From positions 1-61,602 of the forward strand of contig SGYL01000002.1 in NCBI GenBank assembly GCA_004213885.1: DNA of 61,602 nucleotides, written 5' to 3'. The stretch's first letter is position 1. Each line of letters starts with the position of its first letter. Shown here piece after piece: positions 1 to 61,602 of this stretch. The DNA comes from Alphaproteobacteria bacterium. GTDB taxonomy: Bacteria > Pseudomonadota > Alphaproteobacteria > Puniceispirillales > Marisalimonadaceae. Under the pieces are notes generated by a model, which saw only the letters and a list, made by a program, of their open reading frames with translations, did no database searches and was not told the origin of the DNA. A program made the translations under genes and the position numbers.

Positions 1-285
1 ACTTTCATTAATAGCTGCACGTACTACGCCTGTAGTCCCCTCTGGCCTTAACATTAATGTGTTATTACTTCTATCTTGAAAAACATAATTCTCTTTTGTT
101 ACAATGTCGCTTGTCTCACCAAGTGGTTTTTCAAAAAGTTCTGCAAATTCAAATATTGGAACTGAGATTTCTTCATAGCAAGCATTTTTACAAACTAAAG
201 CAGCTTGTTGTTCTATAAACCTCATTTTGCCTAACTCTTCTGGCAGTAAATCTTTTACTCCTCTAACAGTTTGAAAATTTTCCAC
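1..285 (-). CDS. hisS: Histidyl-tRNA synthetase, N-terminal part (runs off the window)
   Basis: Charges tRNA-His with histidine in the cytoplasm. Only the first 95 codons lie in the window; the rest continues past base 1. The translation opens with the family pattern VRGVKDLLPEE near residue 7, followed by the region ending GETSDIV, and the class II motif 2 stretch TLMLRPEGTTGVVR near residues 76-89. No ATG is available in frame: an in-frame TAG lies upstream, so I choose the GTG at 285, which has an AGAGGA ribosome-binding site four bases ahead. It follows ispG by 27 bases on the same strand, the usual ispG-hisS arrangement, so the two are probably cotranscribed. Function confident, start inferred. 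Confidence 0.9.
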   Translation of the reverse strand, partial: MENFQTVRGVKDLLPEELGKMRFIEQQAALVCKNACYEEISVPIFEFAELFEKPLGETSDIVTKENYVFQDRSNNTLMLRPEGTTGVVRAAINES

Positions 286-312
286 TAAATCCTCTAAAGT
301 ATTAAATAATTG

Positions 313-1404
313 CTAGTTTAAAGATGATAACTTTTTTCTTACTTCGTTAACAACGTGGTCAACTACACTTTGATTTTTTATAACATGATCAGGTATACCA
401 TTTACATAAATTTGATGAGTACCTTTTCCACCACCAGTTATACCAACATCTGTGGACCTTGCTTCTCCTGGTCCATTGACAACACATCCTATTATTGAAA
501 CCGTTATTGGTGTTAGAACGTCATCTAACTGTTCTTCAATTTCTCTTACAGTACTAATAACATCAAATTGTTGTCTTGCGCAAGATGGGCAAGATATCAC
601 GGTGACACCTTTTTGTCTTAAACCTAAAGATTTTAAGATATCAAAACCTACTCTCACTTCATCACAAGGATCTGATGACAATGAAACTCGTATTGTGTCT
701 CCAATACCATTAAGTAGTAAATTTCCAATTCCAATTGAGGATTTTACTGTTCCTGCACGAAAGCTACCTGCTTCAGTAATACCAACATGCAATGGGCAAT
801 CAATTTTTTCAGAAAGGCTTGAATACGCCGCAATGGATAACAATGCATTCGAAGCCTTAACACTAATTTTAAAACGATGAAAGTCTTGTTCTTGTAAAAT
901 ACTTGCATGGAAAAGAGCGGACTCCACAAGAGCTTCATAAGTAGGCTCCTTATATTTATCTAAAATATTTTTTTCTAGCGACCCCGCATTTACACCAATT
1001 CTAATGGCACAATCATAATCTTTTGCAGCATTTATAACATCTTTTACTTTTTCTTTGGATCCTATATTACCTGGATTAATTCTTAAACAAGACGCTCCTG
1101 CTTTTGCTGCTTCTATAGCTCTTAGATAATGAAAATGTATATCTGCAATAATAGGTATATTTGAAAATTTTACGATTTCTTTTAAACTTGAAGTGGAATC
1201 TTGGTCTGGGCATGAAACTCTCACTAAGTCAGCACCAGCTTTTTCTATTGTTTCAATTTGATTTAAGGTTGAAGTAGGATTTGAAGTAATCGTATTTGTC
1301 ATAGTTTGAACGCTTATAGGAGCATCACCACCAATCTCAACATCTTTTATATTAATTTTACGTGTTGTTTTTCGAGTAATTTTTGTTAAAGAATTAAAAT
1401 CCAT
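313..1404 (-). CDS. ispG: 4-hydroxy-3-methylbut-2-enyl diphosphate synthase (flavodoxin)
   Basis: Iron-sulfur enzyme of the MEP isoprenoid pathway; it converts MEcPP to HMBPP. The three cluster cysteines and the glutamate ligand are visible in CPSCARQQ and CVVNGPGEA. With the ATG at 1404 they fall at C272, C275, C307 and E314, only two residues from the E. coli positions (C270, C273, C305, E312 as I recall them). The reading frame also stays open to a TTG at 1440, inside the preceding rodZ-like gene, but the spacing to the cysteines favours 1404. The resulting 363 residues fit the family. It lies between a RodZ-like gene and hisS, all leftward, and is likely one operon. Confidence 0.95.
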
Positions 1405-1417
1405 TCTTATAGATATA

Positions 1418-2434
1418 TTACCTTTTTTTAAAGGCTTCAATATTTAATGGTCTAGAAGATATTACTTCCCCGACACTACCTAGTTTAGAAATATGTGTGG
1501 ATCCAAATGTTAATGATAAAACACCTGCATTCCCAGTTGATAAGGTTAACCCTTTTTTATCAGGCACAACAAATGTTTCTCCAGATCTCATTAATCTTGT
1601 TAAATATGAATTTCCATCTAAATCCTCAATCTCTACCCAACTATTTCCTGATGACTTTAAAACCATTTCTTCTTTAGGTGTTCTTTCATTTGCTATTGCA
1701 GAAATTTCATTACTTTTTGAAGTTTCTATTAAGGTGTTGGGTTCTAATAAAATTTTTGTTCCATCTTCATTACTATCGATAACTTTATTTTGAAAATTTT
1801 TGTCAATTATAATGTTTGGGGTTTCTTTTTCACTTACAACTACATTTTCACTATTGAATTGGTCACTATTATTTGATGGTGTATTTTTTTTATCTTCGAT
1901 TTTAACATAATCTAAATTATTATTGTCATTATCTAAATAGGTAATATTTTTATTTTCAGTTTCTAAATTATTTATGTTTAAATAATACCAACTAGAGTAA
2001 ATTACTAATGAAAAAAGAAAAGTGCATAAGGCAATTACAGGCAATAATGATTTTTTTTCTTTTGTTACACTTGGAAAATTATAATCAAATTTTATATTTT
2101 TTTCACTATTAGATGATTTATAATTTTTAATAATATTTTCAGGATCTAAATCAACTAATTTTGCATAACTTCTTAAAAACCCTAAGCTATAGGCTGAACC
2201 TAATGACCCCAATTCTTCACCACTTTCGGCCTGCTTTATAGCAGAAATTCTAACCCTTAATATTTTGCTTACATCTTCTTGGGTTAAGCCTTTTTTAACT
2301 CTAGCATCAATAAATAAAGAACCTATATCTTCAAAATGTTCTGAAATGTCAAATATTTCAGAAAAATCTTTTGAAATATTTCTATCATCAATATTAGATT
2401 TTCTTGTTTTATTATTTTTATCGCTTAATTTCAT
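1418..2434 (-). CDS. rodZ: RodZ-like helix-turn-helix membrane protein
   Basis: Probable bitopic cell-shape protein linking the MreB cytoskeleton to the wall-synthesis machinery. Residues about 36-102 form an Xre/HTH_25 domain ([13 protein letters not shown]). About 130-152 is a single transmembrane helix, 155-260 a low-complexity Asn/Ser/Glu-rich periplasmic linker, and 262-336 a DUF4115-type C-terminal beta domain ([17 protein letters not shown]). This order is the RodZ signature. The gene sits directly upstream of ispG and overlaps only its unused upstream extension. RodZ upstream of ispG is a common proteobacterial arrangement. Family assignment is confident; a role in shape is inferred, since mreB is not in the window. 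Confidence 0.85.
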
Positions 2435-2463
2435 TAATTAACTTTTATCATATTTTTTTTTAA

Positions 2464-3705
2464 TTAATCAATATTTATTGTCTTTATATCTTTACCTAAG
2501 CCAAAGGCATCATGTAACGTTCTAATAGCTAATTCAGTATAATCAGAAGAAATAAGAACAGAAATTTTTATCTCACTCGTTGATATCACCTGTATATTAA
2601 TGTTATTATCAGCTAGGGTCTTGAACATTGTTTTAGCTACTCCTGGCTTAGTTCTCATACCATTTCCAACGACTGAAACTTTTGAAACTTTACTATCTTC
2701 AACCATATTTTTGAATTTAATAGTGTTTTTAAGATTTTCAAAAATTTGTTTTGTACCTAATAAGTCTGATTTTAATACCGTAAATGTTATATCTGTAGCT
2801 TCTCCATCTTTTGTTGAAGTTTGGACAATCATGTCTACGTTAATTCCTTGATCTGCTAGAGCTCCAAATATCATTGCGGCCTGACCAGGCTTATCTATTA
2901 CATTGAATAAAGTTATTTTTGCTTCATTTAAAGTATATGTAATTCCACTAATAATTGTTTCTTCCATACTTTTTTGCCTCTCATTAATAATAAACGTTCC
3001 TTTTTTATTTTCAAAACTACTCAAAACTTGAAGATTTACATTATGATTCATTGCTAGAGCAACAGAACGAGTTTGAAGAACTTTTGCACCCTGTGATGCT
3101 AATTCTAACATCTCTTCAAATGTTATTGTTTCTAATTTAAGAGCATTAGCTACAATTCTAGGATCAGCTGTATAAACTCCATCAACATCAGTGTATATAT
3201 CGCATCTATCTGCTCCAAAAGCCGCTGCTAATGCTACAGCTGAAGTATCAGATCCTCCCCTTCCAAGTGTTGTTACTCTATTTTGGTATACACCTTGAAA
3301 ACCCGGAACAACAATCACATAACCATCATTTAAGTCAAACAAAATTTTATCTTGTTTTATTTCTTTAATATTTGCCTTACTAAAGTTATTGTCAGTTTCA
3401 AATGGTATTTGCCAACCTTGATATGATTTTGATTTAATTCCTAACTCGTTTAAAGCTATTGCAAGCAAACCAGATGTTACTTGTTCTCCAGAAGAGATCA
3501 CTGTGTCATATTCACTTGTTCTGTAATTATTTGTTAAACTTTCTACAAGCTTTATTAATCTGTTTGTTTCTCCAGCCATTGCAGATACTACAACGATTAC
3601 ATTATATCCATTATTAACTTCCTTTTTTATTCTTTTAGCTACAGATTTAATTCTATCTATTGTTCCAACAGAAGTGCCACCAAATTTTGTAACAATTAAT
3701 TTCAA
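2464..3705 (-). CDS. lysC: Aspartate kinase
   Basis: Phosphorylates aspartate, the first step towards lysine, threonine and methionine. The N-terminal kinase signature KFGGTSVG (residues 7-14) and the GRGGSDTSAVALAAA loop near 150 are intact. Two C-terminal ACT domains follow (about 265-410), giving 413 residues, the length of the feedback-regulated monofunctional family. The start is a TTG at 3705, supported by AGAGGA five bases upstream and by the conserved start MKLIV. It is transcribed divergently from ubiG across about 40 bases that must hold both promoters. lysA elsewhere in the window completes the other end of the pathway. Confidence 0.95.
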   Translation of the reverse strand: MKLIVTKFGGTSVGTIDRIKSVAKRIKKEVNNGYNVIVVVSAMAGETNRLIKLVESLTNNYRTSEYDTVISSGEQVTSGLLAIALNELGIKSKSYQGWQIPFETDNNFSKANIKEIKQDKILFDLNDGYVIVVPGFQGVYQNRVTTLGRGGSDTSAVALAAAFGADRCDIYTDVDGVYTADPRIVANALKLETITFEEMLELASQGAKVLQTRSVALAMNHNVNLQVLSSFENKKGTFIINERQKSMEETIISGITYTLNEAKITLFNVIDKPGQAAMIFGALADQGINVDMIVQTSTKDGEATDITFTVLKSDLLGTKQIFENLKNTIKFKNMVEDSKVSKVSVVGNGMRTKPGVAKTMFKTLADNNINIQVISTSEIKISVLISSDYTELAIRTLHDAFGLGKDIKTINID

Positions 3706-3746
3706 TTAAATCCTCTTTTGATTATTTTTATAAAATCGTGTAACAA

Positions 3747-4511
3747 ATGTTTATGAATACATCAACTTTTAATAATAAAAAAGATCCTTTCAAAGAATTG
3801 TCTAACGAATGGTGGGATGAAAATGGTAAATTTCAATCTTTACATAAATTTACCGATATTAGAATTCAATATATTAATAGAATAGTTTCAAAATATAAAA
3901 AACAAGATAGAAAATATAGTTTAGATAAACTTGAATGCCTAGATATAGGGTGTGGTGGTGGATTATTGTCAGAAAGAATAGCTCGTCTAGGAGCATCAGT
4001 TACCGGCATAGATATTACTAAAAATTCGATTGATATTGCTAAAATTCATGCATTAAATTCTGACTTAAATATCAATTATATAAATACTGATGTTTCGTTA
4101 TTTATTAAAAATAATTCTTCAAAAAAATTTGATCTAGTTATTGCTTCAGAAGTAGTTGAACATTTGGATAATAGATGTTTATTCTTCAAGGAAGTATCAA
4201 AATTGTTAAAAAATGAAGGTATATTAATTTTAACTACAATTAATAAAACTGCTTTAAGTCTATTATTTGCTAAATTCATGGCAGAGAATATTTTAAAACT
4301 TCTTCCAAAAGGAATTCATGATTTTGAAAAATTTGTAAGTCCTAAAACTCTTATAGATGAAGCAAAACCATACAAAATTTACCTTGACGAAATTGTTGGG
4401 TTTAAACCAGTTATTGGTATTTCCAGTGATTTCAAGCCCATTATAAAAAATTTTAAATTTACAAATTTTTTTAATGTTAATTATGGAATTTCTGGTATTA
4501 AAATTATTTAG
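3747..4511 (+). CDS. ubiG: Ubiquinone biosynthesis O-methyltransferase
   Basis: SAM-dependent methyltransferase that carries out both O-methylations of ubiquinone synthesis. The family opening FKELSNEWWDENGKFQSLH is clear, and SAM motif I is DIGCGGGLLSE (residues 66-76). Length of 254 residues is normal. The start could be the ATG at 3747 or the one two codons later at 3753; I cannot separate them. It is divergent from lysC. Its TAG stop overlaps the stop of the convergent DUF1178 gene by four bases, so no intergenic terminator exists. ubiE and ubiB at 57-59 kb are partners in the same pathway. Confidence 0.93.
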   Translation: MFMNTSTFNNKKDPFKELSNEWWDENGKFQSLHKFTDIRIQYINRIVSKYKKQDRKYSLDKLECLDIGCGGGLLSERIARLGASVTGIDITKNSIDIAKIHALNSDLNINYINTDVSLFIKNNSSKKFDLVIASEVVEHLDNRCLFFKEVSKLLKNEGILILTTINKTALSLLFAKFMAENILKLLPKGIHDFEKFVSPKTLIDEAKPYKIYLDEIVGFKPVIGISSDFKPIIKNFKFTNFFNVNYGISGIKII

Positions 4512-4975
4512 TTATCGTCCTGTGCCCAAGGGACATTGATAAAGTCAATATTTTTACTTTTTAATTCTTCTAAGTCTTTTGCTTCTGCTTGCCCATAAAT
4601 AGCTCTTTCTTTTGATTTTCCTTCGTGAATAGCTTTTGCCTCTTTTGTAAAATTTTTTCCAACAAACTCAGCATTTTTTTGAATTTCTTTTTTTAGATTT
4701 CTTAATATTACCATCATGTCAATTTGTTTGTTTGAATTTTTATTTAATTCATTATGTTTGACATTTTTTGAAATAATTTTGGGGGATTTTTCCTTAGTAC
4801 TTTTTACTGAAGGAGACATTAAGTTTTTTTTTATACTTAAACTTCCACAGTAAGGACAAGAAATATAACCAGCATCAATTTGTTTTTCAAAAGAAGTACT
4901 ATTTTGGAACCAACCATCAAAAGGTTCATTTTTGTTACAATTTTCTTCCCCACATTTAAGACTATATTTAATCAT
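4508..4975 (-). CDS. DUF1178 family protein
   Basis: Small cytoplasmic protein of unknown function found widely in Alphaproteobacteria. It opens MIKYSLKCGEENCNKNEPFDGWF, with the family pattern of a C-rich segment, a GWF, and a second pair CPYCGS near residue 41. This suggests a zinc ribbon. The C-terminal half ends in the conserved EAKAIHEGKSKERAIYGQA segment. I start it at the ATG at 4975, where homologs begin; the open frame extends 11 codons further into secA. It lies just downstream of secA on the same strand and is probably cotranscribed. Function not known. Confidence 0.85.
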   Translation of the reverse strand: MIKYSLKCGEENCNKNEPFDGWFQNSTSFEKQIDAGYISCPYCGSLSIKKNLMSPSVKSTKEKSPKIISKNVKHNELNKNSNKQIDMMVILRNLKKEIQKNAEFVGKNFTKEAKAIHEGKSKERAIYGQAEAKDLEELKSKNIDFINVPWAQDDN

Positions 4976-4989
4976 ATAAAAATCTTTAG

Positions 4990-7581
4990 TTATAACTTTC
5001 CACAGCAATGTTTAAATTTCTTTTCTGATCCACAAGGACATTGTTGATTTCTTGAAATCTTTCCGAAATTATCTTTTGATTTATTTGAAGGAGATTTATC
5101 TGGTGTATTTTCTTCTCCAATTACAACTTTAGCTAAAATGGATGTAATCATAAGACTTATTTTTGATAACATCATCTCGAAAAGTTGAAAAGCTTCTTTT
5201 TTGTATTCATTTAATGGGTCTTTTTGTCCATATGCTCTAAGACCAATAGATTGTCTAAGTTGGTCTAAGTATAAGAGGTGATCTTTCCAGCATTGGTCTA
5301 ACACTTGTAACAAAATACTTTTTTCAGCTTCTCTAAAAACATCATTTCCAATTTTAGATACTTTTTGAGCCATAAAATGAGATACATCTTTTTCAATTCT
5401 TTCAATTATTTCTTTTTCTACTATGCCATCTTCATTAACCCAATCTTTTGCAGGTATATCAATGTTCAAATTAGTTTCAACTTCATTTTTTAATTTTTCA
5501 TGATTCCATTCGGAATAATAACTGTTCTCAGGAATACAATCAGAAACTATTTTTTGTATAACTTCTAACCTCATATCTTTTATCATTAAATTAATGTCGT
5601 CAGAACTCATTATTTCTTTTCTCTGCTCAAATATAACCTTTCGTTGATCATTCATAACGTCGTCATACTTAAGAAGTTGTTTTCTAATTTCAAAATTATG
5701 AGCTTCAACTTTTCCTTGAGCTTTTTCAACTGCTTTATTTATCCATGGATGAATTATAGCCTCACCTTTTTCAAGCCCTAGCTTATTCAGCATGTTTTCT
5801 AATTTTTCAGAACCAAAAATTCTCATCAAATCATCTTGCAGTGATAATAAAAATTTTGACTTCCCTATATCTCCTTGTCTTCCAGTTCTTCCTCTTAATT
5901 GATTATCAATTCGCCTACTTTCATGTCTTTCAGTTCCAATAACAAACAACCCTCCAGACTCTAGCGCGAGAGCTTTTTTTGTTGATATATCTTTTTGTAA
6001 ATCAATAACCTTTTTATCATCATCAGAAATTTCGAAAGGTATTTCTAGTTGTTTTCTAATTTCAAAGTTTCCTCCTAATTGAATATCCGTTCCCCTTCCT
6101 GCCATGTTTGTTGCAATAGTTACCGCACCAGGCATGCCAGCATAACCAATAATTTTTGCTTCTTGCTCATGAAATTTTGCATTCAATACTTCATGTTTTA
6201 TACCTTTATCTTTTAATAATTTTGAAATTTGTTCAGATTTACTGATAGATACTGTTCCAACTAAAACAGGTTGATTGTTTTCAGAAGAATTCTGAATTAA
6301 TTTAATTACAGCTTCATCTCTTTCTTCGTTTGTCTTGTAAATTTCATCATCTTCATCAATGCGTTCAACTTTTTCATTTGTTGGTATCTCAATTACATCT
6401 AGACTATAAATCTCTGAAAACTCGCCTTCTTCGGTTAAAGCAGTACCTGTCATTCCTGACAATTTTGGATACATTCTAAAATAATTTTGAAATGTGATGC
6501 TAGCTAACGTTTGATTTTCTGGCTGTACAAATACGTTTTCTTTAGCCTCAATTGCTTGATGTTGGCCATCTCCAAATCTTCTACCTTCCATAGCTCTGCC
6601 AGTAAATTCGTCAATAATTACAACAGAATTATTTTTTACCATATAATGAGTATTTTTTTTAAATAAAGTATGAGCTTTTAAAGCTTGATTTATATGATGC
6701 AGGAGATTTACATTATTTACATCATATAATGATCCATTTTCAATCAAATTATTATCAATGAGCAGTTTTTCAATACTTAAAATTCCATTTTCTGTTAGAT
6801 TACAAGTTCTTTGCTTTTCATCCAATTCATAATCATCTTTTGATAATTGAGGTATGATTTTATCAATTTTATTATACAAAACTGAAGAATCTTCTGCTTG
6901 TCCTGATATAATTAATGGCGTCCTTGCTTCGTCAATAAGTATTGAATCAACCTCATCAATTATGGCAAAATTAAATGGTCTTTGAACCATATCACTGATT
7001 CCAAATTTCATATTATCTCTTAAATAATCAAAGCCAAACTCATTATTTGTTCCATATGTAATATCACAATCATATGCTGATTTTCTTTCTGTATCTTCTT
7101 TCTCATTAGTTATACACCCTACAGAAACTTCTAAATATTTATAAATTTCTCCCATCCATTCAGAATCTCTTTTAGCAAGATAATCATTTACTGTAACAAT
7201 ATGGACTCCTTTTTTTGTTAAAGAGTTCAAATAACTAGGAAGGGTTGATACTAATGTTTTTCCCTCTCCCGTCTTCATTTCTGCAATTTTACCTTGATGA
7301 AGAACAATACCCCCAACCAATTGCACATCAAAATGTCTTTGTTTAAGTGTTCTCTTAGAAGCTTCTCTTACAACTGCAAAAGCTTCAGGAAGAATAGAGT
7401 CTAAATCTTCGCCATTATTAATTCTATTTTTAAAAAGTTTAGTCTTTTCTATTAATTTATTCTTATCAAGCTTGGAAATTTCTTTTTCAAGATCATTGAT
7501 CTTATTTATAGTAGGTCTTAATTTATTAAGTTGTCTGTCATTTGAAGAACCAAAAATTACTTTCCCAATTTTAGAAAACAT
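4990..7581 (-). CDS. secA: Preprotein translocase ATPase SecA
   Basis: Motor ATPase that drives proteins through SecYEG. Walker A is TGEGKT (about residues 104-109), Walker B region [16 protein letters not shown] follows near 207, and the helicase motifs GRGTDI and RGRTGRQGD are intact. The protein ends in a zinc-binding SEC-C motif with CPCGS and HCC, used for SecB and lipid contact. Length 863 is typical of alphaproteobacterial SecA. The start ATG at 7581 has AAAGGA upstream. It is divergent from argJ across about 90 bases. Confidence 0.98.
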
Positions 7582-7673
7582 AATTATCCTTTATTATAAT
7601 TCTATTTACTTATTACATTTAAATGGTATTTTTGAAATGAAATTCTATATGTAAATTAATCTTTATCGATAAA

Positions 7674-8888
7674 ATGATAAAAAATAAAGATCCTATTAAA
7701 AAAATCGAGATTGATGGACTTGATTTTAAAATATTTAAATCGGGTATAAAAAAAAATAATACCGATTTGTTGTTAGTAACCTTCCCAAAATTTTCTTCAA
7801 TTTCAGGAGTATTTACAAAATCTAAAACACCAAGCGCTGCTGTAATCGATTGTAAAAAAAAAATTAATTTTAAAAATAGGTCTATTAGATGTTTACTAGT
7901 TAACTCAGGCAATGCAAATGCCTTTACTGGATTAAAAGGCACAAAAACAGTAAATAAAATTACTAAATTTCTTTCTAATCTCTATAATTGTGATGAAAAT
8001 GAAGTTTTTTCATCATCAACGGGAGTAATTGGTGAAGAATTAAAACCATCAAAAATAATATCTTGCATTAAAAATAAAAAGCCAGTTTTTGAAAACTCTA
8101 TTGAAGAAGCTGCCAAATCAATAATGACTACTGATACTTTTCCTAAATATTATATTTCTAAAGTTAAATATAAAAATTTTGAAGTTAATGTTATTGGAAT
8201 TGCCAAAGGATCTGGAATGATTGCACCTAATATGGGCACGATGTTAGCATACATATTTACCGATTTGAATGTAAGCTCAAAAGTACTGCAAAAAATTTTA
8301 ATTAATGAAAATGATAAAACATTCAATTCCATTACAGTTGATAGCGACACATCAACAAGTGACACGTGTTTATTGATATCTACAAATCAATTGAAAAATA
8401 AAAAAATAAACAACTTTAATGATAAATTTCTGAATAATTTTAAAAAATGTATTTCAAATATTATGCTAGATTTAGCAAAACAGATTGTTATTGATGGGGA
8501 GGGTGCAAAAAAAATTATAGAAATAAGAGTAGAAAATGCAAAATCTATCTCTTCAGCCAAAAATATTGCTTTTTCTATTGCTAATTCTCCATTGGTTAAA
8601 ACAGCTATAGCAGGAGAAGATGCTAACTGGGGTAGAATAGTAATGGCAATTGGTAAATCCTATGAATCAATAGATCAAAATAAAATAAAAATAAAATTTG
8701 GGAAAAATTTGGTTACGAAAAATGGGATGAGATATTCAAAATATTCAGAAAAAAATCTAAGTGAATATCTAAAAAATAAGGAAATTAGTATTTTAATTGA
8801 TATAGGTATGGGCAACCATAAATGGACTGTCTACACTTGTGATTTAACAGAACAATATATTCGTATTAATGCAGATTATAGAAGTTAA
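7674..8888 (+). CDS. argJ: Bifunctional ornithine acetyltransferase / N-acetylglutamate synthase
   Basis: Transfers the acetyl group from acetylornithine to glutamate in the cyclic arginine pathway. The precursor is normally cleaved by itself just before the nucleophilic threonine. Here that site is KGSGMIAPNMGTML, putting Thr at residue 189 and the cut between Gly188 and Thr189. Most family members I know have Ala at the first position. The 404-residue length and the C-terminal LVKTAIAGEDANWGRI signature are standard. It overlaps the downstream Nudix gene by 20 bases, so the two are translationally linked. argH at 37.4 kb acts later in the same pathway. Confidence 0.96.
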   Translation: MIKNKDPIKKIEIDGLDFKIFKSGIKKNNTDLLLVTFPKFSSISGVFTKSKTPSAAVIDCKKKINFKNRSIRCLLVNSGNANAFTGLKGTKTVNKITKFLSNLYNCDENEVFSSSTGVIGEELKPSKIISCIKNKKPVFENSIEEAAKSIMTTDTFPKYYISKVKYKNFEVNVIGIAKGSGMIAPNMGTMLAYIFTDLNVSSKVLQKILINENDKTFNSITVDSDTSTSDTCLLISTNQLKNKKINNFNDKFLNNFKKCISNIMLDLAKQIVIDGEGAKKIIEIRVENAKSISSAKNIAFSIANSPLVKTAIAGEDANWGRIVMAIGKSYESIDQNKIKIKFGKNLVTKNGMRYSKYSEKNLSEYLKNKEISILIDIGMGNHKWTVYTCDLTEQYIRINADYRS

Positions 8889-9285
8889 AAATCAACTAGT
8901 TTCAACAATAGCTTTAATTGATGACGAAAATAAAATACTTATTAGTAAAAGACCTGTTGGAAAAGCATTTGAAAACTTATGGGAATTCCCCGGAGGAAAA
9001 GTAAAAAAAAATGAAACTGTAGAACAAGCTTTAATCAGAGAAATAAAAGAGGAAATAAATGTTGATCTTAGTATGAATTGTATTGCTCCTCTAGCTTTTT
9101 CAACCTATAAAAGTGAACATTTTAATATTATCATTTTACTCTTTATTAGCCGAAATTGGGACTTAGATCCAATTTGTAAAGTCCATAGTGAATTGAGATG
9201 GGTTAAAGCCAATGATTTAAACAAATATAATATGCCACCAGCAAACAAGTTCTTAGTTACAAGCCTTCAAGATCTGCTCTTATAA
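8869..9285 (+). CDS. mutT: MutT-type Nudix hydrolase
   Basis: Probably an 8-oxo-dGTP pyrophosphatase that cleans the nucleotide pool. The Nudix box runs from G43 to V65 (G43, E49, R57-E58, E61-E62), preceded by LWEFPGG, the typical MutT lead-in. One box position usually glycine is Asn64. The C-terminal HSELRWVKANDL segment is also MutT-like. At 138 residues it lacks the thiamine-phosphate synthase domain fused in some proteobacteria. It overlaps the end of argJ by 20 bases, and its stop TAA sits in the palindrome TTATAA shared with the stop of the convergent methyltransferase gene. Substrate is inferred. Confidence 0.88.
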   Translation: MQIIEVKNQLVSTIALIDDENKILISKRPVGKAFENLWEFPGGKVKKNETVEQALIREIKEEINVDLSMNCIAPLAFSTYKSEHFNIIILLFISRNWDLDPICKVHSELRWVKANDLNKYNMPPANKFLVTSLQDLLL

Positions 9286-10083
9286 ATTATCCTTCCAAGC
9301 AGTTAAAGTCAGTATTTCAAAAGGAACTAAAAACTCTTTATTTTTATTATCCTTTATTAAAAAATCATTCACTTCATCAAATAAACTTTTTGGTGTAAAA
9401 AATTTAGATCTATTTAAGAGGTTATTTGTCATACCCATACCACGAAGATCACGCATTAATTTAAAAAGACTATTATATTTAACTTTTATAATTTCCGTTT
9501 CTACAATGACATTTTTAAACCCTATTTTCTTTAGATCATTCCCAATTGTATCTAAATCAAATAATGGATTAAAGCGAAGTGATATGCCACTATATTTTTT
9601 TTCTTCAATCTTTATAAAAGATTCTTTAACATTTTCCATTGTTTTTGTACCAAAAATCGAAAATATTAAAAATCCATTATTTATTAAAATTTTGTAAATA
9701 TTTGAGAATAATTTTTCAGAGTCGATTATACTATCCAAATATAAGCAAGAAATCACACCTGAAACAGTTTCTTTTTTAAAAGGCAAATTATTTTCATTAA
9801 TGACAAGGTTATTATTTGATGAGCTATTTTGTTTTAAGAAATTTATTGAATTGTCTATTGAAATAAAAAGACAATTGTTATTTTTGCTATACATTTCACT
9901 TATATTACTATTTGAACCAAGTTCTACTAAAACTTCAACTTTTGAAGCAAAATTATTTATTTTATTTAAAATTTGATTTTCACTTAATTTAATTAAAAAT
10001 TTATGATTAACTATGTCAGAAGATATCCTGGCTCGTTTAAGAGTTTTTATTTTATAGTCAATTTTAAATATATTATTTCGCAA
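9280..10083 (-). CDS. NDUFAF5/BioC-like methyltransferase
   Basis: SAM-dependent methyltransferase fold of the group annotated as BioC-like or NDUFAF5-like. The latter is the mitochondrial complex I assembly hydroxylase, for which alphaproteobacterial genes of this kind are the nearest relatives. The N-terminal arginine-containing KTLKRARI segment, the degenerate SAM loop VELGSNSN near residue 52, and the C-terminal PFEILTLTAW are family features. The start is probably the TTG at 10083, because a TGA lies three codons upstream and no ATG is near. It is divergent from a Nit-family gene, a common alphaproteobacterial neighbour. Substrate unknown; a role in complex I assembly is an inference. 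Confidence 0.75.
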   Translation of the reverse strand: MRNNIFKIDYKIKTLKRARISSDIVNHKFLIKLSENQILNKINNFASKVEVLVELGSNSNISEMYSKNNNCLFISIDNSINFLKQNSSSNNNLVINENNLPFKKETVSGVISCLYLDSIIDSEKLFSNIYKILINNGFLIFSIFGTKTMENVKESFIKIEEKKYSGISLRFNPLFDLDTIGNDLKKIGFKNVIVETEIIKVKYNSLFKLMRDLRGMGMTNNLLNRSKFFTPKSLFDEVNDFLIKDNKNKEFLVPFEILTLTAWKDNL

Positions 10084-10162
10084 AGAATTTCATTAATATA
10101 AATTAATTTATAAATAGCATACATATTTAATTAGATTATTAAATGATTTATGAAATAATTTT

Positions 10163-10996
10163 ATGAGAGTCGCTTGTATACAATATAAATCTTATGAAGA
10201 TGAAAAAAAAACTCTAAAAAGATTAATACCTTTAATTTTTAGTGCAGCCAAAAAAAAAGTTGATCTTATAACACTTCCTGAATGTGCAACTTTTTTAAAT
10301 ACTAATAAATCTGATACCATGATGAATGCAAGCTTTGAAAGAAATAGTTATTCTCTTAAAATGATAAAAGATATTGCAAAAAATTTAGATGTAAATATTT
10401 TAATTGGATCTTTACAAACTCTTGAATACAAAATGTTAACTAAAAAGTTGTTCAATAGATCGTTTTTAATTAATAGAAAAGGCAAGGTGATTTGCAAATA
10501 TGATAAAATTCATATGTATGATGTTAAAATATCAAAACAACAATCCTATCAAGAGTCAAAAACTTATGAAAGTGGTCAATCCGCAAAAATCGCTAAATTA
10601 AAAGTTAATGGAAAATACTACAAAATAGGTATGACCATTTGCTATGATCTAAGGTTTCCACATTTATTTAGAGATCTTGCACTAAACGGAGCAGACTTAA
10701 TTACAGTTCCATCAGTTTTTATGCATATTACTGGAAAAGATCACTGGCATAGTCTGTTAAAAGCACGTGCAATTGAAACGGGTTGTTATATAGTTGCTCC
10801 TGCACAATATGGTCATTATTTTAATAAAAGAAAATCTTATGGTCACTCTTTAATAGTTTCACCATGGGGAAAAATACTTAAAGACGCAAAAACTGAAAAG
10901 AATATAATAATAACCGATATTGACAAACGTCAGATAGAAATAGCTAGATCAAAAATACCTTCACTATTTATAAACAAGAAATATAAAATAGACTAA
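10163..10996 (+). CDS. Nit-family carbon-nitrogen hydrolase
   Basis: Nitrilase-superfamily amidase, closest in pattern to Nit1/Nit2, which repair deaminated glutathione or hydrolyse omega-amides. The catalytic triad is visible: Glu40 in TLPECAT, Lys115 in YDKIHMYDV, Cys160 in TICYDLRFP. Length 277 is normal. It is divergent from the methyltransferase at 9280-10083 and convergent with accA across 15 bases. Substrate cannot be read from the sequence; deaminated glutathione amidase is the best guess. Confidence 0.85.
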   Translation: MRVACIQYKSYEDEKKTLKRLIPLIFSAAKKKVDLITLPECATFLNTNKSDTMMNASFERNSYSLKMIKDIAKNLDVNILIGSLQTLEYKMLTKKLFNRSFLINRKGKVICKYDKIHMYDVKISKQQSYQESKTYESGQSAKIAKLKVNGKYYKIGMTICYDLRFPHLFRDLALNGADLITVPSVFMHITGKDHWHSLLKARAIETGCYIVAPAQYGHYFNKRKSYGHSLIVSPWGKILKDAKTEKNIIITDIDKRQIEIARSKIPSLFINKKYKID

Positions 10997-11011
10997 ATGA
11001 TTTGATACAAA

Positions 11012-11956
11012 CTATGTGATTTTTAAATATTTATTTTGCTTTATTAATTTCAATTCTTTTGGATCAAGTTTAAGTAATTTATTAAGTTGTAACTCAATAG
11101 AATCTCCTAAAAGTGTTAGAGATTGAGCATAATCTCTATGAGCCCCTCCTAAAGGCTCTTGAATAATTTCATCAATGATGTTTAGTTTTTTCATATCTGT
11201 AGCGGTTAATTTTAAAGCTTTTGCAGCCTCGCTAGCTTTACTTGCATCTCTCCACAAAATAGACGCACAACCTTCAGGAGAAATTACTGAAAAAATTGAA
11301 TGTTCAAACATTAGAATTATATTTCCAGAAGTTAATGCAATTGCTCCTCCAGAGCCACCTTCACCTAGAATTGTAGAGATCATTGGTGTATTTAACCTTA
11401 GACATGCATCAACACATGATGCAATAGCTTGAGCTTGTCCCCTTTCCTCAGCTCCTTTGCCTGGATATGCACCAGCTGTATCAATAAAAGAAAGTACAGG
11501 TAGATTAAATCTATTAGCTAATTCCATTAATCTAATAGCTTTTCTATAGCCTTCAGGTCTAGCCATGCCAAAGTTTCTTAAAATTCTATCGTTAGTATTC
11601 TTGCCTTTATCAATGCCAAGTAATACAACTTTTTTTCCTCTAAAATAGCCCACCCCTCCTGTAAGAGCATTATCATTGCCAAATAAGCGATCTCCCCCTA
11701 AACTCAAATAATTATCAATTAAGTGCTCAATAACATCTTGAAACTGTGGTCTGTCAGGATGTCTTGCTACTTGAACTTTTTGCCAAGGATTTAAATTGGA
11801 ATAGGTATCCATTAATTCGTCTGTTACTTTATTTTGTAATTTACCAATTTCTTCAGCAATATTTAAATCAGAGTTTGATGAAATATGCTTTAAATCTTCT
11901 ATTTTCCCTTCAAGATCAGCTATATTTTTTTCAAATGTTAAAAAATGTTTAATCAT
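11012..11956 (-). CDS. accA: Acetyl-CoA carboxylase carboxyltransferase subunit alpha
   Basis: Alpha subunit of the carboxyltransferase half of acetyl-CoA carboxylase, the first step in fatty-acid synthesis. Hallmarks include QVARHPDRP (residues about 62-70), GGDRLFGND, FIDTAGAYPGKGAEERGQ and the ILGEGGSGGAIA glycine loop. The 314-residue length is standard. It has a GAGGA ribosome-binding site ahead of the ATG at 11956 and follows xerD by 12 bases on the same strand. accD, accB and accC are not in the window. Confidence 0.97.
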   Translation of the reverse strand: MIKHFLTFEKNIADLEGKIEDLKHISSNSDLNIAEEIGKLQNKVTDELMDTYSNLNPWQKVQVARHPDRPQFQDVIEHLIDNYLSLGGDRLFGNDNALTGGVGYFRGKKVVLLGIDKGKNTNDRILRNFGMARPEGYRKAIRLMELANRFNLPVLSFIDTAGAYPGKGAEERGQAQAIASCVDACLRLNTPMISTILGEGGSGGAIALTSGNIILMFEHSIFSVISPEGCASILWRDASKASEAAKALKLTATDMKKLNIIDEIIQEPLGGAHRDYAQSLTLLGDSIELQLNKLLKLDPKELKLIKQNKYLKIT

Positions 11957-11968
11957 TTCTTTAATCCT

Positions 11969-12910
11969 CTATCTCTTTAATATATTACTAAGTGGATGTA
12001 TGTTAAGTACTAAACCTTTTAGTCTATTTTGTCTAACTTGTGTATAAATTTCTGTAGTTGATATGTCAGAATGTCCCAAAAGTTTTTGAACACTTCTTAA
12101 ATCAGCACCTCTGTTTAACATATGACTAGCGAAAGAATGTCTTATCGAATGAGGAGAAAGTTTCTCGACGTCAGTATTTGTTTTAAGTGCTAACTTTTTA
12201 AGGTCTTTATATATTTGTTGTCGTGAAATAACTTTTATGTTGTGAATATTTTCAAAAAGATAAGAGTTTTTATTTTTATTATTCTTAATCATTATGCTTA
12301 TCCAATTTTTTAATAAATCTAAAGCATTTTTATTAAATATTACTAATCTCTGTTTATTACCCTTACCGTTTATGTACAATTTATCTTTTATATTCGCCAC
12401 TTGGTTGATTTTAATATTTAACAATTCACTAATACGAAGACCAGTTGAATATAAAATCTCTAAAATTACCTGAATTCGTAAATACGATATATTTTTAGTA
12501 GGATTTTTAACATACATTTCTTTGGATTTGTCTATAAGATGTAATATCTCTTTTTCAGATAAAAGTTTTGGTAAATTCTTTTCTAATTTCTGGGTTACTA
12601 TTGTTTTAAGTTCATTCAAATTTATTAAATTTATTTGATTCAAATAATCATAAAAACTTTTAATGACAGATAGTTTTCTATTAATAGAAGAACTATTTAA
12701 ATTTTTTTCTTTTAAAAAATGAATATAAAAATTTATGTCTTTTTTTTGAACTTCAATCAAACTAATCTTATTATTTAAACACCATTTAGTAAATAGATTT
12801 AAATCTTTTTTGTAAGCTGTAATTGTATTACTTGTTATTCCTTTATCTAAAACTTTTGTAGAAACAAAGTTCTCTATTATTTCGTTAATTTTATTTTTAT
12901 CAAAATTCAT
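11969..12910 (-). CDS. xerD: Tyrosine recombinase XerD
   Basis: Site-specific recombinase that resolves chromosome dimers at dif with its XerC partner. The catalytic residues are all present when counted from the ATG at 12910: R159, K183, H254, R257, H280 and nucleophile Y289, within the usual [17 protein letters not shown] block. The N-terminal SAM-like core-binding domain fills residues 1-95. The frame stays open upstream to 12970, but the 313-residue form matches family length. It overlaps the end of the upstream 577-residue gene by 11 bases. I call XerD over XerC because of the accA-xerD-aroK neighbourhood usual in Alphaproteobacteria; the sequence alone does not decide it. Confidence 0.85.
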
Positions 12911-14633
12911 TGTAGAGATTTTTAGAATAGAAAAACTTTTCATATAAAACTTCTTTTCTAAATTCATCACGTAAAGTTAAAAAATCTAAATCAGTTAAAT
13001 ACATATCAATTGCTTGAAAAGTTGTTAAATTTAAAAATTTTAATTCATTTTCACCTATTAATTTACCAATTAATAAAATTGCCTTTAAATAATTTTTTTC
13101 TATAATATTATCAGAAATTCCTCTACTTAAAATAAAATCTTCATGAGAAATATTTAAAGAAAATTTATCATTTATTTTTTTTAAATCTTTTGAGGTGAAA
13201 TTGATATTACTTTCCCATGTAATTTTAGGTGACTGCATCCCTAAATAGCTAAGGAAATTAACAAAATTCCAAGCGTTGTGCCGTGAGATAAATTGTTCAT
13301 CCCACACTTTATTTTTAGGATCTAATAATATTTGTGAAAAAGGTGCATCAACAAATTTTTCTGGATTATTGAGATTATATATGTAGTTGATATCCTGAGT
13401 TTGAGATTGAGACAATGAATTAGTTTTTAAAGAAAGCAAAGATGGAATGTATAGCTCTGAGGCTGTTTTAGAATTATTATGTTTGTTCTCAATTAAAAGA
13501 CTTTTTAGTATAAATTCAGCTTTTTCCGAACTATCTTTAATTTTCATTGCATTTTGCCAAACCTTAGCTCTAATCAATCCATTAGGATTTAAATTTAGGC
13601 TTTTGAGAATCTCATCTTGATTTGAATTTTCAAATTTAATGTCTTGATATATCTTAATTAATAAATCACTGTTTATATCTTTAACTGTTGTTAATTGATC
13701 AATAAGCAATGCTCTTGCTTCAGGCTGTAAATATATTAGGTTTGATAATTGCAACTTATATTCAAAACCAAAATCTTTTATCATTTCAAAACTAATTGGA
13801 TACTTAGTTATATCAAACAAAATCAAATTAAGTGGTGTAACTGATTTACCTTTAAAATTAAATTTTTCTAATTCTTTTTCGTTTAAAATTTTATCAATAA
13901 GTGTTTCAAATGTGTCATCTAATAAATTTTGAGAGCGCATAACATCATATATGAAATTTGCTTCAGATAAATTCCTTTGAAGAATAAGACATAATAGATT
14001 AGCTTTTTTCCAAAAAATACTATCATAATTATTAATTGTATTGGATATTTTAAGACACGCATTAGTATCGTCTTTAACCAAAAAATGATGAATCACATAC
14101 CATTCCTTCCACCTCTCCCATTTTGGACTATCAGGCAATTGAGAAATTATTTTTATTAAATAATCTGTTTGACCATTTAAAGCTAATTTGACTAATCTAG
14201 TCTCTAAAAATTTAGAAATTTCATCAGAATTTCCTTTAGGAGGTTCAGATGTACTAGCATATACTTCATTTAGAAATCTTTGATAGGCTGTACTAGAAAT
14301 TTTATTTGGTAATAAATTTAAATACTTTATTGCATCATTAGCTGTAAAATCACTCCATAAATTTAAACCCTTTTTTTTATTTAAACTTGTTTCTACACCA
14401 ATAGAACCTAAGGAAGGTATTTCAAGCTTGCCGATCAAAACAGGTTTTATTTTTTTTGTTTCATTATCACTTTGTTTGTCGATCGTTTTATCATTTTTAA
14501 CATCATTTGATGTTTTTAGGTCACCTTTTATTTCATTTGTTAAATTGATAAAGTTATCGTCGGAGTTTTTAAGTATCTCAGGAAAAGCAGAGTTTGAAAA
14601 TAAAGCTAAGAATAAAATGAATAATAATTTCAT
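12900..14633 (-). CDS. Uncharacterised exported protein, probable helical repeat
   Basis: I do not recognise a named family. The first 18 or so residues ([19 protein letters not shown]) are a signal peptide. A charged Asp/Asn/Lys-rich linker follows to about residue 62, and the rest is leucine-rich and predominantly helical in look, with TPR- or HEAT-like spacing but no clean consensus. No catalytic motif is evident. It is 577 residues, has no transmembrane helix after the signal, and is therefore probably periplasmic. It sits between xerD and a small membrane protein gene, opposite aroK. Several Alphaproteobacteria have a long unknown secreted protein here. Function not known. Confidence 0.75.
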
Positions 14634-14637
14634 AAAT

Positions 14638-14766
14638 TTATTTCTTAAGATCTAAAATATTTATTTCTTTTTTTATTTCTTTTTCTGGCACAGGTATGTC
14701 CCATGTATAAATATATGTGAAAAAACCTACAATAAATAAAAAAATCATTGAAATTATAATTTTCAT
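14638..14766 (-). CDS. 42-residue single-pass membrane microprotein
   Basis: A short open frame starting at the ATG at 14766 and ending in TAA at 14638, only four bases ahead of the start of the downstream 577-residue exported protein, so the two are likely one transcript. Residues 2-20 form a hydrophobic helix (KIIISMIFLFIVGFFTYIY). The sequence then continues TWDIPVPEKEIKKEINILDLKK, a charged tail. The WDIPxP motif right after the helix resembles small alphaproteobacterial membrane proteins I have seen, but this is recollection. Spacing, hydrophobic organisation and the motif argue that it is real. Function not known. Confidence 0.6.
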   Translation of the reverse strand: MKIIISMIFLFIVGFFTYIYTWDIPVPEKEIKKEINILDLKK

Positions 14767-14868
14767 TGAAGTGTGATATGAAAAGATTGTGGCAAGTTTT
14801 TGTCTTTATTTACATTTTTAAAAAAATAAATGAATTTTAATCACTTATATACGTTATAGTTACAATAT

Positions 14869-15405
14869 ATGAATAGCATGACAAACAATAATATTAAGTT
14901 AATTACTTTAGTAGGAATGATGGGTTCTGGTAAAACTAGTTGTGGAAGTGTATTAGCTAAAAAATTAGGAATAAGTTTTTTAGATATAGACTCAATTATT
15001 GAATTAGAAGAAAATTTAAAAATAAGTGAGATTTTCAAGAAGTTTGGAGAGGAATATTTTCGTTTAATAGAAGAAAAGCTTATTTTTTTGAAAGTAAGTG
15101 AATACTTAAGACAAAATGTTAAGGCTATAATTAGTTTAGGTGGAGGTGGTTTCGAAAGTAAAAAAACTAGAGAATTTCTTCTAAAGAATTCTAAGGTAAT
15201 TTGGTTAAATAGTGACATTAAAGTTTTAGGCAAAAGGGTTGGCAAAGCTTTCAATAGGCCTATGATAAAAGGTAATGTTGAGACCAATATTGAAATGTTA
15301 TTAAATAAAAGAATTAAAAATTATCAAAAATCACATTTAAAAATTAATACAGATAATCTTTCTATTAACGATTTATGTAATAAAATAATAAAAGGTATAT
15401 TATGA
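14869..15405 (+). CDS. aroK: Shikimate kinase
   Basis: Phosphorylates shikimate in the common aromatic pathway. Walker A is GMMGSGKT (residues 16-23), followed by the shikimate-binding region with DIDSIIE and the ISLGGGGF glycine loop near residue 91. The lid arginine region GKAFNRPM is present. Length 178 is normal. Its TGA stop overlaps the aroB start as ATGA, giving translational coupling. It is divergent from the small membrane protein across about 100 bases. Confidence 0.95.
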   Translation: MNSMTNNNIKLITLVGMMGSGKTSCGSVLAKKLGISFLDIDSIIELEENLKISEIFKKFGEEYFRLIEEKLIFLKVSEYLRQNVKAIISLGGGGFESKKTREFLLKNSKVIWLNSDIKVLGKRVGKAFNRPMIKGNVETNIEMLLNKRIKNYQKSHLKINTDNLSINDLCNKIIKGIL

Positions 15406-16541
15406 CTGTCTTCAAAAAAATATCAGTTATTAATGAAAATAAATCATTTAAATACTCAATATTGATAGGAAATAATTTTATTCAAACCTTAGAAAAGAAT
15501 TTTTCCAAAACTTTAAAGGGAAAAAAAATATATATAATTTATGATGAGTTTTTTTATAAATTACAATTACATGAAAATTTGATTAAAGACTTTGAAAAAG
15601 TTTCAACAAAACTAGGGTCAGAAAATTTTTTTTTCAAAATCAAATCAAAAGATAAATTCAAAAATTTTGACAAGCTCTCAATTTTATTAAATTTTATTTT
15701 GTCTCATAAAATTAATAGAGATTCTATTATTATTTCCATAGGTGGTGGTGTAACAGGAGATTTAGTTGGTTTTGCTAGTTCAATTGTATTAAGGGGAGTT
15801 AAATGTATACATATTCCAACAACTCTACTTTCTCAAGTAGATAGTTCTGTAGGAGGAAAAACTGGAATAAATACAAAACATGGAAAAAATCTTGTTGGAA
15901 CTTTTTATCAGCCAGAAGGAGTTTTAATTGATATAAATTTTTTAAAAACACTTCCAGAAAGAGAGCTCTTAGCAGGCTTTGCAGAAGTTATTAAATATTC
16001 CTTTATATATGATAAAAAGTTCTTTAGTTATTTAGAAAGAAATATTGAAAGTATTAAAAAACTAAAAAGTCCATATATCGAAAATATTATTTTTCAATCA
16101 TGTCAAATTAAAGCAAAGATAGTATCTATAGATGAAAAAGAACAAGGTATTAGAGCCATATTAAATTTCGGTCATACTTTTGCACACGCATTTGAAAATT
16201 TAATAAATTATGATAGCAAAAAATTAATTCATGGTGAGGCCGTTGCAATTGGAATGGCCTGTGCATTTAAACTAAGTACCCATATGAATCTATGCTCAAA
16301 AAAAGAAGCTAGGAGATGTATAGAATTAATATCAAAATTTAATCTTCCAACAAAATTAAAGGATATTAAGGGCATAAAAATATCGTCAAAAAAGCTTTTA
16401 GATAAATTTTATTTAGATAAAAAAGTTAAAAACGGAAAAATTATACTTATTTTATCTAATGGAATAGGAAGTGCATTAGTTAAAAATGATGTAGATGAAA
16501 TTACATTAAAAAAATTTTTAAATGAGTTGATCAATGAATGA
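15402..16541 (+). CDS. aroB: 3-dehydroquinate synthase
   Basis: NAD- and metal-dependent enzyme making 3-dehydroquinate, the second step of the shikimate pathway. The nucleotide-binding glycine run SIGGGVTGDLVGFAS, the block HIPTTLLSQVDSSVGGKTG and the metal-site histidines in LNFGHTFAHAFE and IHGEAVAIGM are all intact. Length 379 is typical. The ATG overlaps the aroK stop by four bases and the end overlaps the next gene by eight, so aroK, aroB, the CNNM gene and DUF2889 form one tightly packed operon. Confidence 0.97.
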   Translation: MTVFKKISVINENKSFKYSILIGNNFIQTLEKNFSKTLKGKKIYIIYDEFFYKLQLHENLIKDFEKVSTKLGSENFFFKIKSKDKFKNFDKLSILLNFILSHKINRDSIIISIGGGVTGDLVGFASSIVLRGVKCIHIPTTLLSQVDSSVGGKTGINTKHGKNLVGTFYQPEGVLIDINFLKTLPERELLAGFAEVIKYSFIYDKKFFSYLERNIESIKKLKSPYIENIIFQSCQIKAKIVSIDEKEQGIRAILNFGHTFAHAFENLINYDSKKLIHGEAVAIGMACAFKLSTHMNLCSKKEARRCIELISKFNLPTKLKDIKGIKISSKKLLDKFYLDKKVKNGKIILILSNGIGSALVKNDVDEITLKKFLNELINE

Positions 16542-17787
16542 ATTAAGTATTTTTATACTAATTATTGTATTTTTAATTGTATGTTCTGCATTTTTTTCAA
16601 GTTCTGAAACTGCTTTAACAGCTGTATCTGAAGCTCGTATTAATGAGCTTGTAAATAAAGGAAATAAAAAAGCAAAATTAATCGAAAAGATTTTAAAAAA
16701 TCGAGATAAAATGATTGGAACAATACTTATAGGTAATAATTTTGTAAATATAATTGCTTCAGTATATGCAACCAGTTTTGCAATACAATATTTTACAGAC
16801 ATACCTTTGATTATTATTACAATTATATTAACTATAATTCTTGTCATTTTTGCTGAGATGATACCAAAGACTTATGCTCTTAAAAATGCAGATGAAATTG
16901 CACTTGTAGTATCACCATTAATTAATTTAATTATTATAATTTTTACTCCTTTAACTTTCTTAACAGAGAAATTTTCAAAATTAATAACTGGACCAGATTA
17001 TGCTAGCGAAGAAGCTAAGACAGAAGAATTAAAAGGAATGATAAGATTGCATGCTGGAAAAGAAACCAGGGCCATCGAAAGAGGAAAAATAATGTCAAGT
17101 ATGATTGACATTGAAGATGTGAATATCGAAGAAGTCATGACACATAGAGGCGTAGTAACAATGATTGATATTAACTTATCTGCAGCAAATATTTATAGAA
17201 TTGTTGGAGAAAGTCCCTATACTAGAATACCTGTTTTTTCAGGCACACAAGATAACATCATTGGTATATTGCATGCAAAAGAACTTTTCAGATTTTTACA
17301 AAGAAACAATTTTAAGGATACAAAATCATTTGATCTTAAAAATATTTTAATCGATCCTTACTTTGCACCTGAAACGACACCAATATTAGATCAATTAGAA
17401 ATTTTTAGAGGTAGGAAAGAGCACTTTGCAATTGTAGTGAATGAATATGGTGATTTTCGTGGAATTGTGACATTAGAAGATATTTTAGAAGAAATTGTTG
17501 GAGAAATTGATGATGAAACTGATATAAATGTTGAAGGTGTAAAATCACAACCTGATGGCTCTTTAATAATTGACGGTTCAGTTACAATAAGAGATTTAAA
17601 CCGATCTCTAGCTTGGGATTTACCAGATGAAAATTACAATACTATTGCCGGGTTGGTTGTTTTTGAAACAAAAACAATTCCAAACCCTGGACAAGAGTTT
17701 AGACTTTTTGGAATTAAAATTAGAATATTACAAAAAGATAAAAACTTTTTATCTAAATTGAGATTATGGAAAGAACAAGAAAAATAA
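16534..17787 (+). CDS. CNNM/CorC-type transporter-associated protein (DUF21-CBS-CorC_HlyC)
   Basis: Integral membrane protein of the hemolysin C / CorC / CNNM group, implicated in Mg2+ or Co2+ efflux. The N-terminal DUF21 domain (about residues 1-175) has several transmembrane helices and the SSSETALTAVSEARI motif. Two CBS domains follow (about 195-320, with YTRIPVFSG and EYGDFRGIVTLEDILEEIVGE), then a C-terminal CorC_HlyC domain (about 335-412). The position after aroB is usual for Alphaproteobacteria. Ion specificity is unproven. Confidence 0.9.
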   Translation: MNELSIFILIIVFLIVCSAFFSSSETALTAVSEARINELVNKGNKKAKLIEKILKNRDKMIGTILIGNNFVNIIASVYATSFAIQYFTDIPLIIITIILTIILVIFAEMIPKTYALKNADEIALVVSPLINLIIIIFTPLTFLTEKFSKLITGPDYASEEAKTEELKGMIRLHAGKETRAIERGKIMSSMIDIEDVNIEEVMTHRGVVTMIDINLSAANIYRIVGESPYTRIPVFSGTQDNIIGILHAKELFRFLQRNNFKDTKSFDLKNILIDPYFAPETTPILDQLEIFRGRKEHFAIVVNEYGDFRGIVTLEDILEEIVGEIDDETDINVEGVKSQPDGSLIIDGSVTIRDLNRSLAWDLPDENYNTIAGLVVFETKTIPNPGQEFRLFGIKIRILQKDKNFLSKLRLWKEQEK

Positions 17788-18338
17788 TGAATAAAATAAA
17801 ACGTAAATTACTTCATAACAGAAATATAAGTTTTAAAGGGTATATCAGAGATGATGAACTTTTTGAAATTGAAGCTGAATTAATAGATACTAAAAATTAC
17901 GATTTTCAAAATCATGACAGAGGTACTATTAAAAAAGACGAGCCTATACACCAAATGAAAATAAAATTAGTTCTTGATAACAATTTGTTTGTTGTAGATG
18001 CAGAAGCTAAAACAGAAAATAGTCCTTATTCTATTTGTAAAAATGCAAACTCAAATTTCAAAAAAATTATTGGACTACAAATTAAATCTGGCTGGAAGAA
18101 AGAAATAACAAAATTAATAGGTGGAACAAATGGCTGTACTCATATAACAGAGCTACTATCTTCAGCTGCCACAGCTGCTTTCCAAACAATATATCCTTAC
18201 AAATCAAAACAAAAAAATCGAAATGAGACTAAATTAAACCATAATCAAGAAAAGCCACTTCTTCTTGGAACTTGTCATGCATTTAACACTAATAGTGAAG
18301 TTGTTAAAAGATTATGGCCAAAATGGTATGAAAATTAA
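17787..18338 (+). CDS. DUF2889 family protein
   Basis: Conserved protein of unknown function. The start ATG at 17787 shares its A with the stop TAA of the CNNM gene, so translation is coupled. The family shows an RxxxFKGYIRDDxLFEIEAEL opening, a central HQMKIKL strand with the DAEAKTENSPYSIC segment, and the GCTHITELLSSAATAAFQTI stretch. The last carries a Cys-His pair (GCTH) that could bind metal. The tail ends in CHAFNTNSEVVKRLWPKWY. Its stop overlaps that of BolA by four bases in TTAA. No function can be assigned. Confidence 0.85.
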   Translation: MNKIKRKLLHNRNISFKGYIRDDELFEIEAELIDTKNYDFQNHDRGTIKKDEPIHQMKIKLVLDNNLFVVDAEAKTENSPYSICKNANSNFKKIIGLQIKSGWKKEITKLIGGTNGCTHITELLSSAATAAFQTIYPYKSKQKNRNETKLNHNQEKPLLLGTCHAFNTNSEVVKRLWPKWYEN

Positions 18339-18613
18339 TTCTTCTTACTTTCTGATACTGTCATCAACTTATAAGTAATTGAATGTAAAGAACCTAAAAA
18401 TTCATTTTTTAAAAAATTATTAACCATTTTATGTCTTTCTAATCTATTTTTATTTTCAAAATCATTTGAGATAATAAAAACCTCAAAGTGAGTCTCCTCT
18501 CCTTTAACATATCCACTATGGCCTTTATGTGATTCAGATACATCTGAAACATAACATCTATAAAGATCAAGATTTTCACTTAAAATATTAGTTATTTTTG
18601 CTTTTCTATTCAT
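18335..18613 (-). CDS. bolA: BolA family protein
   Basis: Small protein with a KH-like fold that works with monothiol glutaredoxins in iron-sulfur handling. The BolA signature is clear: DVSESHKGHSGY near residues 24-35, then ETHFEVFIIS and NRLERHKMVNNFL, with conserved His33 and the C-terminal SITYKLMT. At 92 residues it is normal. It is divergent from the J-domain gene across about 70 bases. BolA next to DnaJ-like and cobST genes is common in Alphaproteobacteria. Confidence 0.92.
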   Translation of the reverse strand: MNRKAKITNILSENLDLYRCYVSDVSESHKGHSGYVKGEETHFEVFIISNDFENKNRLERHKMVNNFLKNEFLGSLHSITYKLMTVSESKKN

Positions 18614-18684
18614 TTATGCTATTTGTATATTTATGAGTTTAATATAAAATTAATTTATAACTGATCAAGGTTTAAAAGATAAGA

Positions 18685-19200
18685 ATGAAAAAAATTTGTG
18701 AGTTTTTAAATTGTAAGGAAGAAGGGATTTATCCAGCACCTAGATCTAGAAAAGATATTACTAATTATAAATATTATTGTATTGAACATATAAGAGATTT
18801 TAATAAATCATGGAATTTTTTTGAAGGTCTTACCGAAGAACAATTTGAAAATGAAATCAGAAAATCAACAACATGGGACAGACCATCATGGAGATTTGGC
18901 ACGAGTAATTTTAACAAAAAAGTAAATGATACTTTCAATTTTTTCAATGATATAGAGAATAAAAATCTTTCTAAGAAAAAAATCAATTCTAAATTACTAT
19001 CTTCCTGGAAATTATTAGAATTAAATCCAACAGCAAATATTGAAGAAGTTAAGAAACAATATAAATTATTGGCAAAGAAATGGCACCCAGACAAAAATTT
19101 AAAATTAAAAGATAATGAGAGTGATATGTTTGTCAAAATAACTAATGCTTACAAAGCAATCATCAAATCTTTTAACAGCCCATCAATAGATATTAATTAA
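18685..19200 (+). CDS. C-terminal J-domain protein
   Basis: Probable Hsp70 co-chaperone. The J domain is at the C terminus (about residues 110-165), with the HPDK motif in KKWHPDKNL needed to stimulate DnaK ATPase. The N-terminal half carries a Cys-rich conserved alphaproteobacterial segment (CEFLNCKEEGIYPAPRSR, then YYCIEHIRDFNKSW and WDRPSWRFG) which may bind zinc. No Gly/Phe linker or DnaJ zinc domain is present, so it is not DnaJ itself. It is followed by cobS-cobT on the same strand at short spacing. Confidence 0.85.
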   Translation: MKKICEFLNCKEEGIYPAPRSRKDITNYKYYCIEHIRDFNKSWNFFEGLTEEQFENEIRKSTTWDRPSWRFGTSNFNKKVNDTFNFFNDIENKNLSKKKINSKLLSSWKLLELNPTANIEEVKKQYKLLAKKWHPDKNLKLKDNESDMFVKITNAYKAIIKSFNSPSIDIN

Positions 19201-19223
19201 TATAAAATTTTGGAGATATGTAT

Positions 19224-20228
19224 ATGAATGATATTGGACTTGCAAGAAATATGGATAATGATGAAAAAGCATTTCCAAAAAAGCTAGAAGAAGTTAATAC
19301 AAAGTCACTTTTTGGATTTTCTTCGAACATGAAAGTTTATGGATTTAAAGAAAAAACAAAATTTGTCCCTGATCATGATGAATCTTATGTCTTTGATGAA
19401 GTAACTACTAAAGCAATTCTTGCTGGTTTTTCTTATAATAGAAGAGTAATGATCCAAGGATATCATGGTACTGGTAAATCAACTCATATAGAACAAGTTG
19501 CTTCAAGATTAAATTGGCCTTGTATTAGAATTAATTTAGATAGTCACATTAGTCGTCTAGATTTAGTAGGAAAAGATGCAATTGTGCTCGAAGATGGTAA
19601 ACAAGTAACTGTTTTCAAAGAAGGAGTTTTACCTTGGGCTCTTCAAAATCCAGTTGCTCTTGTCTTTGATGAATATGATGCGGGAAGACCTGACGTTATG
19701 TTTGTAATTCAAAGAATTTTAGAAGCTAGTGGAAAACTAACATTATTAGATAATAATAAAGTAATTACCCCTCACCAAAATTTTAGGCTTTTTGCCACAG
19801 CAAATACTGTAGGCTTAGGTGATACCAGTGGCCTTTATCATGGGACACAACAAATTAATCAAGGTCAAATGGATAGATGGTCTATTGTATCTGCATTAAA
19901 TTATTTGCCAAACGAGATTGAAGAAAAAATTGTTTTAGCTAAGGTTCCAACATTAGTTGGGAAAAATGAAAAATTAATTAATCAAATGGTATCTCTAGCT
20001 GAATTGACACGAAATGGTTTTATAGCTGGTGATTTATCTACTGTAATGTCACCAAGAACTGTAATAACCTGGGCAGAAAATTTTAATATTATCGAAGATT
20101 TAGATTTAGCATTTAAAATGACTTTTTTAAATAAGTGTGATGAGGTAGAAAAACCAATTGTTTCAGAATATTACCAACGTTGTTTTGGAAGGATATTAGT
20201 TGAAAACGAAACCTTAGAAAATGAATAA
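19224..20228 (+). CDS. cobS: Cobaltochelatase CobS-type AAA+ ATPase
   Basis: ATPase subunit that pairs with CobT; with CobN it inserts cobalt in aerobic cobalamin synthesis. Walker A is GYHGTGKST, Walker [13 protein letters not shown], and the sensor region [20 protein letters not shown] is complete. I use the ATG at 19224, with GGAG eight bases ahead; an ATG two codons upstream at 19218 lies too close to that site. It overlaps cobT by eight bases. No cobN is in the window. In streamlined marine Alphaproteobacteria, CobST may be kept without B12 synthesis, so the actual client is uncertain. Confidence 0.92.
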
Positions 20229-22053
20229 AGAAAAAAAAATAGCAGAATTTCAGAATGCAACTGCAGCTACAATTAAAGCAATTGCTTCAAATAAATTAAA
20301 AAATCGTGAGATACAATTTTTTGGAAATACAACTAGATTTAATTCAAAACAAATAACAATTGCAAAAGATTCTAATGACTTTGATGACAAATTTGTTAAT
20401 AAAACAAGAGGCGAATCAGATGAAATTTCTCTAAAATTACAATATCATGATAAAACAATTCATTCAAAATTAAAGCCATCATCTGATTTGGCTGCAACTA
20501 TTTTTAACTTAGCTGAAGATACAAGAATTGAAAAAATAGGTGGTAAAAAATTTTTTGGTGTTAAAAAAAATTTACAGAAATTAATAGAAAAAAAATTTGA
20601 GACTAATTTAATTGCACCACCAGGAGGTGACGACACGACTTCTTTTGTAAATGCAATGCATTTATATTTAAGAAAAAAACTATCAGATGCACCTATACCT
20701 CAAAATTCAACAAAAACTATGTCTTTATGGGAGCCATGGTTAGAAAAAAGAGTTGGAAAATTTATATCTGAACTTTCAGAAAATGTTGATGATCAAGAGC
20801 TATTTGGAAAAAATATTAATAATCTTCTTATCGCATTAAAATCTGAATTAGGAGACTTAGATGATAATAATAACGATTCTGAAGATGATTCTGATAATGA
20901 GGGAAGTGATGAAGAGAACTCGGATGATCAAAATAATACATCACAAGGAGACAATGAAGAAGAGAATGAAGACGGGATTGAAACAGGCGTAGAAGAAAAC
21001 ACAGAATCTACTTCTGATGAAAATGAATTTTCAGATGATGATATCGAAAACAACGACGGAGAAGGAAATGAAGAACTAATTTCTAAGCAACAAAATAATC
21101 AAAATCAATTAGATAACAAGTCAAATGCTTATAAAATTTTTACAAATAAATATGACGAAATTATAAATGCAACAGATCTATGTGATAATGATGAATTATT
21201 AAGATTAAGGAAAACCTTAGATAAACAACTTGAAAATCTTCAAGGAGCTGTCGCTCGCTTAGCTAACAAATTACAAAGAAAATTACAAGCAAGACAAAAT
21301 AGAACATGGGAATTTGATTTAGAAGAAGGTATGCTTGATGCCGCAAAATTGGCAAGAGTTGTTTCAAATCCTTTATTCCCACTTTCATATAAAGTTGAGA
21401 AAGATACAAAATTTAAAGATACTATTGTTTCAATTTTAATTGATAACTCAGGTTCAATGAGGGGTAGACCAATTACTATAGCCGCTATAAGTGCAGATAT
21501 TCTAGCAAGAACATTAGAAAGGTGTGGAGTTAAAGTTGAAATTTTAGGCTTTACAACAAAAGCTTGGAAAGGAGGTCAATCTAGAGAACAATGGATAAAT
21601 GAAGGTAAGATAACTAACCCAGGTAGACTTAATGATTTAAGGCACATTATCTATAAATCAGCAGATGCACCATGGCGAAGAGCAAAAAACTCTCTAGGTT
21701 TAATGCTAAGAGAAGGTATATTAAAAGAGAATATTGATGGTGAAGCTCTGACATGGGCTCATGAAAGAATTTTTCATAGATACGAAGAAAGAAAAATTTT
21801 GATGGTTATCAGTGATGGAGCTCCTGTAGATGACACCACATTATCAGCTAATAGTGGTAACTACCTAGAAAAACATTTAAAACTGATAATTAATTTTATA
21901 GAAAATCAATCTCCAGTTGAATTAATTGCAATCGGAATTGGTCATGATGTTACAAGGTATTATAAAAAAGCTGTAACGCTTACTGATGCAGAACATCTTG
22001 CTGGAGCAATGACAGAACAGCTAGCAGATTTATTTGATGAAAATGTACAATAA
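20221..22053 (+). CDS. cobT: Cobaltochelatase CobT-type VWA subunit
   Basis: Partner of CobS. The C-terminal von Willebrand A domain has the metal-site motif DNSGSMRG (near residue 410), with TMIDAS-like segments further on ([14 protein letters not shown]). Residues about 217-300 are a very acidic, low-complexity Asp/Glu/Asn linker, also seen in other CobT proteins. The N-terminal domain carries [17 protein letters not shown]. At 610 residues it is normal for CobT. Its stop is one base from the stop of the convergent rpmB. Confidence 0.92.
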
Positions 22054-22054
22054 A

Positions 22055-22339
22055 TTACTTTTTATTATTCTTTAAAATTTGCTTTTTAATTTTAATAGCT
22101 GTATCAGCCAAATTTTTATTACTTGTTTTAATTAGATAAGAATCTAAGCCACCATTTTTTTCAACAGTTTTCATAGTTCTGATAGTAATGTTTAAATTAA
22201 TGTATTTTTGCAATATTCCACTATATAATTTTACGTTTTGAAGATTTGGAATAAATCTCCTTTTGGTCCTATTATTAGCATGACTGACATTGTTCCCAGT
22301 CATTGGTTTTTTACCTGAAATTTCACAGACTTTGGACAT
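22055..22339 (-). CDS. rpmB: 50S ribosomal protein L28
   Basis: Large-subunit ribosomal protein. The family opening (SKVCEISGKKPMTGNNVSHANNRTKRRF) is unmistakable. It has the two Cys-less alphaproteobacterial N-terminal form and a lysine-rich C-terminus, for 94 residues. It follows pyrD by about 65 bases, which hold no clear hairpin. Its 3' end is convergent with cobT one base away. Confidence 0.97.
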   Translation of the reverse strand: MSKVCEISGKKPMTGNNVSHANNRTKRRFIPNLQNVKLYSGILQKYINLNITIRTMKTVEKNGGLDSYLIKTSNKNLADTAIKIKKQILKNNKK

Positions 22340-22404
22340 AAATTAACCCTCGTTGAAGTTATAAAGGAAGCTCTTTTGATGGTCAAGCAAAAGTAAAAAT
22401 TACG

Positions 22405-23508
22405 CTATGTTTTTTTGTTTAATCCATTTTCTACAATTTTATTTGCTTCATTTATGCTTTTAGCTCGTCCTCTAACATCTTCCCAATTTTTGATATTATC
22501 TCTTTTTCTAAACCTATCAAGTTGATCTAAGATATTTTTTACAACAAAAGGTCCTTCATAAACCATGCCAGTATATAGTTGAATTAAGTCAGCTCCACAT
22601 AAAATTTTGATGTATGCTGATTTTCCATCACAAACACCCCCGGTAGCAATAATTGAAATACGAGAATCAAAATCATTTAAAATTTTTCTAGCCATAATTA
22701 AAACTTTAGTTGATTCCTCAAAAAGTGGTTCTCCAGATAAACCACCTGTTTCTTCTTTGTATTTAGATTTCACATTTCTTTTAATAGTTGTGTTAGATAT
22801 GATTAAGCCATGCAATTTATGATTTACTGTTTCTTTAATTATTTTTTTTAGTTCTGTATTGCTTAAATCAGGAGAAATCTTAATTAATATAGGTGGGCAA
22901 TTGTTAAGCTTAATAATTTCTTTTTTTATTGAAATAATTAAGTTTTTAAAATTTTTATCTGAGTGAAGTTTTCTTAAATTTGGTGTATTTGGAGAGGATA
23001 TATTAATCACTAAATAATCAGCATATTTAGCAAATGCGTGAATTAATTTAGTATAATCTTTAATCCTATCAGAAGTATCTTTGTTAGGACCAATATTTAT
23101 TCCTAATTTTATATTTGAGGATTTATTGTTTTTTTGAAAATCTTTTATTCTATTCTTGATTAAAGTAAGACCATCATTATTAAATCCATTTCTATTAATA
23201 ATAGCTTTGTCTTCAGGTAATCTAAATATCCTTGGTTTTGGATTACCTTCTTGAGGAAAAACTGTAATCGTGCCAACCTCTAAAAAACCAAACCCCAACT
23301 TATGTATTTGGTTAATAGTCTCAGCATTTTTATCAAAACCAGCTGCCAATCCAACTGGATTTTGAAATTTAATATCCATTACTGTTAATGGAATAGATTT
23401 TGTTTTTATTTTTGGTAAAAATCCATTCTTAATTATTTTAATTATAAAATTATGTGCAGTTTCTGGATCAATCAAACTTAAAACTCTATAAAAAAATCTC
23501 CAGTACAT
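22405..23508 (-). CDS. pyrD: Dihydroorotate dehydrogenase (quinone), class 2
   Basis: Membrane-associated flavoenzyme oxidising dihydroorotate to orotate in pyrimidine synthesis, passing electrons to ubiquinone. The N-terminal helical extension (residues 1-30) typical of class 2 is present, then the FMN-binding blocks NPVGLAAGFDKN, RNGFNNDGL, VINISSPNTPNLRKL and SIIATGGVCDGKSAYIKILCGADLIQLYTGM. The catalytic serine lies in ISSPNT. Length 367 is normal. It starts two bases after the lysK stop, so the two are one transcript. Confidence 0.97.
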   Translation of the reverse strand: MYWRFFYRVLSLIDPETAHNFIIKIIKNGFLPKIKTKSIPLTVMDIKFQNPVGLAAGFDKNAETINQIHKLGFGFLEVGTITVFPQEGNPKPRIFRLPEDKAIINRNGFNNDGLTLIKNRIKDFQKNNKSSNIKLGINIGPNKDTSDRIKDYTKLIHAFAKYADYLVINISSPNTPNLRKLHSDKNFKNLIISIKKEIIKLNNCPPILIKISPDLSNTELKKIIKETVNHKLHGLIISNTTIKRNVKSKYKEETGGLSGEPLFEESTKVLIMARKILNDFDSRISIIATGGVCDGKSAYIKILCGADLIQLYTGMVYEGPFVVKNILDQLDRFRKRDNIKNWEDVRGRAKSINEANKIVENGLNKKT

Positions 23509-23510
23509 TT

Positions 23511-25109
23511 TTATTTAACAAGGTTACCATTAAGAACATCTTCTAATAATTTGATACTCTTATTTATTCCATATAATCTTATAAACCCACCCATTCTTGG
23601 TCCACTAGATTGCCCTAAGGCTGTTTCATACAAGCAAGAAAACCATTCTCTAAGATTTTCGTAACCAGCTTCCTTTCCAACTTTAAACACAATAGATTGT
23701 ATTTCTTCATTAGACGTTTTGGCATCTAAGTCTTTTAAATAGGTTAATAAATTTTTTATAGTTTTAGTTTCGAATTCACTAGGTAATCTAAATTTTTTAA
23801 ATGGTAAAACTCTTTGTTTATAATAATTAATAGAAAGATCAACTAACATATCAAATTTTTTGTTTAACCCTTTTTTCAACTCTGGTGTGTAATTAGTAAT
23901 ATAACTCCACAAATCATTTGAATTATCGGCATTACATACTGAAGATAAATTTAAAAGCAAATTAAATGAGACAGGAAAAATATCTTTAGGTGGATTACTT
24001 TTATGAATGTGCCAGACTGGATTATCATATTCACATTCAGTATTTGAGTTATATTTACTTAAAAATGAGTAGTACTCATCTATCGTTTTAGGTATTACAT
24101 CAAAAAATAATTTTTTTGCTCTCTTTGGATTGTTAAACATAAACAACGATAAAGATTCTTCAGTTCCATATGCTAGCCACTCTTCTATTGATAAGCCATT
24201 ACCTTTAGATTTTGATATTTTTTGACCATTCACATCCAAAAACAACTCATAAGAAAAACCTGCTGGTTGAGAACCACCTAATATATTTAAAATTTTTGTA
24301 GATAAAATTACGCTTTCACTTAAATCTTTTCCTGCCATTTCGTAATCAACTCCAAGTGCATACCATCTCATAGCCCAATCACATTTCCATTGTAATTTAC
24401 AATTACCATTTAAAATTGAAACTTTCTCTTCTTTATTACTAATGGGAGAAAAGTATGTTATTGAGTTATTCGTTGCATCTATATCTATAACATTGGCTTG
24501 TAATACTTTACCTGTGTACGAACATATAGGCAGAAAAGGACTATATGTTTTCTTTCTTTCTTCACCTAAAGTTGGCATAATGACATTTTTAATTTTATCA
24601 TAATGAAGTAAAATTTTTGATAATGCATCATTAAATTGGCCTGATTTGTAACATTCAGTAGATGATACAAATTGATAATCAAAACTAAACTTATTTAAAA
24701 ATTCTTTTAATTTGTTATTATTGTACGAACCAAAGCTTTCAAATTTTTCAAAAGGATCCGGAACATCAGTAAGAGGTTTTTCTAGATGTTCACTGAGCAT
24801 TGTTTGATTTGGAACGTTTTCAGGAACTTTTCTAAATCCATCCATATCATCAGAAAAACAAATTAACTTTGTAGCTTTTCCAGTGAGATGATAAAAAGCG
24901 TTTTGAACCATAGTTGTTCTAGCCACCTCACCAAAGGTACCTATATGTGGCAATCCAGATGGACCATACCCTGTTTCAAACAAAACAGGATTATCATCAT
25001 TAATGAGATCAAATTTTTTATTTTTTTTTAATCTTTCTATTAAAACTTTAGCTTCTAAAAAAGGCCAAGATTTTAAATCATTTAAAATTTTTTCATCTAT
25101 AAAGTTCAT
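23511..25109 (-). CDS. lysK: Lysyl-tRNA synthetase, class I
   Basis: Charges tRNA-Lys. This is the class I enzyme, unrelated to the common class II LysS, and is typical of Alphaproteobacteria and Archaea. The HIGH-like signature is PSGLPHIGTFGE (near residue 50) and KMSKS appears as KISKSKGNG near residue 295. The length, 532 residues, matches the family. It is transcribed with pyrD. Upstream lies the groEL terminator, so a promoter for lysK is expected in the AT-rich 60 bases before 25109. Confidence 0.96.
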   Translation of the reverse strand: MNFIDEKILNDLKSWPFLEAKVLIERLKKNKKFDLINDDNPVLFETGYGPSGLPHIGTFGEVARTTMVQNAFYHLTGKATKLICFSDDMDGFRKVPENVPNQTMLSEHLEKPLTDVPDPFEKFESFGSYNNNKLKEFLNKFSFDYQFVSSTECYKSGQFNDALSKILLHYDKIKNVIMPTLGEERKKTYSPFLPICSYTGKVLQANVIDIDATNNSITYFSPISNKEEKVSILNGNCKLQWKCDWAMRWYALGVDYEMAGKDLSESVILSTKILNILGGSQPAGFSYELFLDVNGQKISKSKGNGLSIEEWLAYGTEESLSLFMFNNPKRAKKLFFDVIPKTIDEYYSFLSKYNSNTECEYDNPVWHIHKSNPPKDIFPVSFNLLLNLSSVCNADNSNDLWSYITNYTPELKKGLNKKFDMLVDLSINYYKQRVLPFKKFRLPSEFETKTIKNLLTYLKDLDAKTSNEEIQSIVFKVGKEAGYENLREWFSCLYETALGQSSGPRMGGFIRLYGINKSIKLLEDVLNGNLVK

Positions 25110-25170
25110 AAGTTAAACATTTATTAATCTAATTTAAATTATTAATAAAGAATTATTGTAAAATTCAAAA

Positions 25171-25200
25171 AAAAACACCTAATAAAAATTAGGTGTTTTT
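25171..25200 (-). terminator. Intrinsic terminator downstream of groEL
   Basis: A perfect 12-bp inverted repeat, AAAAACACCTAA then TTAGGTGTTTTT with a six-base loop between. On the minus strand the second arm runs into ten or so U residues, the form expected for termination of groESL. On the plus strand the hairpin is followed only by the U run inside its own arm. It lies just after the groEL stop at 25222. It is the only convincing intrinsic terminator in the window. Confidence 0.9.
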
Positions 25201-25221
25201 AAATTTTAGTTTGGACTAGGG

Positions 25222-26910
<1,689 letters not shown>

Positions 26911-26934
26911 TCAAATAATTAAAAATTTTTAGAT

Positions 26935-27222
26935 TTAGTTTATAATTCCCATGATGTCACTTTCCTTCATAATTAGAAGGTCTTTACCATCAATTTTAAC
27001 TTCTGTACCTGACCACTTGCCAAAAAGTATTATATCACCTTCTTTGACATCTAATGGTTGTATCTTTCCAGAATCATCTCTTGCCCCAGAACCTACAGCT
27101 AATATTTTACCTTGCATTGGTTTTTCTTGAGCTGAATCTGGGATTATAATTCCACCTGCAGTTTTCTCGTCTGAGTCCAAACGTTCGACAACTACTCTAT
27201 CGTGAAGTGGCTTAAACTTCAT
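26935..27222 (-). CDS. groES: Co-chaperonin GroES
   Basis: 10-kDa lid of the GroEL cage. The opening [14 protein letters not shown], the mobile loop [19 protein letters not shown] (about residues 17-35) and [11 protein letters not shown] at the end are standard. Length 95. It has a strong AGGGAG ribosome-binding site and leads the groES-groEL operon, from a possible heat-shock promoter at 27269-27299. Confidence 0.99.
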
Positions 27223-27268
27223 TATTATCTCCCTAATTATTTAAATTACACTCTTTAAGAGCACAACA

Positions 27269-27299
27269 CATAAATAGTTGTAAATTATAAAGTTTCAAG
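27269..27299 (-). promoter_or_regulatory. Candidate RpoH-type heat-shock promoter for groESL
   Basis: On the minus strand, CTTGAAAC (27299-27292) is followed after 14 bases by CTATTTATG (27277-27269). This resembles the alphaproteobacterial RpoH pattern, CTTGAAA with a C-rich/TATNT-like -10. Transcription would start near 27262, leaving a leader of roughly 40 bases before groES. No CIRCE-type inverted repeat for HrcA is present. The -10 is AT-shifted and RpoH itself is not in the window, so this is a proposal by position and similarity. Confidence 0.45.
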
Positions 27300-27360
27300 A
27301 TTTTTAAAAAAAAAAAATTCTATTTACTTACATTATAATTTTGGTAAATAAATTAACGAT

Positions 27361-28368
27361 ATGAATGACAATATTAATCCTATAAAACAACATGTGTTTC
27401 TCATAAATTGGCTTACATTAATTTTAATTTTAGTGGTAGCCATGATTATTATTGGAGGCATTACAAGAATTACAGATTCAGGCTTGTCAATGGTTGAATG
27501 GAGACCCATTCTTGGATTTTTACCACCTTTAAATCATCAAGAATGGGAAAGGGTGTTTGACCTTTACAAAAATACACCTGAATATGCTTACTATAACAAA
27601 GGAATGCTACTTTCAGATTTTAAATTTATTTTTTTCTGGGAATATTTTCATAGATTATGGGGGAGAATAATTGGAATTGTTTTTATTTTACCTTTCATAT
27701 ATTTAATTATTTCAAAGAAAATAAATAAACTTATTACTTTAAGACTTCTTGTCATTTTGTTTTTTGGTAGCCTTCAAGCATTTATCGGTTGGTGGATGGT
27801 TAAATCTGGATTAATTGATAAACCAGACGTATCTCAGTATAGGTTAGCAATCCATTTTGGAAACAGCTTACTGATTTTGTTTCTATTATTTTGGCTAATC
27901 CTAGATTTAAAAAACAAAAAATCTAGAATTAAGTTTGATTTAAACTTCATCATTTTTTTTATAATATTTATTACAATTATCGCAGGATCTCTAGTTGCTG
28001 GAATGGATGCAGGACTAATGTACAATACATATCCTTTAATGAATGATAGTTTTTTTCCCAGTGACTATCTTTCATTAGGAGTTTTAGATCCTTTTGAAAA
28101 TCCTGGGTCAGCGCAATTTCATCATAGACATTTGGGATTTATTTCATTAATTGCAATTATAATATTTTTTGCTAGAAATTTTTATCAAAAGAAAGTTTTT
28201 CTTGAATTAATATTATTAATTACTTTTATAATTATACAATTCGTATTAGGAGTTTATATACTGTTGAATTATGTTCCAAATTTAAATGCAAGTTTGCATC
28301 AAATTGGTGCAGTCCTAATATTCTTAACAATGATAAAAATAATACACACCTTAAATATTAAGACTTAA
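27361..28368 (+). CDS. ctaA: Heme A synthase (CtaA/Cox15, type 2)
   Basis: Converts heme O to heme A for aa3-type cytochrome oxidase. It is a multi-pass membrane protein of 335 residues with eight predicted helices in two four-helix halves. The family marks are GGITRITDSGLSMVEWRP near residue 31, EYFHRLWGR with a heme-ligand histidine, AIHFGNSLL, FHHRHLG and ASLHQIG. The last three carry the other histidines. It is divergent from groES and convergent with aspS, with which it shares 11 bases at the 3' end. Confidence 0.95.
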   Translation: MNDNINPIKQHVFLINWLTLILILVVAMIIIGGITRITDSGLSMVEWRPILGFLPPLNHQEWERVFDLYKNTPEYAYYNKGMLLSDFKFIFFWEYFHRLWGRIIGIVFILPFIYLIISKKINKLITLRLLVILFFGSLQAFIGWWMVKSGLIDKPDVSQYRLAIHFGNSLLILFLLFWLILDLKNKKSRIKFDLNFIIFFIIFITIIAGSLVAGMDAGLMYNTYPLMNDSFFPSDYLSLGVLDPFENPGSAQFHHRHLGFISLIAIIIFFARNFYQKKVFLELILLITFIIIQFVLGVYILLNYVPNLNASLHQIGAVLIFLTMIKIIHTLNIKT

Positions 28369-30133
28369 TCTTTTTATTAATATTAATACCTAATTCTTTC
28401 AGTTGAATTTCATTAACGTTGGAAGGCGCCCCCATCATTAAGTCCTCTGCTTTTCCGGTCATAGGAAATAATACAATCTCTCTCAGATTAGGTTCATCAG
28501 CTAAAAGCATAACTATTCTATCGATACCAGGTGCGATACCTCCATGAGGAGGGGCGCCAAATTTGAAAGCATTAATCATACCAGGAAATTTATTGTCAAC
28601 AACATCATGATTATGACCAGCAATTTCAAATGCTTTATACATAATAGCTGGAACATGATTCCTAATCGCACCTGAAGATAACTCTACACCATTACAAACT
28701 AGATCGTACTGATATGCTAAAATATCTAATGGGTTTTTTTCAACAAGTGATTTCATCCCACCCTGCGGCATTGAAAAGGGGTTATGAGAAAAGTCTATTT
28801 CTCCAGTAATTTCATTTTTTTCAAACATTGGATAATCAACAATCCAACAAAACTTAAATTGATTTTCATCAATCATATTTTTTTCAGTAGCTATTTTTGA
28901 TCTTGCCCTACCTGCTAAATCTGCAGCTTCTTTTTCTATTGCACATGAGAAAAATAAAGCATCTCCGTCATTCAAATTAAATTTTTCTTTTAGTATTTGA
29001 GATTTTTCAAGACCAAGTGCATTTGCTATTGGACCTTTTGCTTCGTTATCAGAGAAAATAATATACCCCATACCTGGAGCTCCCTGTGATTGAGCCCAAC
29101 TATTCATTTTATCGGCAAATGCCCGACTACCACAATCTACACCTGGCACACCTCTAACCACTGACCCTTTTTCAATATTACTTGCAAAAATTTTAAAATT
29201 AGAATCTTTAAAAACATCTGTTACATCTTGAATAAATACATCATATCTAATATCAGGTTTGTCAGTTCCATATTTTAACATTGCATCTTTAAAAGTAATT
29301 TTGATAAAGTCTTTAATTACTTCTTTTTTTGTGAATTTTTTAAAAACATTATAAATTACTGGTTGAACAGCTTTAAAAACATCTTCTTGCTCTACAAATG
29401 ACATTTCTACATCCAATTGATAAAACTCACCTGGAGACCTATCAGCTCTACTATCCTCATCTCTAAAACAAGGAGCAATTTGAAAGTATTTATCAAACCC
29501 TGACACCATGACAAGTTGCTTAAATTGTTGGGGCGCTTGAGGAAGGGCATAAAATTTACCTTTATGAATTCTAGAGGGAACTAAAAAATCTCTAGCACCT
29601 TCAGGACTAGATGCAGTTAAGATTGGTGTTTGAAATTCGATAAAATCCTGCTCTAACATTTCAGATCTTATCTCTTGAATAATTTGAGATCTCAAAATTA
29701 TATTTTGATGAGGCCTATTTCTTCTCAAATCTAAATATCTATATCTTAACCTTATTTCTTCTCCATAATCATCATCCGAATTGACTTGCAAAGGTAGACT
29801 TTCTGCATTTGATAAAATAATAATTTTATCAACTTGGAGCTCCACCTCTCCCGTAGGAATATTATGATTTATAGTTTCAGCTGACCTTTCGACTACTTTT
29901 CCATGCACAGAAATGACAGATTCCAAAGAAATTTTTTCTAGAATATCAAAAGTATCTTTTTGTGTGTCAGAAACTATTTGAGATATGCCATAATGGTCTC
30001 TTAAATCCACAAATATCAACTGTCCATGATCTCTTTTTCTATGAACCCAACCTGATAATGTTACTGTTTCACCTACCAAAGATTTATTAATTTCATTACA
30101 TTTGTGTGTTCTATAAGTGTGAGCTTTATTCAT
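28358..30133 (-). CDS. aspS: Aspartyl-tRNA synthetase
   Basis: Class IIb synthetase charging tRNA-Asp (and possibly tRNA-Asn, as many alphaproteobacterial enzymes are non-discriminating; not decidable here). It has an N-terminal OB-fold anticodon-binding domain (TLSGWVHRKRDHG), motif 2 in CFRDEDSRADRSPGEFYQLD, the bacterial GAD insertion, and motif 3 in GGIAPGIDRIVMLLA. The ATG at 30133 is preferred to a TTG one codon upstream. Length 591 is standard. It follows the ABC permease gene by about 65 bases on the same strand. Confidence 0.97.
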   Translation of the reverse strand: MNKAHTYRTHKCNEINKSLVGETVTLSGWVHRKRDHGQLIFVDLRDHYGISQIVSDTQKDTFDILEKISLESVISVHGKVVERSAETINHNIPTGEVELQVDKIIILSNAESLPLQVNSDDDYGEEIRLRYRYLDLRRNRPHQNIILRSQIIQEIRSEMLEQDFIEFQTPILTASSPEGARDFLVPSRIHKGKFYALPQAPQQFKQLVMVSGFDKYFQIAPCFRDEDSRADRSPGEFYQLDVEMSFVEQEDVFKAVQPVIYNVFKKFTKKEVIKDFIKITFKDAMLKYGTDKPDIRYDVFIQDVTDVFKDSNFKIFASNIEKGSVVRGVPGVDCGSRAFADKMNSWAQSQGAPGMGYIIFSDNEAKGPIANALGLEKSQILKEKFNLNDGDALFFSCAIEKEAADLAGRARSKIATEKNMIDENQFKFCWIVDYPMFEKNEITGEIDFSHNPFSMPQGGMKSLVEKNPLDILAYQYDLVCNGVELSSGAIRNHVPAIMYKAFEIAGHNHDVVDNKFPGMINAFKFGAPPHGGIAPGIDRIVMLLADEPNLREIVLFPMTGKAEDLMMGAPSNVNEIQLKELGININKKIKS

Positions 30134-30201
30134 CAAGATTACCTCTCAACAATTTTTATAACATCAAACTATAAAATTACTATAAGATTTTTAAAATTAT
30201 C

Positions 30202-31890
30202 TTAAACTGACCACTTGATAAATATCTTTGATTTCAAGTGGAAAATTAATAAAATTAATAGAGGGATTACCATTTGTAATGTAGTAGCAACAGCTAGGTC
30301 TTTTCGATCTCCGCTTGTTTGTAAATTGATGATTTCTAATGATAACGTTGTTATTTCACCATTGCCTATAAAATAGATTGGAGCATATAGACCCATAGAT
30401 ATGATAAATCCTATCGCAAAGCTAAGAAAAATTATATTTAAAATTAAATTCAATTTAATTTTAAATAAAATTGTTAAATAACTCTTATTTAGAGACTGAG
30501 CTATTTTTAAATATTTTTTGTTAATATTTTTATAAGAACTTGAAAATATTAAATATGTATATGGAATTATATATATAATTTTAATCCATAATATGTTAAG
30601 AAACTTGTTATCAAAGTTATTAGTTAAAAGAAAAAAATTAAAGCCTAACAAAATTGTTAATTCAGGTATTAACAATGGAATGTAAAATATAAAATTTAAA
30701 AAATTATTCTTTAATTTTAATGCTTCCAAAAGCTCTAACCATACAATTATTATTATTAAACTAATAAAAGATCCTAAAGTAGCTAAAATTAATGAATTAA
30801 GAAAACTATCAAAATTAAATTTAAAAAAAACAAAATAATTATCTAAGGTAAATTTTTTAGGAAATAAATCAGGGAAATTCCAATCAACTGCTAAAGACCA
30901 GGTAATTGATATAAAAATATTGGTAATAAAAATTAGAAAACAAGTTATTGAAACAAAATATAAAATATTTTCTAAAAAATTGTTTCTTCTATCTAAAAAA
31001 TTTTTAAAAAAAACTAAATATTGTTGTTTAAAAATCAATTTTTCGAGACTAATCCAAGTTAATATTATTAAAATAATTATCAATAATTGTATAATTGATA
31101 AACAAGATGCAATTGAAAAACTAGCCAATTCTGGTTGTTGAAAAAGTTGTAAAATTCGTATTGATATAGTTGAAGGTGTTGTTGGAGCAAGTATCAACGA
31201 CATATCAATTACAGTTGCCGAAAATATTAATACAACAAATATAGTAATTTTTAATTTTCTATAAATTAAGGGGAAAATAAAAAAAATCCAGCTTGTAAAA
31301 TCAGAAAAATTTTTTGATTTTGCTAAAAAAAAATACTCCTTGCTTTTTACATTATTTAAAAATCCAATTGATATTAACAAAAAGAAAGGGGTCTCTTTAA
31401 GTATCAAACCAAATATTAAAAAAAGACCAAAATTATCTGGAAACAAATCTAAATTTGGAGGTCTGTCGAAATTAAAAAATAATGAAAATATACGAATAAA
31501 AAAACCACTTGATGAAAATAAAAAAGAAATTCCAACCGCCATGGTTATGTGTGGAAAAGCAATTAACGGATATAAAAGTTTATTTAGCTTAGTAAAAAAA
31601 TTTGTAAAATATAATTTCGCTAATATAGCTTGGGATAATATTAAAGAAATAAAAGTAGATAATATACCCACTAAAATAGATAAATAAATTGATTTTTCTA
31701 TCCCAGGAAGCTGAAATGTTAAAAGAAAATATTTAAGAGTAAAATTATCTGAAACATCCAAAAAATATCCCATTGATGGAAGTATAGTACCTAGTGTACC
31801 AAAAATTACAGGAAAAGATATAACACCTAAAATTAAAAGAAAAAGTAAAAATAATAATATATTTTTTTTTGTTTCAATTAATTGTTCCAT
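30202..31890 (-). CDS. ynjC: ABC transporter permease, YnjC-like double permease
   Basis: Inner-membrane subunit with two fused permease halves and about 12 helices, 562 residues from the ATG at 31890. A TTG eight codons upstream extends the frame, but it lies inside the upstream gene with no ribosome-binding site. Composition and order resemble E. coli YnjC and ThiP. The two halves carry the EAA-loop region poorly conserved (RKLKITIFVV and NKKYLKIAQSLNKSYL). It overlaps the YnjB-like gene by 17 bases. A YnjD-type ATPase gene would be expected downstream; aspS is found instead. Substrate unknown. Confidence 0.8.
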   Translation of the reverse strand: MEQLIETKKNILLFLLFLLILGVISFPVIFGTLGTILPSMGYFLDVSDNFTLKYFLLTFQLPGIEKSIYLSILVGILSTFISLILSQAILAKLYFTNFFTKLNKLLYPLIAFPHITMAVGISFLFSSSGFFIRIFSLFFNFDRPPNLDLFPDNFGLFLIFGLILKETPFFLLISIGFLNNVKSKEYFFLAKSKNFSDFTSWIFFIFPLIYRKLKITIFVVLIFSATVIDMSLILAPTTPSTISIRILQLFQQPELASFSIASCLSIIQLLIIILIILTWISLEKLIFKQQYLVFFKNFLDRRNNFLENILYFVSITCFLIFITNIFISITWSLAVDWNFPDLFPKKFTLDNYFVFFKFNFDSFLNSLILATLGSFISLIIIIVWLELLEALKLKNNFLNFIFYIPLLIPELTILLGFNFFLLTNNFDNKFLNILWIKIIYIIPYTYLIFSSSYKNINKKYLKIAQSLNKSYLTILFKIKLNLILNIIFLSFAIGFIISMGLYAPIYFIGNGEITTLSLEIINLQTSGDRKDLAVATTLQMVIPLLILLIFHLKSKIFIKWSV

Positions 31891-33100
31891 ATCTTGCAAT
31901 CCAGCCTTCTTCAATAACTTTGACCCAGCTAGGGTGAGGTTCAGGAATTTTTTTGTCTAAATCTTGAAAACTTAAATCGGTAGATTTACTCAAAAGATTT
32001 TCAAAGTCTTTTTTAAGGTTTTTGTTTAATTTTTCGAAAGATAAAACTGAAGGATCACCCCATATTTCTGAGTTTTGCTTTTCTAATTGCGCTTCAGGTG
32101 AAATCATATAATTTATTACAACCTTTGAAGCATTCTTATTTGTAGCATTGTAAGGAATTGTAAGATAATGAGTGTTAGCTAATGAACCGATATTTGGTAT
32201 AAAACTTTTAACTGAAGATTTAAAATTTCCTTTTGAAATTTCATTTTTTGGATATGCAATATTGAATGTTAAACCTATGTCTAATTCATTATCAGAAAAT
32301 ATTTGGCCAAGTGACAAATAATTATTTGGGTATGTTTTGCCACTTTTCCATAAAAAAGGTGTGATTTCGTCAAACCAATTCCATAATTCATTCAATGACG
32401 ATTTATGTCTATCATTGTTAAGATTATACTTATTATAAAAGAGTTTTTTATCTTTAGATACTTCTATCAAAATTTGTTTCAAAAAACTTGTTCCTATAAA
32501 ATCTGGTGGTTGAGGAAAAGTAAATCTGCCAGGATTCTTTTTTATGAAATCTTTTAATTGAGACGCACTTTTTGGAACAATTTTTAATTTATCACTATCA
32601 TAATAAAAAATAAGTTGAGATAATCCCCAAGGCATTTCCTTTCCTTCATTAAAAATACCAAAGTCATAAAAATAGGCTGAGGATTTAGAAAAATCGATAA
32701 ATTTAGAATTAGGTAATTGCAATATCCAATTCTTATTTAACAACAAATTATTTTTTTTCATTGTTAAAAAATTCTCTCCATTTATCCAAATGATATCAAC
32801 TGAACCATTATCATTTTTTTTTGCAATTTTCTCAAATAAAACTTTTTTAACTGCATCAGATGTATCTTTAATTTTTATATGTTGTAATTTAATCCCATAT
32901 TTTTCATGAACTTTTGCTTTAACCCAATTAATATAATTATTGATATTTTTAGAACCTCCCCATGCGTGAAGTTTCACAGTTTTATTTTGGGCACGGTTAA
33001 CTATTTGATCCCAATTATTCGTATGTCCAGTTTTACTAAATGAAGGATTTATAACATTAAAAATAAATAGAATAATTAAAAATAAAGATTTCATATTCAC
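31874..33100 (-). CDS. ynjB: ABC transporter substrate-binding protein, YnjB-like
   Basis: Periplasmic binding protein with a signal peptide (residues 1-22, ending SFSKTG). The mature part follows YnjB closely: LHAWGGSKNINNYI, KDTSDAVKKVLFEK, NGSVDIIWINGENF and MPWGLSQLIFYYDSD. Related proteins bind thiamine or iron, but YnjB's ligand is not established, so I do not assign one. Length 408. The next gene on the strand is the permease, overlapping by 17 bases. It is divergent from yggT across 57 bases. Confidence 0.85.
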   Translation of the reverse strand: MNMKSLFLIILFIFNVINPSFSKTGHTNNWDQIVNRAQNKTVKLHAWGGSKNINNYINWVKAKVHEKYGIKLQHIKIKDTSDAVKKVLFEKIAKKNDNGSVDIIWINGENFLTMKKNNLLLNKNWILQLPNSKFIDFSKSSAYFYDFGIFNEGKEMPWGLSQLIFYYDSDKLKIVPKSASQLKDFIKKNPGRFTFPQPPDFIGTSFLKQILIEVSKDKKLFYNKYNLNNDRHKSSLNELWNWFDEITPFLWKSGKTYPNNYLSLGQIFSDNELDIGLTFNIAYPKNEISKGNFKSSVKSFIPNIGSLANTHYLTIPYNATNKNASKVVINYMISPEAQLEKQNSEIWGDPSVLSFEKLNKNLKKDFENLLSKSTDLSFQDLDKKIPEPHPSWVKVIEEGWIARYGTIN

Positions 33101-33157
33101 CCGTTTAAAATTTTATTTTAAAACTTATATCAATACAATAACAAAAATAATTTAACA

Positions 33158-33442
33158 ATGAATGCTTTATTTATATTATTAGATCAAATCATATCCATAT
33201 ATATATATACTCTTATAGCTTATGTGATAATAACCCTCCTAGTTCAATTCGAAATCGTAAATCGATACAATAGAATTATCGATTTAATATTAAGAGGATT
33301 AATTGCACTTCATGAACCTTTTTTAATTAAAATTAGAAAATATATTCCATTTATTGGTGGAATGGATTTCTCACCTGTAATAGTCATATTGCTTTTATCA
33401 TTTATTAGAAATTTATTAATTGATTACAGATTAAGTTTGTAG
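33158..33442 (+). CDS. yggT: YggT family membrane protein
   Basis: Small protein of 94 residues with two hydrophobic helices (about residues 2-30 and 65-90) and the YggT block LHEPFLIKIRKYIPFIGGMDFSPVIVILLL. The family is linked to osmotic or cell-division functions without a settled role. It is followed by folD after 11 bases. Confidence 0.9.
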   Translation: MNALFILLDQIISIYIYTLIAYVIITLLVQFEIVNRYNRIIDLILRGLIALHEPFLIKIRKYIPFIGGMDFSPVIVILLLSFIRNLLIDYRLSL

Positions 33443-33453
33443 GAGTAAGACAA

Positions 33454-34359
33454 TTGATAAGTGATAATATAAAAATCATTAATGGAATAAAACATTCTCA
33501 AAACTTGATTGATAGCGTCAAAGAATTAGTTTTAAAATCTGAGAAACTTAATAAACGCAGACCTTCTATAGCCGTAATTTTAATTGGAGAAAATTCAGCT
33601 AGTGAAATATATGTTAAAAATAAAATTAAAACTGCAGAAAATATTGGAATAATATCAAAGAAAATTATTTATCCCTCGTCAATATCTGAAAAAGAATTAT
33701 TAAATAAAATTAAAGAATTAAATCAACAAAAAGATATTGATGGAATTCTTGTTCAACTTCCGTTACCAATGCATATATCTGAAGATAAAGTTATTTTGTC
33801 AATTGATCCAAAAAAAGATGTAGACGGATTTCATCCAATAAATTTAGGTAACTTATTTCTAGGTATTAATTACGGAATGATCCCTTGTACACCTCTTGGG
33901 TGTATTTATATGTTAAAAAAAGAATTAGGTTCACTTAATGGATTAAATGCTACGATAGTAGGTAGATCAAATATTGTTGGGAAACCTATGCAATCTTTGC
34001 TACTAAAAGAAAACTGCACAACTACAATTACACACTCTAAAACAAGAAACTTATCTGAATTTACACTAAAAGCTGATATTTTAATTGCTGCAATCGGAAT
34101 GACTGAATTTATAGATAATAATTATGTAAAAGACAAAGCAACTGTAATTGATGTTGGGATCAATAGAAAAAAAATGAATGATAAAATTAAAATTTTAGGT
34201 GATGTAAATTTTAATGATGTTATTAATAAGGTTAATTTAATTACACCTGTACCTGGTGGGGTAGGTCCTATGACAATTGCATGTTTAATGTATAACACAG
34301 TTAAAGCAAGTTTCTTAAGAAATAATCACGAATTTAAAGAGATTATTTTTGATGAATGA
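33454..34359 (+). CDS. folD: Methylenetetrahydrofolate dehydrogenase / cyclohydrolase
   Basis: Interconverts methylene- and formyl-tetrahydrofolate for one-carbon metabolism. Signatures VQLPLPMHI, DVDGFHPIN, the cofactor block VGRSNIVGKPM and the C-terminal TPVPGGVGPMTIACLM are intact. Length 301. The start is a TTG at 33454 with a strong AGGAG eight bases ahead. It overlaps the HIG1 gene by eight bases. Glycine metabolism elsewhere in the window feeds the same folate pool. Confidence 0.95.
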   Translation: MISDNIKIINGIKHSQNLIDSVKELVLKSEKLNKRRPSIAVILIGENSASEIYVKNKIKTAENIGIISKKIIYPSSISEKELLNKIKELNQQKDIDGILVQLPLPMHISEDKVILSIDPKKDVDGFHPINLGNLFLGINYGMIPCTPLGCIYMLKKELGSLNGLNATIVGRSNIVGKPMQSLLLKENCTTTITHSKTRNLSEFTLKADILIAAIGMTEFIDNNYVKDKATVIDVGINRKKMNDKIKILGDVNFNDVINKVNLITPVPGGVGPMTIACLMYNTVKASFLRNNHEFKEIIFDE

Positions 34360-34561
34360 TTTACTTGCAAATTCAGTATTAGTAATTTGTCTTCTAATAG
34401 TTTTTGGAATTTTAATGTGGGGCGTTATTACAATGGGTAGAGGTGGTGAATATAACAAATCTAAAAGTAATTTAATAATGAGATATAGAATTATTTTCCA
34501 AGCAATTGCAATAATCGTTTTTGTATTTATTTTATATTTAAAGAGATATTATAATGGTTAA
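34352..34561 (+). CDS. HIG1-domain twin-transmembrane protein
   Basis: Small membrane protein of 69 residues with helices at about 6-27 and 46-64 separated by a charged loop (GRGGEYNKSKSNLIMRYR). The spacing and MRYRIIFQAIAI pattern match HIG1-type proteins, related to respiratory supercomplex factors. The ATG at 34352 is preferred to a TTG one codon earlier. It overlaps folD and the adenosyltransferase gene on either side, and sits in the common alphaproteobacterial order HIG1, adenosyltransferase, etfB, etfA. A respiratory role is inferred. Confidence 0.8.
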   Translation: MNDLLANSVLVICLLIVFGILMWGVITMGRGGEYNKSKSNLIMRYRIIFQAIAIIVFVFILYLKRYYNG

Positions 34562-35132
34562 ACTCAATAAAATTTATACTAAGACAGGAGATGACGGAAC
34601 AACTGGTCTGTCAGATGGTAGTCGTGTAAAAAAATATGATTTAAGACCCTCAGCATATGGCGATGTTGATGAATTAAATTCATTTATTGGCCTTTCAATT
34701 AGCTGTATCAATAATGATAAAAAATATAATTTTTTAGTTCAGATTTTAAAAAAAATACAAAATGACCTTTTTGATTTAGGCGCCGACTTATCTACACCAT
34801 TTGAAGAAAACCCAAAATTTGAACCATTAAGAATTAAAAATTCTCAGGTTTTAAATTTAGAGGATATGATTGATAAATTTAATAATAAATTAGAACCATT
34901 AAATTCATTTGTTTTACCTGGTGGATCTGAAATGTCGTGCTGGCTTCATATTGCAAGAACAGTAGCAAGAAGAGCGGAAAGATCCATGTCAAAACTTGCT
35001 GAAAAAAATAAGATTAACAAACAATCATTAATGTATATCAATAGACTATCAGACTTTTTATTTGTAGTTTCAAGAATAACAAATGATAATGGAAAAGCGG
35101 ATATATTATGGGTTCCTGGAGGAAATCAATGA
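34554..35132 (+). CDS. PduO-type corrinoid adenosyltransferase
   Basis: Transfers adenosyl from ATP to cob(I)alamin, making the coenzyme form of B12. The N-terminal ATP loop TKTGDDGTTGLSDG (residues 7-20) and the RTVARRAERSM block near residue 132 are diagnostic. Length 192. It overlaps the HIG1 gene by eight bases and precedes etfB by 19. Presence of this gene suggests use of adenosylcobalamin, perhaps salvaged from outside. Confidence 0.92.
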   Translation: MVKLNKIYTKTGDDGTTGLSDGSRVKKYDLRPSAYGDVDELNSFIGLSISCINNDKKYNFLVQILKKIQNDLFDLGADLSTPFEENPKFEPLRIKNSQVLNLEDMIDKFNNKLEPLNSFVLPGGSEMSCWLHIARTVARRAERSMSKLAEKNKINKQSLMYINRLSDFLFVVSRITNDNGKADILWVPGGNQ

Positions 35133-35151
35133 GTAAAATGGGAGATGATTT

Positions 35152-35901
35152 ATGAAAATACTTGTTCCAGTAAAAAGAGTTGTAGACTACAACGTTAAAG
35201 TTCGAGTTAAAAAAGATGAGACGGACGTCGAATTAGATAATGTAAAAATGTCTATGAACCCTTTTGATGAAATAGCTGTAGAAGAAGCTCTTCGATTAAA
35301 AGAAAAAGGTGTTGCCAGTGAAATAATTGCAGTATCCATAGGCTTACCAGAAGTACAAGAAACAATTAGAAACGCTTTAGCCATGGGAGCTGATTCTGGT
35401 ATTTTTGTAAATTGCACATCTAAACTTGAACCATTATCAGTCGCTAAAATTCTGACATCTATAGGTAATAAAATTAAACCTGATCTTGTTATTATGGGCA
35501 AACAAGCAATTGATGATGACATGAATGCCACTGGACAAATGCTTTCAGCAATGCTGAACTGGGGTCAAGCAACCTTTGCAAGTAAATTAGAAATACAAGA
35601 TAAAAAAATAAAAGTTGGTAGAGAAATAGATGGGGGTATAGAAAATATTGAAGTTAATTTGCCAGCTATTGTAACAACTGACTTGAGGTTGAATGAACCA
35701 AGATATGCAAGTTTGCCTAACATTATGAAGGCAAAAAGAAAACCAATTGATGAAATAAAAGTTGAAGATTTAAAAATCGACATTGAACCGAAGTTAGAAA
35801 TCTTAAAAGTTGAGGAACCTAAATCCAGAGAAGCTGGAATTATGGTAAAATCTGTTGATGAGATGATTGAAAAATTAAAAAATGAAGCTAAAGTAATTTA
35901 G
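35152..35901 (+). CDS. etfB: Electron transfer flavoprotein subunit beta
   Basis: AMP-binding small subunit of ETF, which passes electrons from acyl-CoA and related dehydrogenases to the quinone pool. It has the [12 protein letters not shown] opening, [19 protein letters not shown], and the LTVALGM-like stretch [19 protein letters not shown] recognised by ETF partners. Length 249 is standard. A GGGAG ribosome-binding site precedes the ATG. It is followed 13 bases later by etfA, indicating cotranslation. Confidence 0.97.
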
Positions 35902-35914
35902 GATAGAGGTAAAT

Positions 35915-36847
35915 ATGAAAACATTAGTAGTAGTAGATCATAATAATAATAAATTAGAAAAATCAACATTAAATACTATAAAAGCTGCTCTTAAACTTGA
36001 AAATGTAGATTTATTAGTTTTAAGCGATAGTTGTAAAGATATTTGTAATGAATTAATTCATATTAAAAATATTAATAATATTTTTACTAATGAAAATGAT
36101 GCATTTAAAAATCAATTAGCTGAAGATTCAGCAAATTTTATTGCTGAAAATTTTAAAGACTACACAAATATTTTATTTTCTAATACTTCTAATGGTAAAA
36201 ATATAGCTCCAAGACTAGCAGGTTTACTTGATACTATGATAATTCCAGATGTGATTGAAATTGTTGATAAGCAAACATTTAAAAGGCCAATTTATGCTGG
36301 AAACGCTATTGCAACTTGTAAGAGTAAAAATAAAATAAACATCATAACTATTCGATCCACAGCATTTGAAGAAGCAGAAATTGGCAATGAAAACGTTGGT
36401 AAGATTCAAGAAATAGGGAGTTTAACAACTAATAACCAAACAAAATATTTAAATTCTGAGCTAACTAAAAGTGAAAGACCTGAATTAACTTCAGCTGATA
36501 TAGTTGTATCAGGTGGAAGAGGGTTAGGATCTGCAGAAAACTTCCAGATATTAGAAAAATTGGCTGATAAACTTGGCGCTGCGATGGGAGCAAGTAGGGC
36601 TGCAGTCGATGCTGGATATGTGCCAAATGACTGGCAGGTTGGTCAAACTGGAAAAATTGTTGCTCCAAACCTTTACATAGCCGTAGGTATCTCAGGTGCA
36701 ATACAGCACTTAGCAGGAATGAAGGATAGTAAAGTTATAATAGGAATTAATAAAGACGAAGAAGCACCTATTTTTTCAATCTCTGATTATGGCTTAGCTG
36801 AAGATTTATTTAAAGCAGTCCCAGAGATGGAAAGTAAACTTAATTAA
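35915..36847 (+). CDS. etfA: Electron transfer flavoprotein subunit alpha
   Basis: FAD-binding large subunit of ETF. The C-terminal FAD domain is intact: VSGGRGLGSAENF, GASRAAVDAGYVPNDWQVGQTGK, APNLYIAVGISGAIQHLAGM and GINKDEEAPIF. Length 310. GAGG lies ahead of the ATG. Its end overlaps the convergent tlpA-like gene by eight bases. Confidence 0.97.
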   Translation: MKTLVVVDHNNNKLEKSTLNTIKAALKLENVDLLVLSDSCKDICNELIHIKNINNIFTNENDAFKNQLAEDSANFIAENFKDYTNILFSNTSNGKNIAPRLAGLLDTMIIPDVIEIVDKQTFKRPIYAGNAIATCKSKNKINIITIRSTAFEEAEIGNENVGKIQEIGSLTTNNQTKYLNSELTKSERPELTSADIVVSGGRGLGSAENFQILEKLADKLGAAMGASRAAVDAGYVPNDWQVGQTGKIVAPNLYIAVGISGAIQHLAGMKDSKVIIGINKDEEAPIFSISDYGLAEDLFKAVPEMESKLN

Positions 36848-37343
36848 AAAAGTTATTAATTTGTTCTAATGAATTTTTATTATAACTAAAAATGCCTTCT
36901 TTTTTTGCTATTATCTTTTGTTGTTTAATTAATAGAGTAGTGGGTATACCTCTTAGTTTTAAATTTTTAAAAAAGGTCATGTTTTGATCATAATAAGAAG
37001 TTAATTCATTTACTTTATTTTTTTTTAGAAAATTCAATTGATCCTTAATTGATTTTTTGTCTATAGAAATAATTACAACTTTTAAATCTTTATTATCCAT
37101 TTTCATTTTTTTTAAGTCTGGCAATTCTTTTTTACAAGGGATACACCAGGTAGCCCAAAAATTTAATACGTATTTTGAGTTTAAATCAAAAATATCAAAC
37201 AATTTTTTTTCAATATTTTTTTCGTCATTTAAAATTACGTTGTTTTCTAATTTTATATCTATTTTTTGAAATAAAGAATTTGATTGAGATGGAAATGGGA
37301 TGATAATTGATAAAATTAATAAATATTTTAGACTATTAAACAA
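36840..37343 (-). CDS. tlpA: TlpA-like thiol-disulfide oxidoreductase
   Basis: Secreted or membrane-anchored thioredoxin-like protein, probably for cytochrome c or oxidase assembly. Residues 1-22 form a signal or anchor helix. The active-site CxxC is C67/C70 in NFWATWCIPCKKELP, and a cis-proline region RGIPTTLLI lies near residue 135. The start is a TTG at 37343 with no nearby ATG. It is divergent from argH, the tlpA-argH pair usual in Alphaproteobacteria. Electron donor unknown. Confidence 0.87.
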   Translation of the reverse strand: MFNSLKYLLILSIIIPFPSQSNSLFQKIDIKLENNVILNDEKNIEKKLFDIFDLNSKYVLNFWATWCIPCKKELPDLKKMKMDNKDLKVVIISIDKKSIKDQLNFLKKNKVNELTSYYDQNMTFFKNLKLRGIPTTLLIKQQKIIAKKEGIFSYNKNSLEQINNFFN

Positions 37344-37403
37344 TATTGTTTCTCTTTTTTATTTTATATATAAGATAATTAAAAAAATTATAAAGTTAAG
37401 ATA

Positions 37404-38804
37404 ATGGCAAAAAGAAAAAAAAGTTTAAAAAGCACAATTTGGGGTGGAAGATTTGAAGGAGAATCAAGTGATAATTTGATTAAGTTCAATTCTTCAATCA
37501 GTTTTGACAAAAATTTATATGTTCAAGACATTGAAGGATCTATAGCTCATGCTGAAATGTTATCAAAACAAAAAATTATTTTAAAAAAAGATTTTTTAGA
37601 AATTAAAAGTGGCCTTTTAAAGATTAAAAAAGAAATTGAAACAAATAAATTTAAATTCAAAATTGAACTAGAAGACATCCACATGAATATTGAGAGTAGG
37701 TTAGTTGAATTAATTGGTGAGTCTGGAAAAAAATTACATACTGCACGTTCAAGAAATGATCAAGTTGTTACCGACTTTAAGATGTGGATAAGAAGTGATT
37801 TGGATTCGATATTAGAGCTTTTAAAACAACTTCAAGAAAAATTAATTTTTCAAGCTGAAGATAATTATGAAACCTTAATGCCTGGTTATACTCACTTGCA
37901 AGTTGCTCAACCTGTCACTTTTGGACATCATCTTTTGGCATATGTTGAAATGTTTGGAAGAGACAGAACAAGGATTGAAGATTGTAAAAACAGAATGAAT
38001 GAGTGCCCTCTTGGTTCAGCTGCACTTGCTGGAACAAGTTACCCTATTGATAGAAACTTCGTAGCAAAAAAATTAAACTTTTCTTCACCTACAAGAAACT
38101 CTATAGATTCCGTTTCAAGTCGTGATTTTGCTATTGAATATTTATCCGTACTTAGTTTGATTGGCATGAATTTATCTAGAATAGCTGAAGAGCTTATTTT
38201 ATGGTCATCAAATGGTTTTAATTTCATAGTTATTAATGAAGAATACACAACTGGATCAAGTATCATGCCCCAAAAAAGAAATCCTGATGCAGCTGAACTT
38301 ATTAGAGGGAAATCTAACAGACTTGTAGGAAACTTAATTAATTTAACAACTTTATTAAAAGGGTTACCTCTTGCTTATAGTAAAGACTTACAAGAGGATA
38401 AAGAACCAATTTTTGATTCTTCAGAAAATATCAAAAATTGTCTATTAAACATGATTGGTATAATTAAGTCTTTAAAAATTAATAAAAATAAAATGCTTAA
38501 AGCCTTACAGAGAGGTTTCCCAACTGCAACAGACCTAGCTGATTATTTAGTAACATATTTAAATATTCCATTCAGAGATGCTCATAAAATTACCGGTAAA
38601 ATAATTCTTCTAGCAGAAAAGAAGAATTGCTCTCTTGATGAATTGTCATTAGAAGATTTAAGATTAATTGAACCTAAAATTGAAAGTAATATTATGAAAT
38701 CAATAAGTATTAGTTCTTCTATATTAAAAAAAACATCATTTGGTGGAACCTCTCCAAGATTAGTTTTAAAAGCAATATCGGAGGCCAAAAGGAGATATCT
38801 ATAA
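37404..38804 (+). CDS. argH: Argininosuccinate lyase
   Basis: Splits argininosuccinate into arginine and fumarate. The superfamily signature GSSIMPQKRNPD (near residue 283) and the LHTARSRNDQV and YTHLQVAQPVTFGH blocks are intact. Length 466. A small lipoprotein gene starts five bases after its stop. argJ at 7.7 kb supplies the earlier pathway. Confidence 0.97.
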   Translation: MAKRKKSLKSTIWGGRFEGESSDNLIKFNSSISFDKNLYVQDIEGSIAHAEMLSKQKIILKKDFLEIKSGLLKIKKEIETNKFKFKIELEDIHMNIESRLVELIGESGKKLHTARSRNDQVVTDFKMWIRSDLDSILELLKQLQEKLIFQAEDNYETLMPGYTHLQVAQPVTFGHHLLAYVEMFGRDRTRIEDCKNRMNECPLGSAALAGTSYPIDRNFVAKKLNFSSPTRNSIDSVSSRDFAIEYLSVLSLIGMNLSRIAEELILWSSNGFNFIVINEEYTTGSSIMPQKRNPDAAELIRGKSNRLVGNLINLTTLLKGLPLAYSKDLQEDKEPIFDSSENIKNCLLNMIGIIKSLKINKNKMLKALQRGFPTATDLADYLVTYLNIPFRDAHKITGKIILLAEKKNCSLDELSLEDLRLIEPKIESNIMKSISISSSILKKTSFGGTSPRLVLKAISEAKRRYL

Positions 38805-38808
38805 AGTT

Positions 38809-38937
38809 ATGCCAAAATTAAAGCAATTAAATACTCTATTTTTTTTATTATTAGTTTTAAGTTTTTTTTCTTATGGATGTGGGAAAAAAGCTGACCCTAT
38901 TTCACAATCAAAAAAAATCATTTCTACAAAAAAATAA
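38809..38937 (+). CDS. Small lipoprotein, LptM/YifL-like
   Basis: A 42-residue gene that starts five bases after argH and ends one base before the lysA start. Residues 1-22 are a hydrophobic signal ending SYGC. The mature N-terminus CGKKADPIS resembles the CGxKGPL opening of the LptM group, a lipopolysaccharide-translocon maturation factor. A short lipoprotein between argH and lysA is a regular alphaproteobacterial feature. The lipobox is imperfect, with Ser and Tyr at the -3 and -2 positions. Family assignment is by pattern only. Confidence 0.7.
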   Translation: MPKLKQLNTLFFLLLVLSFFSYGCGKKADPISQSKKIISTKK

Positions 38938-38938
38938 T

Positions 38939-40198
38939 ATGCAAAAAATTGGATACTATCGAAAATCAGGAGAATTATTTCTTCAAAATTTAAGTTTGAA
39001 AAAATTGGTAGATCACTATGGAACTCCAACCTTTGTTTATGACTCAAATTTAATTAAAAACTCCTTCTATATGCTTAAAAAAATTATGGACCCTCTTAAT
39101 GGCAAAATTCATTTTGCTGTTAAATCAAATGATAATCTTGGAGTAATTAAATATATAAACAGTTTAGGTGCTGGTGCTGACGTTGTATCGATTGGTGAAT
39201 TAAAAAGATGCTTAAAAGTTTCAGTTAAACCAAAAGACATTATATTTTCAGGTGTTGGAAAACAAAAAGATGAGATAGAGTTTGCTATTAATAAAAATAT
39301 TAAACAATTAAATGCAGAATCAATCGAAGAATTAAAAGATATAATTGAAATTTCAAAAAACATAAAAAAGACAGTAAATGTAGCATTAAGAGTAAACCTC
39401 GATATAAACGCAAAAACCCATAAAAAAATATCTACTGGTGATGAAAATTCAAAATTTGGAATTATCTATAATGATATCGTCAATGCTTATAAATTGATAA
39501 ATGAAGCTTCTTTTATTAAACCATATGGGCTGGCTATACATGTAGGATCACAGTTATTTGATTATGATGTTTTTTTTCAAACATTTTCAAAAATTAAAAA
39601 TTTAGCATTGGAATTAAGAAATCTTGGCTACGAAGTTAATCATTTAGACCTAGGAGGTGGATTTGGAGTTGATTATACAATGAAAAATTTACTTAATTAT
39701 AAATCTCTTAGTAAAGCTTTAAATGAAGTTTTCAAAAATAAAGAGTTTCAACTAAGCGTTGAACCAGGAAGATCTTTAATTGCTGAATCAGGGATTTTAC
39801 TAACTAAAGTAATTAGAACAAAATCAACTAATTATAAAAATTTTTTGATTGTTGATGCTGCAATGAATAATTTAATTAGACCTACTCTTTACAATGCAAC
39901 CCATTCAATACAACCTCTTAAAATTAAAAGTGATCGGTCTTCAAAAAAATATGATGTCGTTGGACCAATTTGTGAAACAGGTGATTTTTTAGGTATTGAT
40001 TTTAATTTACAAGAAACAAAAAAAAATGAAGTTCTAGCAATTATGACCTGTGGTGCATACGGAAGTGTTATGAGATCAAATTATAACAGTAGACCAAGTG
40101 CTGCTGAGGTTTTTATATTTAATAACAAAGAAATTTTGCTTAGAAAAAGAGAAAATATAGATGAACTACTTAATCTTGACATAATACCAAATTTCTAA
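38939..40198 (+). CDS. lysA: Diaminopimelate decarboxylase
   Basis: PLP enzyme for the last step of lysine synthesis. Counted from the ATG at 38939, the PLP lysine is K62 in HFAVKSND. The HVGSQ block, GGGFGVDYT near residue 240, SVEPGRSLIAESG and the C-terminal CGAYGSVMRSNYNSRP with its substrate cysteine are all present. Length 419 is normal. The frame stays open upstream inside the lipoprotein gene, but that stretch is not homologous. Its stop CTAA overlaps the convergent zinc-ribbon gene by four bases. Confidence 0.95.
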   Translation: MQKIGYYRKSGELFLQNLSLKKLVDHYGTPTFVYDSNLIKNSFYMLKKIMDPLNGKIHFAVKSNDNLGVIKYINSLGAGADVVSIGELKRCLKVSVKPKDIIFSGVGKQKDEIEFAINKNIKQLNAESIEELKDIIEISKNIKKTVNVALRVNLDINAKTHKKISTGDENSKFGIIYNDIVNAYKLINEASFIKPYGLAIHVGSQLFDYDVFFQTFSKIKNLALELRNLGYEVNHLDLGGGFGVDYTMKNLLNYKSLSKALNEVFKNKEFQLSVEPGRSLIAESGILLTKVIRTKSTNYKNFLIVDAAMNNLIRPTLYNATHSIQPLKIKSDRSSKKYDVVGPICETGDFLGIDFNLQETKKNEVLAIMTCGAYGSVMRSNYNSRPSAAEVFIFNNKEILLRKRENIDELLNLDIIPNF

Positions 40199-41091
40199 CT
40201 TGAACTTTCAATTTCTTTCATAATAGTAGCACGAATTGTAGCATTATTATATTTTTGGTTTGTAAGAATCAAATGATTTATTTTGATAAAGTTATTTGAT
40301 GAAATAAATGGTTGTGTTGATTTAATTATTGTTTCTGCAAGAATTTTACCATCTTCGGTTGTCATAATTACTTTTAACGTAGGTGTTAATATAGAGTATT
40401 TAGAATTATTTTTTATATTACCAAAAAACTTTACTGACTTACCTTCATAAACTGCACCAAAATTTTCTATCTCTAAATTTTTAAAGTCAGCATAAAATGG
40501 TATTTTAACATGTTTGAATAAATCAAATACTTTATGAAAATTTTTTTCTACAAATTTAGGGAAATAAGAATGACCTAAACTTATAACATTATTTCTAAAA
40601 TAAATGCTACTACTTATAAATGTAATAGAAATAAAAATAATCAAAGGAATTGCAAAACTCTTTTGTTTTGAATTAACATTTTTTAGAGTTTCAATATTAG
40701 ATGTTTTTTTATTAATTCGTTTTTTATTCTTAATTATTTTTGTTTCTCTGTTTTTTACACTGGCTTCAGCAATTTCTTCTGCAATTTGAGCAACTGTTTT
40801 TTTCTTAGTATTATAGTTTTGATTTTTAAGCTTAGTTATTTTTTCTTTTGGATGAGACTTTATTTCGTTACTAAGTATGTCAGTTTTCTTCTCAATTTCT
40901 GACCTGATGGCGTCAAGATCTTTACGTAATTTTTCTTCAGACATGTTTTCTGAAGATTTTTCAGAATTTTTGTTATTTACAAATGGCCATTCATTATCAC
41001 ACAAACTACACTTAAAAAATTTTAACTTTGATGTTATTAGACTTTCATCAACTTCAAATGAAGTATTACATTTTAAACATTTTTCTAACAT
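40195..41091 (-). CDS. Zinc-ribbon (MJ0042) / DUF3426 membrane protein
   Basis: The N-terminus carries a zinc ribbon with CLKC (C5, C8) and CSLC (C28, C31), as in MJ0042-type proteins. A charged, helical linker follows, then one transmembrane helix at about residues 145-162, and a DUF3426-like C-terminal region (about 195-290) with FGNIKNNSKYSILTPTLKV. This layout, 298 residues long, is well known in Alphaproteobacteria upstream of ftsE-ftsX. Here the neighbour is a DUF218 gene instead. Function not known. Confidence 0.82.
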   Translation of the reverse strand: MLEKCLKCNTSFEVDESLITSKLKFFKCSLCDNEWPFVNNKNSEKSSENMSEEKLRKDLDAIRSEIEKKTDILSNEIKSHPKEKITKLKNQNYNTKKKTVAQIAEEIAEASVKNRETKIIKNKKRINKKTSNIETLKNVNSKQKSFAIPLIIFISITFISSSIYFRNNVISLGHSYFPKFVEKNFHKVFDLFKHVKIPFYADFKNLEIENFGAVYEGKSVKFFGNIKNNSKYSILTPTLKVIMTTEDGKILAETIIKSTQPFISSNNFIKINHLILTNQKYNNATIRATIMKEIESSS

Positions 41092-41161
41092 ATTATTTAA
41101 CCTAAATAATTTATTATTGTATAATAAAAAGTATGTCTTTCCAAATAATTAACCAATTCAA

Positions 41162-41737
41162 ATGATAAAAAAAAAATATCTATTTCTAATCATCCTACCT
41201 TTAATAGTATTAGTCATAGACTACTCATTTTTCTATAAAAAAATTTTTAATTATAAAAATAACTTAAACTATAATAATAATTTTATTGTTTTAACAGGAG
41301 GAGATAATAGAGTTAAAAAATCTTTAAAAATTTTTTTTCGAATTGAAAATAAAAATAAAAATTTATTTATTAGCGGTGTAGGAAAAGGATTTAATAAAAA
41401 AACATTAAAAAAATTAACTACAAACAACCCTAATTATAATAAAATTATAGATTGTTGCATTCAAATAGAGGGCATTTCTAGAAATACTTTTTCTAATGCA
41501 GTAGAGAGTTTAAAATGGGTTAAATCAAAAAAAATTAATTCTTTTGTTCTATTAACAAATAATTACCACATGCCTAGAGCTATGCTAGAATTTAAAAGTA
41601 TTTTTAAAGATATTAAAATTAAACCTTTTGTATTTATTGATGAAAATAAAATATGGTGGAAAACAAAAATTAATTATATTTCTGAATATTTTAAATATAA
41701 ATTGACATATTTAAGAATAAATTTACTTCAGTTTTGA
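41162..41737 (+). CDS. DUF218 / YdcF-like membrane protein
   Basis: Member of the DUF218 group (SanA/ElyC/YdcF), some of which affect envelope synthesis. A membrane helix spans residues 5-22. The domain shows FIVLTGGDNRVKKSL, then SNAVESLKWVKSK and LLTNNYHMPRAML, the family's conserved core. Length 191. It is divergent from the zinc-ribbon gene across 70 bases and overlaps tyrA at its end by 15. No substrate is known. Confidence 0.85.
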   Translation: MIKKKYLFLIILPLIVLVIDYSFFYKKIFNYKNNLNYNNNFIVLTGGDNRVKKSLKIFFRIENKNKNLFISGVGKGFNKKTLKKLTTNNPNYNKIIDCCIQIEGISRNTFSNAVESLKWVKSKKINSFVLLTNNYHMPRAMLEFKSIFKDIKIKPFVFIDENKIWWKTKINYISEYFKYKLTYLRINLLQF

Positions 41738-42625
41738 TGCTTCTGGCAGATGTTGTTTTGCTTCAATAATTTTATTTCTTATCTCTTTAGAGTTTTTGAA
41801 AAAATTATATAGTTCGTTAGAATCTTTTTTTCTAATTAATTTTTGTAACGCTGATAGATCTTCATTAAATCTTTGCAACATTTCTAATACTGCTTCGGAA
41901 TTATTTAAAAAAACGTCTCTCCACATAGTTGGATCAGAAGATGCCAATCTAGTAAAGTCTCTAAATCCAGTTGCTGAATATCTAATAACATCATTTTTTA
42001 AATCACTTTCTAAATTATTAGCAGTGTCAACTATTGAATAAGCAATTAAATGCGGTAAATGTGAAGTAATAGCAAGCACTTTATCATGATAGAATTCATC
42101 CATGAACTCAACTTTAGAACCAAACTTTTTAAATAGTTTTTCTAAAAAAATTCCTTTTTTATCGTTTCTATTACTAATTATAATCCAATACCTACCTTCG
42201 AATAAGTTATGAAAACCGGCTTTTGGTCCAGAATGCTCAGTTCCTGCTAGAGGGTGTGAAGGTACTAAAAATACATTTTTAGGTATCAATAAAGATAGAT
42301 CTTTTATTACGGAAAGCTTTGTTGACCCTGTATCTGTTAAAATTGCTCCCTTTTTTAGATATGGTGATATTAACTTTCCCACTTCGGCCATTGAACCAAC
42401 AGGAATAGCCAATATTACCAGATCAGAGTCTTTTACAGAGTCTTCTGCAGAGTTGCAAATTTCATCTGCTATATTAAATGACTTAACAACTTTAAGATGT
42501 TCAGAATTATTATCATAAACTTTTACATAAAATTTATCTTTTAAGTAAAAACTAAATGCTCTTAATATTGAACTTCCAATTAACCCTAAGCCAATTATCG
42601 TTACGATTTTTTTTTTAACTATCAT
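41723..42625 (-). CDS. tyrA: Prephenate or arogenate dehydrogenase
   Basis: NAD(P)-dependent step in tyrosine synthesis. The dinucleotide loop GLGLIGSSILRAF (residues 12-24) and the catalytic region with PSHPLAGTEHSGP near residue 118 are intact, followed by the helical C-terminal domain with SHLPHLIAYSIV and SDPTMWRDVFLNN. Length 300. It overlaps hisC by 11 bases. Whether it prefers prephenate or arogenate cannot be told. No ACT domain is present. Confidence 0.93.
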   Translation of the reverse strand: MIVKKKIVTIIGLGLIGSSILRAFSFYLKDKFYVKVYDNNSEHLKVVKSFNIADEICNSAEDSVKDSDLVILAIPVGSMAEVGKLISPYLKKGAILTDTGSTKLSVIKDLSLLIPKNVFLVPSHPLAGTEHSGPKAGFHNLFEGRYWIIISNRNDKKGIFLEKLFKKFGSKVEFMDEFYHDKVLAITSHLPHLIAYSIVDTANNLESDLKNDVIRYSATGFRDFTRLASSDPTMWRDVFLNNSEAVLEMLQRFNEDLSALQKLIRKKDSNELYNFFKNSKEIRNKIIEAKQHLPEASKLK

Positions 42626-43703
42626 TTTTTGTAATAAATTTTTTAAGTAGTTTTAAAAAATACTTATTTTCTTTTTCAGTTCCTAATGAAACTCTAATAT
42701 AATTTGGTAAGTTATAAACGTTCATTTCACGAACTAACATACCATTTTTTTTAAAAAATAATGCAGCATTTTGTGCTGAAAGTTTATCTTTATCTGATAA
42801 ATTTATCAGAATAAAATTAGTTGATGATTTTATAAATTTTACACCTAAATGATCTAATTCCATTTCCATAAATTTCATCGACTTTATATTAAAATCAAAG
42901 CAATAATTTTGAAAATCAATATCTTTCATAGCAATTATGCCAGCTTCAATGGCTATAGAATTAACACTAAAAGGACCTCTAACTGCCATTAGATAGTTTA
43001 TAATTTTACTATTACTATAACCCCAACCTAGTCTCAAACCAGCAAGTCCATGTAATTTAGAAAACGTTCTTAACATTATTACGTTATTATATTTTTCAAC
43101 TAATTCAGATCCATCTATATAATAATCATTTCTAATATATTCTGCATATGCTGCATCATAAACTAACAATATATTTTCCGGTATATTGTTAATTAATCTA
43201 TAAACTTCACTTTTATTAATAAACGTGCCTGTTGGGTTGTTAGCATTAGCAAGAAATATTAAACGAGTCTTATCTGTTATTAAATTCAAAATATTGTCGA
43301 CACTCACAGTAAAGTTAATGTCTTTTGCGATTTTTTTAATTCCTCCTGCAACTGTAATGGATTGTGGGAATTGTAAAAATCCATATTCTGTATAAATTGC
43401 CTCATCTCCAGGTTTTAAGAATGTTTGAGCAATTACAGAAATTAGATCATCCGAACCATTTCCGAGAATTAATTTAGTTTGGTCTAAATTTTTGATTTTA
43501 CTAATTGTTTTAATAAGTTCTTCACTAAGTTGTGGAGGATACCTGTTAAAACTTTTTAATTTTAACTCTTTATCAATTCTTGGAGAATATCCTAAAGCAT
43601 TTTCATTCGCAGATAATCTAATTAATTTTTTTAAATTAGAAGACCCAAAATTTGGTTTATAGGCATCTAAATTTAAAATGGATTCTTTTGGTTGTAAAAG
43701 CAT
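42615..43703 (-). CDS. hisC: Histidinol-phosphate / aromatic aminotransferase
   Basis: PLP-dependent class I aminotransferase. The Schiff-base lysine is K216 in RTFSKLHGLAGLRLGW, and the family marks SANENALGYSP, NPTGT and YDAAYAEY are intact. Length 362 is normal. It overlaps tyrA and is followed upstream by a chorismate mutase gene 19 bases away. In Alphaproteobacteria the hisC beside tyrA often acts on aromatic 2-oxo acids as well as imidazole acetol phosphate, so its role may be in tyrosine and phenylalanine. Confidence 0.92.
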   Translation of the reverse strand: MLLQPKESILNLDAYKPNFGSSNLKKLIRLSANENALGYSPRIDKELKLKSFNRYPPQLSEELIKTISKIKNLDQTKLILGNGSDDLISVIAQTFLKPGDEAIYTEYGFLQFPQSITVAGGIKKIAKDINFTVSVDNILNLITDKTRLIFLANANNPTGTFINKSEVYRLINNIPENILLVYDAAYAEYIRNDYYIDGSELVEKYNNVIMLRTFSKLHGLAGLRLGWGYSNSKIINYLMAVRGPFSVNSIAIEAGIIAMKDIDFQNYCFDFNIKSMKFMEMELDHLGVKFIKSSTNFILINLSDKDKLSAQNAALFFKKNGMLVREMNVYNLPNYIRVSLGTEKENKYFLKLLKKFITKNDS

Positions 43704-43722
43704 AATTTTTTTCTAACCTAAG

Positions 43723-44220
43723 TTATTTCAAAATTAAATACTTTTTTTTGTAAAAATATTCATTTAATGGGAATTCTGATACAATCTTTATTTTAGAATT
43801 AATTTTAGTAAAGGCTAATTGTGATTTCTCTATTATTACTGCATCAATAATTTTATTATTTATTCCTTCCATTAGCTTATTAACATTTTTAAAATCTCTA
43901 TTTTCAAAATATGGCCCAAAATAACTTTCATAAGCTGCTATAGAAAATTTATCATCGCCAAGATATCCAATTTTTAATTTTTTTTGTGTTGACAAATTAA
44001 AAGCTATAATTTGTCTCCATATTCTTTCTGCAAGTTTAGAATTGATATCGTAAGAGAAAATTTTTTCCATCACTTTCCTTTCTCTCACTGGATCATAAGT
44101 AAACATCCCTCCTTTAGCTTTTAAAATTTTATTTGAAAGTCCTTGTCTTTTGGAAATTAACACGGCTATCATTTTATCAAGCTTATCTATTTCTTTTCTA
44201 AGTTTTTCTAATTCTTCCAT
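43723..44220 (-). CDS. Chorismate mutase with degenerate C-terminal extension
   Basis: AroQ-class chorismate mutase converting chorismate to prephenate. Residues 1-90 fit: LRKEIDKLDKMIAVLISKRQ, the lysine and arginine positions in KILKAKGG and DPVRERKVMEKI, and RIWRQIIAFN. The remaining 75 residues (KLKIGYLGDD through YLILK) start like a prephenate dehydratase domain but are far too short and lack its TTRF motif. Length 165. It leads the CM-hisC-tyrA cluster and is divergent from gloB. The extension is either a remnant or a lineage-specific regulatory piece. Confidence 0.85.
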   Translation of the reverse strand: MEELEKLRKEIDKLDKMIAVLISKRQGLSNKILKAKGGMFTYDPVRERKVMEKIFSYDINSKLAERIWRQIIAFNLSTQKKLKIGYLGDDKFSIAAYESYFGPYFENRDFKNVNKLMEGINNKIIDAVIIEKSQLAFTKINSKIKIVSEFPLNEYFYKKKYLILK

Positions 44221-44294
44221 AGTAAAATTGAATTATAATTTTTAATAATATATCTTTATTGATAACATAATTTTTTCTTAAGGATAATAATATT

Positions 44295-45062
44295 ATGACT
44301 CAAATTGAAATCATAAAAGCATTAAGTGACAACTATATTTATGTTTTACATAATCCTATTAATAAACAAACAGCTGTAATTGATCCTGGGGAAGCACAGC
44401 CAGTCATTGAGCTACTTGAAAAAAAAAATTGGAAACTATCCTACATTTTTAATACCCACCATCATGAAGACCATATTGCAGGAAATCAAAAATTAATAGA
44501 CAAATATAACTGTAAACTTATTGGCCCAAAATATGACCAAAATAGAATACATAATTGCGATCATTATGTTTTAGATGGAGATGAAATTGATATGATCGGT
44601 AAAAAAGGTAAAGTTTTACATACACCTGGCCACACTATCGGTCACATATGTTATTACTTTGAGAGCTTAAAAATACTTTTTTCTGGAGATACCTTGTTTA
44701 GACTTGGATGTGGAAGAATATTTGAAGGGACTTTTGAGCAAATGAAAAATAGTTTAGATAAAATTTTAAATTTACCTGATGATATACTTGTATATTGTGG
44801 TCATGAATATACGATGTCAAACGCAAACTTTTGCAAAAGTATAGTTTACAATAATGTTGAAGAGTTAGATGCTAACATTCTAGAAATTAAAAATTTAAGA
44901 GATGAAGAAAAACCAACTATACCTTTTTTTCTTGGCCAAGAGAAAAAGTTAAATCCATTCTTAAGATACAATGATACTAATTTTAAAATTGCTAATAATA
45001 TTCAAGAACTTAATAGTGTAGAAACATTTAAATATTTTAGAAAACTTAAGGATAATTACTAA
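44295..45062 (+). CDS. gloB: Hydroxyacylglutathione hydrolase (glyoxalase II)
   Basis: Metallo-beta-lactamase-fold enzyme that hydrolyses S-lactoylglutathione. The metal-binding motif THHHEDH is at residues 54-60 (ligands H55, H57, D59, H60), with the later ligands in TPGHTIGHICYY and GHEYTMSNANF. Length 255 is standard and the C-terminal glutathione-binding arm (FLRYND) is present. It overlaps folB at its 3' end by 17 bases. Confidence 0.94.
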   Translation: MTQIEIIKALSDNYIYVLHNPINKQTAVIDPGEAQPVIELLEKKNWKLSYIFNTHHHEDHIAGNQKLIDKYNCKLIGPKYDQNRIHNCDHYVLDGDEIDMIGKKGKVLHTPGHTIGHICYYFESLKILFSGDTLFRLGCGRIFEGTFEQMKNSLDKILNLPDDILVYCGHEYTMSNANFCKSIVYNNVEELDANILEIKNLRDEEKPTIPFFLGQEKKLNPFLRYNDTNFKIANNIQELNSVETFKYFRKLKDNY

Positions 45063-45396
45063 TTTCATAGGAAACTGAGCAATCATTAAAAATATCAGGT
45101 TTTGTAATTTTTAATTTAATATTTTCAACTTTATCAAACGTTTCTATTTTTTTTATTAGATTATCTGCAAGTGTCTCAATTAAATTAAAATGCTTCGAAT
45201 TAATAACATCCAATATAATTCTTCTAAATTTTCCATAATCCGCAACGTCACTTAGATTATCAGTATGAGTTTTCATTTTGTTAATAAGTAAAACTTCTAA
45301 ATTAATTATTATTTTTTGTTTGTTTAATTTTTCGTTTTCATAAACACCAACAGAGGCACTACAAGTTAAATTTTCAATAAGAATTTTCTTAAGCAT
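45046..45396 (-). CDS. folB: Dihydroneopterin aldolase
   Basis: Makes 6-hydroxymethyl-dihydropterin in folate synthesis. It shows CSASVGVYENEKLNKQKI, the NLSDVADYGKFRRII block and the catalytic region HFNLIETLADNLIKKI with the conserved Glu. Length 116. It lies 12 bases after an SDR gene of pteridine-reductase type, which suggests a shared pterin role. Confidence 0.92.
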   Translation of the reverse strand: MLKKILIENLTCSASVGVYENEKLNKQKIIINLEVLLINKMKTHTDNLSDVADYGKFRRIILDVINSKHFNLIETLADNLIKKIETFDKVENIKLKITKPDIFNDCSVSYEISNYP

Positions 45397-45408
45397 TAAA
45401 ATTATACC

Positions 45409-46179
45409 TTATTTAATGGCAACATCTCTTGAAGGAGGAGCCAAATGTGATCCTCCATCTAATAGTGAGATGTGTCCTGTAACAGAATTTGAGTTAGTTA
45501 AAAAATCAAGAGCCAAGTAAAAATCATCTATCGTTGCAGAACTGTTTAAAATATTTTTTTTGTGAGATTCCATGAAATCTTTTTCATTTTGATTTTCTGC
45601 AGGCAATATTATTCCTGGTGCAATAGCATTTATTCTCAAATCTGGTGCATAAGATAAAGCTGACATTTTTGTTAATCCTGACATTGCTAACTTTGACAAA
45701 GTATAAGAATAATAATCTGGATTTAAACCTTCAATTTTGGCATCAATAATATTTATGACCATGTTGTTTTTGTTTCTTACAATTTGGTTTTTAATTATAT
45801 TTTTATAAAGTGCTTGGATAAGTATTGCAGGAGTGGAAAAATTAATTGACATATGTCGATTTAACTTTTCTATGGTAAATTCTTGGCCAGTATCGTATTC
45901 GAATAAACCAGCATTATTTACTAAACCTATCCAATCTTTTTCTTTTAAAAGTAAGTTTTCTACTAAATTTTCAACATCCTTATAATTTGTAAAGTCTGCT
46001 TGATATAATTTTATGTTTTTTGAATAAAGTGATAACTCATTTGCTGTTTCTTCTGCTTCAACTTTTGAGTTATTATAATGTAAAATTAAATCCCAATCAT
46101 TCATTACAAAAAACTTAGAAATATACTTTCCTAATCTTTTTGATCCCGACGTAACCAATATAGATTTTCTTTTATTCAT
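45409..46179 (-). CDS. SDR oxidoreductase, PTR1/FolM-like
   Basis: Short-chain dehydrogenase of about 256 residues from the ATG at 46179. The cofactor loop reads TSGSKRLGK (residues 10-18), with Arg where most SDRs have glycine; this TGxxxRxG form is typical of pteridine reductases such as PTR1 and FolM. The catalytic pair is in YTLSK, and NNAGLFEYD precedes. With folB next to it, a dihydropterin or dihydrofolate reductase role is likely. Thr-Ser replaces Thr-Gly at the loop start, an oddity. It follows the HAD gene with one base between. Exact substrate is inferred. Confidence 0.8.
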   Translation of the reverse strand: MNKRKSILVTSGSKRLGKYISKFFVMNDWDLILHYNNSKVEAEETANELSLYSKNIKLYQADFTNYKDVENLVENLLLKEKDWIGLVNNAGLFEYDTGQEFTIEKLNRHMSINFSTPAILIQALYKNIIKNQIVRNKNNMVINIIDAKIEGLNPDYYSYTLSKLAMSGLTKMSALSYAPDLRINAIAPGIILPAENQNEKDFMESHKKNILNSSATIDDFYLALDFLTNSNSVTGHISLLDGGSHLAPPSRDVAIK

Positions 46180-46180
46180 T

Positions 46181-47170
46181 TTAAGGACCCTCAATCAAAT
46201 AATCTGGTATAATTCCAGTTTTTTTTATACAAGAAGCAATATTTTGATTTCTTAATAAACCATATTTTGTCATTAAAATTGATTTAATTCCAATTGAGTT
46301 TGCGCCCAAAATGTCAGTATGCAATGTATCTCCTACCATTCCAATTCTAGACATATTAATTGAAGATCCTGTTATAAACTGTACTTTTTCTAAAGCCATT
46401 TCAAAAATGGTTGAAAAAGGTTTACCGAACCATAATGGTAAATTTATACCTTCATTTATTAATTTTAAGGTAAAATAACCTGGCTCAATACTAAAAAAAT
46501 CCTTGTGCGGAGCAACAATATCCGGATTGGAAACAAAAAATGGTCTCGGATTTGAGGTCAATGAATCTTTTAATAAATCTTGAAAATCTGAGTCCCAATA
46601 ACTTGTACCTAAAAAAATAAAAGTGTCCATTTCATCAAATTGTTCAATATCTTTTGATAACTCTATTGTGATACTATTTTTTATGTTTAGCTCTTCATCT
46701 TTATTACCTAGAACACCTATTTTAGATGGTTTAAGATGAGTAGATAAAAATCTTTCTGTAGCGTCGCGACTTGATATAACTTCATCATAAGAAAATTCTA
46801 ACCCAAGTTTATAAAATTGATTAATTTTTTTTTCTGAACAAAAAGTTGCACCATTTGTAAGAATAATTATATATATACCTCTATCTCTAGCAATATTTAG
46901 AGTCTCAATTATCCGAGGTATTAATTGATCTCCTATATTTATAACTCCAAACGCATCTAAAAATAAAACATCAAATTCATCTAAAATATCACTTAAGTTT
47001 CTTCTTACTTTTAAATCTTTAGAATATTTTTGAGAATGAGGTAAAATTTTTTTAAAGTTTTCATATAATGTTATGACCTGCTGAGTATTGATATTATTAA
47101 TTGATGGATAAATAAAATTTTTATTAAACTCTTCATGTTGAATTAAAAATTGTTGATTGTTATTTGTCAT
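46181..47170 (-). CDS. TIGR01459-family HAD hydrolase
   Basis: Haloacid-dehalogenase-fold phosphatase of the NagD-like CECR5/TIGR01459 type, common in Alphaproteobacteria with unknown substrate. The nucleophile loop is DVLFLDAFGVINIGDQLIPR; the second Asp of the usual DxD is replaced by Phe, which is normal for this family. The motif LTNGATF and the C-terminal GMVGDTLHTDILGANSIGIKSILM complete the site. The protein has 329 residues, with about 60 ahead of the domain. It is divergent from the rhodanese gene across 49 bases. Confidence 0.85.
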   Translation of the reverse strand: MTNNNQQFLIQHEEFNKNFIYPSINNINTQQVITLYENFKKILPHSQKYSKDLKVRRNLSDILDEFDVLFLDAFGVINIGDQLIPRIIETLNIARDRGIYIIILTNGATFCSEKKINQFYKLGLEFSYDEVISSRDATERFLSTHLKPSKIGVLGNKDEELNIKNSITIELSKDIEQFDEMDTFIFLGTSYWDSDFQDLLKDSLTSNPRPFFVSNPDIVAPHKDFFSIEPGYFTLKLINEGINLPLWFGKPFSTIFEMALEKVQFITGSSINMSRIGMVGDTLHTDILGANSIGIKSILMTKYGLLRNQNIASCIKKTGIIPDYLIEGP

Positions 47171-47219
47171 TATTTATTTATATTAAATTATCAATATTAA
47201 TCTATTGGAAACTAATAAA

Positions 47220-47621
47220 ATGACAATTAAATCTTGTTTTTCTCTAGTTGAAGAAGCAAAACAAAAAATCAAAAGTATTAACTTTAAGAATGCTATGAAA
47301 TTACACAATGAAGGTGAAACAATTTTTATTGATCTAAGAGATATTAGAGAATTAGAGAAAAATGGGAAAATAAAAAATGCTAAGCATGTACCAAGAGGAA
47401 TGTTAGAGTTTTGGATTGACCCTAAAAGTCCTTATTATAAAGATTACTTCAATTCTAAAAATAAGTTTATATTTTATTGTGCCTCTGGATGGCGATCATC
47501 CTTATCTTCTAAAACAGCTTTGGAAATGGGTTTAATTAATGTTTTGAATCTAGAAAATGGTATTGATGATTGGATAAAACAAAACGGCCCAATAGAAAAG
47601 ATTACTGTAAAAAAAAATTAG
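47220..47621 (+). CDS. Rhodanese-like protein
   Basis: Single-domain sulfurtransferase-like protein. The active-site loop is YCASGWRSS with the nucleophile cysteine near residue 86, and FIDLRDIRELEKNGKIKNAKHVPRG is the usual lead-in. It is 133 residues long from the ATG at 47220; a TTG five codons upstream extends the frame without a better ribosome-binding site. The domain lies 43 bases ahead of the glycine riboswitch leader. No substrate is evident. Confidence 0.85.
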   Translation: MTIKSCFSLVEEAKQKIKSINFKNAMKLHNEGETIFIDLRDIRELEKNGKIKNAKHVPRGMLEFWIDPKSPYYKDYFNSKNKFIFYCASGWRSSLSSKTALEMGLINVLNLENGIDDWIKQNGPIEKITVKKN

Positions 47622-47653
47622 TTTGATTATTTTCTAAATAGAATTATCATATA

Positions 47654-47748
47654 ATTGTCATTACCTCTTTTTGTGAGAGCGTTTTAAATAACCGCCGAAG
47701 GAGCAACTACCCTAGAAACTCTCAGGTAAAAGTATCATAAAGAGTTGA
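47654..47748 (+). promoter_or_regulatory. Tandem glycine riboswitch, leader and aptamer 1
   Basis: First of two glycine aptamers. P1 is CTCTTT (47665-47670) with AAAGAG (47739-47744). The core shows GAGAG (47675-47679) pairing with CTCTC (47719-47723), the conserved CCGAAGGAGCAA and the CTCTCAGGTAAA block. The leader ATTGTCA (47654-47660) is perfectly complementary to TGACAAT (47746-47752) in the linker, which is the P0 pairing known to close tandem glycine riboswitches. The identification rests on these conserved blocks. Confidence 0.9.
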
Positions 47749-47749
47749 C

Positions 47750-47836
47750 AATCTGGAGAGAGACATACTTTATGTCCACCGAAGGAGTAAGCTCATACGA
47801 CGAGTTAATCTCTCAGGTACACATGACAGATTAGGG
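47750..47836 (+). promoter_or_regulatory. Tandem glycine riboswitch, aptamer 2
   Basis: Second aptamer in the pair, joined to the first by a very short linker. P1 is AATCTG (47750-47755) with CAGATT (47827-47832). The conserved core reads GGAGAG, CACCGAAGGAGTAAG and ATCTCTCAGGTACACATGACAGA, the standard glycine aptamer sequence. Two aptamers in a row with a short linker are the classical cooperative form. The 3' P1 strand is also available to the downstream hairpin at 47825-47847. Confidence 0.93.
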
Positions 47837-47847
47837 CTTAATTTGTC
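47825..47847 (+). promoter_or_regulatory. Predicted riboswitch expression-platform hairpin
   Basis: GACAGATT (47825-47832) can pair with AATTTGTC (47840-47847) over eight base pairs, one of them G-U, around a seven-base loop. The 5' arm contains the aptamer 2 P1 strand, so the two structures exclude each other. The 3' arm ends directly at GTGGAG (47848-47853), the probable ribosome-binding site of the following gene at 47859. The hairpin lacks a U run immediately after it, so control of translation is more likely than termination. When glycine holds P1, the hairpin would be undone and the gene turned on. This is a prediction from pairing only. Confidence 0.5.
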
Positions 47848-47858
47848 GTGGAGTTTTT

Positions 47859-49088
47859 ATGAAAAAAATAGCAGTTATTGGCGCAGGCATAACAGGCATA
47901 ACAACAGCATATCAATTAATGAAAAAAGGTTACGATGTAACTGTTTTTGATAAACAAAAGTATGCAGCAATGGAGACAAGTTATGCTAATGGTGGACAAC
48001 TATCCGCATGTAATGGTGAAGTTTGGACAAACTGGAAAACCATTTACCAAGGAATACAGTGGATTTTTAAAAAAGATGCTCCTCTTTCTATTAATTTAAA
48101 ACCTTCCTTAAATAAAATAGGATGGTTTTTAAGTTTTTTATCAAATGTAAAAAATCATGAAAAAAATACAATTGCCACAGTAAAGATGGCAATTGAAAGT
48201 GGCAATCTTTTAAAAGAACTATTAAAAGATGAAAACATTAATTTTGACTTTAAAGAAAAGGGTATTTTACATCTTTGTAATACAGAAGAAAATTTTAACC
48301 ATGGATTAAAAGTTAATAAATGGCTAACAAAAGCAGGTTTAAAAAGAGAACCACTTAACAACAAAGAAATTCAAAAAATTGAGCCTACAATTAATTTAGA
48401 TAATTTTTTTGGTGGTTTTTTTACCAAAAGCGATATGTCTGGAGATATACATCTATTTTGCACTCAATTAGCTGAAATTTGTAAAAAAAACAATGTCAAA
48501 TTTAATTATAATACATCTATAAATGATATAGTTCATAAACATAATTTAGTTGAATTAAAGTTTAGCACTCAAAACACTGACAATACTGATACTTTTGATG
48601 CAACTGTAATTTGTGCAGGTGTATCAAGTAAGCTTATAGCTTCTAAATTAGGAGATAACGTTAATATATATCCTGTAAAGGGCTATTCAATAACGATCGA
48701 TCTTAATGATAAAATTAGCCAAAAACATGCGCCTGAAGTTTCACTACTGGATGATGGAGCTAAAATTGTGTCAAGTAGACTTGGTATAAATAGATTTAGA
48801 ATAGCAGGTACAGCTGAATTTAATGGTTATAATAAAGATATAAGAGAAGACAGAATACTTCCATTGATTAAATGGAGTAACAAACTTTTTCCAAAAGTGT
48901 CAACTGAACACTATAGACCTTGGGCTGGGCTAAGACCTATGACCCCAAATATGATGCCTAAAATTGGTAAAGGCAAATTACCTGGAATATTTTATAACAC
49001 TGGCCACGGACATTTAGGATGGACATTAAGTGCTTTTTCATCTTTATTAATTTCAGATATATTATTAAGAACTGACAATTTAAATTAA
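47859..49088 (+). CDS. dadA: D-amino-acid dehydrogenase-like FAD oxidoreductase
   Basis: Flavoprotein of the DadA/DAO group. The FAD loop is GAGITG (residues 8-13), followed by VTVFDK, ETSYANGGQLSACNGEVW and KKDAPLSI, the family's long N-terminal pattern. The C-terminal end RPWAGLRPMTPNMMPKIG and GHGHLGWTLSAFSS is intact. Length 409 is standard. DadA oxidises D-amino acids and gives electrons to the quinone pool. Here it lies under a tandem glycine riboswitch, which raises glycine or a related small amine as the real substrate. Its stop is two bases from the end of gyrB. Confidence 0.88.
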   Translation: MKKIAVIGAGITGITTAYQLMKKGYDVTVFDKQKYAAMETSYANGGQLSACNGEVWTNWKTIYQGIQWIFKKDAPLSINLKPSLNKIGWFLSFLSNVKNHEKNTIATVKMAIESGNLLKELLKDENINFDFKEKGILHLCNTEENFNHGLKVNKWLTKAGLKREPLNNKEIQKIEPTINLDNFFGGFFTKSDMSGDIHLFCTQLAEICKKNNVKFNYNTSINDIVHKHNLVELKFSTQNTDNTDTFDATVICAGVSSKLIASKLGDNVNIYPVKGYSITIDLNDKISQKHAPEVSLLDDGAKIVSSRLGINRFRIAGTAEFNGYNKDIREDRILPLIKWSNKLFPKVSTEHYRPWAGLRPMTPNMMPKIGKGKLPGIFYNTGHGHLGWTLSAFSSLLISDILLRTDNLN

Positions 49089-49090
49089 TT

Positions 49091-52697
<3,607 letters not shown>

Positions 52698-52710
52698 TAA
52701 CTTATTAATT

Positions 52711-53820
52711 CTATACCCTCATTGGCATTAAAACAAAAATTGTACCCTCTTGTTGTTCATCTGTAATCAAAGCTGGAGAAGAAGAGTCAGATAATGAAAA
52801 ATGAATTTTATCACCTTGAATTTGATTTGTAATATCCAGTAAATATTTAGAATTAAAGCCTATTTCAAGCTTTTCTCCACCAAATTCAATTGTTAATTCT
52901 TCGATGGCATTACCTATTTCACTATTATTCACTTTTAGAATTAATGAATTGTTATTTATTTCAAGTTTAACTGCCCTAGTTTTCTCTATAGATATAGTAG
53001 AAACTCTATCAACAGCATCTTTAAAATCTTTAGTTAAAACTTCTAATTTATTTTTATTTTCTTTTGGTATTACCCTTTGATAGTCAGGAAAAGTGCCATC
53101 AATCAATTTTGAAGTTAAAATACAATTATTTACGGTAAACTTAATTTTATTCTTTGAAACCTTTACTAATATATCTCCGTCAGTTTCTTCTAAAAGTTTT
53201 CTTAACTCATTTACGGTTTTTCTAGGAATAATAATTGATGGAATTCCATTAGCTCCTTCTGGAAGCTTAAGTTTAACTTGAGCTAGTCTATGTCCATCTG
53301 TAGCTACTCCTTTTAAAAAATTTTTATTTTCTTCATCTTGGTGAACGTAGATGCCATTCAAGTAATATCTTGTTTCTTCTAGAGAAATTGCAAACTTAGT
53401 ATTATCAATCAAATTTTTCATGTCTTCAGAACTAATTGAAAATTCTTTTCCATCAGATATATCTGACATAACAGGGAAATCATCAAAAGGTAGAGTGGGT
53501 AGAGTAAATTTTGATTTACCACATTCTAAAGTTAAATTATTATCGCTTACATACATTAAAATTTCAGAACCATCAGGAAGTTTTTTAACAATGTCGTGTA
53601 AAGTATGTGCTGGTACTGTAATTTTGCCATCTGATATTATATTTGTGTAAATTTTCTCTTTAATATCTATTTCCATATCTGTAGCTATAAAGTTAATTTC
53701 TTTGCCAACTGCTTCAATTACCAAATTTGACAAAATCGCAATTGCATTTTTTCTTTCAACAACTGAGTTAATGTGACTTAAGGGTTTAATTAAATCTGTT
53801 TTTACAATTGCAAACTTCAT
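52711..53820 (-). CDS. dnaN: DNA polymerase III sliding clamp, beta subunit
   Basis: Ring-shaped processivity clamp of the replicase. It has the three-domain form with MKFAIVKTDLIKPLSHINS at the start, RYYLNGIYVH, and the C-terminal clamp end TIFVLMPMRV. I start at the ATG at 53820, where homologs begin; another ATG four codons earlier at 53832 is possible. Length 369. It lies between dnaA and recF in the conserved replication cluster. About 100 AT-rich bases separate it from dnaA. Confidence 0.96.
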   Translation of the reverse strand: MKFAIVKTDLIKPLSHINSVVERKNAIAILSNLVIEAVGKEINFIATDMEIDIKEKIYTNIISDGKITVPAHTLHDIVKKLPDGSEILMYVSDNNLTLECGKSKFTLPTLPFDDFPVMSDISDGKEFSISSEDMKNLIDNTKFAISLEETRYYLNGIYVHQDEENKNFLKGVATDGHRLAQVKLKLPEGANGIPSIIIPRKTVNELRKLLEETDGDILVKVSKNKIKFTVNNCILTSKLIDGTFPDYQRVIPKENKNKLEVLTKDFKDAVDRVSTISIEKTRAVKLEINNNSLILKVNNSEIGNAIEELTIEFGGEKLEIGFNSKYLLDITNQIQGDKIHFSLSDSSSPALITDEQQEGTIFVLMPMRV

Positions 53821-53936
53821 TTCATTTTCCATATATTAATCATGTTTATTTTAAAAATTATAATTTCTAATTTAACACAAAATATAGCATTAATTTTATG
53901 AATCAGCAAATTTTTACGTATATATAGTATATATAA

Positions 53937-55313
53937 TTAATCTACTTCTAAGCTTGAGATTATATTATCTAAATCCTGTTTAACTTTTCTATCAGTTTCA
54001 CTTAAAACTTTAATTTTATTTACACCATGTATAACTGTAGCATGATCTTTTCCACCAAAAAGTTTGCCTATTTCGGGGTAAGAAGTATCTGTCAATTGTT
54101 TTGATAAAAACATTGCAATCTGCCTTGGTTTTGAAATATATCTAGATCTATTCTTAGAACAAAGTTCATGAAATTGAAGATTATAATATTTTGAAACTTC
54201 AAGTTGAATATCTTTTACAGTTATTTTTTTATAATTTTTACTTATATAATCAGTAAGTATAGTTTGTGTGTTTTTTAAATTTAATTCGGTCTTTGTTATA
54301 TCAGAATATAACATTATTTTATTTAAAGCCCCTTCTAATTCTCTTACACTACTATAAATATTATCAGCTAAAAAAGTAATAACATCTCTTTCTAAATTTA
54401 CATTTTTAGTAATAACTTTATTTCTAATTATTTTTTTTCTTAATTCAAATGTAGTTGGCAAAATGTCGACAACAAGACCCCCAGATAATCTAGATCTAAT
54501 TTTATAATCAAGATTTTTAATATTAGAAGGAGATTTATCAGCTGTAATTATAACTTGTTTTTTATTATCAATAAGATCGTTCAATAAATGGAAAAACTCT
54601 TCTTGAGTAGATTTTTTACCACTAATAAATTGCAAATCATCTATCATCAAAACATCAATTGATCGAAATTGATCTTTAAAACGTATCGTTTCATTCATCT
54701 TTAGTGACTTGATAAATTGATACATAAATCTTTCAGCTGAAATATATATAAATTTTTTATTATCATTTTTTTGCATATACCATGCAATTGCGTTTAGCAA
54801 ATGAGTTTTTCCAATTCCTACGTTTCCATAAATAATAAATGGGTTATAGTCTACATTAAATTCTTTACCAACTCTTTGAGCTGAAAAATAAGCAAGTTCA
54901 TTTGATTGATCTACAATGAATTTTTCAAATGTATAATCTTTGTTTAAAATTTTAGACGTATTATCTGTGAATGATATTGATGACAATGTTTGATTTACAT
55001 CTTCAGACTTTTGTTTTATTGTTTTGTGAATAAGCTTCTTATCTTTTTGAACTGTAAACCTAATCTTATTTAAACCTATAAAAACTCTTTTTGCCCTAAA
55101 AAAAATTTGATCGTAATATTGATTGTCAATTCTATTTTTTACTAACTCTGAAGGTGTCTCAATTGTTAAAATAAAATTTGTATACTCCAGAAAATTTAAA
55201 GGCTTAACCCATGAATTCCATATGATACTTTTAAAATCATCTTTAAGATCATTTTGAACAATTAACCAGGGTGCATCATCAATTTTTGAATTATCTATTA
55301 TTTTATTCGACAT
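53937..55313 (-). CDS. dnaA: Chromosomal replication initiator DnaA
   Basis: Initiator ATPase that melts the chromosome origin. Domain I is residues 1-90; Walker A is GNVGIGKT (163-170), Walker B DVLMIDDLQF, sensor II near RSRLSGGLVVDI, and the DNA-binding domain IV reads RYISKPRQIAMFLSKQLTDTSYPEIGKLFGGKDHATVIHGVNKI. Length 458. AGG precedes the ATG. The 393 bases upstream are non-coding and are the main candidate for a replication origin or for the dnaA control region. Confidence 0.98.
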   Translation of the reverse strand: MSNKIIDNSKIDDAPWLIVQNDLKDDFKSIIWNSWVKPLNFLEYTNFILTIETPSELVKNRIDNQYYDQIFFRAKRVFIGLNKIRFTVQKDKKLIHKTIKQKSEDVNQTLSSISFTDNTSKILNKDYTFEKFIVDQSNELAYFSAQRVGKEFNVDYNPFIIYGNVGIGKTHLLNAIAWYMQKNDNKKFIYISAERFMYQFIKSLKMNETIRFKDQFRSIDVLMIDDLQFISGKKSTQEEFFHLLNDLIDNKKQVIITADKSPSNIKNLDYKIRSRLSGGLVVDILPTTFELRKKIIRNKVITKNVNLERDVITFLADNIYSSVRELEGALNKIMLYSDITKTELNLKNTQTILTDYISKNYKKITVKDIQLEVSKYYNLQFHELCSKNRSRYISKPRQIAMFLSKQLTDTSYPEIGKLFGGKDHATVIHGVNKIKVLSETDRKVKQDLDNIISSLEVD

Positions 55314-55706
55314 TTTAAAACCTAAAAATCAATTAAATCTTATTTAGCAATTAAAGCAATTTATATGAGTTAAAAAAAAAAAAATATATATTGATTTTCA
55401 TTTTTTCTAAATTTATATAATGAAAACAACTGCTTATAGTTTTAAAAATATTTAAAAAAATTATTAATTTAAAAATAATTTAATTTACACATTTTTATTT
55501 TATTAAATAATTTTTGTAAATTGTATTAAGATATAAACATACATTATTGATTTTATTACGATTCTTAATAAGTAGCAGTAAAAATAATTAAAAGACATTT
55601 ATCTATCAAATATTAATATTTTGTGAACTTGATTTAATATAATAAAGATCACTTACCATTAAATTAGCGAATCGTTTATATGTGTATAAAAAATAATTAT
55701 TAAATA
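55314..55706. other. Non-coding AT-rich gap between dnaA and rpsT, candidate origin or control region
   Basis: The only stretch of more than 300 bases without a gene. It is almost entirely A and T, with a run of 13 A at about 55372-55384. One good DnaA box, TGTGTATAA (55681-55689, reverse of TTATACACA), is present, and weaker partial matches lie at 55484 and 55622. No cluster of boxes or clear melting repeats stands out. It must contain the dnaA promoter and the rpsT terminator, neither of which I can pin down. An origin is possible because of its place but is unproven; many Alphaproteobacteria start replication elsewhere. Confidence 0.35.
55681..55689 (-). promoter_or_regulatory. DnaA-box match
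   Basis: TGTGTATAA on the plus strand is the complement of TTATACACA, which fits the TTATNCACA DnaA consensus exactly. It lies 367 bases upstream of the dnaA start and just after the rpsT end. A single box fits dnaA autoregulation or one element of an origin. Chance occurrence in this AT-rich sequence cannot be excluded. Confidence 0.4.
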
Positions 55707-55970
55707 TTATTTAAGGAATTTTATTTTATTTGATAGTCTTGATAATTTTCTAGAAATAGTGTTTCTTTTGAACACGCCTTTAGCCACAGATCTATGCATT
55801 TCAGGCTGAGCTTCAACAAAAGCTAATTGAGCATTTTTTTTATCTTTTTTCTCAATAAAACTTTCAACTTTTTTAATAAATGTTCTAACTCTAGTTTTTC
55901 TAATCTTATTAATTAATTGAAATTTATCATTTCTTCTTATTCTTTTTTTTGCTGATTTATGATTCGCCAT
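55707..55970 (-). CDS. rpsT: 30S ribosomal protein S20
   Basis: Primary 16S rRNA-binding protein. The opening MANHKSAKKRIRRNDKFQLINKIRKT and the closing KGVFKRNTISRKLSRLSNKIK are typical. Length 87. A GAGG ribosome-binding site precedes the ATG. It is leftward toward dnaA, the usual alphaproteobacterial rpsT-dnaA order. Confidence 0.97.
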   Translation of the reverse strand: MANHKSAKKRIRRNDKFQLINKIRKTRVRTFIKKVESFIEKKDKKNAQLAFVEAQPEMHRSVAKGVFKRNTISRKLSRLSNKIKFLK

Positions 55971-56017
55971 ATATTTCCTCTGAAACAGAGCTACATTTTA
56001 AGTTTGAAAATGTCAAG

Positions 56018-56428
56018 TTAAAAATTTTCAACTATTATTTTAATTTTTAAAACATTATCTTCAAAATTCTCTATTTTAAAAATCTTTTTTTTAAATGTTT
56101 TATTTTTTGTTTCCCAAACATTTTCATTTTCATTTTTTTTCCATTTTTTTTCTTCAAAAAAATTGATATAAAATGAAAAAATTTGTTTCTTTGATAAATT
56201 TTTTGTATCAAATGAGATAGAAATTATTTTTCCATTAGAAGAATCAAATTCTACGACATCTCTTTTATTTTCAATTAAACTCGATAAAATAGGAATATTT
56301 TCTATCCAGTTTTGAATTTTAAATTTATCAATATTATATGAAGACTGACTTGAAGAGTAAAATGATAATATAAAACATAACAAAAAAAAGCTAAATTTAT
56401 TTATTAGTTTATTTGACATTCTGGACAT
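56018..56428 (-). CDS. Hypothetical exported protein
   Basis: No family recognised with certainty. It is 136 residues with an N-terminal signal peptide (about residues 4-28, ending YSSSQS). The mature part contains FDSSNGKIISISFDTKNLSKKQIFSFYINFFEEKKW, an arrangement like the 'FY..xLxxxGW' segment of some alphaproteobacterial envelope proteins of unknown function, then a lysine- and asparagine-rich tail. The ATG at 56428 overlaps the mutM end; an ATG three codons later is equally possible. It lies between mutM and rpsT on the same strand, and probably shares the mutM transcript. Confidence 0.65.
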   Translation of the reverse strand: MSRMSNKLINKFSFFLLCFILSFYSSSQSSYNIDKFKIQNWIENIPILSSLIENKRDVVEFDSSNGKIISISFDTKNLSKKQIFSFYINFFEEKKWKKNENENVWETKNKTFKKKIFKIENFEDNVLKIKIIVENF

Positions 56429-57240
56429 ATATATGTTGCTCTTTTATTAATATTTAACTTTAAAATAATACTATCACAATTATAGCATTTTAATTTTTCT
56501 CTACCATAAACTTTTAGTTTCTGTTTGAAATATCCAACTTTTCCATTTGGTTGTTTATAATCTTTTATAGTTGTTCCTCCATTTAAAACAGCTTTTGAAA
56601 GAACAATATTAATATTAAGTAATAGTGAATTAATTTCATCTTTACATAAATTGTTAACTTTTTTTAAAGGATGAATTTTTGAATAAAACAAGATCTCAGA
56701 TGCATAAATATTACCTATTCCGCATATAATTTTTTGATCTAAAAGAGCATTTTTAATTATTGTAGTCTTTTTTGAAAAAATTTTTTGCAAAAAATCATAT
56801 TTTATACTTTTACTTAAGCCATCTATACCTAGATTTTTAATTAGAAAATGTTTTTTTAAATTAGATGTATAATGAAAATCTATATGACCAAATCTTCTTT
56901 GATCATTAAATATTAAACACTTTTTCTCACCGGTTATAACCTCAAAATTTATAATGATATGATCATGTTTTACTTTTTTGAAGTTTGCCTTATTTATACT
57001 TAAATACCCACTCATACCAAGATGTAAAATTATAGTATTGTTGTTTGAGGTATTTATCAAAATATACTTTCCAATACGATCGATTTTTAAAATTATAGTA
57101 TTATTAAAAAAATATTTTATATCAGGATGGATTTCCCATCTTAATTTAGATACTCTAGAATGAATATTTAAAATTTTTGCATTTAACAAAAATTGTTCTA
57201 TGTATCTCTTAGATGTTTCAACCTCTGGTAATTCAGGCAT
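56404..57240 (-). CDS. mutM: Formamidopyrimidine-DNA glycosylase
   Basis: Bifunctional glycosylase/AP lyase that removes 8-oxoguanine. The N-terminal catalytic proline and glutamate are in MPELPEVET, with lysine 58 in RIGKYIL. The helix-two-turn-helix region reads ALLDQKIICGIGNIYASEILF, and the C-terminal zinc finger is intact (CYNC and CPEC). Length 278. It starts 19 bases from the ubiE start on the other strand. It pairs functionally with mutT at 8.9 kb in the oxidised-guanine defence. Confidence 0.95.
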   Translation of the reverse strand: MPELPEVETSKRYIEQFLLNAKILNIHSRVSKLRWEIHPDIKYFFNNTIILKIDRIGKYILINTSNNNTIILHLGMSGYLSINKANFKKVKHDHIIINFEVITGEKKCLIFNDQRRFGHIDFHYTSNLKKHFLIKNLGIDGLSKSIKYDFLQKIFSKKTTIIKNALLDQKIICGIGNIYASEILFYSKIHPLKKVNNLCKDEINSLLLNINIVLSKAVLNGGTTIKDYKQPNGKVGYFKQKLKVYGREKLKCYNCDSIILKLNINKRATYICPECQIN

Positions 57241-57259
57241 TTTTGTTTATAGTCTAATA

Positions 57260-57988
57260 ATGAAAAAAAGTTTAGAAAAAATCGATTTTGGTTTTAAGAA
57301 AGTTAACATAAATAAGAAAGAAAAGTTAGTAAATAATATTTTCGATTCTGTATCTTCTAAATACGATTTAATGAATGATTTATCTAGTTTGGGTTTTCAT
57401 AGATTATGGAAACAAGAATTAATTAATTGGATTGCACCACAATCTAATCAAACTTTACTAGACATTGCAGGTGGAACTGGAGATATAGCAAAGCTTTTTA
57501 TAAAGTCCGGTGGAAATTCAGCAGACATTATCGATATTAACTACAACATGTTAGTTAATGGTAAATCAAACGATAATAGAATACGCTACATTGTTGGGAA
57601 TTGTGAGAAACTTCCAATTAAAAATAATGTTTACGACAGAATAACAATAGCTTTTGGATTAAGAAATATAACTGACAGACAATTAGCACTTGATGAAATA
57701 TATAGAGTTTTAAAACCAGGCGGTAGGTTTATTTGTCTAGAATTTAGTATGGTTAATGATACCATTGTAAAAAAATTTTATGATTTATGGTCGTTCAAAG
57801 TTATTCCAAAATTAGGGAAAATTATTACAAATAATGAAGATGCATATAAATATTTAATTGAATCTATAAGAATGTTTCCTGATCAAGATCAATTATCATC
57901 AATGTTTATTAAGTCCAAATTTGAGAGAGTTAAATATAGAAATTTATCAAAAGGAATAGCTTCTCTTCATTCTGGGTGGAAATTTTAA
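57260..57988 (+). CDS. ubiE: Demethylmenaquinone/2-polyprenyl-6-methoxybenzoquinol C-methyltransferase
   Basis: C-methyltransferase of ubiquinone synthesis. From the ATG at 57260 the family opening VFDSVSSKYDLMND-like sequence appears as IFDSVSSKYDLMND (residues 27-40), and SAM motif I is LLDIAGGTGDIA (66-77). The end SMFIKSKFERVKYRNLSKGIASLHSGWKF is typical. Length 242. The gene is divergent from mutM across only 19 bases. Its stop TAATGA overlaps the ubiB start, giving coupling. Confidence 0.95.
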   Translation: MKKSLEKIDFGFKKVNINKKEKLVNNIFDSVSSKYDLMNDLSSLGFHRLWKQELINWIAPQSNQTLLDIAGGTGDIAKLFIKSGGNSADIIDINYNMLVNGKSNDNRIRYIVGNCEKLPIKNNVYDRITIAFGLRNITDRQLALDEIYRVLKPGGRFICLEFSMVNDTIVKKFYDLWSFKVIPKLGKIITNNEDAYKYLIESIRMFPDQDQLSSMFIKSKFERVKYRNLSKGIASLHSGWKF

Positions 57989-59430
57989 TGAGACATATTA
58001 AAGTTATTGTTCCAAAATTTCATGAATATCCACTAATTATTTCAAGATGTTTTTATGTAATTTACATTCTGATTCGAAATGGTTTATTAACAGAAATCGA
58101 AAGATTAAATATAATCAATAAAAAATATCAAAAGGTACTTAATACTTTAAGATTTATTTTTGAAAAAAAAAAAATTGATAATGAATTTCTTAATAATTTA
58201 GGTGAGATTGGGCCAGGCTTTGTCAAGCTCGGTCAAGCTTTATCAACTAGACCAGATATATTTGGTTTAAATATAACTAATAGACTAATATTGTTACAAG
58301 ATAAACTTCCTCCTTTTTCGGATGTTATTGCGATTAAAATTATAGAAGAAGAAACAAATAAGAAAATTGATGAAATTTTCAACTTTTTTGAAAAAAAACC
58401 TATCGCTGCTGCTTCTGTAGCTCAAGTCCATAAAGGTGTTCTTAAAAATGGTAGCAAAGTAGCAATAAAAGTTTTAAGGCCAAATATTGAACAAACACTC
58501 TTTAGAGATTTTAAATTTTTTTACGGAATTTGTAATGTGTTAGAATTTTTTTCAACTAACTGTAAAAGATTAAGTCTTAAAGAGATTATAGCTACATTTG
58601 CTCATAGTTCACTCGACGAAATAGATCTTAGGTTAGAAGCATCTAACTCAGAACAACTCAGTGAAAATTTTAATGATTATGAGTTATTTGATACACCTAA
58701 AATTTATTGGGAATATACAACAAAAAAAATTTTAACTAGTGAATTTATTGACGGCGTAAGAATAGACGAAATTAATAATTTGAAAACAAATATAAATGTA
58801 AAAAATTTAACAACTGTTGCGTCTGAAATTTTTTTCTATCAAACATTTAGAGATGGTTTTTTTCATGGTGATTTACATCCTGGGAATATTTTTATTAACC
58901 AATCGGGAAAAATTATAGCTATAGATTTTGGTATAATGGGTTATCTAAATTTAAACGATAGGAAATTTCTAGCAAAACTTTTTAATTTTCTTTTAAAAAA
59001 AGAATTTTTTAAAATTGTAAAACTACATAAGGAGAATGGAATGCTGGATAAAGATACAGATTTATATAAACTAACGCAGGAAATTAGAATCTTAGCTACA
59101 CCTATTCTAAATAAACCAATTGGTGATATTTCAATGGGACATTTATTTGGCGAAATACTTGCATTATCAAGAAAATTTAATATTAAAATTCAAGCTAAGT
59201 TTTGCCTACTACAAAAATCCATGATAATGGCAGAGGGTATTGCTAGGCAAATTAATCCAAAAGCAAATATTTGGCAAACTACAGAACCATTAATGGAAGA
59301 ATGGATTAACGATAATATGAAATATGATTTTTTATTTGAAAAAATTAATGATAAAAGTTTCTTTTCTAAAGAATTGTTTGAAATATTTCAAAAAGTTGAT
59401 AAAATATTAAAAATAATTTTTAGATTTTAA
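57988..59430 (+). CDS. ubiB: UbiB-family atypical kinase
   Basis: Atypical kinase-like protein needed for ubiquinone synthesis, in the inner membrane. The KxGQ motif is KLGQALSTRPDIF (about residues 80-92). The alanine-rich loop is AAASVAQVHKGVL, the catalytic region FFHGDLHPGNIF, and the metal loop IDFGIMG. The C-terminal hydrophobic segment is weak. Length 480 from the ATG at 57988. It is coupled to ubiE upstream, and coaBC starts six bases after it. Confidence 0.94.
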   Translation: MRHIKVIVPKFHEYPLIISRCFYVIYILIRNGLLTEIERLNIINKKYQKVLNTLRFIFEKKKIDNEFLNNLGEIGPGFVKLGQALSTRPDIFGLNITNRLILLQDKLPPFSDVIAIKIIEEETNKKIDEIFNFFEKKPIAAASVAQVHKGVLKNGSKVAIKVLRPNIEQTLFRDFKFFYGICNVLEFFSTNCKRLSLKEIIATFAHSSLDEIDLRLEASNSEQLSENFNDYELFDTPKIYWEYTTKKILTSEFIDGVRIDEINNLKTNINVKNLTTVASEIFFYQTFRDGFFHGDLHPGNIFINQSGKIIAIDFGIMGYLNLNDRKFLAKLFNFLLKKEFFKIVKLHKENGMLDKDTDLYKLTQEIRILATPILNKPIGDISMGHLFGEILALSRKFNIKIQAKFCLLQKSMIMAEGIARQINPKANIWQTTEPLMEEWINDNMKYDFLFEKINDKSFFSKELFEIFQKVDKILKIIFRF

Positions 59431-59436
59431 TACATT

Positions 59437-60930
59437 ATGAATAATTTCATGAATATATCTGAATTAATTTTTAAACTTGGTGGCACAGGCTCAGTTTCAA
59501 AATTACTTAATACGAATCCATCAACAGTATCTAATTGGAAAAAAAATAATAAAATTCCTAAGTCTTATATGAATGAATTAGATATATTACTTAAAGAAAG
59601 AAATTTAATTACTTTCACTGAAAACGAAGATGATAAAAGTATTACACCAATCAGAAAAAACTCAAAATTTAGTATATTGGTTATAATATCAGGAGGTGTA
59701 TCCTGTTACAAAATTCTAGAACTAATAAGATTATATTATAAAAATGATTTTGATATTGAAGTTGTGTTAACAAAATCAGCTCAAAAATTTATTACTCCTT
59801 TAATAGTAACAAGCTTAATTAATAAAAAATGTTTTACAGAATTGTTTTCTTCTGAAGAAAATGAGAACATGAATCATATAAATTTAGCTAGAAATAAAAA
59901 TTTAATTTTAATTGCGCCATGCACAGCTAATTTTATTGCTAAAATGACTCATGGAATAGCAGATGACTTAGCATTAAATATTATTTTAGCTTCTAATAGT
60001 AAAATATTTATAGCCCCCTCAATGAACCCTTACATGTGGGAAAATAAAGCTACTCAGGATAATTTAGAAACTTTAAAAAAAAGAGGTGTTGTTTTAATTA
60101 ATCCAAATTCAGGTTTAATGGCATGTGGCGAGAATGGTACAGGCAGACTACCAGAAATAAATGAAATATTTTCATTTACTACAAACTATCTTTTGAAAAA
60201 AGACGTGAAGAAGTGTATTGGGTTTCAAAGCCAATTAAAAATACTAATAACTGCAGGCCCAACTCAAGAGAAAATTGATCCCATAAGATATGTATCTAAT
60301 AACTCTTCAGGAAAACAAGGTTATGCATTAGCTGAAGAATTTTTAAAACTTGGTGCACATGTAACTCTAATAAGCGGTCCAACAAATATTAACAAACCGA
60401 ATGTAAATAAGTTTATAGAAGTTTTATCTGCAGAAGAAATGCTTTCACAAGTGGAAAACAATATTGATTGTGATATTTTTATTAGCAGTGCAGCAGTTTG
60501 TGACTGGAAGTTAATTCCTTATACCTTGAAAAATAAAAAACTATCTAACAATGACAAACTTAAAAAAAATAAGGATATTTTTTTTAAATTAGAAACTAAT
60601 CCTGATATAATTAAATCAGTAAGCAAAAATAAAAAAAGACCAAGATTGGTTATTGGATTTGCTGCAGAAACAAAAAACTTAATACAGAATGCCAAAAAAA
60701 AACTTAAAGAAAAACAATTAGATATGATTATAGCTAATTTAATAGAAAAAGAAAATGCTATTTTTGGAGAGGAATTCAACAAAATATTTATAATAGATAA
60801 GCAATGTAACATCCAAGAATCAGAAAAATTAACAAAAAAAGAAATTGCAAATTTAATAATTTCCAAAACTTTAAAACTGCACGAAGAAACATATGCTAAA
60901 AATTATAATAGAAAAAGTATCTCGATCTGA
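59437..60930 (+). CDS. coaBC: CoaBC with an N-terminal helix-turn-helix domain
   Basis: Bifunctional enzyme of coenzyme A synthesis: CoaB joins cysteine to phosphopantothenate, and CoaC decarboxylates the product. CoaC (residues about 77-255) shows H147 in MNHINLARN, the APSMNPYMW substrate loop (193-201) and C230 in MACGENGTGR. CoaB (from about 267) has ITAGPTQEKIDPIRYVSNNSSGKQGY and SAAVCDWKL. Residues 5-57 before them form a Cro/CarPH-like helix-turn-helix (GSVSKLLNTNPSTVSNWKKNNKIPKSY), not part of the usual family of roughly 400 residues. The start ATG at 59437 lies six bases after ubiB. Its end overlaps dut by 38 bases. Confidence 0.93.
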   Translation: MNNFMNISELIFKLGGTGSVSKLLNTNPSTVSNWKKNNKIPKSYMNELDILLKERNLITFTENEDDKSITPIRKNSKFSILVIISGGVSCYKILELIRLYYKNDFDIEVVLTKSAQKFITPLIVTSLINKKCFTELFSSEENENMNHINLARNKNLILIAPCTANFIAKMTHGIADDLALNIILASNSKIFIAPSMNPYMWENKATQDNLETLKKRGVVLINPNSGLMACGENGTGRLPEINEIFSFTTNYLLKKDVKKCIGFQSQLKILITAGPTQEKIDPIRYVSNNSSGKQGYALAEEFLKLGAHVTLISGPTNINKPNVNKFIEVLSAEEMLSQVENNIDCDIFISSAAVCDWKLIPYTLKNKKLSNNDKLKKNKDIFFKLETNPDIIKSVSKNKKRPRLVIGFAAETKNLIQNAKKKLKEKQLDMIIANLIEKENAIFGEEFNKIFIIDKQCNIQESEKLTKKEIANLIISKTLKLHEETYAKNYNRKSISI

Positions 60931-61342
60931 GAATTTTCAGATTCCAAAATATCATTCAGAAAACTCATCAGGATTAGATATAGTTGCAGATATAAAAGAT
61001 CCAGTGAATTTAAACCAAAATGAGATATTTTTAGTACCAACCGGAATTAGATTAAAAATACCTAGAGGCTATGAAGGTCAAGTGAGGCCAAGGTCTGGCT
61101 TGGCTTTAAATCATGGGATAACAATATTAAATTCCCCAGGCACAATTGATTCAGATTATAGAGGTGAAGTAAAAGTAATTTTAATAAATCATTTCTCAAA
61201 AAAATTTACAATAAAGCCCAAAATGAGAATTGGTCAAATTGTTTTTGCTCCAATCGTTAAGGTTCAGCTACAATTGGGAGATGTAAATATTTTTGAAACT
61301 AAAAGATCTTCTAAAGGATTTGGTTCAACAGGATTAGAGTAA
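60893..61342 (+). CDS. dut: dUTP pyrophosphatase
   Basis: Trimeric enzyme that removes dUTP and supplies dUMP. Motifs are intact: SGLDIVAD, RPRSGLALNHGITILNSPGTIDSDYRGEVKVIL with the catalytic Asp, RIGQIVFAPI and the C-terminal P-loop-like RSSKGFGSTG. Length 149. The ATG at 60893 gives the usual MLKIIIEKV start and overlaps the end of coaBC by 38 bases, so the two are translated in different frames there. dfp-dut adjacency is also found in E. coli. Confidence 0.96.
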   Translation: MLKIIIEKVSRSENFQIPKYHSENSSGLDIVADIKDPVNLNQNEIFLVPTGIRLKIPRGYEGQVRPRSGLALNHGITILNSPGTIDSDYRGEVKVILINHFSKKFTIKPKMRIGQIVFAPIVKVQLQLGDVNIFETKRSSKGFGSTGLE

Positions 61343-61348
61343 ATAATA

Positions 61349-61602
61349 ATGCTAAATGAAAGTGATTTAGAGAGATATGCTAGTCAGTTGATAATGCCTG
61401 AAATAGAAGAAGAAGGGCAATCAATACTTTTAAAAAGTAAAGTTTTAATAATTGGAGCAGGAGGCTTAGGCAACCCTACAGCTATTTTTTGTTCTGCTGC
61501 TGGCATTGGAAATATTGATATATGTGATCATGATAATATTGAATTATCTAATTTAAATAGACAAATAGCTTTTACCGTTAATAATTTAGGCCTTTCAAAA
61601 TC
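61349..61602 (+). CDS. ThiF/MoeB-type adenylyltransferase, N-terminal part (runs off the window)
   Basis: The first 84 codons begin at the ATG at 61349, seven bases after dut. The opening LERYASQLIMPEI and the ATP loop VLIIGAGGLGNP are those of the E1-like ThiF/MoeB/HesA group, followed by DHDNIELSNLNRQIAF with the catalytic arginine region. It activates a small sulfur-carrier protein (MoaD, ThiS or similar); which one cannot be told from this part. The C-terminus, including the zinc cysteines, is outside. Confidence 0.85.
   Translation, partial: MLNESDLERYASQLIMPEIEEEGQSILLKSKVLIIGAGGLGNPTAIFCSAAGIGNIDICDHDNIELSNLNRQIAFTVNNLGLSK

Follow-up and report, generated by a model that had tools for sequence, protein, structure and literature searches.

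A tandem glycine riboswitch precedes a candidate glycine-oxidizing flavoenzyme of the PRK12409 type in a probably marine alphaproteobacterium

Two glycine riboswitch aptamers stand in a row before a gene for a DadA-like flavoenzyme (here dadA) in the 61,602-nucleotide stretch of alphaproteobacterial DNA analyzed here (the window). With a probability of roughly two in three, we propose that this tandem ON switch controls an enzyme that oxidizes glycine to glyoxylate, which malate synthase would consume. The proposal starts from features that were computed, namely both aptamers, the P0 pairing between leader and linker, an alternative hairpin, a conserved linkage of switch and gene, and the pattern of gene presence across genomes.

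A search of the window's own genome with the Rfam glycine model RF00504 matched both aptamers well above the gathering score of 32 (Table 1), which bears out the preliminary description, in which a tandem glycine riboswitch before a DadA-like gene had been read from the letters. The Rfam scan, from which an overlapping match of lower score in the same clan was omitted, listed aptamer 2 alone. No RF00504 match beyond these two aptamers was found elsewhere in the 1.41 Mb, 84% complete assembly. The leader RNA is an ordinary member of the glycine riboswitch class. The open reading frame (409 aa) starts 20 nt past the aptamer 2 match and meets a convergent downstream gene, named gyrB by eye, with the two stop codons 2 nt apart, so the transcription unit looks single-gene; a rhodanese-domain gene lies upstream of the leader on the same strand. 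A predicted sigma-70-like promoter would place the RNA start near P0. The promoter scan of the region is weak alone and no better than chance (5 sites vs 9.8 in shuffles); the pattern TTG-N18-21-TANNNT occurs upstream of aptamer 1 in 33/33 leaders of the family, which are related, against a base-shuffled mean of 5.0 and maximum of 10.

Table 1. Positions in the window of the riboswitch, its predicted expression platform and the gene that follows
Feature	Position	Strand	Remark
Predicted promoter TTGATT-N16-TATCAT	47623..47650	+	9/12 matches
P0 leader strand	47656..47660	+	pairs with 47746-47750
Glycine aptamer 1 (RF00504, 52.8 bits)	47662..47747	+	P1 tested: 47665-47670 with 47739-47744
Glycine aptamer 2 (RF00504, 59.9 bits)	47743..47839	+	P1 core: 47751-47755 with 47827-47831
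P0 linker strand	47746..47750	+	pairs with 47656-47660
Expression platform: anti-P1 hairpin, exclusive with aptamer 2 P1	47822..47850	+	predicted
Shine-Dalgarno GGAG, first G within hairpin	47850..47853	+	sequence
PRK12409-type flavoenzyme, proposed glycine dehydrogenase/oxidase	47859..49088	+	profile and fold comparison

As expected for RF00504, the tandem architecture includes a leader-linker P0. Seven base pairs had been described for it, and seven bases are readable in the letters (47654-47660 with 47746-47752), of which the outer ones at 47751-47752 are also part of aptamer 2 P1; the comparative support covers the inner five pairs, which form in 90.9% of cells across 22 leaders of the order, not all seven. 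The alignment used (A3) holds 22 of the order's 38 dadA-linked leaders. In it, P0 and both P1 helices are paired in 95.7% of cells, a value that falls to 42-53% when the partners are slid by 1-3 columns. At one P0 pair, 12 sequences have GC and the other 10, which are the members of one genus, have AU; a second pair differs on both sides in 3 leaders. Aptamer 2 P1 yields no covariation because its five tested pairs are invariant. Three measures exceeded all 500 shuffles: paired cells, cells altered on both sides, and the score. The other two were not above chance, pairs altered on both sides being reached in 264/500 and pair types in 499/500. The paired percentages overstate the covariation, which rests on few events: the GC/AU exchange is confined to one genus in P0 and to two in the hairpin described below, and each may be a single event.

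The expression platform is coupled in silico to aptamer 2 P1. The 12-nt CATGACAGATTA, which includes the 3' strand of this P1, is complementary to TAATTTGTCGTG, which ends at the first G of the Shine-Dalgarno GGAG. The resulting anti-P1 hairpin has 12 bp and a folding energy of -14.0 kcal/mol, equalled in 0/100 shuffles. It also appears when the leader RNA is folded alone to minimum energy; the total fold energy of the leader is not unusual (z -0.91; 37/200 shuffles as good). Of the 22 leaders scored in the order (22 of the 38 known, partly different from those in A3), 21 have a hairpin z below -2; the exception, G019, has no convincing alternative hairpin (z -0.36). Nine hairpin pairs hold in 95.8% of cells in the 22 leaders of A3, and one of them is AU in 10 and GC in 10. 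Only 1/500 shuffles reached the cells paired; the pairs changed on both sides were reached in 231/500 and the pair types in 500/500. Leaders of other genera have both Gs of the Shine-Dalgarno inside the helix (e.g. G013). Over the full set of 92 leaders, 71 were scorable and 30 had a z below -2, with 9/49 outside the order vs 21/22 inside it, so that taxa outside the order have other platforms or the search pattern missed theirs.

Because the hairpin excludes aptamer 2 P1, ligand should open it, and we predict a glycine ON switch that acts mainly on translation. When glycine is scarce, the 3' strand of aptamer 2 P1 would pair toward the Shine-Dalgarno and block the translation start. The window's genus has five U after the hairpin, which was called terminator-like, and this run leaves termination possible there as well; by eye, most of the printed leaders from the family's other genera have no such uninterrupted U-run after the stem. 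Once glycine is bound, the aptamers would fold, P1 would reclaim its 3' strand and dadA would be translated in vivo. Glycine would then be oxidized by the enzyme, and of the two products, glyoxylate and ammonia, the first would be consumed by malate synthase.

The link between switch and gene extends far beyond the window. Relatives were picked from a named genome collection by similarity to the riboswitch-linked proteins of the order, irrespective of riboswitch presence, and RF00504 was searched in the genomes of the 80 nearest of 555 (50 with stricter filters and 30 in a second set). A glycine riboswitch lies directly upstream of 79 of these 80 PRK12409 genes (49/50 and 30/30), the sole exception being in Granulosicoccus (L120), where a permissive scan also found none. 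The dadA-like target described from the window is common among orthologs rather than peculiar to this genome. Of the 80 records, ten share 63-98% identity with the window protein and overlap in part with the set of 61 order genomes; eight of the ten bear the title SAR116 cluster, and by these titles the window probably comes from a marine SAR116-type bacterium. The other 70 are 50-57% identical, and their titles include Rhodobacteraceae, Rhizobiaceae, Paraburkholderia, Halomonas and Marinobacter. Since the switch recurs before nearly all of the nearest relatives, glycine itself is probably what the enzyme degrades.

One aptamer only was found upstream in 7 of the 50 loci searched with stricter filters; for one of them, L123, 246 upstream bases were covered. 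The single aptamers before dadA in L117, L122, L138, L140, L141 and L152 suggest singlet switches or decayed second aptamers. The dadA stretch of Comamonas testosteroni (L127:4001-5212) has two aptamers upstream and one stop codon in its translation, for which it was left out of alignment A2; L123, L133, L149 and L159 are also absent from A2, with no reason given in the data. Ten other riboswitch loci were picked in dadA-bearing genomes, and eight of them precede gcvT and one a serine ammonia-lyase. The tenth, the third glycine riboswitch locus in the C. testosteroni record (L183:2182-2408), has an MnmC-like open reading frame about 870 nt downstream. Apart from dadA and overlapping frames, no gene cluster is common to more than 14 of the 80 loci. 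A cluster of the M20 peptidase family, with one member typed, lies near dadA in 14/80 loci (L117:1944-3134 among them) and was set aside as too vague a functional clue.

Within the 61 genomes of the order, the riboswitch was found before dadA in 38 and before gcvT in 10, and was not found in 13. A dadA ortholog above 300 bits is present in 39/61, and only G060 has the gene with no riboswitch found (1.6 kb upstream covered). None of the ten gcvT-linked genomes has a dadA ortholog. The gcvP gene is over cut-off in 11/61 genomes, these ten and G039, and gcvH in 12/61, the same 11 and G052. G039 combines a complete cleavage system with a riboswitch-linked dadA, and its gcvT (L179) has no RF00504 match within the stretch scanned; several other Proteobacteria with riboswitch-linked dadA also have gcvT, so dadA is not simply a replacement for the cleavage system. 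The gene occurs without gcvP in three of the order's four families. Twelve of the 61 genomes have neither dadA nor gcvP; G040, G043, G049, G052, G054, G055, G056 and G058, which lack a dadA above 300 bits and a gcvP over cut-off, are 92-99% complete.

In the window's family (f1), dadA is the only glycine riboswitch target found. Across its 37 related genomes, which are 51-100% complete, gcvT, gcvP and gcvH are over the curated cut-off in 0/37; at E 0.001 there is a single gcvP match of 17.6 bits and a single gcvH match of 20.1 bits, and the gcvT-like matches below cut-off in most genomes (best 168 bits) are taken as probable paralogs. Neither dadA nor the riboswitch was found in G001, G003 and G007 of this family. 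None of the 37 genomes has isocitrate lyase over cut-off (best 68 bits), and malate synthase is present in 29/37, a combination that fits the conversion of glycine to glyoxylate. Glyoxylate might also be made from glycolate by FAD-linked oxidases of the family, which score up to 354 bits to GlcD; GlcD is over its cut-off of 568 bits in 0/61 order genomes, with sixteen genomes outside f1 at 510-539 bits.

The protein from the window matches the NCBIfam model PRK12409 / NF009074, named "D-amino acid dehydrogenase", at 595.7 bits against a cut-off of 494, and eight typed relatives score 628-733 bits. Its second best model is classical DadA (PRK00711 / NF001933), the cut-off of which it falls short of (329.6 vs 383), as it does of those of the glycine oxidase ThiO (TIGR02352; 123.5 vs 250.8 bits) and sarcosine oxidase beta soxB (TIGR01373; 42.8 vs 529.45). 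An AlphaFold2 model built from 46 sequences (mean pLDDT 89.6) has glycine oxidases as its closest PDB neighbours, at 18-20% identity, followed by sarcosine oxidases, proline dehydrogenase and others of the same fold; a profile search also places glycine oxidases first. The WAGLRP motif contains an Arg that lines up with the carboxylate-binding Arg of solved glycine oxidases. The model settles the fold but not the substrate; enzymes acting on sarcosine, proline and D-arginine are built on this fold as well. The missed ThiO model, the low identity to glycine oxidases and the NCBI family name all count against glycine oxidation.

The preliminary description had offered glycine, an N-methylated glycine such as sarcosine, or D-amino acids as substrates. 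A glycine-linked role is strongly supported, given the linkage in nearly all nearest relatives and the retention of the riboswitch in lineages that lack a glycine cleavage system, and glycine seems to fit best among the three. The predicted ON direction, the spread over distant Proteobacteria and this same retention together argue for glycine as substrate and glyoxylate as product. D-amino acids would fit less well, as it is not clear why their breakdown should call for a glycine sensor. The enzyme could be a true D-amino acid dehydrogenase if glycine merely signaled amino acid plenty or cell wall stress, and both its assigned name and its second best model would agree with this; we nevertheless consider it unlikely, because the protein falls below the classical DadA cut-off and a D-alanine enzyme would hardly account for a glycine sensor kept before 79 of the 80 related genes. 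Demethylation of sarcosine or another N-substituted glycine, yielding glycine, would suit the sarcosine oxidases among the best folds, but an ON switch, as predicted here, would have the enzyme induced by what it makes, and the score to soxB is far below cut-off, which makes this reading rather improbable.

The remaining alternatives concern the RNA. The switch could be OFF, or act by termination only, as the terminator-like hairpin and U-run of the window's genus would allow; this is very unlikely, since the hairpin excludes aptamer 2 P1 and most leaders of the family's other genera have no comparable U-run. Aptamers of the glycine type that reject glycine, mostly metagenomic, are described in the available parts of two reports (PMC9481103, PMC6944388), and the window could hold a variant with another ligand. 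Both aptamers are well over the RF00504 cut-off, however, and keep the consensus cores (compared as whole cores rather than contact by contact), so we regard a different ligand as barely plausible and glycine as the molecule that would be bound.

The arrangement resembles the tandem RF00504 riboswitches before gcvT operons, which likewise have two aptamers, a leader-linker P0 and a single platform, with predicted glycine-ON control of a degradation gene; the target here is instead a PRK12409 flavoenzyme. Within the order, the aptamer 2 core reads GGAGAG in 22/22 dadA-linked copies (22 of the 38 known; 21 counted by script and G018 by eye) vs GGAAAG in 10/10 gcvT-linked copies; beyond the order, the two kinds cannot be told apart by this letter. 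Classical DadA shares the DAO fold and clear sequence similarity with the window protein. ThiO, which serves thiamine synthesis, is like it in fold and in the proposed reaction. SAR11, also a marine alphaproteobacterial group, has a glycine riboswitch before the malate synthase gene glcB and so places glyoxylate use under glycine control, according to the portions available of PMC2211319 and PMC5069720; there the switch sits on malate synthase, whereas in the window it sits on the step proposed to produce glyoxylate. In the portions available of each source, the main glycine riboswitch targets are gcvT and glcB, with serC as new (Kazanov 2007, PMC2211319), the contexts are cleavage and transport (Crum 2019, PMC6944388), the Pelagibacter targets are gcvT and glcB (Meyer 2009, PMC2704228), and twelve ortholog groups of glycine metabolism are counted and listed in a supplement (Sun 2013, PMC3766115). 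The available text of PMC12452182 has glycine oxidase under TPP riboswitches only, the FAD-dependent oxidoreductase in that of PMC12827605 is the GCSL protein of the cleavage system, and the parts available of PMC7487153 and PMC4433239 have no bearing on a link between the glycine riboswitch and dadA. Nothing in the open-access literature searched, which was partially covered, joins a glycine riboswitch to D-amino acid dehydrogenase, dadA or PRK12409; an earlier listing in the supplement of PMC3766115 is possible.

We give even odds to a broader proposition, that the members of PRK12409 are glycine dehydrogenases under a wrong name and form a widespread riboswitch-controlled disposal route beside the cleavage system, and that the window's SAR116-type family has come to have no other such route and draws on it for most of the glyoxylate that malate synthase uses in cells without isocitrate lyase. 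The interest of the finding lies in the reassignment of the enzyme family, not in the RNA. If the proposition is true, a large family that now bears the name D-amino acid dehydrogenase would pass to glycine catabolism, and it would become clear how streamlined marine bacteria that have neither glycine cleavage nor isocitrate lyase may rid themselves of glycine and supply malate synthase, in parallel with the riboswitch rewiring described in SAR11.
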